Source: Planctomycetaceae bacterium (GTDB lineage: Bacteria; Planctomycetota; Phycisphaerae; Phycisphaerales; SM1A02). From it: a stretch of DNA of 64,000 bases. The translations under genes were made by a program, and so were the position numbers. The stretch covers positions 62,001-126,000 of the forward strand of contig CANLHK010000008.1 of the NCBI GenBank assembly GCA_947490615.1, written 5' to 3'. Each line of letters opens with the position of its first letter. Positions within the stretch are counted from its first letter, which is position 1. The notes beneath the pieces were generated by a model that saw only the letters and a list, made by a program, of their open reading frames with translations, was not told where the DNA came from and searched no databases. Below, in pieces: positions 1 through 64,000 of this stretch.

Positions 1-649
1 AGACGCCATCGAGGAGGCCGTCGTCAGGCAGCGCGTCAGGCGTGGGATTCAAGCGCACGCCGTAGTTGGGCAGGTTTCCCACGACAATCATGCCCTGACC
101 GAGTTCTTCGCGCACGCCGTCCACGGTCCAGGTCAATGCAGGCGGCTTCCAGAGGCGCATCGTGCGAACGATCGGAGCGAGGTACGACCAATGTGAAATC
201 GCGCCTCGGCGGTTGGCTGCGAGCGCGTGGACCACATCCGCGTCGAAACCGATCGAAGCCATGATCGAAAATGGGGCCCCATTGGCGCTGCCGAGGTCGA
301 TCTCCCACACTTGGAGCGCGCGCAGAGCGGCCACGATCGCGCTCGGATCGGCGCTCATGCGCATGAAGCGAGCAAAGAGATTTTCCGTTCCGCCTGCAGC
401 GTGCCACAGCGGAATGCCCGCGCGCGCCGCTTCGGGTGCAGCCATCCGCACCGCTCCGTCGCCGCCGACGACGACCAACGCCTCGACACCCGTGAGTGCT
501 GGCCGCAGCCAATCTTCAGCACGATCCTGTTGCGTTGGAATCGCGAGCACAGCAAACCCTGCCGCGCGCAGCGCCACTTCAATCTGTCGCGCCATGCGCT
601 CGGCGCGACCCGCGCCAGCGATGGGGTTGTAGAGCACGGCGACACGCAT
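1..649 (-). CDS. Lipid kinase, diacylglycerol-kinase catalytic family (YegS/BmrU-like), 3' end outside window
   Basis: Translating the minus strand from the ATG at 649 gives an uninterrupted frame of 216 codons that runs off the window start. The product begins MRVAVLYNPIAGAGRA, with the phosphate-binding N-P-x-A-G-x-G-x-A motif at residues 8-16, a V-V-G-G-D-G nucleotide-binding loop at about 60-65 and a G-G-T-E-N-L-F-A-R segment at about 86-94 that matches the G-T-x-N-x-x-A-R motif of the DAGKc fold. Families with this fold phosphorylate diacylglycerol, sphingoid bases or related lipids with ATP at the cytoplasmic face of the membrane. The substrate cannot be told from sequence. The gene is divergent from bamD, with about 66 bases between the starts. 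The C-terminal accessory domain lies outside the window. Confidence 0.85.
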   Translation of the reverse strand, partial: MRVAVLYNPIAGAGRAERMARQIEVALRAAGFAVLAIPTQQDRAEDWLRPALTGVEALVVVGGDGAVRMAAPEAARAGIPLWHAAGGTENLFARFMRMSADPSAIVAALRALQVWEIDLGSANGAPFSIMASIGFDADVVHALAANRRGAISHWSYLAPIVRTMRLWKPPALTWTVDGVREELGQGMIVVGNLPNYGVRLNPTPDALPDDGLLDGV

Positions 650-715
650 CGAGGCGTCAGCGTACCTCTGAAAGTGCGGCAAAGAGGCGATCGGATTTTG
701 CGTACCATCGCCGCC

Positions 716-1825
716 ATGATCGCCTCGCGTCCGCTTCGAGATTCCCTGCCACCATCGCGCTCTCTGCGATGGTGCTGCGCGATGCTCACGCTTGGTTTCG
801 CAGCGGCGGCGTTCGGACAAGCCGAGCGCTACGAGCTCGATGCGCTCGACCGCTGGAAGAAAGTCGCCGCGGTCGAGCCTGGCAGCGAAGAGGCTGCGCT
901 CCTTGCCGCGCGTCGCGCGTTGGTCGAGGGCGAACCCGCGCGCGCGCAGAAACTCACGACGGCGTTCCTTGAGCGCTATCCACTCTCCCGCTACCGCGCC
1001 GATGCGCTCCTCATTCGCGGCGACGCGCGCCGCGGCGAGGATGAGTACGAGGCGTTGTTTGACTACGAAGAGATTTGCAGGCGCTACCCAGGAAGCGAAG
1101 TCTTCGCGCCCGCACTCGAACGCGAGTTTGAGATTGCCGAGCAGTATTCGAAGGGCCTTCGCCGGCGCTTCTTCGGGACCTTTCGCCTCGTCGACACCGC
1201 AGAAGACGCGCAGGAACTCCTCATTCGCATTCAAGAACGCTTGCCAGGAAGCGAACTCGGCGAACGCGCCTGTATGGCGCTCAGCGATTTCTACTTCGCC
1301 CGCCGCGAGATGCTCATGGCGGGCGAGTCCTACCGCATCTTCATCGAGAACTATCCACGCAGCGCGCGAGTCAACAAGGCGCGGCTTCGGCTGATCTTCT
1401 CGTTCCTCGCGGGGTTCCGTGGCCCCGAGTATGACGCGAGCCCGTTGCTCGAAGCGCGCGCGAAACTGCGCTCGCTGCAGGCGCTGCAGCCAGGGCTCGC
1501 GCAGCAGATCGGCGCCGAGAGCATCCTCGTGCGCATCGAGGAATCGGAAGCTGCCAAGTTCCTCTCAACGGCCGCGTGGTACCTCGAAGTCAACGACCCG
1601 ATTTCGGCCGAGCTCTTCATCCGCCGCTTGCTGCAACGCCATCCGCGCTCGATTGCGGCGCTCGAAGCGCTGCGGATCATCCCGACTATTCTCGATCGAT
1701 TGCCGAAGTCGATCCTCGACGACGCTCCCGACTACCGCGCGCTGCGCAGGCAACTGCTTGGGATCGAGTGGAACGCGATGCCCGCCGATGTTGGGACCGA
1801 CCCCGTCCTCGGAGCGCCGCGATGA
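716..1825 (+). CDS. BamD-like outer-membrane assembly lipoprotein/TPR protein
   Basis: The 369-residue product has an N-terminal hydrophobic signal (about residues 20-35, ending A-F-G-Q) followed by helical TPR-like repeats rich in the pattern ALE-YP-S: segments such as FLERYPLSRYRADALLIRG, CRRYPGSEVFAPALE and FIENYPRSARVNKARL resemble BamD/YfiO repeats. In other bacteria BamD is a periplasmic lipoprotein of the BAM complex that inserts beta-barrel proteins into the outer membrane. The ATG at 716 was chosen because upstream codons in frame read into the divergent gene. There is no clear lipobox, so membrane anchoring is uncertain. The stop overlaps the start of the LptE-like gene (ATGA), which suggests coupled translation of two outer-membrane biogenesis factors. 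A generic TPR protein remains possible. Confidence 0.75.
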   Translation: MIASRPLRDSLPPSRSLRWCCAMLTLGFAAAAFGQAERYELDALDRWKKVAAVEPGSEEAALLAARRALVEGEPARAQKLTTAFLERYPLSRYRADALLIRGDARRGEDEYEALFDYEEICRRYPGSEVFAPALEREFEIAEQYSKGLRRRFFGTFRLVDTAEDAQELLIRIQERLPGSELGERACMALSDFYFARREMLMAGESYRIFIENYPRSARVNKARLRLIFSFLAGFRGPEYDASPLLEARAKLRSLQALQPGLAQQIGAESILVRIEESEAAKFLSTAAWYLEVNDPISAELFIRRLLQRHPRSIAALEALRIIPTILDRLPKSILDDAPDYRALRRQLLGIEWNAMPADVGTDPVLGAPR

Positions 1826-2361
1826 TCGCGCATGCTCGATCGTCTGCGCGCCTTCTGTTGGCGCTCCTCTGCACTGGATGCACCCTCATCACTGCCTGCA
1901 GCGCGACGCCCACCGAGGGTTACGCGGCCACGAGCCCATTTCCCTCTGCCTACCGCAGCGTCTCGGTTCCCGTGTTCCGAAACGACAGCCTCCTGCGCGG
2001 GTTTGAACGCGACCTCGCCGATGCGCTCGTCAAGCGGGTCGAGCAATCAACTCCCTACAAGGTGCGATCCGAAGCCTCTGCGGACACGATTCTGCGCGGA
2101 ACTATCCTCGCAGTGGATCTCGTGCAGCTCTCAAAGGACCCCTCCACGGGGCTTGCCAACGAGATGATGGTGCGCATCCGCGTCGACTACGAGTGGGTTG
2201 ACCTCAGGACGGGCGAACGAATCGTCGCGCGCAACGGAGTCGAGTGCTCCGCGCTCTTCGTTCCTTCCTATCCTGCGCGGGAGCCGCTCGAACTCGGTCG
2301 CTTCGCTGCCGTAGAGCAGCTCGCGCAAGAGTTGGTCTCAGCGATGCAGTCGTCCTGGTGA
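1822..2361 (+). CDS. lptE: LptE-like lipoprotein (LPS-assembly family)
   Basis: The 179-residue protein starts at the ATG that overlaps the bamD-like stop. Its N-terminus has a signal peptide with two possible lipobox cysteines, L-C-T-G-C and then L-I-T-A-C. The mature part contains the features of the LptE/RlpB family: a conserved start (YRSVSVPVFRNDSLLRGFE), a stretch about being 'ALVKRVEQSTPYKV' and a central strand region TILRGTILAV. In the family, LptE plugs the LptD barrel and takes part in delivering lipopolysaccharide to the outer leaflet. Sequence similarity in this family is weak, so the call rests on overall pattern, size and the adjacent bamD-like gene. It implies a Gram-negative-type outer membrane. 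Confidence 0.7.
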   Translation: MIAHARSSARLLLALLCTGCTLITACSATPTEGYAATSPFPSAYRSVSVPVFRNDSLLRGFERDLADALVKRVEQSTPYKVRSEASADTILRGTILAVDLVQLSKDPSTGLANEMMVRIRVDYEWVDLRTGERIVARNGVECSALFVPSYPAREPLELGRFAAVEQLAQELVSAMQSSW

Positions 2362-2399
2362 ACGCCGCGTTCAGGGAAGGTGCATTCCGGATGTCGGGG

Positions 2400-2416
2400 G
2401 GGCATGCGCCATGCCC
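2400..2416 (+). terminator. Short inverted repeat after lptE
   Basis: A perfect 7-bp stem (GGGCATG/CATGCCC) with a 3-base loop lies 39 bases after the lptE stop. It has no T-run, so it is at best a weak or Rho-assisted terminator. The rest of 2362-2611 shows no gene that can be supported; it presumably holds the ftsH promoter. Confidence 0.3.
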
Positions 2417-2611
2417 GCGGTCGTTGGCAACGCCGTGTTTCTGACGGGGAACTCGCGGTGTCCGAGTCGGTTTGCCGAAAAAGGTCCCGCTCCGACGAAT
2501 CAGTGTGGTGATCCGACCGATTCTCGCACAGCAGCGTGAGTCAACAGGCCAGTCGATCGCATGGAAACCCTTCTCTCCCTTTGCGCGAAGTCAGTGACCA
2601 AGCAGGAACGC

Positions 2612-4762
2612 ATGAAGAAGCTCATTCAGACCCTCACCCGCCTGATCCGCAACGCCACGGCTCCTCAGCACGCAGAGACGATGCTCATGGCTGGGCCGAG
2701 CGGCGGAGATGGTGGATCCAATGGACCGAGCGGCAGTGGGTCGGGCGGCGGCTCCAACAAACCGCCACTTCCTCCACAGCCACAGCGCGGCGGCCAGCAG
2801 GTCTTCACTTGGATCATGGTCGCCTGCATGATCGGCTTGGTGGTGATCGCGTTGCAAAACTTCAACCGACCCACCGAGGTCTATTGGCAGACCTTCAAGG
2901 AACTCGTCGAGCAGAAGAAGATCAACGACGGCACCGATGCCACTAATCCTGGATCGGGCCCGATCATCGTCGATGGCGCGCGCATCACCGCGTGGATCAA
3001 GCCTGGAGTGCCTGGTTACACCGTCAATCCCAGCACTGGCGCCGACGAGCCCGCCAAGCAAATCACCGTCTCGGTGGATCACACCAAGAGCTACTGGTCG
3101 GACTTTCTCGTTGCCCAAGGCAAGCAATTCAAGGTCATCGAAGTCTCGATCTGGCCGACGCTCCTGGTCAACCTCATTCCCGTCATCATCATCATCGGCA
3201 TCATCTGGTTCATTGCGCGCTCGATGCGCGGCGCGGGCGGCGGTCCTGGCGGCATGCTCGGAAGTTTTGGCAAGAGCCGTCACCGCATGCAGACGAAAGA
3301 TCAAGTGAAGGTCACCTTTGGCGATGTCGCGGGTGTCGATGAGGCCAAGGAAGAAGTGCAGGAGATCGTCGAGTTCCTGATGAACCCGAAGCGGTTCTCG
3401 CGGCTCGGAGGACGGATTCCACGCGGAGTGCTGCTCTCAGGTCCTCCTGGCTGCGGCAAGACGCTGTTAGCGAAGGCCATCGCGGGCGAAGCTGATGTGC
3501 CCTTCTTCTCGATCTCGGGTTCGGACTTCGTGGAGATGTTCGTCGGCGTCGGCGCAAGCCGCGTGCGTGACCTCTTCAAGCAAGCGAAGGAAAACTCCCC
3601 GTGCATCATCTTCCTCGACGAGATCGACGCAGTCGGCCGACGCCGCGGCGGTGGCTTCTCCTCGGGCGGACATGACGAGCGCGAGCAGACACTCAACGCG
3701 ATCCTTGTGGAGATGGATGGCTTCGACGCCAGCGCGCAAGTCATCGTCATCGCCTCGACGAACCGCCCCGATGTCCTCGACCCCGCGCTCACGCGACCAG
3801 GTCGGTTCGATCGGCAGGTCTCGGTCAATCTCCCTGACATCGCAGGCCGCCGACAGATTCTCGCGGTGCACGCCAAGAAGGTGAAGCTCGCGGAAGATGT
3901 TGAGCTTGAGAAGGTCGCGCGAGGAACCCCGATGTTCTCCGGCGCGGATCTCGCGGCACTCATCAACGAGGCGGCGATCATCGCGACGATGGCCGACAAG
4001 GACTATGTCGAGCTTGCTGATCTCGAAGAAGCCCGCGACAAGGTTCGCTGGGGTCGCGCCAACAAGTCGCGCAAGATCGAGCAGCAAGAGCGCATCGCGA
4101 CCGCCTATCACGAAGCGGGCCACGCGGTCTTGCAGATGCTGCTTCCCCATGCTGATCCACTGCACAAGGTGACGATCATTCCTCGCGGCAACGCGATGGG
4201 CGCGACATTCTCGCTGCCCGAGAAGGATCGCTACGGCTACGGCCGCAAGCATGTGCTCGACACGCTTCGCGTGCTGTGTGGAGGCCGTCTTGCTGAAGAG
4301 CGACAAACGGGCGACATCAGCTCGGGCGCTTCCATGGACATCAAGATGGCGACCGCCTACTCGAGGTCGATGATCCTCAAGTGGGGCATGTCGGATCGCC
4401 TCGGGTTCGTGAACTACGCAGGCGACGAAGAGCGCGAGGCGTTCTTCACTGACAAGGACTACTCACCAGAGACTGCGCGCACGATCGATGAGGAGACCCG
4501 TCGCTTCATCGATGAGGCCTACACCGACGCGCGACGCATGCTCGACGCCAACTGGGAAAAGGTCGTCGCCGTTTCCGAGGCGCTCTTGCGCTACGAAACG
4601 CTGCAACGCGATGATGTCGACCGACTCATGCGCGGTGAGCAGATGAGTAAGCCCACCATCGCCGACATGCTCGCTGCGGAGAACTCGAAGCCCAAGTTGC
4701 CCAAGCCAGCAAGCGACGGCACTGAACCTGGGCTCGACGGTCCGCTTCCCTCGCCAGCGTGA
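2612..4762 (+). CDS. ftsH: ATP-dependent zinc metalloprotease FtsH
   Basis: Membrane-anchored AAA+ protease that degrades misfolded membrane and regulatory proteins. The start at 2612 is preferred because AGGA sits six bases upstream; an in-frame ATG at 2561 would add 17 residues. Order of parts (numbered from 2612): Gly/Ser/Pro-rich linker, first membrane helix about 63-83, periplasmic domain, second helix about 190-210 (I-I-I-I-G-I-I-W), AAA domain with Walker A GPPGCGKT near 277, Walker B IIFLDEID and the second region of homology ending R-P-G-R-F-D-R, then zinc-binding H-E-A-G-H near 500 and the G-D-I-S-S-G-A-S-x-D segment that supplies the third ligand. Length (716) is slightly above the usual 610-650 because of the Gly-rich N-terminus and a longer periplasmic part. 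Confidence 0.97.
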
Positions 4763-4798
4763 GCCATCCATCTGGGAGTCGCGCCGCGCGCCAACGCT

Positions 4799-5113
4799 CT
4801 AGCGTTGTGCGAGTGCCGTCGCGCGCGCACAGACGGCTTCCATCGCACCAGCGACTCGAATGCGAAAGTCCTTCATCGGATGCGACGCGCCACGGACGAG
4901 CTCGATGTCGCGTTGCGAGACGCCCAACGCTTCCGCGAGCAGTGCGCGGATTCCTTCGTTGGCGCGGCCGCCCTCGGGTGGTTGCGAAACGCGGATCTTG
5001 AGTCGATCGCCCAGCACGCCGACGATCTCATCGCGCGCAGCGCCAGGAACTGCCTTGATGCGGATCTCCAACTCCTGGCCGCGAAGCACGAGAAAGTTCG
5101 GCATCGCCGTCAC
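4799..5113 (-). CDS. DUF167/YggU family protein
   Basis: The 104-residue protein has the DUF167 signature: LEIRIKAVPGAARDEIVG near the N-terminus, LKIRVSQPPEGGRANEGI in the centre, then a segment on an index-like LAEALGVSQRDIELVRGASHPMKDFRI. Members of this family are small basic proteins of unknown biochemical role that occur throughout bacteria and eukaryotes. The start overlaps the 3' end of uvrC by four bases, so the two are probably one transcript. A second in-frame Met at residue 4 (5104) could be the true start. It converges with ftsH, 36 bases away. Confidence 0.85.
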   Translation of the reverse strand: MTAMPNFLVLRGQELEIRIKAVPGAARDEIVGVLGDRLKIRVSQPPEGGRANEGIRALLAEALGVSQRDIELVRGASHPMKDFRIRVAGAMEAVCARATALAQR

Positions 5114-6612
5114 GCGTCGGGCTCCCTCTCCTGCGATCCGCCATCCGAACGCTTGTCTGAAGCCGTTCGCGCGCGCGACTGCCGCTTGGCGATCGCGCTT
5201 CCCAGCGTGCTCTTCTCGCGAAGAAGATGGTGGTAGTGCTGGGCAAATCGATGCGCTTCATCGCGAATCGCCTGGCAGAGTCGCAGACCGAGATGCTCGC
5301 GACCAAGCCGAATCGGCTCCGCAACATTGGGCAGATGGATGAGCTCTTCCTTCTTCGACAGCGCGATCACGCGCGGCGGCTGCACGCGGAGTTGCGCAAA
5401 GGCCTCCAACGCTGCGTTGAGCTGGCCGACGCCTCCATCGATGAGAATGAGATCGGGATAGAGCTCTTCGCCCTCACCCGCGTCGCGGTAGCGACGACTC
5501 ACGACCTCGCGCATCGCACTGAAGTCGTCGTTGGTCACAGTCTGAATGCGGTAGCGGCGGTACCCCTCCTTGAAGGGGCGTCCATCGATGAAGCACACTT
5601 TCGACGCCACCGTCTCGCCACCGCTGAGGTGCGCGATGTCGATGGCTTCGAGGCAGCGAATCGTCTCGTCGGCGCCGACGACGCGAGCGAGACTCCGCGC
5701 GCACGCCGCAGGATCCTGCACGATCCCTGTGACCTCGGGCTGCCAATCAAACTCGCTCTCGTCGCCGCGCCAACCGCGCGTCTCGCGCTCATCGAGTTTC
5801 TCGATCGCCTTGATCTGATCACGCAGCGTGGCAGCGCGTTCAAACTCCAAGCGTGCACTCGCAGACTCCATCTCTTCGCGCATCTCGCGGAGCATCGCAC
5901 TGCGCTTGGAGTTGAGAAACCGGAGGAAGCGATCGATGTCGGCGCGGTACGCGTCGCGACTGATCCGTGCGGCGCACGGCGCGGAACACTGGTGAATCGC
6001 CGCCAACAAGCAGGGTCGAAACCGCGCATTCTTCGGATCGCCGTCGATGATTTCGAGCTCGCACGTGCGGTACTTGAACACGCGCTGCAGCATGTTCATC
6101 GCTTCGCGCAGCGCGCCGGGCGAGACAAACGGTCCGAAGATCCGCGCACCTTTGAAGCGCGGCTCTGTCGGATTGCGCGTGATGAAGACGCCTGGGAAGT
6201 CCTCGCGCGTGGTGACGGCGAGGTAGGGAAAAGTCTTATCGTCGAGCAGGCGATCGTTGTAGGGCGGATGGATGTCCTTGATGAGCCGCGCTTCCATGAG
6301 CAGCGCTTCCCACTCCCCCTCGCAGGGAATCACGTCAAAGGTCACCACCTCGTCAAGCATGGGTTGCTTGCGCGAACCGAGATCTGCGGACGGGATGAAG
6401 TAGCTCGAAACGCGGTTGGGAAGGCGCAGCGCCTTCCCGACATAGAGCACGGAACCTGCAGCGCTCTTCATGAGATACACGCCAGGAACCTCAGGAAGCG
6501 CGCGGGCCATTCCGAGGAGTCTGCGAAGACGCTCCGCCCTCAACTCCGTTTCGCTGACTGCGGGCTGCGGAGCGGACGGGGGGATGGAGGGCTGGTCGAG
6601 TTCCTCGGACAC
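5110..6612 (-). CDS. uvrC: Excinuclease ABC subunit C, short form without C-terminal HhH
   Basis: Nucleotide-excision-repair endonuclease that makes both incisions around a UvrB-bound lesion. From the proposed GTG start at 6612 the 500 residues contain the GIY-YIG nuclease domain (GVYLMK near 44, VLYVGKA), a UVR motif region (LEFERAATLRDQIKAIE) for UvrB contact, and the RNase H-like 3'... 5'-incision domain with the expected acidic residues and His in C-L-E-A-I-D-I-A-H, L-I-L-I-D-G-G and R-D-E-A-H-R-F. The protein ends about 30 residues after that His, so the tandem helix-hairpin-helix DNA-binding domain of most UvrC proteins is absent. The frame is open up to an ATG at 6792, but those 60 extra residues look non-coding and would cover the divergent promoter region. 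Confidence 0.93.
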   Translation of the reverse strand: MSEELDQPSIPPSAPQPAVSETELRAERLRRLLGMARALPEVPGVYLMKSAAGSVLYVGKALRLPNRVSSYFIPSADLGSRKQPMLDEVVTFDVIPCEGEWEALLMEARLIKDIHPPYNDRLLDDKTFPYLAVTTREDFPGVFITRNPTEPRFKGARIFGPFVSPGALREAMNMLQRVFKYRTCELEIIDGDPKNARFRPCLLAAIHQCSAPCAARISRDAYRADIDRFLRFLNSKRSAMLREMREEMESASARLEFERAATLRDQIKAIEKLDERETRGWRGDESEFDWQPEVTGIVQDPAACARSLARVVGADETIRCLEAIDIAHLSGGETVASKVCFIDGRPFKEGYRRYRIQTVTNDDFSAMREVVSRRYRDAGEGEELYPDLILIDGGVGQLNAALEAFAQLRVQPPRVIALSKKEELIHLPNVAEPIRLGREHLGLRLCQAIRDEAHRFAQHYHHLLREKSTLGSAIAKRQSRARTASDKRSDGGSQEREPDA

Positions 6613-6868
6613 TGGGGTGGAATCTAGGCTGAATAACGCGAGATTGCTCAGCGCAAGGGTGGAACCGGATCCATCTTGCCTTGTACACTCGCGACCTCTC
6701 AAGCGTGAGGGCGCACTCGGCCGATGCCGTGGACCTTCAGGCTTCAGACCTTTCGCAACAATCCCGCGCGTCGCGGGTGGCTCGGTACACACGAGCGGAC
6801 AGTTGAACCATCAGAAGGCAGTCGGACACGCCGACCTCGCGCCGTCCAACCAGTTAAGGAGTTCATTT

Positions 6869-7177
6869 ATGAAGATTGCTACCCTCGCCACCCTCTCGAT
6901 CGTCGCCCTCCTCGGTGCATGCAGCAGCACGCAGACCTCGGCCCCAGGCGCCGTCGGCGCTAAGAAGGCTGATTGCTGTGCAGCTGGCGCAAAGGCCGCT
7001 GAGTGCACCGCTGCAAAGACCGAAGCCGCTGCTCCTGGTGCAGTCGGCGAGAAGAAGTCCGGATGCTGCGCTGAGGCTGCCAAGGCTGCCGCCACCGCCG
7101 CTCCTGGCGCCGTCTCTGGCAAGTCGGAGTGCACTGCCAAGGCAGCTTGCTCCGCCAAGTGCCCAGCGACCAAGTAA
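6869..7177 (+). CDS. Small Ala/Cys-rich lipoprotein with APGAVG repeats
   Basis: A strong ribosome-binding site (AAGGAG) precedes the ATG at 6869. The 102-residue product has a lipoprotein signal with lipobox L-L-G-A-C at about residue 18. The mature part is three imperfect repeats of the form APGAVG-[AE]-KK-x-CCA, followed by Ala/Lys-rich spacers; ten cysteines occur in pairs or in C-x3-C spacing. I do not recognise a family. The paired cysteines suggest metal binding or disulfide cross-linking at the membrane surface, but that is a guess. A strong hairpin terminator follows, so it is probably transcribed alone. Confidence 0.75.
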   Translation: MKIATLATLSIVALLGACSSTQTSAPGAVGAKKADCCAAGAKAAECTAAKTEAAAPGAVGEKKSGCCAEAAKAAATAAPGAVSGKSECTAKAACSAKCPATK

Positions 7178-7236
7178 ACCGGAGCCTCTGAGCCGTTCGT
7201 GTTCACACGAACGCAACTCCAATCGTTCCTACTCTC

Positions 7237-7270
7237 AACGCCCGGCGAACGCCGGGCGTTGTGCTTTTGT
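7237..7270 (+). terminator. Rho-independent terminator after Cys-rich lipoprotein
   Basis: A perfect 10-bp GC-rich stem (AACGCCCGGC/GCCGGGCGTT) with loop GAAC at 7237-7260 is followed by a T-rich stretch (gtgcttttgtgctt). Confidence 0.85.
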
Positions 7271-7323
7271 GCTTCGTAACGCAGCCCTCGCCGCGCAGTG
7301 GCTTTCTCTATCATCTCGGCCCA

Positions 7324-7929
7324 ATGAAGCCGCTCCACCTGTTGGTCTTCGTCACTGCGTCATCCCTGGCCATCTCTTGTTCGCACCCGACGCGAGCGCA
7401 GTACGCCATTGACCGTGGCTGGAGCGTCTTTGGTTGCGCGCCCGAGACAACGCGCGGCGTCGATCCCGAGGTTCGGGTCGAAGGGTTGGCTGCCTACGCG
7501 CAGACCGATCAGCGCGTCGTACTCAGCGGAACCGTTGGGCAAGTCTGCGCGACGATGGGCTGCTGGTTTGAGGTCGTGGGCAAGTCAGGCGCCACAGTAC
7601 GAGTGATGAACAAGGACCACGCGTTCTTCATCCCACGCAACGCACGCGGACGCACCGTTCATGCGATCGGATACGCCACGGTGCGAGAGGAATCGGTGGC
7701 GCTGCTGCAGCATCTCGCAGCCGATGCAGGTCGCCCGCAGGCAGAGATCGACGCGATCACGCAGCCCCAATCGTCCCTGCTCTTCATCGCCGATGCCGTG
7801 ATCCTGCCGTCCGGCGGACTCGATGCACCGATGCCGAGCCCGACGGCGACCGAAACCGCTGCGAAACCTGCGGAAACACCCGCCGCTCCATCCGCCGCCG
7901 AGCCAACATCGGAGGCGGAGCCCAAGTGA
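7324..7929 (+). CDS. DUF4920 domain lipoprotein
   Basis: The 201-residue product from the ATG at 7324 has a signal peptide ending with lipobox-like L-A-I-S-C at residue about 18. The centre contains VVLSGTVGQVCATMGCWFEVVG, followed by VRVMNKDHAFFIPRNARGR, the hallmark of DUF4920: a beta-rich module with a conserved C-x3-G-C-W. The function of the family is not established; it is often seen in envelope proteins. The C-terminal 45 residues are a low-complexity Ala/Pro/Thr/Glu tail. The stop overlaps the GTG start of pyrC (GTGA), which suggests co-translation. Confidence 0.75.
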   Translation: MKPLHLLVFVTASSLAISCSHPTRAQYAIDRGWSVFGCAPETTRGVDPEVRVEGLAAYAQTDQRVVLSGTVGQVCATMGCWFEVVGKSGATVRVMNKDHAFFIPRNARGRTVHAIGYATVREESVALLQHLAADAGRPQAEIDAITQPQSSLLFIADAVILPSGGLDAPMPSPTATETAAKPAETPAAPSAAEPTSEAEPK

Positions 7930-9245
7930 GCACCCTGCTTCTGCTCAGCCGCGGTCGGATCCTCGATGCTGCGCAAGGCATCGATCGAGAGGGCGACCTG
8001 CTGCTTGTCGACGGTCGCATCGCGCGCGTCGCTCCTGGTGGAAGCATCGATGTCCCGCAAGGAACAGCGCGGATCGACTGCGGTGGAAAGATCGTCGCGC
8101 CAGGCCTCATCGATCCGCATGTGCATCTGCGTGAACCTGGTGGCGAAGCGAAAGAGACGATCAAGTCTGGATGTGCGTCGGCGGTTGCGGGCGGATTCAC
8201 CACCGTCTGCTGCATGCCCAATACGAGTCCGACGATCGACACCACGACCACGGTGCGCTTCGTGCAGCATGCTGCGCTCGAAGCTCGCAACGATGGCGGC
8301 GCTGCGCGCGTCTTCGTGGTGGCGGCCGCGACGGTCGGACGCAAGGGTGAACAACTCGCGCCAATGGCAGCGATGGCCGACGCGGGCGCGGTTGGATTTT
8401 CCGACGACGGCGACGGCATCACCAATCCCGAGATGATGCGGCGCGTGCTCGAAGTTTGCGCCACGCTGAACAAGCCGTTCATGCAGCACTGCCAAGATCC
8501 GCTGCTCAGTGAAGGCGGCGTGATGCACGAGGGACCCGTTGCCACTCGGCTCGGACTTCTCCCGTGGCCGCGCGAGGCCGAAGAAATCATGCTCGAGCGC
8601 GATGTGCGCCTCAATCGCGCCATCGGCGCGCGCTACCACGCGCAGCATCTCAGTTCAGGAGGCAGCGCCGAGATCATCCGTCGCGCACGCGCCGAAGGCA
8701 TTCGTGTTTCGGGCGAGGCAAGCCCGCATCATCTGCTGCTCACCGACGAGGCGTGCACGGGATACAACACGCTCGCGAAGATGAATCCCCCGCTTCGGAC
8801 TGCCGCCGATATCGCAGCGCTCAAGCGCGCGATCGCCGATGGCACCATCGACATCCTCGCCACCGACCACGCGCCCCACACGACGGCGGAAAAGTCCGGA
8901 GACTTTTCGAGTGCGCCGTTTGGCATCATCGGACTCGATTGCGCACTCGCGCTGTATGCCAAAGCCCTCATCGACGATGGTGTGATTGGTTGGCCGCGCC
9001 TGATCGAGCTCCTCACGCGAACTCCGGCGGCGCTGTGCGGACTTGATGCAGCGGGACTCGGCACGCTGCGCGAAGGAGCTGTTGGCGATGTCACGATCAT
9101 CGATCCGAATCACGAGTGGACGATTGATGTGACGCGCTTTGCCTCGAAGAGTCGCAACTGCCCCTTCGATGGCTGGCGAGTGCGCGGCCGCGCCATGACC
9201 ACGATCATCGATGGTCGTATCGCGCACACCGTGTCGCCGTCCTAG
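7926..9245 (+). CDS. pyrC: Dihydroorotase, class I
   Basis: Amidohydrolase that interconverts N-carbamoyl-aspartate and dihydroorotate in pyrimidine synthesis. Motifs seen in the 439 residues: the metal-binding D-P-H-V-H-L-R-E-P-G-G near residue 64, GGFTTVCCMPNTSP, the ligand-bearing MQHCQDP, the SGEASPHHLLLTDE segment and the catalytic Asp in ILATDHAPH near 318. The C-terminal beta-sandwich (VGDVTIIDPNHEWTID) is complete, and length fits the class I enzyme. Starts with GTG overlapping the stop of the DUF4920 gene. No aspartate transcarbamoylase gene is nearby. The gene converges on the haloperoxidase gene and ends just before a bidirectional hairpin. Confidence 0.95.
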   Translation: MSTLLLLSRGRILDAAQGIDREGDLLLVDGRIARVAPGGSIDVPQGTARIDCGGKIVAPGLIDPHVHLREPGGEAKETIKSGCASAVAGGFTTVCCMPNTSPTIDTTTTVRFVQHAALEARNDGGAARVFVVAAATVGRKGEQLAPMAAMADAGAVGFSDDGDGITNPEMMRRVLEVCATLNKPFMQHCQDPLLSEGGVMHEGPVATRLGLLPWPREAEEIMLERDVRLNRAIGARYHAQHLSSGGSAEIIRRARAEGIRVSGEASPHHLLLTDEACTGYNTLAKMNPPLRTAADIAALKRAIADGTIDILATDHAPHTTAEKSGDFSSAPFGIIGLDCALALYAKALIDDGVIGWPRLIELLTRTPAALCGLDAAGLGTLREGAVGDVTIIDPNHEWTIDVTRFASKSRNCPFDGWRVRGRAMTTIIDGRIAHTVSPS

Positions 9246-9250
9246 TCGCC

Positions 9251-9294
9251 AAAAACACACTCGGGGGGCGGTGATCTTGCGACCAGCCGCCCCC
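9251..9294. terminator. Bidirectional terminator between pyrC and haloperoxidase gene
   Basis: An 8-bp G/C stem (GGGGGCGG at 9264-9271, CCGCCCCC at 9287-9294) lies between convergent genes. On the minus strand it is followed by a T-run from the AAAAA at 9251-9255; on the plus strand by a weaker T-rich stretch. Confidence 0.7.
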
Positions 9295-9328
9295 TTGCAG
9301 TGTCTCTTCTTCTTGCCAGCACTTGCGA

Positions 9329-11332
9329 TTACGGGCACACACCCCAGCCGCTCAGGAGCAGCGAGAGATCCGCACCACCGACGACTCCGTCGGCATTGAG
9401 GTCGGCTGCGACCGCCGTGGAGTTCCACGACGAGAACAGAATCGCCAGATCAAACGCATCCACCGCGGCATCGCTGTTGATGTCACCAACACACTCGCCG
9501 CCAGAGGGCGTGAACAGTGCGGAAGACTTCACGAACGACTTCTCGCCAAGCTGCGCGCCGAGGCGACGACCAGGGAAGTCATCAAAGCCTGGGTGAATAC
9601 CGCCGTAGAGGCGCGAGTCACCCGAGTTGTCCGCCGCGTCGTAGTAGGTCGCCCACTGGAAGGTGAACGACTCACTTGGACCATCTTCAAACACCAAGAA
9701 CTGGTTCTGCACACAGGTGAACTCCGCGAGACCACCAGGGAAGTACTCGGTTCCAGTCAGCCGCGTCAAGACTTCGGCGGCGGTACGACTGAAGGTCGAG
9801 TGACCCGACATGTAACCAGCGAACGGAGGCGTCACAAAGTTCCCGCGCTGGTACGGCATCCACTTGGTGCCGAGGATCCACTGCACGCCCGAGTAGCTTC
9901 CCGCTGCGTCCGCAGGCACTCCGGGCCATGCGAAGACTGCGATTTTGCCTTCGTTTCCAGCAAGCGCTGCATGACGCTCGCCTGGAGCCGTGGTCTCCGC
10001 GGTGATGAGTTCACACAGACCTGGCATCAGCGTGAGGCCATCGGGGTGATAGGCCGGAGCCTTCGGATCGCTGCTCTGGCCGCATTGCGCCATGTAGCGA
10101 ATCGCAGAGATCGGCCGGCTCGAGTCGTAGTAGCCCTTGTAGCTCCACGCAGTGACTGCCGCGTCGTGCATGGCACCATTGAGCGTTACATAGAGTTTGA
10201 TGTCGTACTCCAGCGCATCGAGCACGGGACCACTGCCACCGAAGCGACGCTGAAACAGCGGGTGATCGAGCACCGCGTTGGCGATCTCGTTCCAGTGACC
10301 AGGAGGAGTCGCCGAGGTCGGACCGTCGGCCCAGAACTCCGAGAGGCAACGGGTGAAGTCGCCGCGCTTCACGAGGTTCGACGCGTACGCCGCGCCCGTG
10401 AAAGGATTGACCGAGCGTCCCGCGCCATCATTGGTGCCAAGCGGGTTGTTGCCCATCACTGCTGGCGAGATGTCGACCATCACGCCGTCGTCAGGAGAGA
10501 GCATGCCCGACTTCAGCAACACATCTTCGAAACTGGCGCGGAAGGTCTCATCGCCAAGACCATTCAGCAGGGCTGGTGCGGGCGCGTCGAGGTACACACC
10601 GCCACGAGCAGGATCGCGATCCGAAGCCGTGAGCGCGTACGGAATGACGCTGCCCCAGTGTGGAGCGAGTTTCGACTGCACGCCGCCCGGAATGGCGTTG
10701 CCGTTGCGATCCAAGGTGTAGGAGAACGCCAGCGGCTGCCAACGATTCGGATCAACGATGGAGATGCCCTCGAGCGACACGATGAGTGGCGGATTCACAG
10801 GGCCAGGTGCGCCCGCTTCGGGTGCGTAGTTGAATTGCTCACGCGAGCCGTCGGTGAGTCCGCGCTCGAGCAGTTGCGCTGCGATGCGATTGCCCACCGC
10901 GGCTGGTGAATCGCCAACGGTTGTCGTGACATCGATCGAGTAACCCAGCGAGGCCATGCGACTGTCGAGATACGAACGAACCAACGCCACATTGGGCCCC
11001 GTCGCGAAACGCGCCCGCATGACGCGGTACGCCGCGTAGGAGATCGCTTCGTTGCGGGCTGCAGCCACATCAACTGCGTTCAGTTTCTCGGTGAAGAACA
11101 CGCCCTGCGCATCGGCGTCGTACGCCGCCCACGCGTCGTACATCGCGGTCGACACATGGAAGAGGTTGCGGGCGTGCACTGGTGGACGCGGGGTGTCCTT
11201 GCGAATGGACGCGAGCAGCGTCTCATCCCACTGGCGCGCGACCGATTGGTCAGCGAAGGACAGAGTGTTGGTGGCGGACAGCACCGCCATCGCGAGCAGG
11301 GCTCGCGACGCCATCTTGATCGAGTTGTGCAT
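9329..11332 (-). CDS. Secreted vanadium-dependent haloperoxidase-type PAP2 protein with dockerin-like tail (1)
   Basis: The 667-residue protein starts with a signal peptide (cleavage near residue 27, after LSFA). GAGG five bases upstream supports the ATG at 11332. The vanadate/phosphate-binding residues of the haloperoxidase/PAP2 fold are all present: R-P-I near 407, S-G-H-S near 509 and G-G-I-H-P-x-F-D-D-F-P-G-R near 586. These enzymes oxidise halides with H2O2 using vanadate, or act as acid phosphatases; substrate cannot be told. The C-terminal 55 residues form two EF-hand-like loops (DINSDAAVDAFDL, DLNADGVVGGADL) ending WGVCP. A paralogue lies directly upstream on the same strand. Confidence 0.88.
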   Translation of the reverse strand: MHNSIKMASRALLAMAVLSATNTLSFADQSVARQWDETLLASIRKDTPRPPVHARNLFHVSTAMYDAWAAYDADAQGVFFTEKLNAVDVAAARNEAISYAAYRVMRARFATGPNVALVRSYLDSRMASLGYSIDVTTTVGDSPAAVGNRIAAQLLERGLTDGSREQFNYAPEAGAPGPVNPPLIVSLEGISIVDPNRWQPLAFSYTLDRNGNAIPGGVQSKLAPHWGSVIPYALTASDRDPARGGVYLDAPAPALLNGLGDETFRASFEDVLLKSGMLSPDDGVMVDISPAVMGNNPLGTNDGAGRSVNPFTGAAYASNLVKRGDFTRCLSEFWADGPTSATPPGHWNEIANAVLDHPLFQRRFGGSGPVLDALEYDIKLYVTLNGAMHDAAVTAWSYKGYYDSSRPISAIRYMAQCGQSSDPKAPAYHPDGLTLMPGLCELITAETTAPGERHAALAGNEGKIAVFAWPGVPADAAGSYSGVQWILGTKWMPYQRGNFVTPPFAGYMSGHSTFSRTAAEVLTRLTGTEYFPGGLAEFTCVQNQFLVFEDGPSESFTFQWATYYDAADNSGDSRLYGGIHPGFDDFPGRRLGAQLGEKSFVKSSALFTPSGGECVGDINSDAAVDAFDLAILFSSWNSTAVAADLNADGVVGGADLSLLLSGWGVCP

Positions 11333-11800
11333 GTGATCCTCGTCTATCTCGAGGACTCGGGCAGCCGCAGAGCTCAGACTGTGCGTCGGTCTATGACCAG
11401 GCCCTACGACACGTTTCGTCTGCGTGTCGCAATGCCCACCGCGTGGTGATCAGGATGCCATCCACCCTTTGAGGGTGCGAACCATCCATCATGTTGAAAC
11501 CAAGCGCATAACGCAGACAGGGGGAGCCTGCAGATGCCTTTGTCGTCCTGTGAAGAGTTCGTCCGGGCTTGTCCTGAACACTGCGCTCAGGTTGCCCACT
11601 ACTTCACTGCATCAGAAGAACGGAGGTGTTCCCCATAAATACAACCGACGCGGGAAAGTTGCCTATTCAAAACAGCCTTGTTTTGCAGCGTATTTTTATG
11701 CGTGAGACCCAGAGACACTCGCAACGAAACAGGGCGGCCCATGAGGACCGCCCTGCGATTCGTAAGTGCTTGGTGCGCCGAGATCAGCGGCGCGACTCTG
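11333..11800. other. Intergenic region between the two haloperoxidase paralogues
   Basis: A 468-base stretch of lower GC than its surroundings with no supportable gene. It holds a terminator-like hairpin for the upstream minus-strand gene at 11731-11754 and presumably the promoter of the downstream paralogue. A short AT-rich inverted repeat (CAAAAC/GTTTTG) lies near 11668-11685. Confidence 0.5.
11731..11754 (-). terminator. Terminator-like hairpin downstream of haloperoxidase 2
   Basis: AGGGCGG and CCGCCCT form a 7-bp stem, extendable by CC/GG pairing. On the minus strand a short T-rich run (GTTTCGTT) follows. It sits 46 bases past the stop of the 11801-13813 gene. Confidence 0.5.
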
Positions 11801-13813
11801 TCAGCTGCCCGTTGGACAGGCTCCCCAAGACGAGAGGAGCACGCCAAGATCTTGAGCATCGACCACGCCGTCGGCTGTGATGTCCGCCGCAGGATCGTTC
11901 GTAGCCCACGCACTCAAGAGGAGCGCGAGATCTTGTGCAAGGACAGACCCATCGTCGTTGAGATCCGCTGGGCATGGCGGCGTGACGATCGGAGCGAAGA
12001 GCGAGAGTGCGCGCCCGTGCGCTTTCACCGCAACCTCAGCACCGAGCACGCGGCCGGGGAAGTCATCGAAATCAGGATGGATGCCTCCGAAGATGCGCGA
12101 GAGCCCCGACTGGTCTGCGGCGTCGTAGTAGGTCGCCCATTGGAACGAGAAGGTCTCACTCGGTCCATCCTCGAAGACGAGGAACTGGTTCTTCACGCAC
12201 TGGAAGATCCCGAGGCCGCCTGGGAAAAACTCGCTGCCCGTCAGGCGGGTCATCGTCTCAGCGCCAGCGCGGCTGTAGGTCGAGTGACCCGAAACAAATC
12301 CTGGGAACGGCGGCGTGACAAAGGTCGGCCGCTGGTAGGAGACCCAGTTTCCAGCGAGAATCCAGCTAGTTCCTGAGTAGGTGTTCGTCGGACTCACGGG
12401 AGCGCCGGGCCACGCCAGCGCTGCGATCTGGCCTTCGTATCCAGCGAGATCTTCGTGGCGTTGACCGGCAGCGGTTGTGGCAGCGGTGATCAACTCAACG
12501 ACGCCTGGCTCGAGATGCAACCCATCAGCGTGGTAGTGCGGAAGCGCAGCGTCTGTGCATTGGCCGCGCTGCGCCATGTATCGAATCGCACCGATCGGGC
12601 GCATCGTGTCGTAGTGTCCCTTGAGACCCCACGCTGTGATGGCTGCATCATGAAGCGATCCGTTGAGCGTGATGTACGCCTTGAGATCCCACTCAAGATC
12701 CGACAGCACAGGCCCCTTGCCTCCAAGCCTTCGCTCGAAAGCAGGATGATCAGAGATCGTGTTCGCCAACTCGTTCCAGTGTCCTGGAGGCGTCGTTGAG
12801 TTTGGTCCGTCAGCCCAGAACTCCGCGAGGCAGCGCGTCCAGTCGCCGCGCTTGACAAGGTTCGCGGCGTAAGGGAGTCCTGTTGCTGGGTTGAGCGCGC
12901 GACCAACTCCATCGTTGGTGCCGAGCGTGCTGTTGCCCATGACCGAGGGAGAAATGTCGACGAAGACGCCGTCGTCAGGCGTCAACATGCTCGACACTCG
13001 CAACGCGCCTTCGTGTCCAGCGCGCCACTGCACATCGCCAACCCCGTTGAGGACTGGCGGTGGCGGCGCACTCAACAGCACGCCAGGTCGCGCAGGATCC
13101 ATGTCACTCGGCTGAAGACCAAACGGCGTGACGAACCCCCAGAATGGCGCGACTTTCGGCGGGAAACCGCCAGGAATCACATTGCCACCCTGATCGACAA
13201 AGTAGGTCAGCGAAAGCGGTTGGTACCGCGTCGGGAACAGAACATTCGGGTTGAACGGCAGCCCCACGACGAGGGACGGGTTCACATCGGGGTAGGTCCC
13301 CGCGTAAGACGCGTGGTCGACCTCCTCGTGTGAGTTGTCGGTGAGACCTTGTGCAATCACCAGCGCCGCGATGCGGTTGCCGACGGCAGCTGGCGTGTTG
13401 CCCACAGTCGTCGTGACCAGCGGCGAGTAGCCGAGTGCGGTGAGCTTGGCATCGAGGATCACATTGATCGTCGCGACATTCGGGCTCAGCGCAAAGCGCG
13501 ACTTCATCAGGCGATAGGCCGCGTAGGAAATCGATTCTTGCCGTGCGGCAGCGATGTCCTTGGCGGTGATGCGCTCATTGAAGAAGTACTGGCGCACCGC
13601 TGGGTCGTAGGCGGCCCAGGCATCCCACATCGCGACCGACATGTGGAAGAGGTTTCGCGCCTGAATCGGCGGGCGCACGCGATCACGCTTGATCGATTCA
13701 AGCATGGTCTCATCCCATTGCCGAGCAACGGAATGCTGCGCAAGTGCGGGGGTGTACATCAGGCCGACAAGGCCCAAACCGATAGCTGACAACGTCGTCC
13801 TACTGAGGCTCAT
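11801..13813 (-). CDS. Secreted vanadium-dependent haloperoxidase-type PAP2 protein with dockerin-like tail (2)
   Basis: Paralogue of the next gene downstream, sharing the opening H/D-Q-S-V-A-R-Q-W-D-E-T-x-L and the same overall plan. An AAAGGA seven bases upstream favours the ATG at 13813 over the one at 13828. The 670-residue product has a signal peptide ending P-A-L-A-Q, the oxyanion-binding residues R-P-I near 405, S-G-H-S near 507 and G-G-I-H-P-D-F-D-D-F-P-G-R near 578, and a dockerin-like tail (DLNDDGSVLAQDL, DITADGVVDAQDL) ending WGACPTGS. It is divergent from the aminotransferase gene with about 170 bases between. Halide specificity cannot be predicted. Confidence 0.88.
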   Translation of the reverse strand: MSLSRTTLSAIGLGLVGLMYTPALAQHSVARQWDETMLESIKRDRVRPPIQARNLFHMSVAMWDAWAAYDPAVRQYFFNERITAKDIAAARQESISYAAYRLMKSRFALSPNVATINVILDAKLTALGYSPLVTTTVGNTPAAVGNRIAALVIAQGLTDNSHEEVDHASYAGTYPDVNPSLVVGLPFNPNVLFPTRYQPLSLTYFVDQGGNVIPGGFPPKVAPFWGFVTPFGLQPSDMDPARPGVLLSAPPPPVLNGVGDVQWRAGHEGALRVSSMLTPDDGVFVDISPSVMGNSTLGTNDGVGRALNPATGLPYAANLVKRGDWTRCLAEFWADGPNSTTPPGHWNELANTISDHPAFERRLGGKGPVLSDLEWDLKAYITLNGSLHDAAITAWGLKGHYDTMRPIGAIRYMAQRGQCTDAALPHYHADGLHLEPGVVELITAATTAAGQRHEDLAGYEGQIAALAWPGAPVSPTNTYSGTSWILAGNWVSYQRPTFVTPPFPGFVSGHSTYSRAGAETMTRLTGSEFFPGGLGIFQCVKNQFLVFEDGPSETFSFQWATYYDAADQSGLSRIFGGIHPDFDDFPGRVLGAEVAVKAHGRALSLFAPIVTPPCPADLNDDGSVLAQDLALLLSAWATNDPAADITADGVVDAQDLGVLLSSWGACPTGS

Positions 13814-13983
13814 GATTCGTCCTTTCATGAACTCGCGCCTGTGGCGGTGGCGATGCTACAGAATGCAAGCACGAATTCGCGCTGTGAATCCACGCAAGTT
13901 CGCAATCGGTCGCAGATGGGGTATTCAAGCGTCTTTGGCGCCTTCGCTACACTCCGCGCGAATCAAGGCTTTCTCGCACTCGA

Positions 13984-15417
13984 GTGTGCAATGGAACTCA
14001 CTTGCCATTTGATCTCGCGAACCTCATCACCCTGAACGCGCACCGCGCCGAACTGCTCCACCAAGAGCATGTGAATCCGCGCTTCACGACGGTGCTTCGA
14101 ACCATCGGTTTCGACAAGAGTTACACCCGAGCTTTGGGTGCGCATCTCTACGATGCTCAAGGGCACGAGTATCTCGACTTCCTCGGCGGCTACGCGGTGT
14201 GCAACTTCGGTCGCAATCACCCGACCATTCGGCGCGCCTTGGAGACAGCGCTCGCGCTCGAAATGCCGAGCATGGTGCAATTCGAATCGCCTTTGCTATC
14301 GGGTCTCCTTGCCGAAGAATTGAAACGGCGCATCGGGCGCGGGCTCGACTTCGTCTACTTCACGAACTCTGGAACCGAAGGCATTGAAGCGGCGATCAAG
14401 TTTGCCAAGTGCGCGACGGGCCGCGCTGCCCTGCTCTCGACCCCCAACGCTTTTCACGGACTGACCAACGGCGCGCTGTCGTTGAATGGATGTGCCAGTT
14501 TCCGCGAGGGATTCGCGCCGTTTCTCCCTGATTGTCGGGTCGTGGCCTTTGACGATCTCGCTGCGCTCGAGCGCGCTCTTGCTCCGCGCGATGTCGCAGC
14601 GTTCGTCATCGAGCCGATCCAAGGCAAAGGCGTGAATCTGCATTCGCCTGGCTATCTCGAAGCTGCAGGGCGACTCTGCCGCGCGCATGGAACGCTGCTT
14701 GTCATCGATGAAGTGCAGACGGGACTCGGTCGCTGCGGTTCGTTTCTCGCGATTGATCAGGAAGGTTCGGTCGAGCCCGACATCGTCGTCCTTTCGAAGG
14801 CGCTCTCAGGCGGCTATGTCCCCGTCGGGGCGGTGCTGGTGCGCTCAAGCGTCTGGAAGCGCGTCTTCTCCACGCTTGATCGCGCGATCGTGCACTCGTC
14901 GACCTTCCACCAAGGAACCTTGGCGATGACTGCGGGATTGGCATCCCTTGCTGCGTACGACGAAACCAACGCAGCGGCCAACGCCTTGCGGATGGGTGCG
15001 ATGCTTCGCGAAGGAATCGAAGCGATGCGGCCGCGCTTTGAGATGCTCCGCGCAGTGCGGCAACGCGGACTCCTCATCGGAATTGAATTTGGCGCGCCGA
15101 CCTCGCTGAGCTTGCGCGCTGCGTGGGCTGCCACCCACGCGATGAACGAGAATCTCTTTGCACAGTGCATCGTGGTTCCACTCATGGAGGACCATCGCAT
15201 TCTCTGTCAGGTCGCAGGTCATGGACTCGATGTCGTGAAGCTCACGCCACCGCTGATCATCAACGAGGACGATGTGCGCCGCTTCCTCGACGCGTTCGAA
15301 GAGGTGCTGATGCAATTGCATAGGCCCAGCGCCCCCGTGCGGCTCCTCGCGCGCCTTGCTCGCAACACCGTGCTTCGCGCCAGTGCCGACGCTCACGAGC
15401 CTGCGACGCGATGCTAG
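13984..15417 (+). CDS. Class III (fold type I) PLP aminotransferase
   Basis: The 477-residue protein has the class III fold: TRALGAHLYDAQGHEYLDFLGG near 45-65, the NSGTEGIEAAIKFA cofactor-phosphate loop near 127-140, V-I-D-E-V-Q-T-G near 240 and the Schiff-base lysine in V-L-S-K-A-L-S-G-G near 272. The family includes acetylornithine, ornithine, GABA and hopanoid (HpnO-type) transaminases. The stop overlaps the start of an MMPL/RND exporter by seven bases, so the two are translationally coupled. HpnO-like enzymes and HpnN-like exporters handle hopanoids elsewhere, which makes a lipid-amine role plausible here, but no other hopanoid gene is in the window. An amino-acid transaminase is the alternative. 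Confidence 0.85.
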   Translation: MCNGTHLPFDLANLITLNAHRAELLHQEHVNPRFTTVLRTIGFDKSYTRALGAHLYDAQGHEYLDFLGGYAVCNFGRNHPTIRRALETALALEMPSMVQFESPLLSGLLAEELKRRIGRGLDFVYFTNSGTEGIEAAIKFAKCATGRAALLSTPNAFHGLTNGALSLNGCASFREGFAPFLPDCRVVAFDDLAALERALAPRDVAAFVIEPIQGKGVNLHSPGYLEAAGRLCRAHGTLLVIDEVQTGLGRCGSFLAIDQEGSVEPDIVVLSKALSGGYVPVGAVLVRSSVWKRVFSTLDRAIVHSSTFHQGTLAMTAGLASLAAYDETNAAANALRMGAMLREGIEAMRPRFEMLRAVRQRGLLIGIEFGAPTSLSLRAAWAATHAMNENLFAQCIVVPLMEDHRILCQVAGHGLDVVKLTPPLIINEDDVRRFLDAFEEVLMQLHRPSAPVRLLARLARNTVLRASADAHEPATRC

Positions 15418-17726
15418 TGCGACTCGTTGCTCTGGTGACCGAGCGCCCACGCACCGTGCTCTTGGTCGCCGTGATGCTCGCCCTCGTCGGCGCCTGGCTC
15501 GGCGTCACCCGACTTTCGATCGACGGTGACACCGACAGCCTCATCGCTCGAGATCGGCCGTTTCTTGCGGGGTATCGCGCATTTCAAGAGGAGTTCGGTG
15601 ATCTCGAAGGCGTGATCATTGCCGTCGATCCGCGCGGAGACGACGCGGCCGCTCAGCGCGCAGTCGATCGACTCGCGCAAAGTCTTGCGCGGCTCGCGAA
15701 GGAGCAACTCGTTACGCGCGTGGCTGCGTTCATTGAACCGTTGGAGCAACCACGCCTCGCTTCGTGGAGTCTGAGCGATGACGCGCTGGCAGTGCTCGCG
15801 GAAGCAGCACCGATCCTCGGCGACGCCGCCCGCGATCAGGCTGCAGCCTGCGACACACTCAATTCCTTTCTCACCATCGAGCCGCATCGCACCTACCTCC
15901 GCGCGCCCGAAGGAACCCTGTTGCTCGTTGAAGCAGTGCCTGCGAAGGACTTCACGGCGCTCGAACCCTTTGCGCGTTCGATCGCCGCGATTCGCGCAGA
16001 GTGCGCCGCCGTGCAGACCGAGTTTCCCATGGTGAAGTTTGGACTGACTGGGAAGCCCGTCCTCCAAGCCGACGAGATGGCCACGGCCAACGCCGACATG
16101 ACGCGCGCGAGTCTCGCCTCACTGGCAATCATCACGGTGCTCTTCATCGTGGTCTTACGCGGAGTGCGCCGACCGTTGCTCGCCGTGGTTGCGTTTGCGA
16201 TTGCCACGGGTTGGACCTACGGAGCAGCGACGCTGCTCGTGGGAAGGTTGACGGTGCTCTCGACAGTGTTCCTCCTCGTCCTCGTCGGCGCAGGGCTCGA
16301 CTACGGCGTGCATGTGGTGAGTCGCTACGCCGAATTCCGCGCGATGCTGCCACGCCGCGCTGCAGTGGTCGACGCACTTCGATCGGTTGGTCCGAGCACG
16401 CTTGTCGGCGCACTCGGGAGCGCGAGCGTGTTCTTTCTTGCGTTGAGCAGCGATTTTGGCGGCCTGCGCGAACTCGGCGTCATCGCGGGAACGGGGCTTC
16501 TCCTCTGCGCGCTGGCGATGGTCACCGTGCTTCCTGCATTGCTGCTCGTTGCCGGAGACAGTGCTCCGGACTCCACGCCGACGCAGACCGTGGCACACGC
16601 TGCGGCGCGTCCTCGCAGTCGTCGCTGGTTCGCCACTGCGCTGTCCGTCGCACTCCCGATCCTCGCAGCACTCGCAGCGTTGCCTTGGGCGCCAGCGTTT
16701 CAGTCGAACTTGCTTGAGCTTCAGTCGCCGACGCTTGAAAGTGTTCGTTGGGAGCGACGCTTGCTTGATGAGAGCCCAGGGAGTTCGTGGTACGCGGTGT
16801 CGGTGGTTCGCTCAGTCGAAGAAGCAGCAAGACTCGAAGCGCTTGCCGCAGGACAATCATCCATTGCTCGCACAGAGTCCGTGGCGTCCCTCGTCCGCAT
16901 CGAGACGCCGATGCGCGTGGCGCTGCGCACCGAGATCGCGCAAGCCATTGCGGGGCCACTGCCGCCATTGAACAGCACGGCGTCCATCGCGTCGCACAGC
17001 GCGCGCGCCATCATCGACGGGGCGCGCGGTTCATTGCGCGACGCGCTTCCGCCCGCGCTGCGTGATCGATGGAGTTCCGCGCAAGGCGGGTATCTCGTGC
17101 ACTACTACCCAAGCGGCGATGCGTGGGAAGAGAAGCCATTGCGCGCGTTTGTCCAAGCCGTGCGCAGCGTCGATGCGAACGCCACGGGTGTACCGATCAC
17201 GCAGTTGGAGTCGATCGATGACATGCGCAATGCCTTCACGAGATTGTCGTGGCTCAGTCTCGTGGCCGTCGCTTGCATCGCGTGGTTGGACTTCCGCAGC
17301 GTGCGCCTCACGATGCTCGCCACAGGTTCGGTCGTCGCGGGCGTCGCGATGACACTCGGCGTGTTGGCACTCCTGCGGGTCGAACTCAACCTCGCGAATT
17401 TCTTTGCCATCCCGATGCTCCTCGGCCTGAGCATCGACAGTGGCATCCACATCCTCCATCGTGCCTCGGATGGCGCAGAAGCGTTGCGCAGCACAGTGCG
17501 CACTGTCGCCTTCACCGCGCTCACGACGGCGATCGGCTTCGGTGCGCTCATCTTCGCCGAGCACCGCGGACTGCACACGCTCGGCGTGGTGATGGCCGTG
17601 GGCAGTCTTTGCTGCCTCTATGTCTCCTGCGTGTTTCTGCCAGCGCTGCTGGCGCGTCAGGCGTCAGCGCCAACCAATTCCGGCTCGACGCCTTCAGGAA
17701 GTGCAGCAAGGAAGTTCTTTCCGTAA
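15411..17726 (+). CDS. MMPL/RND-family transporter (HpnN-like)
   Basis: The 771-residue protein has the duplicated RND plan: membrane helix at residues 15-33, a large periplasmic loop, helices about 225-365 with V-G-A-G-L-D-Y-G-V-H-V-V-S-R-Y, a second periplasmic loop, then a second helix bundle with L-G-L-S-I-D-S-G-I-H-I-L-H-R. These D-Y-G and D-S-G helices match the proton-relay region of MMPL proteins. It lacks the long loops of drug-efflux AcrB proteins and is closer in size to the hopanoid exporter HpnN and mycobacterial lipid exporters. It is coupled to the aminotransferase gene. Its last 70 bases overlap the end of the convergent helicase gene. Confidence 0.85.
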   Translation: MLVRLVALVTERPRTVLLVAVMLALVGAWLGVTRLSIDGDTDSLIARDRPFLAGYRAFQEEFGDLEGVIIAVDPRGDDAAAQRAVDRLAQSLARLAKEQLVTRVAAFIEPLEQPRLASWSLSDDALAVLAEAAPILGDAARDQAAACDTLNSFLTIEPHRTYLRAPEGTLLLVEAVPAKDFTALEPFARSIAAIRAECAAVQTEFPMVKFGLTGKPVLQADEMATANADMTRASLASLAIITVLFIVVLRGVRRPLLAVVAFAIATGWTYGAATLLVGRLTVLSTVFLLVLVGAGLDYGVHVVSRYAEFRAMLPRRAAVVDALRSVGPSTLVGALGSASVFFLALSSDFGGLRELGVIAGTGLLLCALAMVTVLPALLLVAGDSAPDSTPTQTVAHAAARPRSRRWFATALSVALPILAALAALPWAPAFQSNLLELQSPTLESVRWERRLLDESPGSSWYAVSVVRSVEEAARLEALAAGQSSIARTESVASLVRIETPMRVALRTEIAQAIAGPLPPLNSTASIASHSARAIIDGARGSLRDALPPALRDRWSSAQGGYLVHYYPSGDAWEEKPLRAFVQAVRSVDANATGVPITQLESIDDMRNAFTRLSWLSLVAVACIAWLDFRSVRLTMLATGSVVAGVAMTLGVLALLRVELNLANFFAIPMLLGLSIDSGIHILHRASDGAEALRSTVRTVAFTALTTAIGFGALIFAEHRGLHTLGVVMAVGSLCCLYVSCVFLPALLARQASAPTNSGSTPSGSAARKFFP

Positions 17727-19660
17727 CTCTTGGTGAGGATCCGCGGATCGAGGATCACGATGCGGCCCGAGTCCTCGCCGCTGCGGATGAGTCGGCCGAC
17801 GCCTTGCTTGAATCGCAGGACCGCGCGCGGCAATTGGTCATCGCGAAATGCGCTGCCACCCGCGGCTTCGATCCGCTCGTGACGCGCCTGCACCAACGGA
17901 TGGTCGGGCACATCGAAGGGCAGTTTGGTGATGATGACATTGCGCAGCGCGCGGCCGCGCACATCGACGCCTTCCCAGAAACTCGCGGTGCCGAAGAGCA
18001 CTGAGCGCTCGTTTTCGCGGAACTTTCGCAAGAGCTGGCTGCGCTCGCCGTCCTCACCGTGAATGAAGACGGGATGACCTGCACTGCGCAAGATCGGTGC
18101 GCACCGCTCGGCGACCTCGCGCAGCGTGCGGAAACTGGTGAAGAGTACGAACGCGCCGCCGCCCGTCTCGTCGATGCTGCGCAAGATGCGCGGCACAAGC
18201 TCTTGCACGGCGCGAGGATTGTCGGGAGTCACCATGGTGCGATCGATTTGCACCCGCATCTGACTGGCGAAATCAAAGGGGCTACCCAATGCGAGCGTCT
18301 TGGCGCCGTCACAGCCGAGTCGCCCGACGGTGTGCGAGAAATCGCTGCTCGTCGCGGCCAGCGTGGCGCTGGTCATCGTGATCGAGATGGGCAAAGAAAA
18401 GAGATGCTCGCGCAACACTGGAGCAACATCGACGGTCGCACAAGAAAGTGTGATTGACGGGCGCTTGCTGCCGTAGGCGGGCCGTCCACGCTCGACCCAG
18501 TAGACGCAGCCCGCGATCCCTTGCCCGATGAACAGCGTGGTTTCTGCGGCAAGATCGCTCAGTCGCTGCGCGGCACTCCCGAGGTCAAACTGCAACGACT
18601 CGTCCACCGCCAGCTCGCGCAACAACTTGATGTGCGTGGCAAGATCACCGAGCGCTGGCGACAACTCGTTCTCGAATGCTTCAGGTGCGGCCACCCGCCC
18701 ACTTGAGGTGTGCACGCCCGTGCCCGCGTTGACCACGCGCCACACGCCGTCAAAGAACGCCTCACACGCCGCCTGCGCTTCCAAGCACGCGCGGATGGTC
18801 TCATCGACATCATGGACGGGGAGACCCGCGCCCTCGATGCCCGCGAGTGTGCCCTTGCCGTTGGTCGCGTTGTAGAGCGTGCGCAAGAGATGCTTGGCGC
18901 GCGCCTCCGAAATGCGAATGCCAAAGTGCCCGCTCGCGACATCCTCGAGGTGATGCGCCTCATCAAAGATCACATGGTCGTAGGCGGGAAGGAAGCTCGC
19001 ACCCTTGGCGCGCAAAGCGAGATCGCTGAAGAACAGCGCGTGGTTGCAGATGAGGAGATCGGCGTTCTCCATGCGTCGCCGCGCCGATTGGTAGAAGCAC
19101 TTGTCGTAGGTCGGGCAGCGACGCCCCATGCAGTTGCCCGCGTCACTCTCGACATGCTGCCAGACGCCAGTGCGCGGCAGAACAGGAAGCGTCGCGCGCG
19201 AACCATCGGTGGTGTCGTAGGCCCACTGTTCGATGAGTTCAAGTGAGTGCTCCTCGTCGTCGTCGTGACAGACACGCGACTTCTTCTCGCTCGCGACACG
19301 CAGACGACGCAGCGAGAGGTAGTTCGCGCGGCCTTTGCACAACACCGTGGTGAACTCGTCAGGAATCACCGCCTTGAGGAGCGGCACATCTTTCTCGAAG
19401 ATCTGTTCCTGCAGCGAAATGGTGTGCGTGCAGACGACCACGCGCTCACGCTTCTCAAGAATGCGCCGAATCGCAGGCACGAGATAGGCGAAACTCTTGC
19501 CGACCCCCGTCCCTGCTTCGACGAGCAGATGCCGCTTCTCCTCCATGGTGCGCTCGACTGCCTCGGCCATCTGCATCTGTTCGGGGCGCGCCTCATAGCC
19601 GCTGATGCGACGCGCCAGCGGACTCTCCGCCCCGAGGAAATAGGCAGGATGCAAGGACAC
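17657..19660 (-). CDS. dinG: DinG/XPD-family ATP-dependent DNA helicase
   Basis: Superfamily 2 helicase with a predicted iron-sulfur cluster; relatives unwind damaged DNA, R-loops or G-quadruplexes. In the 667 residues: Walker A E-A-G-T-G-V-G-K-S at 48-56, cysteines for the 4Fe-4S cluster (V-L-C-K-G-R-x-N-Y near 105, then C-M-G-R-R-C and K-C-F), the D-E-A-H-H box near 232, motif III-like S-I-T-M-T-S-A-T-L and the C-terminal motif VI F-K-Q-G-V-G-R-L-I-R. Length fits DinG. The 3' end overlaps the MMPL gene by 70 bases on the opposite strand, with no terminator between. Confidence 0.92.
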   Translation of the reverse strand: MSLHPAYFLGAESPLARRISGYEARPEQMQMAEAVERTMEEKRHLLVEAGTGVGKSFAYLVPAIRRILEKRERVVVCTHTISLQEQIFEKDVPLLKAVIPDEFTTVLCKGRANYLSLRRLRVASEKKSRVCHDDDEEHSLELIEQWAYDTTDGSRATLPVLPRTGVWQHVESDAGNCMGRRCPTYDKCFYQSARRRMENADLLICNHALFFSDLALRAKGASFLPAYDHVIFDEAHHLEDVASGHFGIRISEARAKHLLRTLYNATNGKGTLAGIEGAGLPVHDVDETIRACLEAQAACEAFFDGVWRVVNAGTGVHTSSGRVAAPEAFENELSPALGDLATHIKLLRELAVDESLQFDLGSAAQRLSDLAAETTLFIGQGIAGCVYWVERGRPAYGSKRPSITLSCATVDVAPVLREHLFSLPISITMTSATLAATSSDFSHTVGRLGCDGAKTLALGSPFDFASQMRVQIDRTMVTPDNPRAVQELVPRILRSIDETGGGAFVLFTSFRTLREVAERCAPILRSAGHPVFIHGEDGERSQLLRKFRENERSVLFGTASFWEGVDVRGRALRNVIITKLPFDVPDHPLVQARHERIEAAGGSAFRDDQLPRAVLRFKQGVGRLIRSGEDSGRIVILDPRILTKSYGKNFLAALPEGVEPELVGADA

Positions 19661-19761
19661 GATGGGAAGGTATCCGAGGATTGATGCTGCGACGGTCGCA
19701 GCGCCGCGCCGTGATCCCCGCCCCCAAACGCCATCAGGATTCCTGTATGATCGCCCGCGTT

Positions 19762-19852
19762 GGACAGATGCCCGAGCGGTTGAAGGGAACGGTTTGCTAA
19801 ACCGTCGTACGGGGGATTCCCTGTACCGAGGGTTCGAATCCCTCTCTGTCCG
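19762..19852 (+). tRNA. tRNA-Ser(GCU)
   Basis: Cloverleaf seen directly: acceptor GGACAGA/TCTGTCC, D arm CCC/GGG, anticodon stem ACGGT/ACCGT with loop TTGCTAA (anticodon GCT at 19796-19798), a long class II variable arm, T arm GAGGG-TTCGAAT-CCCTC and discriminator G. CCA is not encoded. Confidence 0.97.
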
Positions 19853-19856
19853 CTTC

Positions 19857-19902
19857 AGCGGGGTGCGGCGCGCATGGCGAGCCGCACCCCGCTTGCTTTT
19901 TT
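19857..19902 (+). terminator. Rho-independent terminator after tRNA-Ser
   Basis: A 13-bp stem (AGCGGGGTGCGGC at 19857-19869 with its complement at 19881-19893) is followed by six Ts at 19897-19902. Confidence 0.9.
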
Positions 19903-19984
19903 GGCGGGCCGCGGGTTGGCGCGCACGAGCGACCGACTCCCGCAGCAGGTCGGGCGCGGCTCACCTGCTATTCTCCAAACCCCC

Positions 19985-21232
19985 ATGAAGATCCACGAGT
20001 TTCAGGCCCGTCAGTTGTTGTCCGATGCGGGTGTTGCCGTTCCAGCGTTTGCCGTTGCCGACACGATTGAGTCCGCTGTGGCTCACGCCCGCGCGCTCTT
20101 TGCGTCGGGTGCCAAGGAGATCGTGGTCAAGGCGCAAGTCCATGCGGGTGGGCGCGGCAAGGCGGGCTTCGTCAAGGTCGTCTCGACGATCGAAGACGCG
20201 CAGGCCGCAGCGACCTTCATGTTGACCAACAAGATGGTCTCTTACCAGACTGGTCCTGAAGGTCTCGTGGTTCGCAAGCTTCTCATCGCGGCCGCGGAGA
20301 CGATCGAGAAGGAGTACTACCTCGCCATCACCATTGATCGCGCGCGACGCACTGCCACGGTGATTGCCAGCGCCGAAGGTGGCGTCGAGATCGAGGTCGT
20401 TGCCGAGAAGAACCCCGCAGCAATCATCAAGCTTCCGCTGCATCCGATCCTTGGTTTGCAGGGATTTCAGGCGCGAGAACTCGCTTTCCAACTCGGCTTC
20501 AAGGGCAAGCAAGTTGGCCAGGCCGCAGACATCATGATGCGCATCGCCAAGGTCTTCCGCGAGAAAGACGCGACCTTGGTGGAGATCAACCCACTGGTCA
20601 TCACCCCCGCAGACGCGAAGAATCCCGACGGCCGCGTGCTCGCGCTCGATGCGAAGTTCCAATTCGACGACAACGCGCTGTTCCGCCATCCCGAAATCGC
20701 CGCGCTGTTTGATCCGACCGAAGAGAACGCTGCTGAGCTGCGCGCCAACGAGTTTGGCTTGAGCTATGTGGCACTTGACGGCAACATCGGATGTCTCGTC
20801 AACGGCGCAGGGTTGGCGATGTCGACGATGGACATCGTGAAACTCCACGGTGGCGAACCCGCAAACTTCCTCGATGTCGGCGGCAGCGCCAGCGAAGAAG
20901 CCGTCACCGAAGCGTTCCGCATCATCCTCAGCGATTGCAAGGTGCAAGGCATCCTCGTCAACATCTTCGGCGGCATCATGCAGTGCGACAAGATCGCGCG
21001 CGCCATCGTGACCAGCGCCAAGAATGTCGGCTTCAAGGTTCCGCTCGTGGTGCGACTCGAAGGCACGAATGTCGCTGCGGCACGGCAGATTCTCGCCGAC
21101 GCGCAGAAGGAGATCCCCGCGATGCAGGCGGCCACCGATCTCACTGATGCAGCGCAGAAGATCGTCGCAGCGGTGCAAGCTCGCGCCGCCAAGACCGACG
21201 CAGGCTGCTGCGGCGCAGGCAAGGCGTGCTGA
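19985..21232 (+). CDS. sucC: Succinate-CoA ligase (ADP-forming) beta subunit
   Basis: TCA-cycle enzyme subunit that binds nucleotide and part of the CoA/succinate site and, with SucD, interconverts succinyl-CoA and succinate with substrate-level phosphorylation. The 415 residues start [12 protein letters not shown], then [13 protein letters not shown] of the ATP-grasp domain near 46-58, V-E-I-N-P-L-V near 200, [11 protein letters not shown] near 275 and V-N-I-F-G-G-I-M-x-C-D near 327. Unusually, the last dozen residues add a Cys-rich tail (G-C-C-G-A-G-K-A-C). The alpha-subunit gene sucD, usually adjacent, is not found in the window; a HAD phosphatase gene follows three bases later. Confidence 0.96.
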
Positions 21233-21235
21233 CGG

Positions 21236-21925
21236 ATGCCATCGCGGCATCTCGTGTTGTTTGACATCGATGGAACTCTGCTCCGTTCTGACGGCGCGGG
21301 AGTCGCAGCCATGCTGCGCGCGTTCACCATGCTCCACGGTGATCGCGGCTTCAGCTTCGAAGGCACCGAGATCGCGGGCGCGCTCGATGCGGTGCTCTTT
21401 GCGCGCATGATGGCCAAGCACGGTCTGCCTGCAAACGACGCCACGCACACGCAGTTCCTCGAGACCTACCGCAGCGAACTTCTGCGCGCCCTCACGCCAG
21501 GACGCGCGCGCGCCATGCCGGGCGCTGATCAACTCGCGCTCACGCTGCGAACCAAGGGCGCCGCCACGGGACTCCTCACAGGGAACTACGAGCCCACCGC
21601 TTTCATCAAGATCCGCGCTGCGGGCATCGACACGAGCCATTTCCCGTTTGGCGCGTTTGGCTCAGACGGACCCACGCGGCGTGACCTGACGCCCGTCGCG
21701 CTCGCGCGCGCTGCGGCGCATCATGGCCGGAGTTTCGCGCCCGAATTGGTCACGATCATCGGCGACACCCCCGCCGACATCGACTGCGCCAAGGCCCACG
21801 GCTGCCGCGCACTTGGCGTCGCCACTGGCCCCTACTCCACCGAGCAACTGCGATCCTGCGGCGCCGACCTCGCGGTCGAGGACCTCTCCGCAACCGAGTC
21901 GATCACGCGCTGGATTCTTGGCTGA
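21236..21925 (+). CDS. HAD-family phosphatase (phosphoglycolate phosphatase-like)
   Basis: The 229-residue protein has the HAD motifs: nucleophile motif L-F-D-I-D-G-T-L near 8-15, motif II Thr in G-L-L-T-G-N near 114-119, and motif [13 protein letters not shown] near 176-186. The helical cap is inserted between motifs I and II (cap type C1), as in Gph and related phosphatases. Substrate cannot be assigned. It starts three bases after sucC and is likely in that operon. Confidence 0.85.
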
Positions 21926-22008
21926 TCGCTCCCGCGATCCTGTGGACAACCGCGAATTCGCGCACGACGCGCTGCAACCAAGGGCAGGCCGCGGCACAAT
22001 GCGGTGCG

Positions 22009-22746
22009 ATGTCCACCTTCTCCACCTTCTGCAGCGACTTCTACATCAACCAGAAGCTCGGGCTCAAGCTCGATCTTCCGGAGCGGCGCGAGACGGTGCT
22101 CGATCTCTTTGATCGCGTGCGCAAGTCGTTTCCACGGTTGACTCACTTTCAGCGCTACGAGAGTGAGGTCGCGCTCGAGAGCGATGGTGGCGAGCGCGAC
22201 TGGCAGTGGGTGGCGCTGCGGCAGACCTCGATTCGTTCGGGCCATGTGAATCCCGCATCGATGGCCGATGCCTACAACTTCCACAAGACGATCCTTGAGG
22301 TCGCTCCATACTTCCTGAGTATCTCGCCGTTGGACATCGACATGCTCGAAGTGGTCTTCGGCTTCGACTTCGAGACCGAACACGACAAGGACGCCGTGGT
22401 CTTTGACGCGCTCCTTGCAGGAACGCCGCTGGCGAATCTTGTCGATGGTGGCTTTGAGCGCGTGAGCGAGGCGCAGCCTGCATTGGCCATTAGTCTCGGA
22501 GAGCGCGGCGATTTGCAGGCGGTGTTTGAGGTCCGCACTCGTCCGCGCGTTCCTGTGGCGGGCGATCGAGGTGGCGATCCCATCACGGTCTTTCTCACGG
22601 TGCGGAAGTTTGGGCCCATCGCCACACTCGACGATCTCAAGGCTGGATTCGGCGCCGTTGTCGGTCACGCTGAGATGCTCGCCGAGCAGCGCGTGATTCC
22701 CCACCTGGTCGTACCCATCCATGAGACCCTGCAAGCGCGCGGCTGA
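22009..22746 (+). CDS. Conserved hypothetical protein
   Basis: The 245-residue protein has no signal peptide and no membrane segment and is acidic with mixed alpha/beta character. It opens with MSTFSTFCSDFYINQKL and has a central segment NFHKTILEVAPYFLSISPLDIDMLEVVFGFDF. I do not recognise a family or catalytic motif. Codon use matches neighbours, and the segment density of aromatic and charged residues supports a real gene. It lies 83 bases after the HAD gene and upstream of a secreted protein gene, with no shared pathway evident. Confidence 0.7.
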   Translation: MSTFSTFCSDFYINQKLGLKLDLPERRETVLDLFDRVRKSFPRLTHFQRYESEVALESDGGERDWQWVALRQTSIRSGHVNPASMADAYNFHKTILEVAPYFLSISPLDIDMLEVVFGFDFETEHDKDAVVFDALLAGTPLANLVDGGFERVSEAQPALAISLGERGDLQAVFEVRTRPRVPVAGDRGGDPITVFLTVRKFGPIATLDDLKAGFGAVVGHAEMLAEQRVIPHLVVPIHETLQARG

Positions 22747-22801
22747 TCGCGGCGTGATGTCTTTCGCGTGACACGGCGCATCTCTCCTTCGACGGACTCC
22801 A

Positions 22802-23923
22802 ATGCTGCACACTTTGTTTCCCATGCTCGCCACGCTGCTCTGCGTCGGACTCCAACAGGTTCCTCCGCTCGCACCAGTGAAGGACCCCGCCGCGGAGAAA
22901 CTCGCGCAAAGCCTCGCGCAGACTTCAGCAGTGGCGCTGAACCATGATCTCGGCTTGCTGCAGCGACTCGATCTGCCGTTCCCCAAGCCACTCTCGTTCA
23001 AGGACGCCAGTGCCATCGAAGTGCTCAAAGCCATTCGAGTGGCGGTGAAAGCGCCGATCGAACTCGATACCCGCGCGCTTGGCGATTCGGGTGGGTGGGA
23101 ACTCAAGACGGTCAGCTGCGAAGCGCCAACTCCACGCCAGGCACTCGATGCACTGCTGCGCGCGATCTCGCCCGACTACGAAGAGTTCGTCCTCGATGTC
23201 GCAGCAGGAATCATGGTGATCACCGATAGCGCTGGGCAACGGACGATGCGCTGTGATGCGCAGTATCCGATGGTCCGCCTGATTCCGCGCATGTCCAGTG
23301 CAACGACGACCGACGCGGCGCTGCGCAACGCGCGTGAAGAGCTCGAGGACTTTCTTGCGCTGACGCGACCAAGCGATTGGGAGAGCAACGGCGGAGACCT
23401 CGCGAGCATCGTCTGGACTGGACCTGTCGCGACGATCCGTGCGACGCCCTCGATGCACCACGACATGCGCAAGCGCCTCGCGCAACTCGAACTCTCGCTG
23501 CCGACCCTTGAGCTCATCTGGACCGCGAGCGTGCTCGAGATCGCGCCGGATGTTGACGATGCCACGATCGATCGGCTGCTCAGCACTGGGAGCGATGTCG
23601 ATGCGTTGGTGAAGTCAGGCAAGGTCACCATCCTCGCCGCGCCGCGATTTTCCACCAAAGCGGACGAACAAGCGCAAGCGAGTCTCACGGTGGACGGCGT
23701 CGAGCTCGTGATTCGCGTCGAGCCGATTGCTTCCCCCGCGGGCCGCTCGTATGTCGTTCGCCTCCGCTCGAACTCGGCGACTGGCTCGACCGAGCTTGCG
23801 CTTCGCGCGCTCGCAGGTGTGCGAGCAGCAGGCCTGACACAGACGGGCGCGAAGCGACTGTTCCTCGCAGCCATCGGGCAACCGACCAGCGCAGCCACTC
23901 CACCATCGGGCGCCGCCAAGTAA
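22802..23923 (+). CDS. Secreted protein with secretin/STN-like N-terminal domain
   Basis: The 373-residue product has a signal peptide (residues 1-20, L-C-V-G-L-Q). A segment near 58-85 (LSFKDASAIEVLKAIRVAVKAPIELD) resembles the short secretin/TonB N-terminal domain, in which a conserved hydrophobic pattern VL-x2-I/L-x4-x2-P-I/V occurs. The middle and end (ATIRATPSMHHDMRKRLAQLE, then VTILAAPRFSTKADEQAQASL) resemble the N-domains and the post-N segment of secretin-family proteins, but no full secretin barrel is present. Such truncated secretin-like proteins are common in planctomycete envelopes. The role is unknown. Confidence 0.6.
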   Translation: MLHTLFPMLATLLCVGLQQVPPLAPVKDPAAEKLAQSLAQTSAVALNHDLGLLQRLDLPFPKPLSFKDASAIEVLKAIRVAVKAPIELDTRALGDSGGWELKTVSCEAPTPRQALDALLRAISPDYEEFVLDVAAGIMVITDSAGQRTMRCDAQYPMVRLIPRMSSATTTDAALRNAREELEDFLALTRPSDWESNGGDLASIVWTGPVATIRATPSMHHDMRKRLAQLELSLPTLELIWTASVLEIAPDVDDATIDRLLSTGSDVDALVKSGKVTILAAPRFSTKADEQAQASLTVDGVELVIRVEPIASPAGRSYVVRLRSNSATGSTELALRALAGVRAAGLTQTGAKRLFLAAIGQPTSAATPPSGAAK

Positions 23924-23944
23924 GAGCACGCTCTTCAAGCGCAC

Positions 23945-23983
23945 TCTCAAAAACGATCACGCCGCCATCCGAGGATGGCGGCG
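23945..23983. terminator. Bidirectional hairpin between convergent genes
   Basis: A 9- to 11-bp stem (CGCCGCCAT at 23960 onwards, ATGGCGGCG ending 23983) is followed on the minus strand by a T-run derived from AAAAA near 23950. It serves the minus-strand gene ending at 24042 and perhaps the plus-strand gene ending at 23923. Confidence 0.65.
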
Positions 23984-24041
23984 CAATCGGCCGAATGCTA
24001 TTCGCGTCGGCAGAGCCGACGGTGTGCAGAAACGCGGCGCC

Positions 24042-24362
24042 TTAGGCGACGAGTTTGAAATCGAGGTGGTCCGCAACGCTCGCCAAGTCCTTGGCAAGTT
24101 GTGGCGTGACCTGAATGGTGAAGGTCTGTCCAGCAGCGACGCGCACCAGACGGGTGCAGCGGGCGCGGACGAGCCATTCGCGGCCCGCGCGGGGACGCCG
24201 CTCGTTGAGTTCGGTGTCGCGCTTCTTCTGAAGCTTCTTCAGAATGCGCTGTGCGCCGCGCTCGAGGCGCATCAAGCGCTCAACCGTGCGGAACCCGCCC
24301 GCGCTTTGCGGAACAGACTTGATCGTGAAGGTCACCGTGCCAGTGTTCGGAATCGTGCTCAT
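24042..24362 (-). CDS. Small basic hypothetical protein
   Basis: The 106-residue product begins MSTIPNTGTVTFTIKSVPQS and is strongly basic in the middle (RLMRLERGAQRILKKLQKKR), then beta-rich at the end. I do not recognise a family. The Met at residue 21 of a longer open frame (from 24422) was chosen because the preceding 20 codons look non-coding. Its basic helical centre would fit binding to nucleic acid, but nothing else supports that. It precedes a bidirectional hairpin and lies downstream of the dehydrogenase gene on the same strand. Confidence 0.55.
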   Translation of the reverse strand: MSTIPNTGTVTFTIKSVPQSAGGFRTVERLMRLERGAQRILKKLQKKRDTELNERRPRAGREWLVRARCTRLVRVAAGQTFTIQVTPQLAKDLASVADHLDFKLVA

Positions 24363-24441
24363 GCTGAACTCGCTTTGAAGGGTTGGGAACCGTACCCGAA
24401 CCCCTCCCAATCCGCAACCCACTCAGCGCAGTATCGGGGGC

Positions 24442-25377
24442 TTATCGGGCACCGTACAAGAGGTACGCACCCTGCGTTCCCTTGCGACCAAGCCCCGCTG
24501 CAACCAGTGCTTCGTAGCGCGCCAAGGTGAGCTCGACAAGCGGAAGATCGAGCCCAAGCTCGACGGCTTCGTCGCGGGCAAGTTGCAGGTCCTTCAGCAT
24601 GTGCTCCGCAACGAAGCCTGGCTCAAAGTCACCGTTGAGCACACGGGGAGCGAGCACGGCGATCGACCACGAAGCTGCAGCGCCTCCGCCAACCGACGCG
24701 AGCACCTTATGCGAATCGAGGCCCGCGCTGGCTGCGAAACGCAGTGCCTCGCACATGCCCAGCGTGTTCGCGGCAACGAGAACTTGATTGACGATCTTGG
24801 CGCTCTGCCCACTGCCCGCGGGGCCTTGGTGCACGACGGTCTTCCCAAGCTTCTCGAAGTACGGCATCGCGCGCGCGAACGCGTCGGCGTCGCCTCCAAC
24901 CATGATGGAGAGGGTTGCGTTCCGCGCGCCAACATCGCCTCCAGATACAGGCGCGTCGAGCGCCGCAGCTCCGACGGCGCGTGCCGCTGCATCAATGCGA
25001 CGCGCCAAACTCGGCGCCGAAGTGCTGAAATCAATGAAGAGCTGGCCAGCCGAGGCGGCAGCGAGGACGCCGCGTTGCGGATGGAAATGAACTTCCTCAA
25101 CCTCTGAGGGAAGGCCCACATCGGTGCAGACAATGTCGGCTCCGCGCGCCGCTGAGGCAGGATCATCGGTCCATTGCGCGCCCGCTTCGACGAGCGGCAT
25201 CGCCTTCCCTTTCGTGCGGCTGTGCACGCGAAGACGATGCCCTGCGCGCAGCAGGTGACCCGCCATCGAGGAACCCATGATGCCGGTTCCGATCCAAGCA
25301 ATCGTCCGCGACTGCGACGCCGTGGCGGATGAGGGACAGGCTTGTTCACCGACGATGGACTGAGAACTCTCAGACAA
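24442..25377 (-). CDS. NAD(P)-dependent beta-hydroxyacid dehydrogenase (3-hydroxyisobutyrate dehydrogenase family)
   Basis: The 311 residues contain the Rossmann motif I-G-T-G-I-M-G-S-S-M near 29-38, the substrate-binding D-A-P-V-S-G-G-D-V-G near 142-151, and the catalytic Lys in G-S-G-Q-S-A-K-I-V-N-Q near 190. These match the 3-hydroxyisobutyrate, tartronate-semialdehyde and glyoxylate-reductase group, which oxidises or reduces short beta-hydroxy acids. The substrate is not determined by sequence. About 25 residues of non-conserved N-terminus precede the fold, so a later start is possible. It is divergent from the moxR operon. Confidence 0.88.
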   Translation of the reverse strand: MSESSQSIVGEQACPSSATASQSRTIAWIGTGIMGSSMAGHLLRAGHRLRVHSRTKGKAMPLVEAGAQWTDDPASAARGADIVCTDVGLPSEVEEVHFHPQRGVLAAASAGQLFIDFSTSAPSLARRIDAAARAVGAAALDAPVSGGDVGARNATLSIMVGGDADAFARAMPYFEKLGKTVVHQGPAGSGQSAKIVNQVLVAANTLGMCEALRFAASAGLDSHKVLASVGGGAAASWSIAVLAPRVLNGDFEPGFVAEHMLKDLQLARDEAVELGLDLPLVELTLARYEALVAAGLGRKGTQGAYLLYGAR

Positions 25378-25644
25378 CGCAAACTCCTTGGAAACGCCTG
25401 ATCAGACAGCGTTACGTCGGGGAACCCAGCCCGCAACGCGGTGATGCGCCGAAGCATGCGAAGACGGAAAACGCCTCGCCGTGCATCCGAAACGCGCGCC
25501 GCTGTATACCACGGCTCGCGGTGCAATCTGTCCCTTCGACCGTGCGTTCCCGTACCTTGTCCGACTTCCAACTGAGCTCAGGCGTGAGCTCACAATTCAT
25601 CAGGGCGGCGCGACCGCCAAAGGCTCCAGCAGGCGTTTCCATCC
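25378..25644. promoter_or_regulatory. Divergent intergenic region, dehydrogenase / moxR operon
   Basis: No gene is supportable in these 267 bases, which must contain the promoters of both flanking transcripts. Two GAGCTC palindromes, each extended to TGAGCTCA, occur at 25574 and 25586; they resemble one unit of the array at 34521-34683, with one extra base of spacing. A role in regulation is unproven. Confidence 0.35.
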
Positions 25645-26643
25645 ATGGCAACAGCATCCCAAGACATCGCCGCGATTGAGCGCGAAGTGGCTGAGACCAG
25701 CCGACCCTTTCGACTGCTGCAAGAAGAGATCCATCGGGTCATCGTTGGACAAGACGACCTCGTGCACGGGCTGCTCCTCGGACTCCTCGCCAACGGTCAC
25801 ATCCTCATCGAAGGCGTGCCTGGATTGGCCAAGACCACAGCGGTTTCATGCCTCGCCAGCGGAATGCAGACCGCGTTCCAGCGCATTCAGTTTACGCCTG
25901 ACCTCCTTCCCGCCGACCTCATCGGCACGCTGGTCTATCGCCCAGGCAGCGGCGACTTCGTGGTGAAGAAGGGACCGATCTTCTCCAACATCGTGCTCGC
26001 TGACGAGATCAACCGCGCGCCCGCAAAGGTGCAGTCGGCGCTCCTCGAGGCGATGCAAGAACGACAAGTCACGATCGGAAACGAAACCTATCCGCTCGCC
26101 GAACCCTTCCTCGTGCTTGCGACACAGAACCCGATTGAACAGGAAGGAACCTATCCGCTGCCTGAAGCGCAAGTCGATCGCTTCATGCTCAAGATCATCG
26201 TGCGCTATCCGACGAAGGGTCAAGAGCGCTTGATCCTTGATCGCATGTCGCGAAGTTCGGCACCGATGAAGATCGCTCCTGTCATGAAGCCTGAGCAGAT
26301 CGCTGCCGCGCGCGCCGTCGTCGATGCAGTGGCGATGGATGATCGACTCAAGGACTACATCGTGAATCTCGTGGTGGCGTCGCGCGATCCCAAAGCTGCG
26401 AAGGTTCCGCTCGACGGGCTCGTCGCCTTTGGTGCGTCGCCACGCGCCACGCTCGCGCTTTCCCGCGCCGCGCGCGCCCACGCGTTCCTTGACGGACGCG
26501 GCTATGTCGTGCCGCAGGATGTGAAGGACATCGCGCCGATGGTGCTGCGTCATCGCATCGTTCCGAGTTTCGAAGCCGAAGCAGAAGAGAAGACCGGCGA
26601 CGACCTTGTCCGCATTCTGCTCGAGCATGTGGCGGTTCCCTGA
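25645..26643 (+). CDS. MoxR-family AAA+ ATPase
   Basis: The 332-residue protein has Walker A G-V-P-G-L-A-K-T at 57-64, Walker B V-L-A-D-E-I-N-R-A-P near 114-123 and sensor A-T-Q-N-P-I-E-Q-E-G-T-Y-P-L-P-E-A-Q-x-D-R-F, which are diagnostic of MoxR. These ATPases act with von Willebrand A-domain proteins as chaperone-like systems for envelope or metalloenzyme maturation. It heads an eight-gene operon with DUF58, two BatA/B-type proteins and TPR proteins, the classical arrangement of the aerotolerance cluster. Confidence 0.95.
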   Translation: MATASQDIAAIEREVAETSRPFRLLQEEIHRVIVGQDDLVHGLLLGLLANGHILIEGVPGLAKTTAVSCLASGMQTAFQRIQFTPDLLPADLIGTLVYRPGSGDFVVKKGPIFSNIVLADEINRAPAKVQSALLEAMQERQVTIGNETYPLAEPFLVLATQNPIEQEGTYPLPEAQVDRFMLKIIVRYPTKGQERLILDRMSRSSAPMKIAPVMKPEQIAAARAVVDAVAMDDRLKDYIVNLVVASRDPKAAKVPLDGLVAFGASPRATLALSRAARAHAFLDGRGYVVPQDVKDIAPMVLRHRIVPSFEAEAEEKTGDDLVRILLEHVAVP

Positions 26644-26664
26644 TCGACCCGACGAGGTCCCCGC

Positions 26665-27558
26665 ATGCTGTCGCCTGAACTCCGCAAGAAGATCCGAACG
26701 ATTGAGATTCGGACCAGCCGACTGGTGAGCGATGTGCTCGCTGGCCAGTACCGCTCTGCCTTCAAGGGGCGCGGGATGGAGTTCGACCGCGTGCGCCCCT
26801 ATTTGTTTGGCGACGATGTGCGCTCGATTGACTGGAATGTCTCGGCGCGCGTCGGCGAGCCGCATGTCAAGGTCTTTCACGAAGAGCGCGAACTCACCGT
26901 CATGCTCGCGGTCGATCTCTCGGGCTCGCTCTCGTTTGGAACGGTCAACGAGCTCAAGCGCGAACTCGTGGCAGAGATCGCCGCGACGCTGGCCTTCTCG
27001 GCGATTCGCTCAAGCGATCGGGTGGGCATGCTTCTGTTTACCGATCGCATCGAAGCGTTCGTGCCGCCGAAAAAGGGCACGCGCCATGTGCTGCGCATCG
27101 TGCGTGATCTCCTGGCCTTCAAGCCGCAAGGACGCGGCACCAACATTGCATTGGCACTCGATGAACTCAACCTCACGATGTCGCGTCGTTCGGTGGCGTG
27201 CGTGATCAGCGACTTCCTCGCACCTGCCTCAGCCAAGCCTTGGGATGCCGCCTTGGCGCGACTCACGCGGCGACACGATGTCATTCCCATCGTCGTCGGC
27301 GATCCGCGCGAGCGTGAGCTTCCCAATGTGGGCATCCTCGACCTCGAGGACCTCGAAACGGGTGAGCGCCGCGCGTTTGACACGAGTTCGCGCTGGGTAC
27401 GCGAGGGCTGGAGCGAGGTCGCGCAAGAGCGCAGCGAAGCGCGCGATCGGCAGTTCCGCAAGGCGAAGGTCGAACCACTCCTGCTTGAGACTGGTGTGGA
27501 TTTCGCGCCGCCACTGCGCGCCTATTTCGCCCGCCGCGAAGGGAGGCGAACGCGATGA
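26665..27558 (+). CDS. DUF58 domain protein (vWA-like), MoxR partner
   Basis: The 297-residue protein carries the DUF58 signature G-M-E-F-D-R-V-R-P-Y near 36-45, then D-I/V-R-S-I-D-W-N-V-S-A-R and a vWA-type fold with D-L-S-G-S-L near 83-88 (D-x-S-x-S). A second segment K-P-Q-G-R-G-T-N-I-A-L-A-L follows. DUF58 proteins occur next to moxR genes almost universally, and are thought to bind metal-dependent ligands through the vWA domain. The gene starts 21 bases after moxR. Its stop overlaps the next start (ATGA). Confidence 0.93.
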   Translation: MLSPELRKKIRTIEIRTSRLVSDVLAGQYRSAFKGRGMEFDRVRPYLFGDDVRSIDWNVSARVGEPHVKVFHEERELTVMLAVDLSGSLSFGTVNELKRELVAEIAATLAFSAIRSSDRVGMLLFTDRIEAFVPPKKGTRHVLRIVRDLLAFKPQGRGTNIALALDELNLTMSRRSVACVISDFLAPASAKPWDAALARLTRRHDVIPIVVGDPRERELPNVGILDLEDLETGERRAFDTSSRWVREGWSEVAQERSEARDRQFRKAKVEPLLLETGVDFAPPLRAYFARREGRRTR

Positions 27559-28487
27559 CTCCGCTCTGGACCGCGCTTCCCATCGTCGCAACGCTCGTGA
27601 GTGCGCATCCCGAAGAGGCACCGCTCTTTCAGGAGACGCGCCTCGAGGGAATCACCGCCACCATCCACGCTCGACCTGAACCCATCGAAGTCGGCACGCC
27701 GATTGTCTGCACGCTGCGACTCACGGGACCAGACGCCTCGAGTGCACAGATCGAAGCGGTCGAGACTCTTGGTGAATTCGATCTCCTCTCGGTGTCGCCA
27801 CCGCGCAACGAACAAGGATTCGTGGTCTTCGATCTCGTGCTCTCAACACTCGCCGCTGGAATGGTGACTCCTGCGCCGCTCTCGCTGCAGTGGATCCACG
27901 ACGGCCACGAGACTACGGGAGTCGTGGAGTTTCCAGCGATCTCCGTGCAAAGTCTGCTCGGCGAGAAGATCGACCCCGCTGCGTTTCGCGACATCGCGCC
28001 GCTCTATGTGATCCGCGGACCACTCGACTGGTGGCCATGGGCTGCAGGCGCTGCTGCGGTTGCGGCAGTTGGTGCGGCGGCATACTTCCTCCTGCGTCGT
28101 CGACCGATGCCTGCGCTGGCTCCCGATGCGTGGGCGCTCGAAGAACTTCGGCAACTCGAAGCCGCAGCGCTTCCGACGCGCTCTGAGTTTGGTCACTACT
28201 ACGACGAGCTCACCCGAATCGTCCGCCATTACATCGCGCTTCGGTATGAGATTCCCGCGCAGCAGCAGACGACGCGCGAGTTCCTCGGAGCCACCGCGAC
28301 GCACACCGAGTTCCCCAGCGACGAGACGGAGCGCCTGCGCGTCCTGTTGCGTTTGGCTGACCTCGTGAAGTTTGCCTGCGCGCAACCGACGCGCGCCGAG
28401 TGTGAGGCCAATCTTCTTCTCGCGCGCGCGTTCGTTGAGCGAACCAAGCCCGTCGCACCTCCCACTCCAACAGAGGTGCGCGCATGA
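27555..28487 (+). CDS. Bat-operon membrane protein, DUF4381-like
   Basis: The 310-residue protein has a weak signal, an N-terminal beta-sandwich (IEVGTPIVCTLRLTG, then FVVFDLVLSTLAAGMVTPAPL), one membrane helix at about 156-178 (WWPWAAGAAAVAAVGAAAYFLL) and a C-terminal helical cytoplasmic part with HYYDELTRIVRHYIALRY and a DLVKFACAQPT segment. This order is that of DUF4381-type proteins found between DUF58 and the vWA proteins in MoxR clusters. Its function is not known. Both its start and its stop overlap neighbours by four bases. Confidence 0.75.
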   Translation: MTPLWTALPIVATLVSAHPEEAPLFQETRLEGITATIHARPEPIEVGTPIVCTLRLTGPDASSAQIEAVETLGEFDLLSVSPPRNEQGFVVFDLVLSTLAAGMVTPAPLSLQWIHDGHETTGVVEFPAISVQSLLGEKIDPAAFRDIAPLYVIRGPLDWWPWAAGAAAVAAVGAAAYFLLRRRPMPALAPDAWALEELRQLEAAALPTRSEFGHYYDELTRIVRHYIALRYEIPAQQQTTREFLGATATHTEFPSDETERLRVLLRLADLVKFACAQPTRAECEANLLLARAFVERTKPVAPPTPTEVRA

Positions 28488-29581
28488 GTTTCCACAGCGG
28501 TTCCATCTGGTTGCTCGGACTGCTGCCGCTGGCGCTGCTCCCATTCCTGCAGATCTGGCGACGCACGCGGCCCGTCGTGCGGTATTCGTCGCTGGAGTCG
28601 GTGGACCACGCTCCCAAGGGACGAATGACTCGTCTCCGCGGCGTGCTCCCGTTCTTGCGCGCACTGTCGCTCGCGCTCATTGTGCTGGCACTCGCGCGGC
28701 CTGTGTTACCAAGCGAGTCTTCCCGCACACTCGTCGAAGGCATCGCGATTGAGATGGTCGTCGATCGAAGCGATTCGATGCGCGCGCTCGACTTCACGCT
28801 CGACGATGCTCCCGCCAATCGACTCGACGCACTCAAGGATGTCGCCACCAGGTTCATTCGCGGCGGCGAGGGATTCGCGGGACGACCCAATGATCTCATC
28901 GGGGTCGTCGCTTTCGCTGGAAAGGCCGACAGCATGGTGCCGCTCACGCTCGACCACGGCGTCGCTCTTGAGGCGCTGCAGCAGATCGACTTCCCCACGC
29001 AGCAAGCAGAAATGGGGACAGCGATCGGCGACGCGGTGGCGCTGGGTGTGGACAAGCTCAAAGACGCTGCCGACCGCGCGAACCGCGACGGTCGACTGCG
29101 CATCAAGTCTTCGGTGCTCGTGCTGCTGACCGACGGCGAGTCCAACGCAGGAGAACTTGCGCCGCTCGAAGCAGCAGCACTCGCGCAATCGATCGGCGTG
29201 CGGCTCTACACCGTCGGACTCGGCACCAAGGGATTCGCCAATGTCCCCGTGCAAACGCCGTTTGGCGAGCGGCTCCAGCGGGTGCCCGTCTCCATCGACG
29301 AGAAGACGCTCACCGAGATGGCCACGGCAACGGGCGGTCGCTACTTCCGCGCCACCGACAGCGCGAGCTTGACCGAAATCTACGCAACGATTGATGAGCT
29401 CGAGAAGAGCAGCATCGAAGAGACCCGCCAGACGAGGTACCGCGACCTTGCGGTGTCGAGCACACCGCTCACTTTGCCGCTGTTTTCGCGAATCACCCTG
29501 CCGCCGCTCCTTGCTCTGGCGCTGGTCGCCCTCACGGTCGAAACGCTCCTCGCCACCACCCGTCTGAGGAGCATCGCCTGA
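28484..29581 (+). CDS. batA: BatA-like vWA membrane protein
   Basis: The 365-residue protein has two N-terminal membrane helices (about 8-24 and 56-73), a vWA domain with MIDAS D-R-S-D-S at 94-98 and L-L-T-D-G-E-S-N-A-G near 220, and a C-terminal helix about 330-350. This is the layout of BatA: a membrane-anchored vWA protein that faces the periplasm. Its stop and the start of the next gene share one base (TGATG). Bat proteins are linked to oxidative stress tolerance in Bacteroides, although the molecular action is not known. Confidence 0.9.
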   Translation: MSFHSGSIWLLGLLPLALLPFLQIWRRTRPVVRYSSLESVDHAPKGRMTRLRGVLPFLRALSLALIVLALARPVLPSESSRTLVEGIAIEMVVDRSDSMRALDFTLDDAPANRLDALKDVATRFIRGGEGFAGRPNDLIGVVAFAGKADSMVPLTLDHGVALEALQQIDFPTQQAEMGTAIGDAVALGVDKLKDAADRANRDGRLRIKSSVLVLLTDGESNAGELAPLEAAALAQSIGVRLYTVGLGTKGFANVPVQTPFGERLQRVPVSIDEKTLTEMATATGGRYFRATDSASLTEIYATIDELEKSSIEETRQTRYRDLAVSSTPLTLPLFSRITLPPLLALALVALTVETLLATTRLRSIA

Positions 29582-30636
29582 TGAACTCCACGATGCCATG
29601 GCCAGGAAGTGGATTCGAGTTCGCGCAACCGCAGGCGGCATTCTGGTTGCTTCCGGCCCTTGGTGGTGCCGTGCTGCTTGGCTGGCTCGTCTTCTGGCGG
29701 CGCGATGCGCGCGCGAGGCTTGCCAGCGCGGCCCTCCTGTCGAAGATCGCACCAGCGGTCGTCGGCGCTCGATCGACCCGCCGCGCGATCTTGACCGCGA
29801 TCGCGATGTTGTTGCTCGTTCCCGCACTCATGGATCCCCGTGCTGGACAAGGAACCGAGTCGGTCACGCAACGCAGCATCGATGTCATGGTCGTGGTGGA
29901 TGTTTCGCGGAGCATGCTCGCCGAAGATGCATCACCCAATCGCCTCGCACGCGCGAAGCAGTTCGCATCGGATCTCGTCGAGAGCGTTGGAAGTGATCGC
30001 GTGGGGCTCATCGAATTCGCGGGCGTTCCTTCGCTGCGCTGCCCGCTGACCTTCAACCACCGAAGTTTCCGATTGCAGCTCGAGAGTCTCTCGCCGCAAT
30101 CCACGATTCGCGGCGGATCGATGCTTGGTGACGCGATCCGCTTGGCAAGTTCCAGCCTCGGCAACGCTGGTGCTGCGCAAGGCAAGGGCAAAGTCATCGT
30201 CATCTTCTCGGATGGCGAGGACATGGAAAGCGAACCCGTTGAGGCCGCCGCGGTTGCCGCGACCGAACACGGCATTCGTGTCGTCACCGTTGGAATTGGT
30301 GATGCCCGTGAAGGCGCGCGTATCCCCATCGATGAGCGCGGCGCGCGAAAGTACGTCGTCCATGAAGGCGAAGAGGTGTGGTCGCGCATGAATCCAACGC
30401 TGCTCAAAGAGGTCGCCGACGCGGGCAACGGATATTTCGTCGAGGCCGGAGCTGCCCAAGCAGACATGGTGCAACTCGCTGGACTGCTCGCGATGGGACT
30501 CGAACGCGAGTCGCGCGAGCCGACCGAGGTGCTCTCGAAGCAGCCACTCTTTCAACTCTTCGCAGCGTTGGCTCTGGTGCTGCTCGTCGCGGAGTCGCTC
30601 GTTGGCGGCCGCACTACTTCAGGAGTCACAGCATGA
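29581..30636 (+). CDS. batB: BatB-like vWA membrane protein
   Basis: A second vWA protein, 351 residues, with membrane helices at about 22-38 and 68-84 and a C-terminal helix about 325-342. MIDAS residues D-V-S-R-S are at 107-111, followed by L-A-R-A-K-Q-F, V-G-L-I-E-F-A-G and I-F-S-D-G-E-D near 212. In Bat operons BatA and BatB are adjacent paralogues, as here. It is read through a TGATG junction and overlaps the next gene by ATGA. Confidence 0.9.
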   Translation: MNSTMPWPGSGFEFAQPQAAFWLLPALGGAVLLGWLVFWRRDARARLASAALLSKIAPAVVGARSTRRAILTAIAMLLLVPALMDPRAGQGTESVTQRSIDVMVVVDVSRSMLAEDASPNRLARAKQFASDLVESVGSDRVGLIEFAGVPSLRCPLTFNHRSFRLQLESLSPQSTIRGGSMLGDAIRLASSSLGNAGAAQGKGKVIVIFSDGEDMESEPVEAAAVAATEHGIRVVTVGIGDAREGARIPIDERGARKYVVHEGEEVWSRMNPTLLKEVADAGNGYFVEAGAAQADMVQLAGLLAMGLERESREPTEVLSKQPLFQLFAALALVLLVAESLVGGRTTSGVTA

Positions 30637-31529
30637 ACGGTGCGCTCGCAAACGCCACACGCCAAGCGGCGTGCCTCACTGCGATCATTCTTGCGGCATC
30701 AACGCTTGCTCAGAGCAGCGATGTTGCCGCCCCACCATCGGCGCAAGAGCGCGTGGACCAACTGCTCAAGCAGCGCGGAGTGCGCCCCGAACTCCTCTAC
30801 AACGAGGGAGTCGCGCTCTACCACGCGGGCGAACTCAAACTCGCGGGCGAGTGCTTCGCAGCGGCAGCGAGTCGCGGGAAAGCAGGCGTCGCAGCTCGAT
30901 CGATGTACAACCGCGGCACAACGAGCTACGCGGAGACACTTGCGTCGATGCAGGCGGCCGCCGCAACCGCCCCTACCGGAAGTGCCGCCGCACCGCCGCA
31001 AGCGCCCGTAGATCAGCAAGCCATCCTGGAGTCGCTCGAGCGTTCGCTGCGCGAGCTCAAAGACGCGGCACGAGCCGATCCTTCCAACGCCGACGCTCGC
31101 GCCAATGCTGAGCTCGCCTATCGCGTCCTCAAGGAACTCAAAAAGCAGGAGCAGCAGAAGAAGGACGAGCAACAGAAGAACGACGGTGAGCAGAAGAAGG
31201 ACGATCAGAAGCAAGACGAGCAAGAGCAGCAAGACGAGCAGCAGAAACAGGATGAGCAACAGAAAAAGGACGGCGAACAAGGCAAGGACGACGAGCAGAA
31301 GAAGAAGGAAGAGCAACAGCAGAAGTCCGATGAGCAGCAGAAAGCAGACGAGAAGCAAGGCGCGCCCGAAGAATCCAAGGAACCCAAGGAGTCCAAGGAG
31401 CGCAAAGAGATGACCAAGGAAGAGGTCGATCGCTTGCTGCAGAAGATTCGCGACAAGGAACGCGCGCGCATGCTTGAGAAGCTCCAGCGCGAGCGCGCCC
31501 GTTCCAAGCCTGCGCCGAAGGACTGGTAG
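30633..31529 (+). CDS. batC: BatC-like TPR protein with Lys/Gln/Glu/Asp-rich tail
   Basis: AGGAG eight bases upstream supports the ATG at 30633. The 298-residue product has a signal peptide, a short TPR-like part (LLYNEGVALYHAGELKLAGECF) and then about 120 residues of highly charged low complexity, with repeated K-x-D-E-Q-Q and E-Q-Q-K-K units between residues about 168 and 265. A helical end (EEVDRLLQKIRDKERARMLEKLQ) follows. BatC proteins have this TPR-plus-charged-tail plan. The low-complexity tail is longer than I would expect and is probably a long coiled coil or flexible region. Confidence 0.82.
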   Translation: MNGALANATRQAACLTAIILAASTLAQSSDVAAPPSAQERVDQLLKQRGVRPELLYNEGVALYHAGELKLAGECFAAAASRGKAGVAARSMYNRGTTSYAETLASMQAAAATAPTGSAAAPPQAPVDQQAILESLERSLRELKDAARADPSNADARANAELAYRVLKELKKQEQQKKDEQQKNDGEQKKDDQKQDEQEQQDEQQKQDEQQKKDGEQGKDDEQKKKEEQQQKSDEQQKADEKQGAPEESKEPKESKERKEMTKEEVDRLLQKIRDKERARMLEKLQRERARSKPAPKDW

Positions 31530-31540
31530 AGCCGAACCTC

Positions 31541-33382
31541 ATGCGAACCGCTGCCTCCACTCTTCGCGTGCACGACTTCGTCGCATCCCTCTTGGTGTGC
31601 GCACTGGTCCTGCTTTGGAGCGGCGCTGCGCACGCGCAATCCGTCGTCGCACAGGTTGCGACAACGAAAGTCTTCGTGAGCGAGCCGCTGCGCGTCACAG
31701 TCAAGATCTTGAACCTTGAGGCGTTTGATGGCCCCTCGTTCGAGGAAGTCACAGGTCTTGAGATCAAGCGACTTCCTGGCGAACAGACTTCGGTCGGTAT
31801 GACGACGGTCAACGGGCGCATGCGCCAGCAACGCACCGTCTCGCTGAACTTCGAGGTGCTTGCGACAGCAGTTGGCGAGTTCACAATTCCTGCCTTTGCC
31901 GTCGACGCGGGCGGCGTGCGCTACGAGTCGAAGCCGATCGAGATTTCTGTTGCAGCGTCCGATGGCGCGAAGCTCCTCATGGTGCGCGTCGTCGGCGAGC
32001 CCTCGACGATCTACCTCGGACAACAGGGCGTGCTGAATCTCGAGGTCCTCATCAGGCCTTTCAACGACGCCGCTCTGGGAATCACTCTCGATGAGCAGTC
32101 GATGTGGTCGCTTCTCGACATGCAAGGCTCGACCTGGGGCGTGTTCGGACCTGCGCTGCAAAAGATGCTCTCGGAGAATCGCCGTCCCCGCGGTGAGCTG
32201 CGCGTTGTGGACGACGAGGAGTTTCTCGTCTTCAGCGTGAGCAAGCCCTTCGATCCGATTGCTGCAGGAACGCCAGCGGTCGGTGAGATTCGCGTGCGCA
32301 TGGAGTACCCCACACGATTGCAGCGCGGCAACGACTTTCTCTTTCAGAATCGGCTCTCGCTCGCGGGCTCGCGATCGATGAGCGCCACTCCCGACTCGAC
32401 GCGCGCAATCGTGCTCCCTCTGCCAGAAGGCGGGCGCCCCGCTGGCTTCAACGGCGCGGTTGGATCGTTTGAGATTCTGGTGGTCGCCAAGCCACATGAA
32501 GTCGCCGTTGGTGATCCGATCACGCTCACGATGCGACTCACCGACACGACGGGGAGCGCGGAGCTCGATGGACTGCAAGCGCCATTGCTGGCACCGCAGA
32601 GCAATTTCGCGAGTGGCTTCCGCATCTCCAGCGAGCCTGCCGCAGGGACCGTTGAGGGTCGAAGCAAGATCTTCACCCAGTCGATTCGAGCGCTCGGTGA
32701 AGCGGTGCGAGAGATTCCCGCCATTGAGTTTCCATACTTCGATCCAAGTGTTGGTGAGTACAAAGTCGCGCGCAGCATTCCCATTGCGATCACCGTGAAG
32801 CCGAGCGCCATCGTGCGGCTCGCTTCCGATGAGTCCGCGGGAGACTCCCAGATCAACAGCACCAAGCCAGCCTTCACCAAAGTGGAGGGCGGCGTTCTCG
32901 CGAACGCGTCCATCGAAGAGTGCCTGACGCGAGAGACCGTAACGCCGACCTTCATGACAGTCACGGCAGCTATTCCAATCGCGCTCGCGTTGGTGCCGCT
33001 CCTGGTGGCGCGCGCTCGCCGCGACCGTGATCCACGGGCGCAACGACACGCGCGCGCACGCCACGAACTCGAGCGAGCCCTCGCGGCGGCGCACGATGCG
33101 CCGCCCGATGCAGCAACGCTTGAGGCGTTGCTGCTCGAGTACTTCGCGAGTCGGCTTGGCGTCGCCAGCGAAGGATTCTCGCGCAAAGATGTGCTGGCTC
33201 TTCTTGAACTCGCGCGAGTGGACCCGCAACTCGTCGAGGAAACCGACCAGCTTCTCCGTCGCTGCGAGCGCGCGCGCTACCTCGGAGAAGCGGTCACGAC
33301 GAACACCGTTCTGAACCTCGCGCATCGCGTTGACGCCGTGACCCCGTTCAGCGGGCTCGCAACCGAGAGGACGGTCGCGTGA
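31541..33382 (+). CDS. batD: BatD-like oxygen-tolerance protein
   Basis: The 613-residue protein has a signal peptide (A-H-A-Q near residue 30) and a chain of immunoglobulin-like beta domains: V-F-V-S-E-P-L-R-V-T-V-K-I near 42, L-E-I-K-R-L-P-G-E-Q near 66 and repeated V-G-D-P-I-T-L-T-M. One membrane helix sits about 472-490, followed by a charged helical cytoplasmic tail. This matches BatD, which holds the periplasmic part of the Bat complex. It starts 11 bases after batC and its stop overlaps the GTG start of the next gene. Confidence 0.88.
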   Translation: MRTAASTLRVHDFVASLLVCALVLLWSGAAHAQSVVAQVATTKVFVSEPLRVTVKILNLEAFDGPSFEEVTGLEIKRLPGEQTSVGMTTVNGRMRQQRTVSLNFEVLATAVGEFTIPAFAVDAGGVRYESKPIEISVAASDGAKLLMVRVVGEPSTIYLGQQGVLNLEVLIRPFNDAALGITLDEQSMWSLLDMQGSTWGVFGPALQKMLSENRRPRGELRVVDDEEFLVFSVSKPFDPIAAGTPAVGEIRVRMEYPTRLQRGNDFLFQNRLSLAGSRSMSATPDSTRAIVLPLPEGGRPAGFNGAVGSFEILVVAKPHEVAVGDPITLTMRLTDTTGSAELDGLQAPLLAPQSNFASGFRISSEPAAGTVEGRSKIFTQSIRALGEAVREIPAIEFPYFDPSVGEYKVARSIPIAITVKPSAIVRLASDESAGDSQINSTKPAFTKVEGGVLANASIEECLTRETVTPTFMTVTAAIPIALALVPLLVARARRDRDPRAQRHARARHELERALAAAHDAPPDAATLEALLLEYFASRLGVASEGFSRKDVLALLELARVDPQLVEETDQLLRRCERARYLGEAVTTNTVLNLAHRVDAVTPFSGLATERTVA

Positions 33383-34182
33383 AGCGCGAACTCCCAGCGA
33401 TAGCTTTCCTCGGTGCGTTGCCTCTCGCGATCGTCGGCATCCTTCTCACCCTCGTGCCACTGGCCAATGATGCACGAGTGGATGGCCGTGAGACCACACA
33501 GACGGCCGACGCGCTCTACGCCGAGGGAGTCGCGCTTGCTCCTACCGATGACGCCGCAGCGCGAGCGAAGTTTCGTGCCAGCGCCGACGCGTCTGCCGCA
33601 GCGCTCGAGCAAGGCGACTCCGCTGCACTGCACTACAACCGCGCGAACGCCCTTCTTCGCGCAGGTGCGCTGGGAACCGCAATCGCGCAATACCGCGCAG
33701 CAGAGTCCCGCGCCCCGCATGATGCCCGCATCGCCGCCAATCTCGCGGAAGCGCGCAGCAAGGTCTCGCGCCCGACAGGCGTTCCCGCGCCGACGCTCAC
33801 GGAGCGCGCATGCGGGGTCTGGAGCTTCGCAGGCGAACGGACGCGTTGGGGCATCACGCTCACGCTCCTTTGGATCGCCGTCATCGGCATGGTGACGCGG
33901 AAGCGCACGCTTGCGCTCGGGTGTTTCTACGGCGCGGCGCTGGTTGGACTCACCGTCACGCTCGATGTGCTTCGGCGCGCTGACCACTCTCTGGCCGTGG
34001 TGATCGAGTCCGCTCCACTGCGCAAAGGTAACGGCGAGGGGTTCGAGGCTGTGCTCGTCGAGTCGCTCCCTGAGGGTTGCGAATGTCGCCTCTTGGAAGT
34101 GAGGCCAGGCTGGATCGAAGTTGAGCTCGCTGACGGCACGCGCGGCTGGATCAACGACCGATCGCTTGAGTTGGTGCGCTAA
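33379..34182 (+). CDS. batE: BatE-like TPR/SH3 membrane protein
   Basis: The 267-residue product starts with GTG overlapping the batD stop. It has an N-terminal membrane helix (about 8-27), TPR-like helices (ALHYNRANALLRAGALGTAIAQYRAAE), two more membrane helices about 152-190 and a C-terminal SH3-like beta segment (CRLLEVRPGWIEVELADGTRGWINDRSLELV), which matches bacterial SH3 domains. TPR plus SH3 is the composition of BatE. It is the last gene of the operon and is followed by a strong hairpin. Confidence 0.82.
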   Translation: MKRELPAIAFLGALPLAIVGILLTLVPLANDARVDGRETTQTADALYAEGVALAPTDDAAARAKFRASADASAAALEQGDSAALHYNRANALLRAGALGTAIAQYRAAESRAPHDARIAANLAEARSKVSRPTGVPAPTLTERACGVWSFAGERTRWGITLTLLWIAVIGMVTRKRTLALGCFYGAALVGLTVTLDVLRRADHSLAVVIESAPLRKGNGEGFEAVLVESLPEGCECRLLEVRPGWIEVELADGTRGWINDRSLELVR

Positions 34183-34237
34183 GGCGTTTCAACCCACAGC
34201 CTTGCGCCGTTGAACACAACACTGACGTTCTGCCAAC

Positions 34238-34269
34238 GCAAACGCCCGCGCAGGTGCGCGGGCGTTTGC
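34238..34269. terminator. Hairpin after the Bat operon
   Basis: A perfect 15-bp inverted repeat (GCAAACGCCCGCGCA and its complement) with a two-base centre separates the Bat operon from the convergent tRNA. There is no long T-run, but the A-rich/T-rich stem ends give short Ts on both strands. Confidence 0.75.
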
Positions 34270-34276
34270 ATGGAAG

Positions 34277-34363
34277 CGGAGAGGGTGAGATTCGAACTCA
34301 CGAGTAGGCAAGCCCACTACTAGTTTTCGAGACTAGCTCCTTCAACCGCTCGGACACCTCTCC
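34277..34363 (-). tRNA. tRNA-Ser(CGA)
   Basis: On the minus strand: acceptor GGAGAGG/CCTCTCC, D arm TCC/GGA, anticodon stem CTAGT/ACTAG with loop CTCGAAA (anticodon CGA, plus-strand 34327-34329), long variable arm, T arm GTGAG-TTCGAAT-CTCAC, discriminator G. CCA is not encoded. It reads UCG. Confidence 0.97.
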
Positions 34364-34520
34364 GTGTGTAGAGCGCCACGCGCGAACGCATGACCACTGG
34401 GTTGAGCTGAAGTATCGTCCAAACGGCGGTGCTTGTCCACCGCAATGGAAGGTGCGAATCGGCGCCAGTTTCGAGCTGAACACCGCGCCGTTGCAGAGCA
34501 CTGCGTGGAGGTTGGTGGGA

Positions 34521-34683
34521 GAGCTTGGAAGAGCTTGTGGTGTGCTTACCAGAGCTCGGGGCGAGCTCACAAGAGCTCGGGGCGAGCTCACGAGAGCTCA
34601 GCGTGAGCTCACAAGAGCTCGGGGTGAGCTCACAAGAGCTCACGGCGAGCTCGTCAGAGCTCACGGCGAGCTCACAAGAGCTC
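34521..34683. repeat. 21-bp tandem array of GAGCTC palindromes with 10.5-bp helical phasing
   Basis: Thirteen exact GAGCTC hexamers start at 34552, 34563, 34573, 34584, 34594, 34605, 34615, 34626, 34636, 34647, 34657, 34668 and 34678. Spacing alternates strictly 11, 10, 11, 10. Three degenerate hexamers (GAGCTT at 34521 and 34531, GTGCTT at 34542) continue the same phase upstream. Two hexamers make one 21-bp unit, so all six frames stay open and read as seven-residue repeats, but none has a convincing start or context. The array lies between tRNA-Ser and the 3' end of a secreted-protein gene; the remainder of 34364-34699 shows nothing else. Confidence 0.9.
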
Positions 34684-34699
34684 CCCTCTCACCTTCCAC

Positions 34700-35515
34700 T
34701 CAGGGACAGCTACCCCACGAGTTCAGCAGCGCGCCGAGGTCCTGGGCGTTCGTTTGCCCGTCGCCCGTCACATCGCCACTCGCAGTCCCCCAGCCGTTCA
34801 TCATGATGGTGAGGTCCTGCGCGTTCACCGTGCCGTTGCCATTCAGATCCGTCGGACACGAGGGCGGAAGCACGCCAACTTGCGTGAGCGTGTACTGCCC
34901 GAAACCGACATAGACATCGTGTCCGCCTACTTGCACGCAATAGGACACGCCCGCAGTGATGGGCCATTCCACCTCTGCGAAACCGCCGCAGCCGACGGTC
35001 TCGTCGCTGCAGCCAAGAATCTCACCCGCCGCAGTCCGAACGATGATGATCGGATCAAACTCTGAAGCGTTGCCTGGATTGGTCGATGGGCAGCTGCTCA
35101 CCATGGCGCGACCCGTATGGGTAGCCACCAAGCGATACCACACATCGTTGAGGATTTGATCGCCGAAGATCCCCGCGCAGCCGCGGGGCATTTGTGTCTC
35201 GCCCGTCGTCGCACCGATCGTGCAGACCTCAAACAGACCTGATTGGATCACTTGCGCGGTTGCGATGGTGTCGTTGGCGGGAACAGGCGGCGAGCAGAGC
35301 TCGACGGCACTTTGGCGACAAATGTAGTCCCACTCCACTGCGCAGCAGAAAGCGTCGGCGGCGCACACCGAGCTGCAACAGCTCGTGTCGGAACATCCGG
35401 GTGTTGGGCGCACGGTCAGACAATTCCGACCCGCGGGGAGGCCGCACGAATCCTGCGCCTGCCCAAGGGAGGCAAGCGACAACACCAGTGCGATGGTGGC
35501 AAGTGGTCTTTGCAT
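34700..35515 (-). CDS. Secreted Cys-rich protein with dockerin-like tail
   Basis: The 271-residue protein has a signal peptide cleaved near A-Q-A/Q-D. A Cys-dense N-terminal domain follows (positions about 22-75, with G-C-S-D-T-S-C-C and F-C-C-A-V-E-W-D-Y-I-C), as seen in many planctomycete secreted proteins. Next is a beta-rich domain of about 110 residues starting P-A-N-D-T-I-A-T-A and containing D-V-W-Y-R-L, similar to prepeptidase-type C-terminal domains. The tail has two EF-hand-like loops (DLNGNGTVNAQDL, DVTGDGQTNAQDL) ending WGSCP. A binding rather than catalytic role is likely, but no partner is known. Confidence 0.78.
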   Translation of the reverse strand: MQRPLATIALVLSLASLGQAQDSCGLPAGRNCLTVRPTPGCSDTSCCSSVCAADAFCCAVEWDYICRQSAVELCSPPVPANDTIATAQVIQSGLFEVCTIGATTGETQMPRGCAGIFGDQILNDVWYRLVATHTGRAMVSSCPSTNPGNASEFDPIIIVRTAAGEILGCSDETVGCGGFAEVEWPITAGVSYCVQVGGHDVYVGFGQYTLTQVGVLPPSCPTDLNGNGTVNAQDLTIMMNGWGTASGDVTGDGQTNAQDLGALLNSWGSCP

Positions 35516-35685
35516 GTGTCTGCTCTAGCAGGGTTTGGGCGACACCTGAGCATGCCACAGCAGGCGCCATCCGCAACGAGTTCGGGGCATTCGGCCGGTA
35601 TTCGGGAGCTGAGTGAGCACCCGGCGAGGAAAGCGTCGGCTTATCCGACCTGCGAGAGCTGCATGAGCTGTGCAAGCAGGTCCGA

Positions 35686-37191
35686 TCAGCTCCAACTGTC
35701 GAGCAGGATCGAGAGGTCGGCCGCGTTGACGCTGCCATCGTGATTGATGTCGGCAGCACCTCCCACTGACCCCCAAGCGTTCAAGAGCATGGTGAGATCG
35801 GCCGCGCCGACGACTCCATCGCCGTTGATGTCCGCGGGGTTGGCCGTGAAGCACGCGTCTGCGTTGCCGTCTCCGTTGCCGTCGACACAGGTCGTTCCGG
35901 GGCCAGCCCAAGTCGCGCCCGCTGCCGCAGCCTGAGCTTCGGTGAGCTCAAGGCAGAATCCTGTTGGGAAGCATGCTGCACCCATCGGTTCAGGACATAG
36001 CCCGACGAAACAGGTAGTGCCGTTCCCTTCGAAGACTCCGCCCTGTGCCGCGCACGCCGATGGACTGATCGGTCCGACGCATGTCCCATCGGGAAGACAG
36101 CACGCACCAGTCGGAAAGCACACATAGCCAGTACAGGATTGACCCGTCGGACCTGCGATGCCGCCCGCAGCGGCGCACGACGACGGCGCAAGTGTCACGC
36201 ATCCGCCCGTTGCGACAAAGCAGCATGGGCAGATGTTCGCGGTGCAAGTGCTCGCCGTGCACGCCACTCCCTGACCACTAAAGATGCCGCCCTGCGCAAC
36301 GCATTGACTCTCAAGGATTGATTGGCAGGTTCCGTTCGGAAGGCAACAGGCGCCAGGGAGCTCACACGATTGTGGAGTCCAGCTCGCGCGCATCACCCAA
36401 TCACCGGTCGGGCGGCAGACGGTTGGAATCTGCGAGAAGGACTTCCAACCCGCGGCGCAACCAAGTGGGCCGCAATCCAAGGCGTACAACCAGTTGGTCG
36501 TCGGCGCCGCAAGTCCGCCCACATCGGTCGTGGGAAACGCGTTGGACGCGCTTGGCGGTGCGAAGAAGCAAGGATTCTGCGTCTGATTGTTGTGTTGGTC
36601 GATGCGGAATCCAACGCTGAAGATGTGTGAGCCGTTGTCGACCACCACCATCTGCTCAGGATCTGCAGGATCGATTCCAAACTGCACATTCACACCGTTG
36701 GTTCCTGGCGGCATCACGATGTGCGGAAGATCGATGTCGTTGGAGGAATACGAGTAGACGAGCGTTCCTGTCGCAGGCGTGCCTTGCCACACCATGACCG
36801 TCCATTGCGTCGTGGTCTGCACCGAAGCGTTGCTCGTCGCGAAGATCGACTCGATCAGGTCGATGCGCAAAGGAAAATCGCTCGGGCTGAGGAGGTACGA
36901 GCAAGCCGTCATCTCGCCTTGAGCGAAGCCAGCTTGCACGACATACTGACCACCCTCAAAGGACGCGCTCGTGTACGACGAGATGACCTGCGGGCAGGCG
37001 CCTGCAACACCGCCCTCACCACCGCCTGATCCTCCGCTCCCACCATTCGCGGGCTTGAATCGCGGCGACACCACCAGTGTTGGCGTGTCCTTGGTTCCGA
37101 TCGGCTCTTCGACGAGCCGCGACGACTGCGCTTGCGCGATTGCAGCGCAAGACAGCGCGGCGACGAGGGACACATGGGTGAAAGTCTGCAC
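35686..37191 (-). CDS. Secreted Cys-rich repeat protein with dockerin-like tail
   Basis: The GTG at 37191 is preferred (GGAG eight bases upstream, and a clean signal peptide ending A-I-A-Q-A-Q); an ATG at 37266 would add 25 residues. The mature protein has a Gly-rich linker, a beta-rich domain with YVVQAGFAQGEM and FSVGFRIDQHNNQT, and then four imperfect Cys repeats of the form G-A-C-C-L-P-[ND]-G-T-C ... C ... Q-G-G ... C ... C. The tail holds two loops, DINGDGVVGAADL and DINHDGSVNAADL, and ends L-L-D-S-W-S. I do not know a function; the Cys repeat and tail are features of planctomycete exported proteins. Confidence 0.78.
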   Translation of the reverse strand: MQTFTHVSLVAALSCAAIAQAQSSRLVEEPIGTKDTPTLVVSPRFKPANGGSGGSGGGEGGVAGACPQVISSYTSASFEGGQYVVQAGFAQGEMTACSYLLSPSDFPLRIDLIESIFATSNASVQTTTQWTVMVWQGTPATGTLVYSYSSNDIDLPHIVMPPGTNGVNVQFGIDPADPEQMVVVDNGSHIFSVGFRIDQHNNQTQNPCFFAPPSASNAFPTTDVGGLAAPTTNWLYALDCGPLGCAAGWKSFSQIPTVCRPTGDWVMRASWTPQSCELPGACCLPNGTCQSILESQCVAQGGIFSGQGVACTASTCTANICPCCFVATGGCVTLAPSSCAAAGGIAGPTGQSCTGYVCFPTGACCLPDGTCVGPISPSACAAQGGVFEGNGTTCFVGLCPEPMGAACFPTGFCLELTEAQAAAAGATWAGPGTTCVDGNGDGNADACFTANPADINGDGVVGAADLTMLLNAWGSVGGAADINHDGSVNAADLSILLDSWS

Positions 37192-37370
37192 GACGGATGC
37201 TCCGAGGCGAGGTTGCGGCGGAAGGAACGACAGCGCGCATGTGAGGAAAGAACCCACCTCATCCATGTCCTGATCACCTTACCACCGCTTTGGCTCGTCC
37301 CAAGTCGATGCGCAGCGTCTGCCGCAATCATGCGGAATCTCCGGCGCGCGAAGTCAGAGGACTGAATTCT

Positions 37371-38018
37371 TTAGAGTCGGTGCTGAGCCGACGCGGACGC
37401 CGCACTTGCGCGAGCAACTGGTGCTTTCCGCAGGGGTTCCGCAAGCGCCGCCACCAGTGCCTCCACAAGCGCATCCGCTTCGGGCAAACGACCCGGTCCG
37501 ACCGCGCGGCAGGCCTGCCAGCCGGTTGCGGGGTCGAGCATCGTAAAGCCATCGTCGCGCAGAGTCGCGACGTTGCGCTGCGTCGCTGGTTGGCGCCACA
37601 TGGTTTCGTTCATGCTCGGCGCGAGCAGCACTGGAGTCGTGGTGCGATCGATCGATGCAGCCAAGAGAGAAACGATGTCGTCGGCGCGTCCCGTCGCCAG
37701 TTTCGCGAGCATGTCCATCGTGCACGGCGCGATCAGAAAGATGTCAAGTGCGCGCGCGGAACGGATGTGTTGTGGATCTGCTGGATCGGAGGAGTCCCAT
37801 GCGCTCACGAGCACAGGGCGCCCTGCAAGCGATTGAAAGACCAACGGCGCTACGAAGCGTTGCGCGTCAGGCGTCATCGCCACCGTGAGCGCAGCTCCCG
37901 CTTGAGCAAGCGTGCTGACGGCATCGGCCACCTTGTAACTCGCGATGCCCGCACACACACCAACACCCACCTTGCGTCCGCGCAGGGAGGCCAAGGTCGA
38001 TGGGTCACCGTGGTACAT
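37371..38018 (-). CDS. coaC: Phosphopantothenoylcysteine decarboxylase (flavoprotein, CoaC part)
   Basis: The 215-residue flavoprotein has G-V-G-V-C-A-G-I-A-S-Y-K near 16-28, an A-P-C-T-M-D-M-L-A-K-L-A-T-G-R-A-D-D substrate/FMN segment near 97-114 and the P-S-M-N-E-T-M-W motif near 133, all diagnostic of phosphopantothenoylcysteine decarboxylases. It catalyses a step of CoA synthesis. In many bacteria it is fused to the CoaB synthetase; here the protein stops after the decarboxylase domain, and no coaB is present in the window. It follows rpoZ on the same strand, a common arrangement. Confidence 0.9.
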   Translation of the reverse strand: MYHGDPSTLASLRGRKVGVGVCAGIASYKVADAVSTLAQAGAALTVAMTPDAQRFVAPLVFQSLAGRPVLVSAWDSSDPADPQHIRSARALDIFLIAPCTMDMLAKLATGRADDIVSLLAASIDRTTTPVLLAPSMNETMWRQPATQRNVATLRDDGFTMLDPATGWQACRAVGPGRLPEADALVEALVAALAEPLRKAPVARASAASASAQHRL

Positions 38019-38047
38019 GAGGTCTGCCGTTCTGCAGCCGTGCGCGC

Positions 38048-38290
38048 TTAGCGCTTCTTCGCTGCGCCAGGACCCTTCATCTTCTCGATGAGGGCAGGAT
38101 CCATTTCGAGCGTGATCTTCTCTTGCATGATCTCATCGATCACGACCTCGAGGTCCGAACGGCCATTGCGGTCGACCAACGGGCGTGCGCCATCGATGAT
38201 CTCGCCGAGACGGCGCTGGATGAGAGCGGTCAGCTTGAATCGGCCGCCAAGCTTTTCGACGATGGCATCACTCTTCAGTGCTTCGATCAT
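38048..38290 (-). CDS. rpoZ: RNA polymerase omega subunit
   Basis: The 80-residue product from the ATG at 38290 (AGGGAA upstream) begins MIEALKSDAIVEKLGGRFKL and has the omega family pattern of helix-1 followed by L-T-A-L-I-Q-R-R and a central I-D-G-A-R-P-L-V. It is a small subunit that helps assemble the beta-prime subunit. A Met further upstream (38368) would give 106 residues but the added part looks non-coding. It is just upstream of coaC, consistent with the rpoZ-coaBC gene order. Confidence 0.85.
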   Translation of the reverse strand: MIEALKSDAIVEKLGGRFKLTALIQRRLGEIIDGARPLVDRNGRSDLEVVIDEIMQEKITLEMDPALIEKMKGPGAAKKR

Positions 38291-38433
38291 GGGTTCCCTG
38301 TGCCCAAGCGGGGTCAGACCCTTGGGCGAAGGGGTTACTATAGCGAGACTTCGTCGACGATGCGCCATGGTTCGAGCCTCGCGCGAGGCGGACGCTCACT
38401 CACCCAGTCAGACCCTGCTCCTTCGCGCGACCT

Positions 38434-40341
38434 GTGTCATCGAACCCGCAACCATCTTCCCAACGGGATCATCCCGGCGTTCCTGAGGACGGCTCCGAAA
38501 GGCGCTCGCGGCATCCCTCGCCCGATAGCCTCGCCTTTGCGCTGGCCGTCAAGCGGGTCGGGCGCTGGATGGATCGCATCGGGCTCAACCGCGACCGACG
38601 CCTTCTGCTGTGGGCCGCCGCGACGGGAATGGCCCTAGCCGTCATCGCGCTCGCGTTCATTCGTCCAATTCAGTGGGCGGAGCATGCGGGTGTGGGATGG
38701 TTGCGCGAGCATCCAACGCGCGCCGCGGTCGCCATCGCCATCGTTCCTGTGCTTGGTGCGCTGCTGTGCGGCGCGATCCAAGTTGCGTTCCCCGTGAAGA
38801 TCCGCGCGCACGGTGTCTCAAGCGTGCTCTACGCGATTCATCGTCGCCGATCGCAACTGCCGGGAACTCTCGCCGCGCGCACTTGGCTTGGATCGAGCGC
38901 AATCATCGCCAGCGGCGGTTCGGCCGGACCTGAAGGCCCCATCGTCACCATCGGTGCAACGCTCGGGTCAGTCATCGCGCGCTTTCTTCGCGTTGATCCA
39001 CACACGGCTACCACGCTTGTCGGTTGTGGCGCCGCAGCAGGATTGGCCGCTGTGTTCAACGCGCCGATCACGGGGATCTTCTTCGTGCTTGAAGTGCTGT
39101 TGCGCGACTTCTCGCTGCGGACCTTCACACCGATCGTCATCAGCGCTGTCTTCTCTGCGGCGACGGTGCAAACTTTGCTCGACACGCAAGAGCCGCTCTT
39201 TGGAATCAGCGCACAACATCTCAGCTCGGGCGGTGGCGCCGGGCTCAACATCTCAACAGCTCCTGCGTTTGCGTTTCTCGGGATCGCTTGCGGCGTCGCG
39301 AGTGTCTTCTTCGTGCGCACCGTGCAGGCGTGCGAGACGGCGTTCAGCCGACTGCCGATTCCACGCTGGTTGACACCCGCTGCAGGTGCGGGAATCCTCG
39401 CAGTCCTGGGAATACTCCATGTCGCCTTTGCCGCTGGAGCGCTGGATTTCGGCCAAGGCGTGCTTCCGCCGTTCTACGGCAACGGGTATCCCCTTGCGCA
39501 CGCAGTGCTCGATCCGAACTTCTACCACCGTGAAACCGCGCTGACCGTCGGAGCGCTTCTTGTCGGACTTGCCGTGGTGAAGTGCGTTGCCACTGCGCTG
39601 ACGCTTGGCTCGGGCGGTATCGGCGGCCTCTTTGCGCCGTCGCTTCTTGTCGGAGCGCTCGTCGGCGGCGCGTTTGGAAGCATGGGAGAGTTGGTCCCCA
39701 TCGTCCACGATGTTGGACCCACACGACTCGCTCTCGCGGGAATGGCTGGAGTCGTGGCAGGCACGACGCATGCTCCGCTCGCAGGCGCGATGCTCGTCTA
39801 CGAACTCTCTCGTGAACCAACGATTCTCCTTCCAGTGATTCTCGTAGCAGCCCTGAGCACCATCGTGGCGCGACTGCTCGAGCGACACAGCGTCTACACC
39901 GCGGAGCTCGCTGCACTGGGACTACGACTTGGTTCGACGAGCGACATGTCGACCATGCGCCGATTGCGTGTGAGCGATGTGACGCTGAAAGAGGCGATCG
40001 TCGTGCGCGGCGCTGCGCCCGCGTCGTCACTCATCGCACTGGCGGAGAGCAACGATGACTTCATCGTCCTCGATGACGCTGGTGTGTTGGAGGGCATCGT
40101 CGGCGCGCGCGATCTGCGGATCGCGCTGGTCAATCGCGAAGCGTTGCCCTTGCTGCAAGTTCGCGACATCGCGCGTCTCGGGGTCAGGCCCATCGACAAG
40201 GACATGCCGCTCGATCACGCGCTCGAGCTGCTTGAGCGCGGACCGCTGCCCGTGAAGGACTCGACGGGTGCCATTGCGGGAATCCTGACTCGATCACGGC
40301 TCATGCGAACATGGCAGCGCCGCTTGGAACGCGAGTCATGA
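38434..40341 (+). CDS. CLC-family chloride channel/antiporter with tandem CBS domains
   Basis: The 635-residue protein has about ten membrane helices and the CLC selectivity motifs G-S-A-G-P-E-G-P near 161-168 and G-S-G-G-I-G-G-L-F-A-P-S near 393-404. The C-terminal ~120 residues form two CBS modules (VSDVTLKEAIVV..., VRDIARLGVRPI...). The glutamate in G-P-E-G-P corresponds to the gating glutamate of CLC proteins, so transport is likely. CBS modules often regulate through nucleotide binding. The GTG start at 38434 has no clear ribosome-binding site and the ATG at 38569 is an alternative. The stop overlaps rnpA. Confidence 0.9.
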   Translation: MSSNPQPSSQRDHPGVPEDGSERRSRHPSPDSLAFALAVKRVGRWMDRIGLNRDRRLLLWAAATGMALAVIALAFIRPIQWAEHAGVGWLREHPTRAAVAIAIVPVLGALLCGAIQVAFPVKIRAHGVSSVLYAIHRRRSQLPGTLAARTWLGSSAIIASGGSAGPEGPIVTIGATLGSVIARFLRVDPHTATTLVGCGAAAGLAAVFNAPITGIFFVLEVLLRDFSLRTFTPIVISAVFSAATVQTLLDTQEPLFGISAQHLSSGGGAGLNISTAPAFAFLGIACGVASVFFVRTVQACETAFSRLPIPRWLTPAAGAGILAVLGILHVAFAAGALDFGQGVLPPFYGNGYPLAHAVLDPNFYHRETALTVGALLVGLAVVKCVATALTLGSGGIGGLFAPSLLVGALVGGAFGSMGELVPIVHDVGPTRLALAGMAGVVAGTTHAPLAGAMLVYELSREPTILLPVILVAALSTIVARLLERHSVYTAELAALGLRLGSTSDMSTMRRLRVSDVTLKEAIVVRGAAPASSLIALAESNDDFIVLDDAGVLEGIVGARDLRIALVNREALPLLQVRDIARLGVRPIDKDMPLDHALELLERGPLPVKDSTGAIAGILTRSRLMRTWQRRLERES

Positions 40342-40748
40342 GCGAGACGCGGCTCACCTTTGGCAAATCCAAGCGTCTTCGCGGCCGCGGCGTCTTCAAG
40401 GAGATCATGGACGCGCGCGCACGCGTCGATGGCCCTGCGATCGCCGTGCACGCGCGACCCAATCAAGGCTCGACCCACCGCCTTGGTATCTCGATCGGAC
40501 GACGCGTCGGGAGCGCGGCGCTGCGCAACCGCATCAAGCGACTCATCCGTGAGGCGTTCCGACTGCAGCAGCACGAGTTTCCCCGCGTGCACCCCGCGCC
40601 CTACGACCTCGTTGTTGTGGTGCGACAGCATGAACCACTTGCACTCCTTCACTACAGCACGGCACTCAGCGACGCCGTAAAACGACTCCACGCGACATGG
40701 CAGAAACGCGCGACGCGACATCACGCCGATCAATCCAAGGATTCCTAG
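40338..40748 (+). CDS. rnpA: Ribonuclease P protein component
   Basis: The 136-residue basic protein has the RnpA signature R-N-R-I-K-R-L-I-R-E-A-F-R near 71-83 and the N-terminal L-T-F-G-K-S-K-R-L-R. It binds the RNase P RNA and helps mature tRNA 5' ends. Its ATG overlaps the stop of the CLC gene, and yidD overlaps its end by 52 bases. The usual rpmH upstream gene is absent; CLC takes that place. Confidence 0.93.
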   Translation: MSETRLTFGKSKRLRGRGVFKEIMDARARVDGPAIAVHARPNQGSTHRLGISIGRRVGSAALRNRIKRLIREAFRLQQHEFPRVHPAPYDLVVVVRQHEPLALLHYSTALSDAVKRLHATWQKRATRHHADQSKDS

Positions 40749-40954
40749 CCCGAGGACTCGTCCTTGGTGTGCGCGGATACCAGGTGACACTCGGGCCTCT
40801 GCTCGGTGGGCGATGTCGCTTCACGCCGAGTTGCTCGGTCTACTCGATCCAAGCAATTCAGAAACACGGCGCACTGCGCGGTGGATTACTGACGGTTCGT
40901 CGCGTGTTCCGTTGCCATCCTTGGGGCGGCTGCGGGCACGATCCCGTGCCGTGA
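40697..40954 (+). CDS. yidD: Membrane protein insertion efficiency factor YidD
   Basis: The 85-residue protein contains the YidD core: Y-Q-V-T-L-G-P-L-L-G-G-R-C-R-F-T-P-S-C-S near 28-47 and C-H-P-W-G-G-C-G-H-D-P-V-P at the end. It assists YidC in inserting membrane proteins. The gene starts inside rnpA, a common overlap. yidC does not follow in this window. Confidence 0.95.
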   Translation: MAETRDATSRRSIQGFLARGLVLGVRGYQVTLGPLLGGRCRFTPSCSVYSIQAIQKHGALRGGLLTVRRVFRCHPWGGCGHDPVP

Positions 40955-41207
40955 GCACGATGCTCACACCAATCGATCACTGCCAACAATGCGGCGAATG
41001 CGTCGCGTATCGGCACGCGCTGTAACAACGGCGCTCTTGGCGGTGATCCACTGCACACTTGCGCGATTGTGCGAGCGCGTCCACATTGCTCGACTCGCTT
41101 TCATCGCGCGCGATTGGTTCGCGCGACCGTTGGCGCCGATGGCATCCTTCGAGAACGCGAACGGGTGCCCCCCCTATCGTTTCTCTCGCCACGAATCGCC
41201 CCTACCG

Positions 41208-43515
41208 ATGATCACCTCGGAATCACCGGCACTCTTCAGCATCCTGCTTGCAGCGCTCACAGCGTTGGGGCTCGCCATTGTGCTGCTCCTGCTCTGGCGT
41301 CGACGCCAAGAGATGGAGCACTACGAGAAGAGCCATCGAGCGCGGAAGCCACAAGGCACGACTCATTCATCCAGAGATCGATCTCTCACAGTGCATCGGT
41401 TGCGGCGCCTGCGTGCGCGCGTGTCCCGAAGAGGGCGTGCTCGATCTATTGCACGGTCAGGCGGTCGTGGTGCACGGTGCACGCTGTGTTGGACACGGTC
41501 GCTGTGCGGAGGTCTGTCCCGCAGGAGCGATTGCACTCACCTTTGCGGATCTCGGCAAGCGCACGGATCTCCCAGCCATCACCGAAGAGTTCGAAGCGGT
41601 CGATGTTCCGGGGCTCTTCATTGCTGGCGAACTCACAGGATTCTCCCTCGTGCGCACCGCCGTGTCCCACGGCGCGATTGCTGCGGATTCCGCGCACCGC
41701 CGAGTGATCGCCGCGCGCACCGCCGTTCCCGTGGCCATCGGTGCAGCCTCGGAAGCCTCGAACGATTCGATCGATCTCCTCATCGTTGGTGTGGGGCCCG
41801 CCGGAATGTCCTGCGCATTGCGAGCGAAGGAACTCGGTCTGAGCTTCGAACTCATCGAACAAGCTGAGGAAATCGGCGGCACGGTCGCTGCCTACCCGCG
41901 CAAGAAGATGGTGATGACGCAGCCGATGATGCTGCCGCTGCATGGTCGGTTGACACGCCTCGAGTACCTGAAGGAAGACCTCGTCGACCTCTGGAAGGAG
42001 CTCATCGCGCTCCACTCACTTCCAGTGCGCACAGGTGTCCGACTCAAAGACCTCGCCCGCGACAGCGATGGGATCTTCACTGCACAGACCAGCGCTGGAG
42101 TCGTCCGCGCCCGCACCGTCTGCCTCGCGTTGGGCCGTCGCGGCACACCGCGCAAACTCGGCGTGCCCGGCGAAGAACTGCCCAAGGTTCTCTACAACCT
42201 GCTCGACGCAGAGAGCTATCAAGGACGACGCATCCTCGTGGTTGGCGGCGGTGACAGCGCTGCGGAGGCTGCGATTGGTCTTGCTGAGCAACCTGGCAAC
42301 ATCGTGACGCTGAGTGCGCGTGGGCGCGATCTTTCACGCATCAAGTCGAAGAACGATGCGCGACTCAAGAAGTCGGTTCAGGAGAAGAAGCTCCAGCTGC
42401 TGCTCGACAGCAACACGACGCGCATCGATGAAGAGTCGGTCACGCTTCGACACTCCGTCGATGGCGTCGAGCAGACGCTCACGCTTCCCAACGACGATCT
42501 CTTTGTCTTCATCGGTGGAGATCCGCCCTTCGAGCTTCTGAAGCGCGCGGGCGTTTCCTTTGATCCTGCGCGACGGCCGAAACCCGCCGTCGTCGCCGAC
42601 AGCACCACTCCGCTGATCTGGGCGACAAGCCTGCTGCTGCTCGTTGCGATCGGCATGCTCGTCTGGGCTTCGCTCAATCAAAGTTACTACGGCGCGTCGC
42701 CTGCGCTGCGGACGATGGCCGAAGATCACCGCTGGCTGCGACCGTCAGGCGCGTTCGGCCTGACCATGGCGCTCGCAGCGGTTGGTCTGTTCTTGTGGAA
42801 CCTCGCCTATCTCGCTCGCAAGAATCGCGTGCTCGCGCGCGTTCTGCCGGGTTCGTTGCGCTTCTGGATGGGCTCCCATGTCTTCACGGGCATCGCGAGC
42901 TTCCTCTGCGTCATCGTGCACGCAGGCTTCAACTACCGCATGACACTCGGTGGCTACGCCTTTGTGGCACTCGGTGTCGTGCTCATCGCAGGCATGATTG
43001 GGCGTTACTTTTACGCCGCCGTTCCCCACGCCGCCAATGGGCGAGAGCTCGATCTTGAGGAACTGCGTGCGCGACTCGCCAGTCTCGCCACGACCTGGGA
43101 CAAGTCAAGTCGCGGACTTGGCTCCACGGTGCGCGAGCGCATCGAGTCGCTCATTCGTCAGGATCGCTGGCACCCCTCGCTCTTCGCGCGCATCGTCGGG
43201 CTCGGCACCGCACACCTGCGCATTCGTCGCGCGCTGCGAGAACTTCGACTGAACCCGGACTATGCCGAAGTTCCCGCGGCAGAGCGAGAGGAGCTCATGG
43301 AGCTCGCCAAGCGATCACTTCGGCTCACCGTGCAGATCGCCCACTTCGAAGAGCTGCGCGCACTGCTCGGCTCCTGGAGGTTCTTCCATCGCTGGTTGGC
43401 GCTGCTCATGCTCCTTCTCGTGCTCGCGCACATCGCCATCTCGCTGCGTTACGCCAAACTCGATTGGCCACTTCCAGCGTGGGTGCTTCCTTCTGAGAAG
43501 GTGGCAAGTCGATGA
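41208..43515 (+). CDS. Ferredoxin-FAD oxidoreductase with membrane b-type-heme-like domain; one-base frame change near its start
   Basis: The plausible protein starts at the ATG at 41208 with a membrane helix (ALFSILLAALTALGLAIV), but that frame ends at 41867; the rest of the protein is in the +1 frame, joined between 41340 and 41356. In the second frame (open from a TTG at 41248) are: ferredoxin-type C-x2-C-x2-C-x3-C-P (C-I-G-C-G-A-C-V-R-A-C-P), a second site in which His replaces one Cys (C-V-G-H-G-R-C-A-E-V-C-P), an FAD motif V-G-V-G-P-A-G-M-S, a NAD(P)H motif V-V-G-G-G-D-S-A-A, and from about residue 455 a membrane part with histidines in paired helices (S-H-V-F-T-G-I, I-V-H-A-G-F, F-F-H-R-W-L, L-A-H-I-A-I). 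Likely role: passing electrons between cytoplasmic carriers and the membrane. Confidence 0.78.
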
Positions 43516-45581
43516 AATCGAAGCCGCTCTCGCGCGTGCTGATGTACCTCTGCCTGTTCGCGGTGCTTGCTGCGGCATGGTGGAGCTATCAACGCAGCGC
43601 GAGTCCTGGCCCGCTCCACAGCTCACACGCTGGAGTCGCGCTGCTTGCGGGCGACGATGGTTGCGCGGCCTGCCATGAGGGCACGGACTTCGCCGCAGGA
43701 AGCTCGATGGCGGTCGCGTGCAACGAGTGTCACGAACCGATTCGGCGGCAACTCGCGGATCACACGGGCATTCACGGCGCGCTGGCTTCTGAGCTCGCGA
43801 GCGATTGCGCCGAGTGTCACCACGAACACATCGGTGACACGCTTCCGCTGGTCTCGTTTACCGCGTTTCATCGCGCGGGAATCGGCGCACCGGAGTTGTA
43901 CGACCATGCCCACACCGGCGGCATCCAACTGACTGGTCGCCACATAGAACTTGAGTGCGCTGGTTGCCACATCAATGCGCGCAACAGCGCACTTGTCGAA
44001 GGACAGCCACGCTTCCTTGGACTTTCTGAGGAGTGCGCCACATGCCACAACGATGTGCACAAGGGTGAGCTCGGTCCAAAGTGCGCGGACTGCCATGGCC
44101 AGGAGAAGCCCTTCAAGGACGCTGCGCTCTACGCGCACCCCAAGACTTTCCCGCTCGTCGATGGTCACGCGCATCTCCAATGCAAGGAATGCCACACGAC
44201 GCCGCAGGAGTACACGGGGCTTCGCCTCGACTGTGCATCCTGCCATCAGGACGAGTACGACCGCTCGACCAAACCGTCGCACGCCGTGGCGAAGCTCGGC
44301 ACCGACTGCGCGTCGTGTCACGGTGTGCTGGCATGGAACATCACGACCTACACCCACAACAAGCGGTTTGCGCTTGAGGGTGCGCACGCGTCGGTGCAAT
44401 GCGCGCAGTGTCACAGCGCCGGCGCTGCTCAGCAGTCCGTCGAAGCGCACGCAGAGAACCCGAGTTGCGTCGTGTGCCACCGCTCGCCGCACGACGAGAA
44501 GCTCGTGCAAGCCGCGCATCGCGTTCGTGGAACCCTCCGAGACGACTGCGCGGTCTGCCACGAACCTGCGGCCAAGGCGTGGAGCGACGCCAACGCCCGC
44601 ATGACTCCCATCCTGCACGCCAGCACGGGATTTGTACTCACTGCACCGCACGACAAGCAGACTTGCGCCGAATGTCACCCGGCCGCGCGCGTTGATCCAT
44701 CGCCCGCAACCCACGATGCGACGCGCTGGGCGGTCGCCTTTCCAGGTCGCACTCAGGATTCCTGCGAAGCCTGTCACAAGGACCCTCACCGAGGTCAATT
44801 TGTTGATTCCACCACAGGCAACGACTGCCTCGCTTGCCACGCGCGCGCTGCGTTCTTGCCCACGACCTTCGACACCGCACTGCACGCTCGGTGCGCATTT
44901 CCCCTTGACGGCAGCCACAAAGCCGTCGCCTGCGCGGCTTGCCATCCCGTGGTGGATGGTGTGCGAAAGTTCGTTGGCGTGAAGAGTGCCTGCATCGACT
45001 GCCACGACGATGTCCACAAGGGATCCTTCGATCGCAACACCGCGCTCACCACGGTCAACGGGAAGATCGGCTGCGCGCGTTGCCATACCACGGAGTCCTT
45101 TGCGCGCGTCAACTGGAGTGCGAGCGACCACGCGCTGTGAACCAGCGAGCCGTTGACTGGCAAGCATGCCACCGCAGCTTGCAACGATTGCCATCGCCGC
45201 GAGAAACCGATCGGCCGCGCGCCGGCGCCTTATTCAGCCGCTCCCAAAGCCTGCGCGGCGTGCCACGAGGATGTGCACCTTGGTCAGTTCCGCATCGCGC
45301 TTGCAGTGGGCGCTGCAGTTGATCGCGCTGCTGCGCAGACCGATTGCGCCCGCTGCCACACGAGTACAGAGAGCTTCAAGCTGGTGACCTTTGATCACCA
45401 ACGCGACTCGCGCTTTGCGCTCGACGACGACCACCGCACGCTCGCCTGTGCGGCCTGCCACAAACCAACTGAGGTCGATGGTCGCGCGGTCATTCGCTAC
45501 AAGCCGCTTGGCGTGACTTGCGCGGAATGCCACGACGCTCGCGCGCTCAAACCAAGGCCTTTGAAAGAGGTGTCGCCATGA
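43512..45581 (+). CDS. Membrane-anchored multiheme cytochrome c, 23 CXXCH, interrupted by one in-frame TGA
   Basis: The ATG overlaps the stop of the oxidoreductase gene. An N-terminal hydrophobic anchor (VLMYLCLFAVLAAAWW) precedes 18 CXXCH motifs up to a TGA at 45138-45140. The same frame continues without further stop to 45581, adding five CXXCH, with the usual spacing and a T-G-K-H-A-T-A-A-C-N-D-C-H that continues the pattern. The segment before and after the TGA aligns as one domain if the TGA is read as Trp (DHAL-W-TSEPLTGKH). Length without interruption is 689 residues. Predicted role: periplasmic electron transfer, probably anchored to the inner membrane. The start and stop overlap both neighbours by four bases. 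Confidence 0.8.
45138..45140 (+). other. In-frame TGA in the 23-heme cytochrome gene
   Basis: TGA is followed by A (TGA-ACC). The frame downstream keeps coding character and heme motifs through to 45581. A single G-to-A change from TGG (Trp) would create it. Confidence 0.85.
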
Positions 45582-47284
45582 TGCGATGGACGCACGAGCT
45601 TCTCACGCGTTGCCTGCGACGCCTCGCGCAGAGCGCCTGCTTGCTCTGCGTCTGCGTTGCGACCCTGCTGTCTGTTGGCAGCACTGCCATGGCGCAGGAT
45701 CGAATCGACGCGACGGTCGTCAGCGTGTCAGGACGAAGCGTGTACATCAACGCGGGACGCGATGCTGGCGTACTCTCGGGCGCTCGCGTCGTCTTTCGAC
45801 TGAAGTCGGGCACACTCGTGGAAGCGACCATCGCTGATGTCTCTGCGAACAACGCGCGCGCGGAACTCACCGAAGATTCGCTCGTGCCGTCACCCGACGA
45901 CCACGCGACTGTGGAGGTCGAGACTCCAGCAACGAATCCGCCCGCCGGCACAGCACCGACACCGACCGTGCCGCGCGCTGTTCCAGAGCACCCTCCTTGG
46001 CAACAGACGGAAGGCGCGCGAAAGCCCGACACACCTTTGCTCTCGCCCGCATTCGGCTCGCGCCCGGAAGACCAGCCGATGGTGGTGAAGGGGCGCACCT
46101 ATTCAACGATGCGCGTCATCCGCGATCTCGAGCACGACAGCGACTACATCTTCGCACGCACTGGACTTTGGCTCGACATTCGCAATCCCATGCGAGACGG
46201 CGGCAGGCTGCGCTTTCAAGGGGACACCGACTACCGTTCTTCCAGCACCGACTTTGACAGCGAGAGCGAGACGCAGGCGCGAGTGCAGCGCTTCAGCTAC
46301 GCCTGGGGACTCGACAAAGACGCGCCATTTCGCGGCGAAGTTGGGCGTTTCTACTCGTCGTATCTCCCTGAGCTCGGCACCGTCGACGGTATCGAAGGCG
46401 CGTTGCGCCTGGAGAACGGCTGAAGTCTTGGCGCTGGCGGCGGTCTCTATCCAACGACCACGCAGGATCTCGTCGACAGCGACGATATGGGCTTTCACCT
46501 CTTTGCGGACTATCAATCCGACGGCACGGCGCGCGCCTTCCAGGGAACCATTGGCTTTCAACAGACCTTCTACCAAGGTGAAGCGGATCGCTCGCTGGTG
46601 CTCGGGCGCATCATCGCCAATCCCAGCGACGACATCCGCGTGTTCGGACTGGTGATGATTGATCTCTACGGTTCCGATGAGATCATCAAGTCGAGCTCTG
46701 CCGAAGTCACGCAATTGGTGGCCCAGGCGAGTTTCCGCTTGAGTCCCACGAGCGGCGCGATCGCCTCGGTCATCCACACAACCTGGCCCGAGCTCAAACG
46801 CGAAGAGTATGTCACGCTGCCTGAAGCCCTCATCGCCGATGGCTATGTCGATCGTCTCTCCGCGTCGTGGTGGACCAAACTCTCGAAAGCGTGGCGCGTG
46901 TCGCTGCGATCGCACTACTGGCAAGATCAAAACGGCGATGGATTCGGCGGCGAAGCGAGTGTCGACTGGTCGCTCCCCACCGCGTCGCCAAGTTCGCTCT
47001 ATGCCTCGGTCTATCACGAGGAGTCCGCCTACACCACGGGCGATGGTCTTCGCGCGCAGGTGCAAACGCAGCTCGGCAGCGCGCGCCTGTTCGTGGGCTA
47101 CGACGGGTTCGCCTACTCCACCGACACTGCCACCACCGACGACAACTTCTACCTCCGACATACTCTGCGCGCCGATGTCGGCTGGGGTGAAGGGCAGTGG
47201 TACTGGGATGTCGACGCCTCGTATACGCTCGGTGACCTCGAGCAATCTGTGACGATCGGTCTCACCGTGCAGTACCGCTTCTAG
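45578..47284 (+). CDS. Outer-membrane beta-barrel (porin-like) protein, interrupted by one in-frame TGA
   Basis: The ATG at 45578 overlaps the cytochrome stop (ATGA) with AGAGG upstream. The product has a signal peptide (A-M-A-Q-D near residue 42), a compact beta domain (VSGRSVYINAGRDAGVLSGARVVF), a Pro/Thr linker, then alternating strands typical of a barrel, for example LRFQGDTDYRSSS, ARVQRFSYAW, WRVSLRSHYW, YWDVDASYTLG and the terminal V-Q-Y-R-F with aromatic C-terminus, as outer-membrane proteins have. A TGA at 46421-46423 splits the frame; reading continues in phase (E-N-G-[W]-S-L-G-A-G-G-G). Segments 45578-46423 and 46427-47284 would otherwise be two incomplete products. Position between two multiheme cytochromes suggests a conduit porin. 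Confidence 0.72.
46421..46423 (+). other. In-frame TGA in the beta-barrel gene
   Basis: TGA-AGT in the frame of the barrel gene. The sequence before (LRLENG) and after (SLGAGGGLYP) forms an unbroken strand-turn-strand pattern if the codon is Trp. One G-to-A change from TGG explains it. Confidence 0.85.
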
Positions 47285-47296
47285 GCGAGGATCACC

Positions 47297-48994
47297 ATGA
47301 AACGCGTTCAACAGATCATCCTCGCGTCGCTCGCACTCGTCGGCGTGGTCGCGTGCGCCAATCTCATCCCTCGCAAGGGCTGGGGTCCCAATCAAGGCCC
47401 CGTGGTTCCGCACGATTCCTTCCCCGCTGACTGCGCCCTCTGCCATGAGTCGGGTTCGTGGAACAAGATCAAGGCTGACTTCACCTTCGATCACGAGAAG
47501 GAAACCGGCGTCCTTCTGCAGGGCGCGCACAACGACGCGCAGTGCTTGCTCTGCCACAACGATCGCGGTCCCGTCAAACAGTTCGCTGACCGCGGTTGCC
47601 AGGGCTGTCATGAAGATGTGCATGTCGGTCGCTTAGGCATGCTCTGCGCGCAGTGCCACAACGAAGAGACCTGGAGCCCGCTGCAGAAGATCGCTGAACA
47701 CGCGCGAACGCGCTTTCCACTCATCGGCGGCCACGCCGCGGTGGATTGCAACGCCTGCCACCCGCAAGCCCTCGAAGGAAACTACGAGACACGCGGCATC
47801 GAGTGCGAGAGTTGTCACGCCGACGATGCGACCCGCGCTACGAATCCCGACCACATCGGCATGAACCTCACCACCAACTGTGAGCGCTGCCACAATCCGG
47901 TTGCGTGGGATCCTGCGCTGTTTGAGCATCCCGCCTCCTTCCCGCTCACGCTTGGTCACGGCGGCAGCGGATGCATCGATTGCCACACGACGCCCGGAGT
48001 CTTCACGGGTCTGAGCACCGACTGCGCGAGTTGTCACCTTGATTCCTATCAAGCGACGACCAACCCCAATCACGCCGCGGCAGGCTTCGCCACAACCTGT
48101 GCCACTTGCCACACAACGGTCCAGTGGTCTGGTGGAAGCTTCATCCACAGTTCGACCTTCCCGCTTGCACAGGCGCATGCTGTTCCAGCGTGCGTCGACT
48201 GCCACACGACGCCTGGCGTCTTCGCAGGACTCTCGACCGCGTGCGTGAGTTGTCACTTGCCCGAATACCAAGCGACCGCGAGCCCCAACCACACCGCTGC
48301 TGGATTCTCCACTGATTGCGCGCTCTGCCATGCGCCCACGCAATGGCCAGGCGCGGGCTTCTCGCATCCAGGGAGTTTCCCACTTGCACAGGCGCATGCT
48401 GTTCCCGCGTGCAGTGATTGCCACACCACACCAGGTACCTTCACAGGACTCTCGACCGCGTGCGTGAGTTGTCACTTGCCTGACTACCAAGCCACGACGA
48501 ACCCGAATCACACCGCTGCTGGTTTCTCCACCGATTGCGTGCAATGCCACGCGACCACCATCTGGGCTGGCGCGGGCTTCACGCATCCTGCGACCTTCCC
48601 GCTCGCGCAGGCGCACGCCGTGCCCGCTTGCACCGATTGCCACACCGTTCCAGGAACCTTCACGGGACTCTCGACCGAATGTGTGAGTTGCCACTTGCCC
48701 GAGTATCAAGCGACCACGAATCCAAATCACACGGGTGCAGGTTTCCCAACGGCGTGCGCGCAATGCCATCCCATCACACTCTGGATCAACGGCAACTTCA
48801 CGCACCCGTCGAGCTTCCCGCTCACGCAGGCGCACGCGGTTCCGCCCTGCAGCGCCTGTCACACGACGCCAGGCGTCTTCACGGGACTTTCCACAGCGTG
48901 CATCAATTGCCACCAAGACGACTACCAGCGCGGACACAACAGCAGCGGCGTCTCGCAGAACTGTCGGAACTGCCACAACACTTCGGGTTGGTGA
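47297..48994 (+). CDS. Multiheme cytochrome c lipoprotein, 22 CXXCH, with 73-residue repeats
   Basis: GCGAGG ahead of the ATG at 47297 acts as ribosome-binding site. The 565-residue product has a lipoprotein signal with lipobox V-G-V-V-A-C at about 20. I counted 22 CXXCH motifs. From about residue 215 the chain consists of 73-residue repeats, each with three CXXCH (D-C-H-T-T-P-G, S-C-H-L-P, Q/L-C-H) and a conserved F-P-L-A-Q-A-H-A-V-P-A-C start; five units, the last partial. The lipid anchor may fix it to the outer membrane, and it could be the outermost part of an electron conduit. The first half lacks the repeat. The gene is intact and ends 35 bases from the convergent CcsA gene. Confidence 0.92.
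   Translation: MKRVQQIILASLALVGVVACANLIPRKGWGPNQGPVVPHDSFPADCALCHESGSWNKIKADFTFDHEKETGVLLQGAHNDAQCLLCHNDRGPVKQFADRGCQGCHEDVHVGRLGMLCAQCHNEETWSPLQKIAEHARTRFPLIGGHAAVDCNACHPQALEGNYETRGIECESCHADDATRATNPDHIGMNLTTNCERCHNPVAWDPALFEHPASFPLTLGHGGSGCIDCHTTPGVFTGLSTDCASCHLDSYQATTNPNHAAAGFATTCATCHTTVQWSGGSFIHSSTFPLAQAHAVPACVDCHTTPGVFAGLSTACVSCHLPEYQATASPNHTAAGFSTDCALCHAPTQWPGAGFSHPGSFPLAQAHAVPACSDCHTTPGTFTGLSTACVSCHLPDYQATTNPNHTAAGFSTDCVQCHATTIWAGAGFTHPATFPLAQAHAVPACTDCHTVPGTFTGLSTECVSCHLPEYQATTNPNHTGAGFPTACAQCHPITLWINGNFTHPSSFPLTQAHAVPPCSACHTTPGVFTGLSTACINCHQDDYQRGHNSSGVSQNCRNCHNTSGW
47939..48994 (+). repeat. 219-bp tandem repeat in the lipoprotein cytochrome gene
   Basis: Units begin at the TTC of F-P-L-A/T at 47939, 48158, 48377, 48596 and 48815; each interval is exactly 219 bases (73 codons) and the fifth unit stops at the gene end. 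The units at 48158-48814 are the most alike. Perfect in-frame periodicity points to duplication by recombination. Confidence 0.9.
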
Positions 48995-49029
48995 GCGCGG
49001 GTGGGTACGCGCGCGTCACTGCGCGAAGC

Positions 49030-50724
49030 TCAAGGCGTGGCAGCAAGACTTCGCCAGCGCGTCGTCGGCACCAGCGCTACGCAGAGCAAGGCGAGCTGCA
49101 CGATGCAGAAACCAAGCAGTGCGAAGACAGCCGAGTCCATGAATCCGTAGGAGTGCAGTCCGACGCCAAGCATGTTGGTCCCGAACCAGGACCACGCCGT
49201 CACGATGTTTCCACCGATGGCCAGCATCGCCACTCCGCGGTCGCGGACCATGCCGCCCCAGCGCGCGTGCAGGATCAAGAGGTTCCAAAGCACGATGAGC
49301 GCAGCGCCGTTTTCCTTGGGATCCCATCCCCAAAATCGTCCCCACGACTGGTCGGCCCAGATGCCGCCCAGAACGGTGCCGACAAAACTCGCGAGCGCTG
49401 CGAAGCAAATCACGCCGTAGATCATGCGCGGCAGAGCCTTCATCGCTTCGCCGCGCAAGAGCTTGGTGCACACACCTCCAACGACATAGAAGATCGCGAT
49501 GAAGCCTGCGAGGAAGGTCGCGGAGTATCCGATGGTGACGACGACGACATGCGTCGCGAGCCAAAAGTTCGAATCGAGCACCGCCTGCATCATCTCCATG
49601 GTGTCGCCCGACGCCGAGAGATTGTGTGCCACGACCAGCGTCGCGAAACCGATCAAACTCGCCGCGAGCGAAAGCACGCCGATGCGAGCAAACCACTCTC
49701 CGAGCAGAGCACCGGGAATGCACGCCCAACCGATGAACACCGCAGAGCTGTAGAGGTTGGTGACTGGTGGTCGACCTTGGAGGTAGATGCGCGCCGTCAA
49801 GCCAAGAGTATGAAGGACGAACGCGAGCGCGATCACTCCGAGTGCGCTGCGCAGAAGGCTCGGCTTCCAGCGCTCTGCAGAGAGCGGCGCAACCAGCATG
49901 GCGATGCAGCCGAGCAGGAACGCGACGAGGTAGAGCAAGGACGCTTGGTAGAACGGCTCACATCGACTGAGGAAGACTTCAAGCGCGCTGCGCTCCTCGG
50001 CCTCCGCGTGCGCAACAGCTAAGAGCGCGTGGTAGGCGGAAACAGCCTGCTCACAAGCTGCCGCGTCTCCCGCTGCGTAGGCAACCAGCACAGCACGAAT
50101 GGCCTGCGCGGAGGCGCCTGTCGCTGGTTGACCGTGAGGGTCCGCCGCAAGAAGCGGCGCCCACTCTTCACCATTGGCCAGCGGCGCGGCGAGGTACGGC
50201 GTGCGAAGGCTCTGCACCTCAACGAACTCGGCGAGCTTCCCGTAGAGGTCACTGATGGCGCGCTGGAATGGATCCTGTTGCTTGCGCGAAATCGCGTTGG
50301 CGAGTTGTGATTGGCGCACCACCTCTTCGAGCTTGGGTGCAATCTCCGTCCAACTAAATCGAGTGCGCGACGCTTCGGTGATGGCCAACAGTGACTTCAC
50401 ATCAGGATGATCGATTCGGAACACGCGACGCTTGGCTGCCTCGTCTGGATTCGTCCACAGTTCCAACAACCACTCAATCGCTGGACGCATGGTGCCGTCC
50501 GCGTCGTAGGTCTGCCGACCGCTCAATCGCAAGAGCGTGTTGCGGGCGAAGGAATCAAGCGGCTTGGTGCGGCCACCCGCGGACACGGGAATGCGTGCGA
50601 TTCCATCGAGGCTCACTCCGTCGACGCGCGCGACGGGCTTCAGTGCGCTGGCGCCGATCGAAACGAGGAACGCCACCACAAAGACGACGACCAACGCTGG
50701 GAACCATCGTGCGAGCGTCTTCAT
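49030..50724 (-). CDS. ccsA: Cytochrome c maturation protein CcsA/ResC-type
   Basis: The 564-residue protein from the ATG at 50724 (AGAGGAAGG upstream) has an N-terminal helix, a soluble helical part with V-S-A-G-G-R-T-K-P-L-D-S-F-A, and a C-terminal membrane half with the heme-handling W-G-R-F-W-G-W-D-P-K-E-N motif (WWD type) near 450 and histidines V-A-H-N and T-H-V-V-V. CcsA exports and attaches heme to apocytochromes in the ResB/ResC system. Its start overlaps the ResB stop. The system lies head to head with the multiheme operon, converging with only 35 bases between stops. Confidence 0.93.
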   Translation of the reverse strand: MKTLARWFPALVVVFVVAFLVSIGASALKPVARVDGVSLDGIARIPVSAGGRTKPLDSFARNTLLRLSGRQTYDADGTMRPAIEWLLELWTNPDEAAKRRVFRIDHPDVKSLLAITEASRTRFSWTEIAPKLEEVVRQSQLANAISRKQQDPFQRAISDLYGKLAEFVEVQSLRTPYLAAPLANGEEWAPLLAADPHGQPATGASAQAIRAVLVAYAAGDAAACEQAVSAYHALLAVAHAEAEERSALEVFLSRCEPFYQASLLYLVAFLLGCIAMLVAPLSAERWKPSLLRSALGVIALAFVLHTLGLTARIYLQGRPPVTNLYSSAVFIGWACIPGALLGEWFARIGVLSLAASLIGFATLVVAHNLSASGDTMEMMQAVLDSNFWLATHVVVVTIGYSATFLAGFIAIFYVVGGVCTKLLRGEAMKALPRMIYGVICFAALASFVGTVLGGIWADQSWGRFWGWDPKENGAALIVLWNLLILHARWGGMVRDRGVAMLAIGGNIVTAWSWFGTNMLGVGLHSYGFMDSAVFALLGFCIVQLALLCVALVPTTRWRSLAATP

Positions 50725-51905
50725 GCGACCTTCCTCTTCACGGACGCAGAGAGGCGCACGCCGAAGTGCCAGAGCAGACCGATCGTCACGAGCGTGCACG
50801 AAAGGTACGGGAGCAGCCAACCAGGATTGCGCACCACTTGGAGCACGGTGCCTGAGTCATCGGGCGCGAACGAGGCTTGGTAGAAAGTCTCTCCCGCGTA
50901 TCGCAGCGGGTTGTTCATGGAAATGAGCACCTCTCGGTCCACATGCTGTGCCGTATCAGTGAGCCGAACCAAGCTCGAGAAGTTGCGCGCCGTTTCGGTG
51001 CCCACGAATCGATCGTGTTTGAAGTCGAGTAGTTGAACCGAGTACGGGCGGTAGTTCCGTTCGAAGCGCAGGGCGATCTGAAACCGCTTGGTGCCGACCT
51101 CAACCGTCTGCATGCCGATGAGTCGCGGCGTCACGAGGTAGGTTCCAAGTGTCGTCTCGCCTTGCTTGAACTCAAGGTACGCAGCGGGAACATCGGAATC
51201 CGATGCTTCCACGCCCGTCGCGACTCCGACCGCAACAGCGGCGACCTGCGTTCCCGTGCCAGCGGTCGCGCGCGCGAGTTGTTGCTTGGATGCCTGCATC
51301 GGACCGAGCACGCGCGAGTTGGGCATCCACTCGATCACGCGGACAGTGAAGGGGAGCAAACCGTTGGTGATGAGCGGCGACTCACGATCGGCCAGCAGTC
51401 GTGCGGGCACGACCACCACGAGGTCGTCTGCTGGATCCGACGCATCGATGACGGCAAGTTCACTGGTCCGACCATCTTCGATGTAGTTGGCCGACGCGCC
51501 CTCGGCAATGGTCATGGTGCCTTCTTTGGCCAAGGCACCCGTCACAAACTCTCCGACGAGCAAGAGCAGCACACCCGCGTGCGTCACGATCATGCCCATG
51601 CGTTTCCACGAGAGCTTGAAGCGCACGATGTGCGCCGCGAGGAGATTCACGAACAGGCAGACACCAAGCGTGAGTCCGCCTGGAAACGGAAAGACGCCAG
51701 GAATCCGCAGCACCTTCTCAGGGACAAAGAGCTGGAACGGAATCAGAACAGCGATCGATCGAAAGTATCGATCGACCACCATCCACACGCCTTCTTGAGT
51801 CTGAGCCAAGGTGCCCGCGAGGATGAGCACGATCGACAGCGCGAACAACACGACGGCCAGTCGCAGTGAAGAGATCGCGCGAAGTGCCGCTGGCATGCTG
51901 TTCAT
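50721..51905 (-). CDS. resB: Cytochrome c biogenesis protein ResB
   Basis: The 394-residue protein has ResB-type topology: helix about 13-32, a helix pair about 76-120 (L-T-L-G-V-C-L-F-V-N-L-L-A-A-H-I-V, then T-H-A-G-V-L-L-L-L-V-G-E-F), a large periplasmic beta-rich domain and a C-terminal helix before K-R-K-V-A. It partners CcsA in heme delivery and thiol handling. Start and stop overlap the lipoprotein gene and ccsA, so this is a tight three-gene operon. Confidence 0.88.
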   Translation of the reverse strand: MNSMPAALRAISSLRLAVVLFALSIVLILAGTLAQTQEGVWMVVDRYFRSIAVLIPFQLFVPEKVLRIPGVFPFPGGLTLGVCLFVNLLAAHIVRFKLSWKRMGMIVTHAGVLLLLVGEFVTGALAKEGTMTIAEGASANYIEDGRTSELAVIDASDPADDLVVVVPARLLADRESPLITNGLLPFTVRVIEWMPNSRVLGPMQASKQQLARATAGTGTQVAAVAVGVATGVEASDSDVPAAYLEFKQGETTLGTYLVTPRLIGMQTVEVGTKRFQIALRFERNYRPYSVQLLDFKHDRFVGTETARNFSSLVRLTDTAQHVDREVLISMNNPLRYAGETFYQASFAPDDSGTVLQVVRNPGWLLPYLSCTLVTIGLLWHFGVRLSASVKRKVA

Positions 51906-53041
51906 GGTTCAAGCCCCAGTCCCACGCTGCGCACCAGATCGCGAAACGGCGCGCGCTCCGCTTCAACCGCCGCGATGCTGCCGCGAAGCTTGAAGAACCA
52001 GGTCGCCTGCTCCGTCGCAACAATCGCAGCAATCATGCGGTCGGTCGCGTCTGGGTTGGTGAGATCGACCACGATCGCCTCGGGACCAAAGTCGACGCGC
52101 TCGACCAGTGTGAGATCCGCCAGCGCAGCAAGTCCAAGTTGTTCGCGCCAACGATTGATGTTGGCCAGATCGCCACCACCATCGTTGGCCAGCGAAGTGA
52201 CGGTCGCGCGCGCCACACCTGACGCGTTGGTCGCGCCGAACGCAGCAGCGACGATGCCGCCTGAGTTCGCCTCGATGGCCCAGTGTGATGGCGGTTGAAA
52301 TCGTGCAAGCCGCTCTTCAATGCTTGCACCGACAGAAGGCGACTTGGTTGGCTGAGTCGGCACGGTGGCTGGCATGTTTGCAGTCACTGCTGCCTGAGCG
52401 GCCTCACGGCGGAACGACTTCGCAAATGACTCAAAGGAAGGAAGCAAGGCTGCGGCCTTGGCCGCATCGGTCGTCGACTTCACAAACCAACTCTTGCCAT
52501 CACCAGGAACGATGATCGCGCCGAGCATCACTTGCCCTTCACTGCCTGTGAGCGTGAGCGTCGCGATCTCCACGCCGTTGACACTCGATGCGATGAGCGA
52601 ACTCGCCAACGCGCTGGCGTCCGTGGGCGCCAAGCCGATTTGCCCGCGCCAACGATTCACATTCGAGAGCACTCCGCCTGCGGCACCAGGGAACGCGCTC
52701 ACCGTGACCTCCGCACCAAACGCTTCGTAGGTCGCGAGTCGCATCGGCTGCTCCGTGGGCACCACCTTCCACGACGCGGGCACATCCCAAGTCACGACCA
52801 CTTCGTTCGTAGAGGTTGGCGCGCCACGCGGGGGAAGCTCTGGGTTGACCTCGCGCGAATCTGTGCGCGCCACGGCGCTCGGAACGGCCTCTTGCGTCTC
52901 AGCGGACTTTGGCACGCGATACGAGTGCACTTCTTCTCGGCCACAACCCGCGAGTGCACCGCACGCGGTCACGCCAACGAGAACGCAGGCCCTGAGACCT
53001 GTATCGAGACGCGCCGCGCGCGTTGTTTCAGCGATCCACAT
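51902..53041 (-). CDS. Lipoprotein with two tandem homologous domains
   Basis: The 379-residue product from the ATG at 53041 has a lipoprotein signal with lipobox G-A-L-A-G-C. The mature part contains two related modules: W-K-V-V-P...M-R-L-A-T-Y-E-A-F...V-S-A-F-P-G-A-A-G-G-V-L-S-N-V-N-R-W-R-G-Q-I-G-L and a second with I-V-A-A-A-F...D-L-A-N-I-N-R-W-R-E-Q-L-G-L. The N-R-W-R-x-Q-[IL]-G-L motif is repeated. I do not know a named family. It is the first gene of the operon with resB and ccsA and is a likely accessory factor of cytochrome c maturation. Confidence 0.72.
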   Translation of the reverse strand: MWIAETTRAARLDTGLRACVLVGVTACGALAGCGREEVHSYRVPKSAETQEAVPSAVARTDSREVNPELPPRGAPTSTNEVVVTWDVPASWKVVPTEQPMRLATYEAFGAEVTVSAFPGAAGGVLSNVNRWRGQIGLAPTDASALASSLIASSVNGVEIATLTLTGSEGQVMLGAIIVPGDGKSWFVKSTTDAAKAAALLPSFESFAKSFRREAAQAAVTANMPATVPTQPTKSPSVGASIEERLARFQPPSHWAIEANSGGIVAAAFGATNASGVARATVTSLANDGGGDLANINRWREQLGLAALADLTLVERVDFGPEAIVVDLTNPDATDRMIAAIVATEQATWFFKLRGSIAAVEAERAPFRDLVRSVGLGLEP

Positions 53042-53203
53042 GCTGCATCGACCCTGCACGGAAACTCCATTGAATTCACTGCTGCGCCACTCACCTCTGC
53101 AGCGACGCAGCGAGAAAAAAGCGTATGCGCCTATCGACTCGTTCCTGCGGCGTAGCACAGAAATTACGCCTCGGAAAGAGCCCCGATCGGCCGCGACTCG
53201 GAC

Positions 53204-53860
53204 TTACTCCTCGCGGACCCGATTCACGAGGTGTCCGACCTTTCCAATGCGGACCTCGACCGTGTCGCCTCCCTTGAGAAAGAGCGGCGGCGTGCGTCCT
53301 GCGCCCACTCCCGCAGGGGTTCCCGTCAGCACGATCGTCCCCTCCAACAAGGTCATGCCGCGCGAGAGCTCTGCGACGAGGGAGCGCACCGGGAAGACCA
53401 TGAGGCGAGTGTTCGCATGTTGAACACGCTCGCCGTTGAGAAAGGTTTCGATCTCGAGGTCCTGCGGATCATCGATGGCGCCGTGCGCCACGAGATCGGT
53501 CATCGGACAGAAGGTGTCGAAGCTCTTACCGCGACAGAATTGGCCGCCAGAGCCAGTCTTCTGCCACCAACGCGCCGAGACATCGTTGGCGACGCGGTAG
53601 CCCGCGATCACCGACATGGCGTCCGCCGCGGACACATCGCGGCAATCCCGCGCAATCTCAAACGCGAGCTCGCCTTCGTAATCGACTTGCGGCCCACCTT
53701 CGCGGCAGATCGAGGGGATGACAATCGCATCACCGTTGCGACAGACGCACGCTGGGTTCTTCATGAACACCATCGGGCGCTCGTCGGTCTTGCCGCCCAT
53801 CTCGGCTGCGTGATCGGCGTAGTTGCGGCCAATGGCGAGGATCGCTGGAGGGATGCGCAT
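53204..53860 (-). CDS. Fumarylacetoacetate hydrolase-family protein
   Basis: The 218-residue protein has the FAH fold: a Y-A-D-H-A-A-E segment near 14-20, the metal-binding D-Y-E-G-E-L-A-F-E-I near 60-69 and G-Y-R-V-A-N-D-V-S-A-R near 87-97. Single-domain FAH proteins act on acylpyruvates, oxaloacetate or related 1,3-dicarbonyls with Mg2+ or Mn2+. The substrate is not indicated by neighbours. It starts at an ATG 30 bases before the next gene upstream. Confidence 0.88.
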   Translation of the reverse strand: MRIPPAILAIGRNYADHAAEMGGKTDERPMVFMKNPACVCRNGDAIVIPSICREGGPQVDYEGELAFEIARDCRDVSAADAMSVIAGYRVANDVSARWWQKTGSGGQFCRGKSFDTFCPMTDLVAHGAIDDPQDLEIETFLNGERVQHANTRLMVFPVRSLVAELSRGMTLLEGTIVLTGTPAGVGAGRTPPLFLKGGDTVEVRIGKVGHLVNRVREE

Positions 53861-53889
53861 GACGGCAATCTACAGCAGGTGAGCCACGG

Positions 53890-56100
53890 CTACTTGCGCT
53901 CGGCTTCGGAGCGGTTGTCGTTCTTGGCAGCCTCGGCCTTGATGCGTGCGGCTTCGGCCTGCGCCCTGCGGACCTCTTCGAGACCCGCTGGTTCTGGCGC
54001 GAGATTGGCAAACACCAGTCCCGAGTTCACCAGCCGACTGCGCTTGAATTCCTCTTCGAGCACAGGTCGGACGCGGTCATAGACCAGCGCGCGGAGATCC
54101 TCAGGCGCCTTGCGGAAGATGATCAGTCGATCAAGCAGCGGTTGCGAGCTATCGAGCAGGACTTTGATGAGCACTGCAGGAATCGACTCGTCGAGCTCAC
54201 CGAGGAGCTCCTTCATGCGTCCCTCACCAAACTTGTTCACGAAGTCGTTGTACTTCGCATCGCGGAAGTAGCGGGTCAAACCGCGGGCGTACTCGAGCGC
54301 CGACTTCAGCACCTCTTCGTTGTCGAGCAACAGACCCTCGCGGAATCCACGCTCGAGGACCGCGTACACATCGCCGCGCGCTGCCTCAGGCTGCATCTCA
54401 TACTCGCCGTAGGTGACTCCGCGCACGAACTCATCGATGGGAACCTTGTAGGTCAAGTTCTCATTGAAGGAGCCTGTGCCGTAGAGGCGATCGAGCTTGT
54501 CGAGAATCGCCTGCGCACCCGCGACATCACCCGCGCGGTAGAGATCGCGCACCGCGCCCTTCATGAAGTTCTCGTGGAAGTTCGTAAATGTGTCACCACC
54601 AGCACCGCGCACGTTGTAGTGCTTCTTGTAGAGCGTCTCAAAGTAGGCGTCGATGGGGTAAATCCAGCGCGCGTCACTGAGTCTCGTCACATTGTCGCCG
54701 CTGAACGGGTCGTACTGCACCATGCCCGAACGCGCGAGCGCCTGCATCGCCTGAATCTCGACGCGATCGTTGTTGATGACCTTGTAGATGTCGGCGTCAT
54801 CGGTGATGCGGTGCTCACCAAACTCGTTGCCGCGCCGCGCCCAGTAGATCGCGTGTGCCGCTGGGTGCCGCCAATCCAACGGGCCAGTCTCCGCGGTGTA
54901 CTTCGACATCAACGCGGGATCCATGTTGTAGGCATCGATCAAGACGCGCTTGCGCATGTAGGCGAGGACGGCCTCAGCAGTGCGTCGACGCGTCTCATCA
55001 CCAAAGGTCGACTCGAAGACACCGACCAAGGTCGCTGCCTCTTCGGTCATCGCCCGCAAACCAAGGAAGCGCGCGTAGGCCGAACCTGATCGCGCACCCC
55101 ATTCACCAAGCAGTAAGAGAAAGCGCTTGTCCGCCGCAAACGCATAGTGCTCAGGAAGCGGCGCGAGTTTGCGTTCGAGCTCTGCGATGAACTCCTTGGT
55201 CTCGGGGACCTTGGCGTACAGCCCATCAAGGGTGTCAGGTGCGTCGGCGATCGCCTTGATCCACGCCTTGCGCAGCTCGTAATCCTGCGGCGGGATCCCG
55301 AGGAGATACTGCCATTCGCGGGCAAACTGCCGCTTGTAGGTCAGGTGCGCGTCATCGGCCACGCCGTCGATCTTGTGCGCGAACCAGAACGCGAGTTCTT
55401 TGCACAACAGAAGACTGTTGGGGTTGTAGCGAACACCGCGATCACGCACCAACGAGATGCCCGCGTTGACCCATGCCCAACGCTCTTCGGGCGTATTGGT
55501 CATCACCGAGATGTTGTAGGCCATGTTGTGGCCGTGAAATGACCAGACCTCAGGGAAGCGCGGCTGCAACGCGGTGATGAGATTCGAGTCGCTCATCACC
55601 TCATAGAGCAAGCCCTTCTCCTTCTGCAGCGTCACCTTGATCCACAAGTAATCGACGAGCAGTCCGCGCAGCGCGCCGAGCGCGGTGCCTAGCACGACCA
55701 TCGGCGGCGCGCCCTCCTCGGCTTCATCGGTGTATCGCAAGCCGAATCCGCCGCGTCCCTTCACGGTCGCGTCGATCGATTCATCGCCCTTGGCAGTCTC
55801 ATAGGTCAGCCCAATGTCGTCGCCAACCTTGCCTTCCCACAGGCGAATGTCGCCGAGGTAGCGGAATGCCATCGGCTCGCCCGTCAGCACACCCTTCTTG
55901 GTTTCCACAGCGCGGATGCGAGAGAGTGGCACGCGTCGCTCGAACGCAGCGCGCGGAGTCTCGCCACCCACAGCATTGACACCAACGAGAAGGTACTGCT
56001 CGCTGGCCATTTCGGTGAGTTGCGGCAGCAGGAACGAGGCAGCCGTGAACGCAAAGATGCAGACCAGCAGTGCCACAAACATGGAGAGGCGATCGCGCAT
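53890..56100 (-). CDS. Large conserved protein of the ABC-SPFH cluster
   Basis: The 736-residue product has one N-terminal membrane helix (about 7-30) and a mostly helical remainder, with TPR-like character (PNSLLLCKELAFWFAHKIDGV; AIYWARRGNEFGEHR). It ends in a highly charged tail E-A-A-R-I-K-A-E-A-A-K. I do not recognise an enzyme family. It lies two bases after the ABC permease gene, so it is part of the same transcript, which suggests that it serves as an extracytoplasmic partner of that transporter. Similar long proteins beside ABC genes are common in planctomycetes. Confidence 0.7.
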   Translation of the reverse strand: MRDRLSMFVALLVCIFAFTAASFLLPQLTEMASEQYLLVGVNAVGGETPRAAFERRVPLSRIRAVETKKGVLTGEPMAFRYLGDIRLWEGKVGDDIGLTYETAKGDESIDATVKGRGGFGLRYTDEAEEGAPPMVVLGTALGALRGLLVDYLWIKVTLQKEKGLLYEVMSDSNLITALQPRFPEVWSFHGHNMAYNISVMTNTPEERWAWVNAGISLVRDRGVRYNPNSLLLCKELAFWFAHKIDGVADDAHLTYKRQFAREWQYLLGIPPQDYELRKAWIKAIADAPDTLDGLYAKVPETKEFIAELERKLAPLPEHYAFAADKRFLLLLGEWGARSGSAYARFLGLRAMTEEAATLVGVFESTFGDETRRRTAEAVLAYMRKRVLIDAYNMDPALMSKYTAETGPLDWRHPAAHAIYWARRGNEFGEHRITDDADIYKVINNDRVEIQAMQALARSGMVQYDPFSGDNVTRLSDARWIYPIDAYFETLYKKHYNVRGAGGDTFTNFHENFMKGAVRDLYRAGDVAGAQAILDKLDRLYGTGSFNENLTYKVPIDEFVRGVTYGEYEMQPEAARGDVYAVLERGFREGLLLDNEEVLKSALEYARGLTRYFRDAKYNDFVNKFGEGRMKELLGELDESIPAVLIKVLLDSSQPLLDRLIIFRKAPEDLRALVYDRVRPVLEEEFKRSRLVNSGLVFANLAPEPAGLEEVRRAQAEAARIKAEAAKNDNRSEAERK

Positions 56101-56102
56101 GG

Positions 56103-58160
56103 TCAGCCTCCCTGCCCGCTGTAGATGGCGAGTTCTTTGCGGCGGAACGCAGCAAAACCAAGCGTGAGCAGCACGCCTGACCAGCCGATCCCGATCATCA
56201 CAAAGGCGCGTGCGACTCCAAACCAGGAGACGAGACGACCTTCGACAAGCGGACCGTTACCTTCTGCCTCACCGAAAGCGCGCACCGAAAATTCTGTAGC
56301 ACCCGCAATCGCGCGAACGACCGCCTCGAAACCCTTGAGCGTTCCCGAGTCGGTGCGAATGCGGTACTCCGCGACGCTCGTCGCAAGGAACGGACCAATC
56401 GAACCCGCCGAGAAGACGGTAAAGACCACCAGACACGCCACGGGAAAACTCAAGCTCGCAGCGCACACCACCGAGAGCATGCCGAGGAAGGACAGCTTCA
56501 AGAGGTTCATGAGTTGCGCGCGCAGCAGGTTCTCTCCGAAGCCGCCAACTCGATAGAGCAGCTCGAGACCTTCGGGGTCGAAGAAGATCGTGCCCATTCC
56601 AGGAATGAAACTGAGATCGCCAGGACGCGCCGTCTTGTTGAGCGCTTGGTTCTGCACGCGCACTTCCAGCGTGCCATCGTCGGCGACGGCGCTCGCAGGG
56701 ACAGGAACCACATTGCTCTGTGCGGCGATGAAGTTGTGATCGATCCACGCCTGCCGATCTCCCGTGCCAAAGACGAAGACGACGGGATACACCGAATTGG
56801 GATCGCTCTCGCCCGCATAGAACTTGTAGCGCAGCGTGAGATTCCCGCCGAACGCTCGCTGTTCCGCCAGACCCGTGAAGCGATAGACGCGCTCGAGGTT
56901 GGGGCCGATCGAACGCTGCTGCTTGTAGTACTCCTCAGTGATCGCGCGCGCGACGGTTTGCTTCACTTCAATGGCAGTCCGAACTCCGTCGCGCAAATCA
57001 GCCTGAATGTTTGGATCGGCCTTCATCGTCTCGTCGACGGCGGCCTCGAGCTCAGCCGCCGTGAGACGGTTGTAGCTCGGGAATCCACCGACGCGAGCAA
57101 CGAGCACTTCGTCCTGCACGGCGATGGCGTCGGAAAGATCCTGCGCGGGTCGCGAGCGAATCTGCGCGAGGAAGGCGTACATGGCGACCGTCGAAGTCAG
57201 CAGGATGGCAACATTGAGCGCCACCAGTCCCAGCCACTTGCCCGCGAGCCACGAGAGACGCGACACTGGCTTGGTCAAGGTTGTCCACGCTTGGCGATCA
57301 CGAATCTCAAACGCGACCGTCGCACAGCCGAGGAACACCGTGAGAAACGCGCACACGAGATACATCGTGTCGAGCGATCCCGAGAGATAGGTCTGCACTT
57401 GGTAGCGCAGAGGTCGCGTCGGATCGATCGCCTGTGGCATCAACGGGATCGCGACAATGGCGATGGCGCCAAAGCCAAGAGCAATGCGCAAGCGCATGGC
57501 TTCGCGCACGACGCCGCCAGCAACGGCGTAGATCGGACGCGCTCGATCGAGTGCCTCAAGCAGAAGGCGCACGACGAGCAGGAACAGAAACAGAAGCAGC
57601 GGAATCGCAGCGAGACTCGCCGCGAGGTTCGGTCGACCAGCCAAAAGCAGCCCGCCACCAAGGAGCACCGCTGCGATCGAGATGACGACCAGTTCCACCG
57701 CGAGCCCTGAGAAGCAGGCAAATTGCACGACTGCCAGAGCCAACGCGCCAAACGCCAGCGCGAGCCACGGCTCTTGCGCGAGGCCGATGGGAAGCCACGG
57801 CTTGCGTTGTGTCGCGAGGAGTTGACTCGCCGCGTCGGTGACGCGCTCGATCTTTCCTGACGCTTCAAACAAGCGCTGCATGCTCTTCGAGAGCGCGATG
57901 TCGCCAATCGCCACTCCGTCGAGCGTGATGGTGCCGCGCTCCACGAGCTCCATCGCGATCGGTTCCTTCGCAGTGAGATCAGCCTTGGCCAGCAGAGGCG
58001 GAAGTCGCATCGCGAGGTCGTCCATCCGCGCGGCTTCGCGGTAAGCGATCACCACGACGAGCACGATCAGCGTCGAGAAGACGACAGCGACCGACGAACG
58101 GAACCGCTTGCTGCGTCCGAGCCGTTCGATCTTCGATTGCAACGCCGCGTACGCGCTCAC
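56103..58160 (-). CDS. ABC-2-type transporter permease
   Basis: The 685-residue protein has a helix near 25-40, three helices at about 130-210, a helix about 235-255, two around 285-335, a large extracytoplasmic loop (about 335-555) and a C-terminal helix pair. The pattern is that of ABC-2 permeases fused to a large external loop. The ABC ATPase gene is directly upstream and overlaps by four bases. Transported material is unknown; such planctomycete transporters may act on lipids or cell-surface components. Confidence 0.78.
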   Translation of the reverse strand: MSAYAALQSKIERLGRSKRFRSSVAVVFSTLIVLVVVIAYREAARMDDLAMRLPPLLAKADLTAKEPIAMELVERGTITLDGVAIGDIALSKSMQRLFEASGKIERVTDAASQLLATQRKPWLPIGLAQEPWLALAFGALALAVVQFACFSGLAVELVVISIAAVLLGGGLLLAGRPNLAASLAAIPLLLFLFLLVVRLLLEALDRARPIYAVAGGVVREAMRLRIALGFGAIAIVAIPLMPQAIDPTRPLRYQVQTYLSGSLDTMYLVCAFLTVFLGCATVAFEIRDRQAWTTLTKPVSRLSWLAGKWLGLVALNVAILLTSTVAMYAFLAQIRSRPAQDLSDAIAVQDEVLVARVGGFPSYNRLTAAELEAAVDETMKADPNIQADLRDGVRTAIEVKQTVARAITEEYYKQQRSIGPNLERVYRFTGLAEQRAFGGNLTLRYKFYAGESDPNSVYPVVFVFGTGDRQAWIDHNFIAAQSNVVPVPASAVADDGTLEVRVQNQALNKTARPGDLSFIPGMGTIFFDPEGLELLYRVGGFGENLLRAQLMNLLKLSFLGMLSVVCAASLSFPVACLVVFTVFSAGSIGPFLATSVAEYRIRTDSGTLKGFEAVVRAIAGATEFSVRAFGEAEGNGPLVEGRLVSWFGVARAFVMIGIGWSGVLLTLGFAAFRRKELAIYSGQGG

Positions 58161-59482
58161 GCGCCGCCCTCACGCTTGGGATCTTGACGCGGAGTCTTCG
58201 CATCGGTGGACTTCGCTGGATCGAGCAGCGAGTCGATCAACCCTTGGTCAAGCGTTGCTGCAGAGGGCGGAGTCGTCGGCCGCGCGGCTGCCGAGGCGTT
58301 CGATGGACCCGATGCGCCCGATGCGCTTGGCTTCACGCTCTTCGAAGGATCCACCAACGCATCGAGGATCGTGCGATCGGCACTCGGAGTCTTCGCGGCG
58401 GTCGGTGCGGAAGTGCTGGAGACCACCACACTACTTGGCGGTGTTGTGGTCGTGCTTGCCTCCACGAGCTTGCTGACGAGTTCATCGCGAGCGCGCTCGC
58501 TGTCCGCAGCATCCTCGCCACTCTGGAGGAACGACGCGATGCGTCCACCCGATTGAGCGCCGCTCGTGGCGATCTGTTCAGCGCGCGCACGCTCGACGAT
58601 GTCGAGGAACAAGTCTTCGAGAGTCTGTCGCGGCGAAGAGATCTCCTCAATCGCCACACCTTGGGTGCGGCGCAAAGTCTCGTCCACAGCAATGATCGTC
58701 GCAGGCTCAAGCCGCGGCACTCGGAGCAAGGTGTGTCGACTGTCGGCGAGCAAATCGTTCGCGCTGCCCTGCGCGCGGATCTTGCCACCGTAGAGAATGA
58801 CCATGCGCGTGCAGACATCTTCGACATCCGCCAACAAGTGCGAGGTCAGGAGAATCGTCTTGCCGCGCCGACCGAGCTCAAGGATGAGATCCTTGACTTG
58901 CTTGGTGCCGATCGGGTCAAGCCCCGAAGTTGGCTCGTCGAGAATGAGTAACTCAGGATCGTTCACCAACGCCTGCGCAAGACCAAGTCGCCGCGCCATG
59001 CCCTTGGAAAACTCACCCGCAGGGCGATGCGCGACCTGCGTGAGTCCCACCATCTCAAGGAGTTCTTCGGTGCGACGCCGACGAGTGCGACGATCGAGAC
59101 CGAAGAGCTTCCCGTAGTAGTCGATGGTCTCGGTCGGATTGAGAAAGCGATAGAGATAGGTCTCTTCGGGCAGGTAGCCGATCTTGCGCTTGACGGCGAC
59201 ATCGCTCGGATCGCGACCAAACACCACCAGACGACCCCGCGACTTGTGGAGCAGCCCGAGGATCATCTTGATCGTCGTGGACTTGCCCGAGCCGTTGGGA
59301 CCAAGCAGGCCGAAGATCTCATGCCGATCAATGTGGAAGTCGATGCCATCCACCGCGCGCGCTGTGGCGCGCATCCAGAAGTCACTGAAGGTCTTGGTGA
59401 GGCCCGCTGCATCGACGATTCGCTCGTGGCGCTCGTGGCGCTCGTGCGCGTTTGAATGATCGGACTTCTCAGTGCTCGCCAT
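58157..59482 (-). CDS. ABC transporter ATP-binding protein
   Basis: The 441-residue protein has Walker A G-P-N-G-S-G-K-S-T near 61-69, signature F-S-K-G-M-A-R-R-L-G near 158, Walker B L-L-I-L-D-E-P-T-S-G-L-D-P near 178-190 and a switch His. These motifs are complete. After residue about 310 follows a long low-complexity Ser/Ala/Pro/Thr/Lys tail without a known fold. The N-terminus contains a H-E-R triplet repeated three times, encoded by a 9-base DNA repeat. It belongs to the ABC-2 transporter with the next gene. Confidence 0.9.
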   Translation of the reverse strand: MASTEKSDHSNAHERHERHERIVDAAGLTKTFSDFWMRATARAVDGIDFHIDRHEIFGLLGPNGSGKSTTIKMILGLLHKSRGRLVVFGRDPSDVAVKRKIGYLPEETYLYRFLNPTETIDYYGKLFGLDRRTRRRRTEELLEMVGLTQVAHRPAGEFSKGMARRLGLAQALVNDPELLILDEPTSGLDPIGTKQVKDLILELGRRGKTILLTSHLLADVEDVCTRMVILYGGKIRAQGSANDLLADSRHTLLRVPRLEPATIIAVDETLRRTQGVAIEEISSPRQTLEDLFLDIVERARAEQIATSGAQSGGRIASFLQSGEDAADSERARDELVSKLVEASTTTTPPSSVVVSSTSAPTAAKTPSADRTILDALVDPSKSVKPSASGASGPSNASAAARPTTPPSAATLDQGLIDSLLDPAKSTDAKTPRQDPKREGGA

Positions 59483-59546
59483 GCGTGATCCTCTCGGGGC
59501 TCCGTCGTACTCGCCTCTGCTTTGGCGGTTCGTTCAAACACTTGGC

Positions 59547-60983
59547 TCAGCGACCGAGTCCGCCCGTCGCGTCCTTGTTGAGGCGACGACCTGACTTGTT
59601 GATGAAGATCTGCTCGCTGTTGGGCGCATAGAACCCGCCCGCATCGCGTGCAGCCTTCTCCATCTTTTTGCGCTCGATGTCGGCGTCGCGGCGGGCCTGC
59701 ATCATCTCGGCCGAGCTCGTCAGGCGGAGGTTGAGCATGCCCAACGCCGTTGGCGCGGCAAACACTTCGGCCTGCGGATTTTCCAGTGCTTCCCGCACCG
59801 CGTCGAGCCAGAGTTGCTTGACGATCTGTCCGCGCGAATCGCGATAGCTCGCAGCGAGGCTTTCAAGGCGCTTGGTTTCACGCTCGAGCCGCGCCCGCAT
59901 CGCCGCGTCCGATGCTCTTGCGCGCGACACCAGCTTGGAGACTTCGCCGCCAACATCCTGCGCTTCCATCCGTGCGCCGAGCGCTACGAGAATCGACTCC
60001 GCTTCCTCGCTGCGCCCTGCTTCGAGTGCCTCTTCGTATCGACGAATCATCGCCAGCAGTTCGTTGTAGACCTCGCCGCCAGCGATCTGCGTGAGAATCG
60101 TGACCGCGTTCTGCCGCGCGCGCTCCACTTCGCCCTTGGCGTACTCGCGCGCGGTCTGCACCTCGCGCAATCGATTCTGCACGGCCAGCGGTGCCATGCG
60201 CTCGGTCGCGCGGACGAGCGTGATGTCGATGCCGATGCCAAGTCGATCGAGGGCGCGTTGCGCGCGTTCGCGCACCACGGGTCCCACGAGATCACGGGTA
60301 TCGGTGAACTCCGCGAGCGTCAGTGTGCTTGCCGCCTCGACTGCCGCCTGCATGAGCGCAGCGCCGACCAATCGATCACCGTGCGCGGGCGAAGTCGATT
60401 CGAGGAACTTCACCGCGTCGGAGATGGCGTACTCCGCTTCAAACTGCGCATGGGCGATGTCGCCTTCTTTGGTCAGCAACGAGCCATCGGCGCCTGGCGC
60501 GATTCCTGCGTTGGGATCGGCAGAGTCGATCTGCTCCTGCAGCGTCTTCTGTCGCTGGTCGCCGCGGTTCATCGACGCTGGCCAGAACTGGCGGTCGAGA
60601 CGAATCGTGTGCCGCTGCTCGAAGACCTCGAGGTCACCAATCGGATACGGCCAGAACGGCTGCAATCCTGGCTGCACTTGCTCTTCGCCCGTCGCACCAG
60701 CGATGGCACCGAACATCGTCTTGACGCCCGTGCTTCCTTCGGGCACTGATTGGAACCCCGAGAACACAAAGACGACGCCGAGTGCAACGATGCCTGCTTG
60801 CAGGATGCGATACGACAACTTGAGCGCGTCACCGAGCGATTGCGTCGCCGGGTCAAGCGCGTCACGCATGTCCATGCTGCCGCGCGCGTCGTCACTTCCA
60901 GACACATCAAAGCGCGCGCTGGCGACGCGGCGCGGACCTTCGACCTCAAGCGGGCGCAGCGGATCGGCGGGAGCGCCTGTCAT
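59547..60983 (-). CDS. SPFH/HflK-like protein
   Basis: The 478-residue protein has an N-terminal helix about 55-75 (IVALGVVFVFSGF), then the SPFH-type beta region V-P-E-G-S-T-G-V-K, a central helical segment R-A-L-D-R-L-G-I-G-I-D-I-T-L-V-R-A-T and a long coiled-coil-like part (LREVQTAREYAKGEVERARQNA). In E. coli HflK/HflC form a membrane cage around FtsH. It starts four bases before the end of the HflC-like gene. A partner cage with the following gene is inferred. The C-terminal tail contains N-K-S-G-R-R-L-N-K. Confidence 0.82.
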   Translation of the reverse strand: MTGAPADPLRPLEVEGPRRVASARFDVSGSDDARGSMDMRDALDPATQSLGDALKLSYRILQAGIVALGVVFVFSGFQSVPEGSTGVKTMFGAIAGATGEEQVQPGLQPFWPYPIGDLEVFEQRHTIRLDRQFWPASMNRGDQRQKTLQEQIDSADPNAGIAPGADGSLLTKEGDIAHAQFEAEYAISDAVKFLESTSPAHGDRLVGAALMQAAVEAASTLTLAEFTDTRDLVGPVVRERAQRALDRLGIGIDITLVRATERMAPLAVQNRLREVQTAREYAKGEVERARQNAVTILTQIAGGEVYNELLAMIRRYEEALEAGRSEEAESILVALGARMEAQDVGGEVSKLVSRARASDAAMRARLERETKRLESLAASYRDSRGQIVKQLWLDAVREALENPQAEVFAAPTALGMLNLRLTSSAEMMQARRDADIERKKMEKAARDAGGFYAPNSEQIFINKSGRRLNKDATGGLGR

Positions 60984-61981
60984 GGTTGCGCCCCGCGCGG
61001 TGTCGCCGATCCCGTGGAGATCGTCGAGTTCGCGACGCCGCTGGTGTTCGAGGCACTCGCGTCCTTGGGCTGAGGAATGCCGTTCTTGTCGACGCGCGTG
61101 GAGAGGTCAAAGAGATGGAACGGCGCGTGGCTGGTGTCGCCGACGAAGGTCGTCGATCCGCGCAGGCCCGCACGCATCGCATCGATCCAGGCCAGGAAGG
61201 TCGCGAGCTCCGAGTGCTGCTTCATGCGCTCGTAGTACTGCGTTGCTTCGGCATTGCCCTTGTTCTCGATGCGCGAAGCCCACTGTGTCGCAAAGGCGCG
61301 GATGGTGTCGGCCTGGCTCGTGGCCTGGCTCTTGAGCGCTTCGGCCTGCGAGCTGGCCTTGGCTGCCTCAAGTTTGGCCAGCGTATTCTGCACTTCCGCC
61401 ATGCGCGAGAGCACGCTGACGGTCGTCTTCTGCGGCAACACCACTTGCGAGAGTCCGACGGCGATTGGTTCGACGCCAACCTTGGTCGCGCCCGCGACGC
61501 CTGAGAGCACAGCCTTCTCGGCTTCGGCGAGTTTCGCGTTGGGGCCGACAAGCTCATCGAAGTTGAATCCCGCGACGGCCTTCACAGCACCCGAGAGCGT
61601 CTGCTCCAACTTGCGCGACGCCTCGTCGAGCGAGCCGCCGTAGCTCACGAAGAACGCCTGCGCATCCGCATCATTGTCCTTGACTTGCCAGAGCAAGTAG
61701 GCCTGCACCATGACCTGCAAGCCGTCGCGCGTCGCGGTTTGCACCAGCGGACTCTCGACGAATTGCTTGCGGCGATCGATCTTCGTCACCGAGTCGATGA
61801 AGAAGGGCAACTTGAAGTGCAGACCTGCATCGCGTTCAACGCCCGCGGGTTTGCCGAACCGCGTGCGGATAGCGATCTCGTGGAAGTTCACCGTGTAGGT
61901 CGTGCTGTAGAGCACGAGCACCGCCACGATGGCGAGTCCGAGTGCAATGGCCGAAGAGCGCTTGTTCATATCGTGATCCAT
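60980..61981 (-). CDS. SPFH/HflC-like protein
   Basis: The 333-residue protein has an N-terminal helix (about 10-28), the SPFH domain (E-I-A-I-R-T-R-F-G-K-P-A-G-V, then G-L-H-F-K-L-P-F-I-D-S-V-T-K-I-D-R-R) and a coiled-coil-rich C-terminal part. These are characteristic of HflC. Either Met 1 or Met 5 may be the start. It overlaps the HflK-like gene by four bases and lies 72 bases after the larger SPFH gene. Confidence 0.88.
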   Translation of the reverse strand: MDHDMNKRSSAIALGLAIVAVLVLYSTTYTVNFHEIAIRTRFGKPAGVERDAGLHFKLPFFIDSVTKIDRRKQFVESPLVQTATRDGLQVMVQAYLLWQVKDNDADAQAFFVSYGGSLDEASRKLEQTLSGAVKAVAGFNFDELVGPNAKLAEAEKAVLSGVAGATKVGVEPIAVGLSQVVLPQKTTVSVLSRMAEVQNTLAKLEAAKASSQAEALKSQATSQADTIRAFATQWASRIENKGNAEATQYYERMKQHSELATFLAWIDAMRAGLRGSTTFVGDTSHAPFHLFDLSTRVDKNGIPQPKDASASNTSGVANSTISTGSATPRGAQP

Positions 61982-62053
61982 CTCTGCTGTCGGTTCTGGT
62001 TCAGACCAGACCTTCGTACCAACTCACACTGTCCAATTCCGCCGCGTCGCCTG

Positions 62054-64000
62054 CTACTCCTGCGGCTTCTTCTCGAGGTAGTCCGCGAGATTGAGCCCCG
62101 AGGTCGGCTCCTGCATTTCGATGTCGAGGCGCACACTCTTGGCGTCGGGAAGCAACACATACTTCACGCGGACACCCGCCAACGAGTCGCTCAGCGCCTC
62201 CATGGTGCGCCGCGTGCGGTAGAGCTGAGGATCGACATTCCACAGCGGCGCCTGACCGAGCACATCCTGCGCGATCGACTGCGCGTCCATGAGCGCGGTC
62301 CAGCGAAGGGCGCGCGCGTTGGAAATCACACTCGCAGCTTGCGCGCGCGACTCCAGCACGATTTGTTCGAGCCGGGCACGCAGTGCATCAGCACTCGCGC
62401 GTGCCACAGCGCGATCGGCGGGCGTGGCCGCTGCGTTGGCCTGCTGCTCAAGCGTGGTGAGTTCTCCGATACCGCGAACCACCTCGTCGGCACGCGCGAC
62501 ATCACCCACCACGAGACTCATGTTCGTGTTGATCGTGCTTTGCATGTCCTCAAGTTGGCGGCGCCCGTTCTGACGCGCGATCGAGAGTTCCTCGAACTTG
62601 CCACCTTCTTTGCTTGGCGGACGCAGACGAGGAATGCTCAAGCCAACGACTTCCACGCCGCAGTTCGCCTCATCAAACGAGAGTTGAATCGCCTGCGCGA
62701 GTGCGTCCACCAGTGGCTTGTCGGAAGGCGGCGTCAGGACCTCGTCGAGCGTTCGCATACTCAAGGCACGGGTGACTTCTCGCAGCGCCAGCGCTTTGAG
62801 CGCCCGCTCACGCATGTTCAGCTGCGAGCGTCTTCCCGCGGTGTCGTTCGAGAAGGCGAGGAACCGATCGAGTTGATGATCGCGCACGCGATATTGCAGC
62901 ACGATGTCCGCCTCGACGACAGCAAACTGATCGGTGGCCTGCGAATCGCCAGCGCCACCAGCACCTGGAGCGATGCCGCCGAGGCTCGGTGCCGCTTCAC
63001 CCAGCGTGGTGTTTCGCCCGCTCGCACCAACGAGGAAGAGATTCACATTGAGATCAACCTCAGGAGTGTCCTCACCCCAGACGATCACGCCGAGGTTGCG
63101 AGTGTCCTTGATGACGCCGAGCGGAAGTTCGCGCACGCGATTCACATCAAGCACGATGGCGGTGTCGATCGGCCATGGCAACTTCACCATCGGTGCGCCT
63201 TGGTAGATCTCACCAACAGGCGCGCCGAAGCGCAGTCGCATCCCCTGCTCCTGCGGTTCGACGATCACCAGCGCGGTGAGCGCCACGACAACCGCCACAC
63301 CGATGCCAAGCAAGCGCACCAAGTTTCGCAGCAGGAGTTGGTAGCCCCAGCTGCTGGTGATGTCGAAACCGAACTGGTAGTTCACCGCCTCATTGATCGA
63401 ACGCACGATCGAATCGGGCGCTGCAAAGAGACTCAGCACACGCGAGTCAAACGCTGGCCGCGGCGTCTCACCCGCGCGACGCGGGCGATAGAGGTTGAGC
63501 AGGAAATTGAGAAGCGTCTCGATCGCAACAGCGACCATGAAGACAGCGATTCCCCAAACGATGGCCTTCATCAATCCCAGCGCGCCCGCGTCGGTGATTG
63601 CTGCCGCGGCCGCGGTCGAGTCGTCACGCAGCATCTCGACGGCGCTGCCGACTCCAAGAGCCAACGCGACGAGCGCGTTCCCCACCATGATGCCTGCGCC
63701 ACCGCGCAGATTCGCCCATGCGGGTTGCAAGGCCATGCCCGCGAGGAAGCGCGAGAAGATGAAGCTCAAGAGCGAGATCGAGAACGCCAGTGCCAGTTGC
63801 CAACCAAGCGCCGAACTCAGCGTGAAGGTTCCAAGATCTGCGTTGGGATCGCCTTCTTTGCCCATCCACCAATTGATGCCGATGGCCAAGCCAACGAGCA
63901 CCGCCACAAAGAGCATGCTCAGCGTGGGCATGAGTGCGCGGTGCATCAGACCGAGACGCTTGCGTGCCACGCGCGCTTCGTCCGAGGTGAAGAGTCGTCC
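62054..64000 (-). CDS. SPFH-domain membrane protein, 5' end outside window
   Basis: The frame remains open upstream of the GTG at 63970 to the window edge, and residues there (R-L-F-T-S-D-E-A-R-V-A-R-K-R-L) look coding, so the gene is probably truncated at its 5' end. The visible part has at least four N-terminal membrane helices (about 16-32, 56-75, 86-103 and 137-160 from 63970) plus one near 210, followed by an SPFH domain (V-E-P-Q-E-Q-G-M-R-L-R-F-G-A-P) and a long helical C-terminal part. It is larger than HflK because of the extra N-terminal membrane bundle. It heads the minus-strand cluster with HflC- and HflK-like genes. Confidence 0.85.
   Translation of the reverse strand, partial: GRLFTSDEARVARKRLGLMHRALMPTLSMLFVAVLVGLAIGINWWMGKEGDPNADLGTFTLSSALGWQLALAFSISLLSFIFSRFLAGMALQPAWANLRGGAGIMVGNALVALALGVGSAVEMLRDDSTAAAAAITDAGALGLMKAIVWGIAVFMVAVAIETLLNFLLNLYRPRRAGETPRPAFDSRVLSLFAAPDSIVRSINEAVNYQFGFDITSSWGYQLLLRNLVRLLGIGVAVVVALTALVIVEPQEQGMRLRFGAPVGEIYQGAPMVKLPWPIDTAIVLDVNRVRELPLGVIKDTRNLGVIVWGEDTPEVDLNVNLFLVGASGRNTTLGEAAPSLGGIAPGAGGAGDSQATDQFAVVEADIVLQYRVRDHQLDRFLAFSNDTAGRRSQLNMRERALKALALREVTRALSMRTLDEVLTPPSDKPLVDALAQAIQLSFDEANCGVEVVGLSIPRLRPPSKEGGKFEELSIARQNGRRQLEDMQSTINTNMSLVVGDVARADEVVRGIGELTTLEQQANAAATPADRAVARASADALRARLEQIVLESRAQAASVISNARALRWTALMDAQSIAQDVLGQAPLWNVDPQLYRTRRTMEALSDSLAGVRVKYVLLPDAKSVRLDIEMQEPTSGLNLADYLEKKPQE

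Follow-up and report, generated by a model that had tools for sequence, protein, structure and literature searches.

The window, i.e. the whole 64,000-nt stretch of DNA that was analyzed, contains a single run of four genes (positions 41208–48994) encoding (i) an Fe-S/FAD/heme-b oxidoreductase, (ii) a cytochrome with 23 CXXCH motifs, (iii) a barrel protein and (iv) a lipoprotein with 22 CXXCH motifs (Table 1). All four genes were thus found where a preliminary description had placed them, and its count of 45 CXXCH motifs in two cytochromes was confirmed. By chance, far fewer motifs would be expected (mean of approximately 0.25, maxima of 4 and 3, in 2000 shuffles of the same residues). Pfam analysis assigned gene 1 to Fer4 and Pyr_redox_3, and genes 2 and 4 to Cytochrome_C7 repeats. 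The Paired_CXXCH_1 model (PF09699) retrieved nothing from the genome itself despite the presence of these cytochromes, and was discarded as too weak.

Table 1. Positions of the genes, motifs and apparent lesions of the cluster within the window.
Feature	Position	Strand	Description
Gene 1	41208..43515	+	4Fe-4S/FAD/diheme cytochrome b oxidoreductase (main frame 41350–43515); N-terminal TM helix in the 41208 frame; frameshift
20-nt gap in gene 1	41337..41338	+	Frameshift; seen against both relatives aligned, exact place alignment-dependent
First WX3HX13H heme-b motif	42865..42921	+	W506, H510, H524 (numbered from 41350)
Second WX3HX13H heme-b motif	43375..43431	+	W676, H680, H694 (numbered from 41350)
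Gene 2	43512..45581	+	23-CXXCH candidate wire; hydrophobic N-terminus (membrane anchor or signal); in-frame TGA inside
TGA in gene 2	45138..45140	+	In frame; Trp in two intact relatives
Gene 3	45578..47284	+	Hydrophobic N-terminus, small beta domain, predicted outer-membrane beta-barrel; in-frame TGA inside
TGA in gene 3	46421..46423	+	In frame; Leu in homolog G013, Phe in homolog G069
Gene 4	47297..48994	+	22-CXXCH lipoprotein cytochrome, lipobox VVAC predicted from sequence; frame intact
ccsB	49030..50820	-	Cytochrome c maturation (system II); convergent, intact
resB	50721..51905	-	Partner of ccsB; intact

Two homologs of gene 1 (G013, 74%; G069, 55%) have full-length frames without stops. 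Both heme-b motifs are invariant among 32 homologs (W550, H554, H568, W720, H724 and H738 in the numbering of L014; the alignment omits L043 and L052, though both carry the cluster), as are GxGPxG, GGGxSA and the two Arg residues following the latter, while the GGGxSA Asp is nearly so. The placement of the motifs on helices 3 and 5 of a five-TM protein was read from the long helices of a structure model. Profile comparison related the C-terminal half of gene 1 to stand-alone proteins of Gallionellaceae and Deltaproteobacteria (probability 99.9, E 2e-34) and to the Gallionellaceae protein alone (probability 96, E 4e-9); the reverse search, with the Gallionellaceae inner-membrane protein as query, returned frames of 748–923 aa in Pla86 and Pla163 (E 3e-6 to 3e-4). 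Judged from its sequence, this half with its two WX3HX13H motifs is an inner-membrane protein of the PCC3 type, which in the window and the 32 homologs is fused with an FAD/Fe-S module instead of forming a separate chain of approximately 300 residues. The FAD half matched the Gallionellaceae FAD protein (probability 100), and the best structural match of its fold was YpdA (Z 21.0, rmsd 8.2, 267 aligned). Of the 392 sampled genomes, 43 encode the oxidoreductase or, at minimum, its FAD half. FAD-only matches in G063, G075, G085 and G094 were rejected as a different protein, since the 19-kb stretches around them contain no multi-CXXCH frames.

The periplasmic-type wire of complete planctomycete loci carries 23 (as in the window), 26 or 29 CXXCH motifs. 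Gene 4, given its predicted lipobox and 22 motifs, is a candidate for the extracellular multiheme cytochrome of the PCC3 scheme. Genes 2 and 4 scored 37.3 and 42.2 bits, respectively, with PF22113 (MtrC/MtrF domain II/IV; cut-off 30), although no single stretch of either passes alone and multiheme repeats may inflate these values. The DmsE/MtrA-type NCBIfam model gave 41.5 bits, far below its cut-off of 192.2.

Pfam analysis of the barrel matched no family, and a search for solved relatives gave one match, which was put down to chance. The structure model of an intact homolog of gene 3 is a beta-barrel of 22 strands with a terminal Phe (pLDDT 83); it supports the earlier assignment of an outer-membrane-type barrel and makes the product a putative porin. 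Its best structural match was PirA (Z 17.1, rmsd 4.7, 360 aligned), and the top matches comprise receptors for siderophores and vitamins as well as substrate porins. MtrB-type barrels are absent from the matches listed, which excludes nothing.

The search for related clusters yielded 69 loci: 47 of the planctomycete type (four of these titled only “bacterium” or “uncultured bacterium”), 12 from other phyla and 10 weak Fe-S or FAD-type matches. All four genes co-occur in 34 of the 34 planctomycete-type loci with sufficient flanking sequence, contiguously and in the same order in 32. The remaining 13 were left out of this count, either because the contig stops within the cluster or close to it (L017, L021, L022, L024, L031, L039, L041, L050, L055, L057, L067 and L071) or because the operon is deleted there (L072). 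Among the loci of other phyla, 11 of 12 have a stand-alone cytochrome b; the exception is L060, whose contig starts 1.3 kb away. The conserved synteny that the preliminary description had set as a check, with failure of the four genes to co-occur as grounds for rejection, was therefore observed, and the system extends to many planctomycete families, including the complete genomes of Pla86 and Pla163.

The structural matches of the barrel are also what would be expected of an ordinary uptake channel, in which case there would be no extracellular respiration and the cytochromes would instead act on a substrate of the periplasm or outer membrane, for instance by reducing selenite, tellurite or peroxide. 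Matches to NCBIfam equivalogs of the Ext selenite/tellurite system agree with this, but all of them, whether to proteins of the window (ExtJ, ExtN, ExtO) or to that of a relative alone (ExtM), lie well below the curated cut-offs. The association of the barrel with both cytochromes in every testable locus (34 of 34) counts against this reading, and 45 hemes, at approximately 26–30 residues each, would suit a wire better than a reductase (cf. PMC5566968). We therefore give the uptake channel little credence.

The pair ccsB and resB (49030–51905, minus strand), for cytochrome c maturation, lies directly 3′ of the cluster, to which these genes are linked in some relatives as well. Cytochrome c domains were found in 16 of 16 genomes of the genus and ccsB in four, so another maturation route probably exists; the dedication of the pair to this operon alone is thus unproven.

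The copy in the window carries lesions in three of its four genes (Table 1). Gene 1 lacks 20 nt relative to both aligned relatives, which shifts its frame, although its core (41350–43515) is an uninterrupted frame that could still be translated from a different start. The TGA of gene 2 leaves 18 heme motifs upstream and 5 downstream. TGA is the commonest stop in the window, terminating 19 of the 27 genes judged real; readthrough is therefore unlikely, and the reading of TGA as a Trp codon was rejected. The lesions are confined to genes 1–3, whereas 22 syntenic flanking genes look intact within approximately 44 kb of synteny. These 22 are rows of a lesion scan. Excluded from it were two rows that were weak and contained stops (2484_2906, 8756_9067), two frames lying opposite resB on the other strand (32272_32616, 32617_32898) and an isolated additional match at 11813–12019; in 5083_6162 and 15266_16204 the aligned stop falls only in the first 25 columns and was taken to be upstream of the starts. 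For genes 2 and 3 the scan took frames on the wrong strand, so that their lesions rest on other comparisons, and resB, missed by its filter, was judged intact separately.

The pN/pS values of the lesioned genes (0.30–0.44) overlap those of 12 neighbors (0.12–0.37) and do not rise after the stops, suggesting that the decay is recent or that the stops are errors or minority alleles. In the latter case the operon would be functional, the 20-nt deletion and both TGA codons being assembly errors, variants of a minority strain or sites of readthrough. Several points fit such an explanation: the assembly may stem from a metagenome and combine several strains, no lesion affects gene 4, ccsB or resB, and three further gene 1 homologs each contain one TGA. 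It is nevertheless improbable in view of the clustering of the lesions (three of four operon genes against none of the 22 flanking ones), the predominance of TGA as a stop, the size of the deletion, which is not usual for base-calling errors, and the state of a congener, in which the operon is lost except for a stub of gene 1 against ccsB. The operon seems to have been disabled recently by the three lesions, and this copy is probably inactive; intact, broken and deleted states of the cluster all occur within one genus.

In the Gallionellaceae, a separate gene encodes the FAD/Fe-S partner. All 32 sampled genomes that have the inner-membrane protein contain this gene, 28 of them within 1.5 kb, against 2 of the 48 that lack the protein (Fisher p 2.6e-20). 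This linkage or fusion to a PCC3-type inner-membrane protein suggests NAD(P)H, rather than quinol, as the donor, and an outward flow of electrons. The locus is thus likely to encode a PCC3-like trans-envelope conduit, fed by NAD(P)H and directed outward, whose copy in the window was recently disabled. In such a conduit, gene 1 would pass electrons from cytoplasmic NAD(P)H (or ferredoxin) through FAD and Fe-S centers to two hemes b in its membrane half, and the 23-heme wire would collect them at the periplasmic face and span the periplasm. The barrel, presumably in complex with the cytochromes, would let the wire through the outer membrane, and the gene 4 lipoprotein, at the cell surface, would deliver the electrons to an outside acceptor, e.g. 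a metal oxide, a humic substance, another cell or oxygen. CcsB and ResB, encoded by the adjoining genes, would attach the hemes. This logic would resemble that of NADPH oxidase, with a cytochrome wire replacing oxygen and the quinone pool by-passed.

The direction of flow is not encoded in the sequence. The same conduit could run inward, in which case the surface cytochrome would take electrons from Fe(II), Mn(II) or a reduced partner; gene 1 would then hand them on to quinone or, against the gradient, to NAD(P)+. The reduction of NAD(P)+ by Fe(II) is uphill at neutral pH and inward electron movement opposes the membrane potential; both count against this direction, which we consider unlikely even though close relatives occur in the Gallionellaceae, a family of iron oxidizers. 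PCC3 has been proposed as a possible route of Fe(II) oxidation (PMC5566968), and the report on Sideroxydans CL21, in which the inner-membrane gene of PCC3 copy 2 rose when iron oxidation was possible, points to inward flow (PMC12442390). By contrast, both PCC3 clusters of ES-1 are reported at lower levels with Fe(II) than with thiosulfate (PMC8788666), which was counted as support for outward flow. The function of PCC3 is described as proposed and not experimentally established (PMC12442390).

The authors of PCC3 propose a reaction with quinol (PMC5566968), and the heme-b half of gene 1 could do likewise; the inner-membrane entry proteins CymA, CbcL and ImcH are described as quinol oxidases or quinone reductases (PMC6295460). 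We tentatively raise the possibility that PCC3-type conduits overall are NAD(P)H-driven exporters that by-pass the quinone pool. The FAD/Fe-S protein, a chain of its own in Proteobacteria and Bacteroidota but joined to the diheme-b protein in Planctomycetota, would then supply that protein with electrons. This would give bacteria an NADPH-oxidase-like way into extracellular electron transfer, one that a planctomycete genus would now be losing. The conserved FAD/Fe-S partner, a fusion in one phylum and a neighbor in another, provides a testable donor for the putative PCC3 conduit.

Comparison with known systems bore out the expectation of planctomycete relatives and of an architecture unlike Mtr or Pio. 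MtrCAB, MtoAB and PioAB share the logic of a trans-outer-membrane conduit, and the scores of genes 2 and 4 with the MtrC/MtrF domain model exceed its cut-off, perhaps inflated by multiheme repeats; however, Mtr has a decaheme MtrA-type wire and an MtrB/PioB barrel, in place of the 23 hemes and the barrel without a Pfam match found here. The suggestion of an undescribed conduit type was not supported in that form, since Planctomycetota porin-cytochrome clusters have been reported (PMC10732223, PMC13264449), some with ferredoxin-NADP reductase genes beside them (PMC13264449), and the combination of an inner-membrane cytochrome b with very-high-heme wires is the published PCC3 type (PMC5566968). 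Group 1 clusters resemble the present one in their barrel of approximately 20 strands and a nearby ferredoxin-NADP reductase (7 of 11), but are described as based on one large decaheme cytochrome, with no 23-heme wire (PMC13264449). PCC4, reported to include Planctomycetes, shares the histidine motif of the inner-membrane protein, and its subgroup II has an Fe-S gene upstream of the gene for that protein, whereas its periplasmic cytochromes are described as 4-, 5- and 10-heme proteins with no extracellular counterpart (PMC5566968).

In each of two Flavobacteriales clusters (L058 and L062), genes for cytochrome b, an FAD/Fe-S protein and cytochromes with 20 and 13 hemes lie in a single run together with a ccsB/resB gene; the barrel of L058 is homologous as well (probability 96, E 1.8e-9). 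Both clusters differ from the present one in that the oxidoreductase is split into two genes, ccsB and resB are fused and the gene order is different. We know of no published name for these clusters.

The nearest relative, missed in the preliminary description, is PCC3 of the iron-oxidizing Gallionellaceae, represented here by cluster L059, which was assigned by gene content and family and compared with published PCC3 through descriptions of the latter. In the open-access main-text literature consulted, no description of a fused oxidoreductase or an FAD partner of PCC3 was found, and the words “ferredoxin” and “pyridine” are absent from the main text of He et al. 2017 (PMC5566968). Comparison with a single Gallionellaceae protein, the barrel-like one of L059, gave no sign of homology for the barrel (probability 0.2), which at 22 modeled strands is also smaller than the PCC3 barrels, predicted to have up to 42. 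In PCC3, as described for Gallionellaceae, Leptothrix and others, the inner-membrane protein is likewise of the diheme-b type, its helices 3 and 5 carrying WX3HX13H, and the periplasmic cytochrome has a very high heme number (median 21) (PMC5566968); the reported 21, 24 or 27 hemes of the Gallionellaceae wire (PMC10734462) compare with 23, 26 or 29 in planctomycete loci. Another multiheme cytochrome, which varies, and a barrel, here a predicted one, occur in both, as does the linked FAD/Fe-S protein found in this study, which the planctomycete loci, unlike PCC3, fuse to the inner-membrane protein.

The window corresponds to bases 62001–126000 of contig C8 (3.26-Mb assembly, 28 contigs). The four components named in the preliminary description lie there in one run, and its motif counts were confirmed: genes 2 and 4 contain 23 and 22 CXXCH motifs, respectively, compared to approximately 0.25 in shuffled sequences. 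Gene 1 encodes 4Fe-4S and pyridine-nucleotide-disulphide-oxidoreductase domains and has a membrane C-terminal half. In its second Fe-S motif (C-x5-C-x3-CP) a His replaces the usual second Cys, possibly giving a 3Cys-1His cluster. Pfam analysis of genes 2 and 4 gave matches to Cytochrome_C7 and, above the cut-off, to the MtrC/MtrF II/IV domain. Gene 3, encoding the barrel, matched no Pfam family; the small N-terminal domain at its start is weakly ExtJ-like (19 bits; cut-off 52.5). The system II cytochrome c maturation pair, ccsB and resB, is located directly downstream of gene 4 on the opposite strand.

Scanning of genome contigs with a three-sequence gene 1 alignment revealed 69 loci, 47 of them of planctomycete type, including those of the complete genomes Pla86 and Pla163. 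Conserved synteny, proposed earlier as a check, was observed among planctomycete genomes: all 34 planctomycete-type loci with sufficient flank contain the cytochrome, the barrel (BLAST to the window's barrel, at least 140 bits) and the second cytochrome, and in 32 these genes directly follow gene 1 in the window's order. The exceptions are L052 (3.5-kb gap) and L069 (three genes upstream). The wire carries 23, 26 or 29 CXXCH motifs, and the second cytochrome 7 to 46; in 9 of the 34 loci, ccsB and resB are found no farther than 10 kb away. Of 392 sampled Planctomycetota genomes, 43 matched gene 1, in its entirety or at any rate over the FAD half, at E 1e-100 or better, a count based on these matches, with the neighbourhood checked in part of them. 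In the gene 1 tree, the window pairs with its congener G013 (locus L014), then joins a set of eight containing Phycisphaerales.

According to the accessible part of PMC5566968, PCC3, a porin-cytochrome cluster type known from Gallionellaceae among others, comprises a porin, an extracellular cytochrome, a periplasmic cytochrome with a median of 21 hemes, and an inner-membrane protein that lacks annotation and has five helices, bearing WX3HX13H on helices 3 and 5. The Trp and His of both such motifs are invariant in 32 aligned gene 1 homologues. In the gene 1 model (pLDDT 81) they are placed on helices 547–568 and 687–745, which become helices 3 and 5 when the second half's long helices are counted as the membrane ones. 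Profile comparison of this half with stand-alone proteins of Gallionellaceae and Deltaproteobacteria gave a probability of 99.9, and the Gallionellaceae inner-membrane protein alone retrieved 748–923-aa frames in Pla86 and Pla163. On these grounds, we identify the membrane half of gene 1 as a PCC3-type inner-membrane protein.

The first half of gene 1 is homologous to a 435-residue FAD/4Fe-4S protein of Gallionellaceae isolate GS36 (L059). Its gene is divergent to those for an inner-membrane protein, 27-heme and 11-heme cytochromes and a 751-aa protein with a barrel-like end, a cluster taken as PCC3 from gene content and family rather than from published PCC3 sequences. Among 80 Gallionellaceae genomes, the FAD protein (E 1e-80) was present in all 32 with the inner-membrane protein (E 1e-30), compared to 2 of the 48 without it; the two genes are at most 1.5 kb apart in 28 of the 32, and farther apart or on other contigs in four. 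In other phyla, a stand-alone cytochrome b lies near the FAD gene in 11 of 12 loci. That the FAD half and the inner-membrane protein are fused in one phylum and encoded side by side in others is a classical sign of a working partnership. The FAD half shares its fold with YpdA and with thioredoxin and ferredoxin-NADP reductases; GGGxSA and two Arg after it are invariant in the 32 homologues, which we assume to be in keeping with NAD(P)H.

We consider it fairly probable that the operon is a PCC3-like conduit with an NAD(P)H-fed gene 1 and outward flow, recently disabled in this genome. NAD(P)H (or ferredoxin) would reduce FAD and Fe-S, from which electrons would pass to two b hemes, the 23-heme wire and, through the barrel, the surface lipoprotein. 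Redox potential and membrane potential both favour an outward direction. So do the lower levels of both PCC3 clusters of ES-1 on Fe(II) than on thiosulfate, reported in the accessible part of PMC8788666, but the Sideroxydans CL21 data in that of PMC12442390 point partly the other way.

All four genes are intact in G013 (same genus; gene 1 74%) and G069 (same order; gene 1 55%). In the window, gene 1 lacks 20 nt shortly past the N-terminal helix relative to G013 and the stub in congener G008 (locus L072), which shifts the frame. An in-frame TGA in gene 2, at a position occupied by Trp in G013 and G069, removes the five C-terminal hemes of the 23, and another about half-way through gene 3 precludes a complete barrel. 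TGA is the stop codon of 19 of the 27 window genes judged real. Comparison of the syntenic region (window 19.9–64.2 kb) with the 45.7-kb G013 contig revealed no interior frameshift or stop in 22 flanking genes, two of which have an aligned stop near the first column only. The pN/pS values were 0.30–0.44 for genes 1–3, compared to 0.12–0.37 for 12 neighbours, with no rise past the stops of the lesioned genes. The simplest reading is that the operon was recently inactivated.

Within the genus, ccsB (E 1e-60) was found in four of 16 genomes: this one (operon broken), G013 (intact), G008 and G009. In G008 only a gene 1 stub of approximately 95 codons, with an internal insertion, remains, abutting the 3′ end of ccsB; we interpret this junction as the deletion scar of the whole operon. 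The label ZH-13MAY13 of this locus presumably denotes Lake Zurich. In G009, ccsB lies in two contig pieces, and no operon remnant was found on them.

Single in-frame TGAs also occur in gene 1 homologues of three other planctomycete assemblies (G461:C390, G102:C101 and G115:C101), reflecting either decay or assembly errors. In L043, part of gene 1 matches in a second, overlapping frame, so this oxidoreductase may carry frameshifts too.

Coordinates of the operon, its parts and related loci
Feature	Sequence	Position	Remark
Four-gene operon	window	41208-48994	
Second Fe-S motif, gene 1	window	41485-41515	
Small N-terminal domain, barrel	window	45700-45920	
Gene 1 stub	L072 (G008 C37)	7302-7590	
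Second-frame gene 1 match	L043	11613-12104	
Second planctomycete form	L044	15534-19670	also L042, L045-L049, L052 (last gene cut by stretch end)
Flavobacteriales conduit	L058	9989-20215	also L062

Some planctomycete loci carry the cluster in a second form: instead of the large lipoprotein cytochrome they have a 7-heme protein and, after it, an 11-heme protein of ~930–1010 residues; the latter, in L044, scored 78 bits against ExtM (cut-off 800).

No description of the fused oxidoreductase, its kinship to the PCC3 inner-membrane protein, the tight link between the latter and the FAD gene, or the decay series was found in searches of the open-access literature. Planctomycetota porin-cytochrome clusters as such are described, in the accessible parts of the sources, from the Oslofjord tunnel (PMC10732223, whose OFTM names are also borne by several of our loci) and from karst, where ferredoxin-NADP reductase genes adjoin some of them (PMC13264449).

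The model of the intact G013 barrel (pLDDT 83) has a small N-terminal beta domain, 22 strands and a terminal Phe, and comparison with outer-membrane barrels gave Z scores up to 17.1 (PirA; rmsd 4.7, 360 aligned). A conduit of the same kind is present in Flavobacteriales, where the run ends with a gene in which ResB and CcsB are fused. The Flavobacteriales barrel opens with a stretch that, read by eye, resembles the N-terminal domain; this may be a shared docking domain. The planctomycete barrel is homologous to that of the Flavobacteriales cluster L058, but homology to the Gallionellaceae (L059) protein was not detectable, suggesting that the wire and the entry are common with PCC3, while the barrel may have been exchanged.
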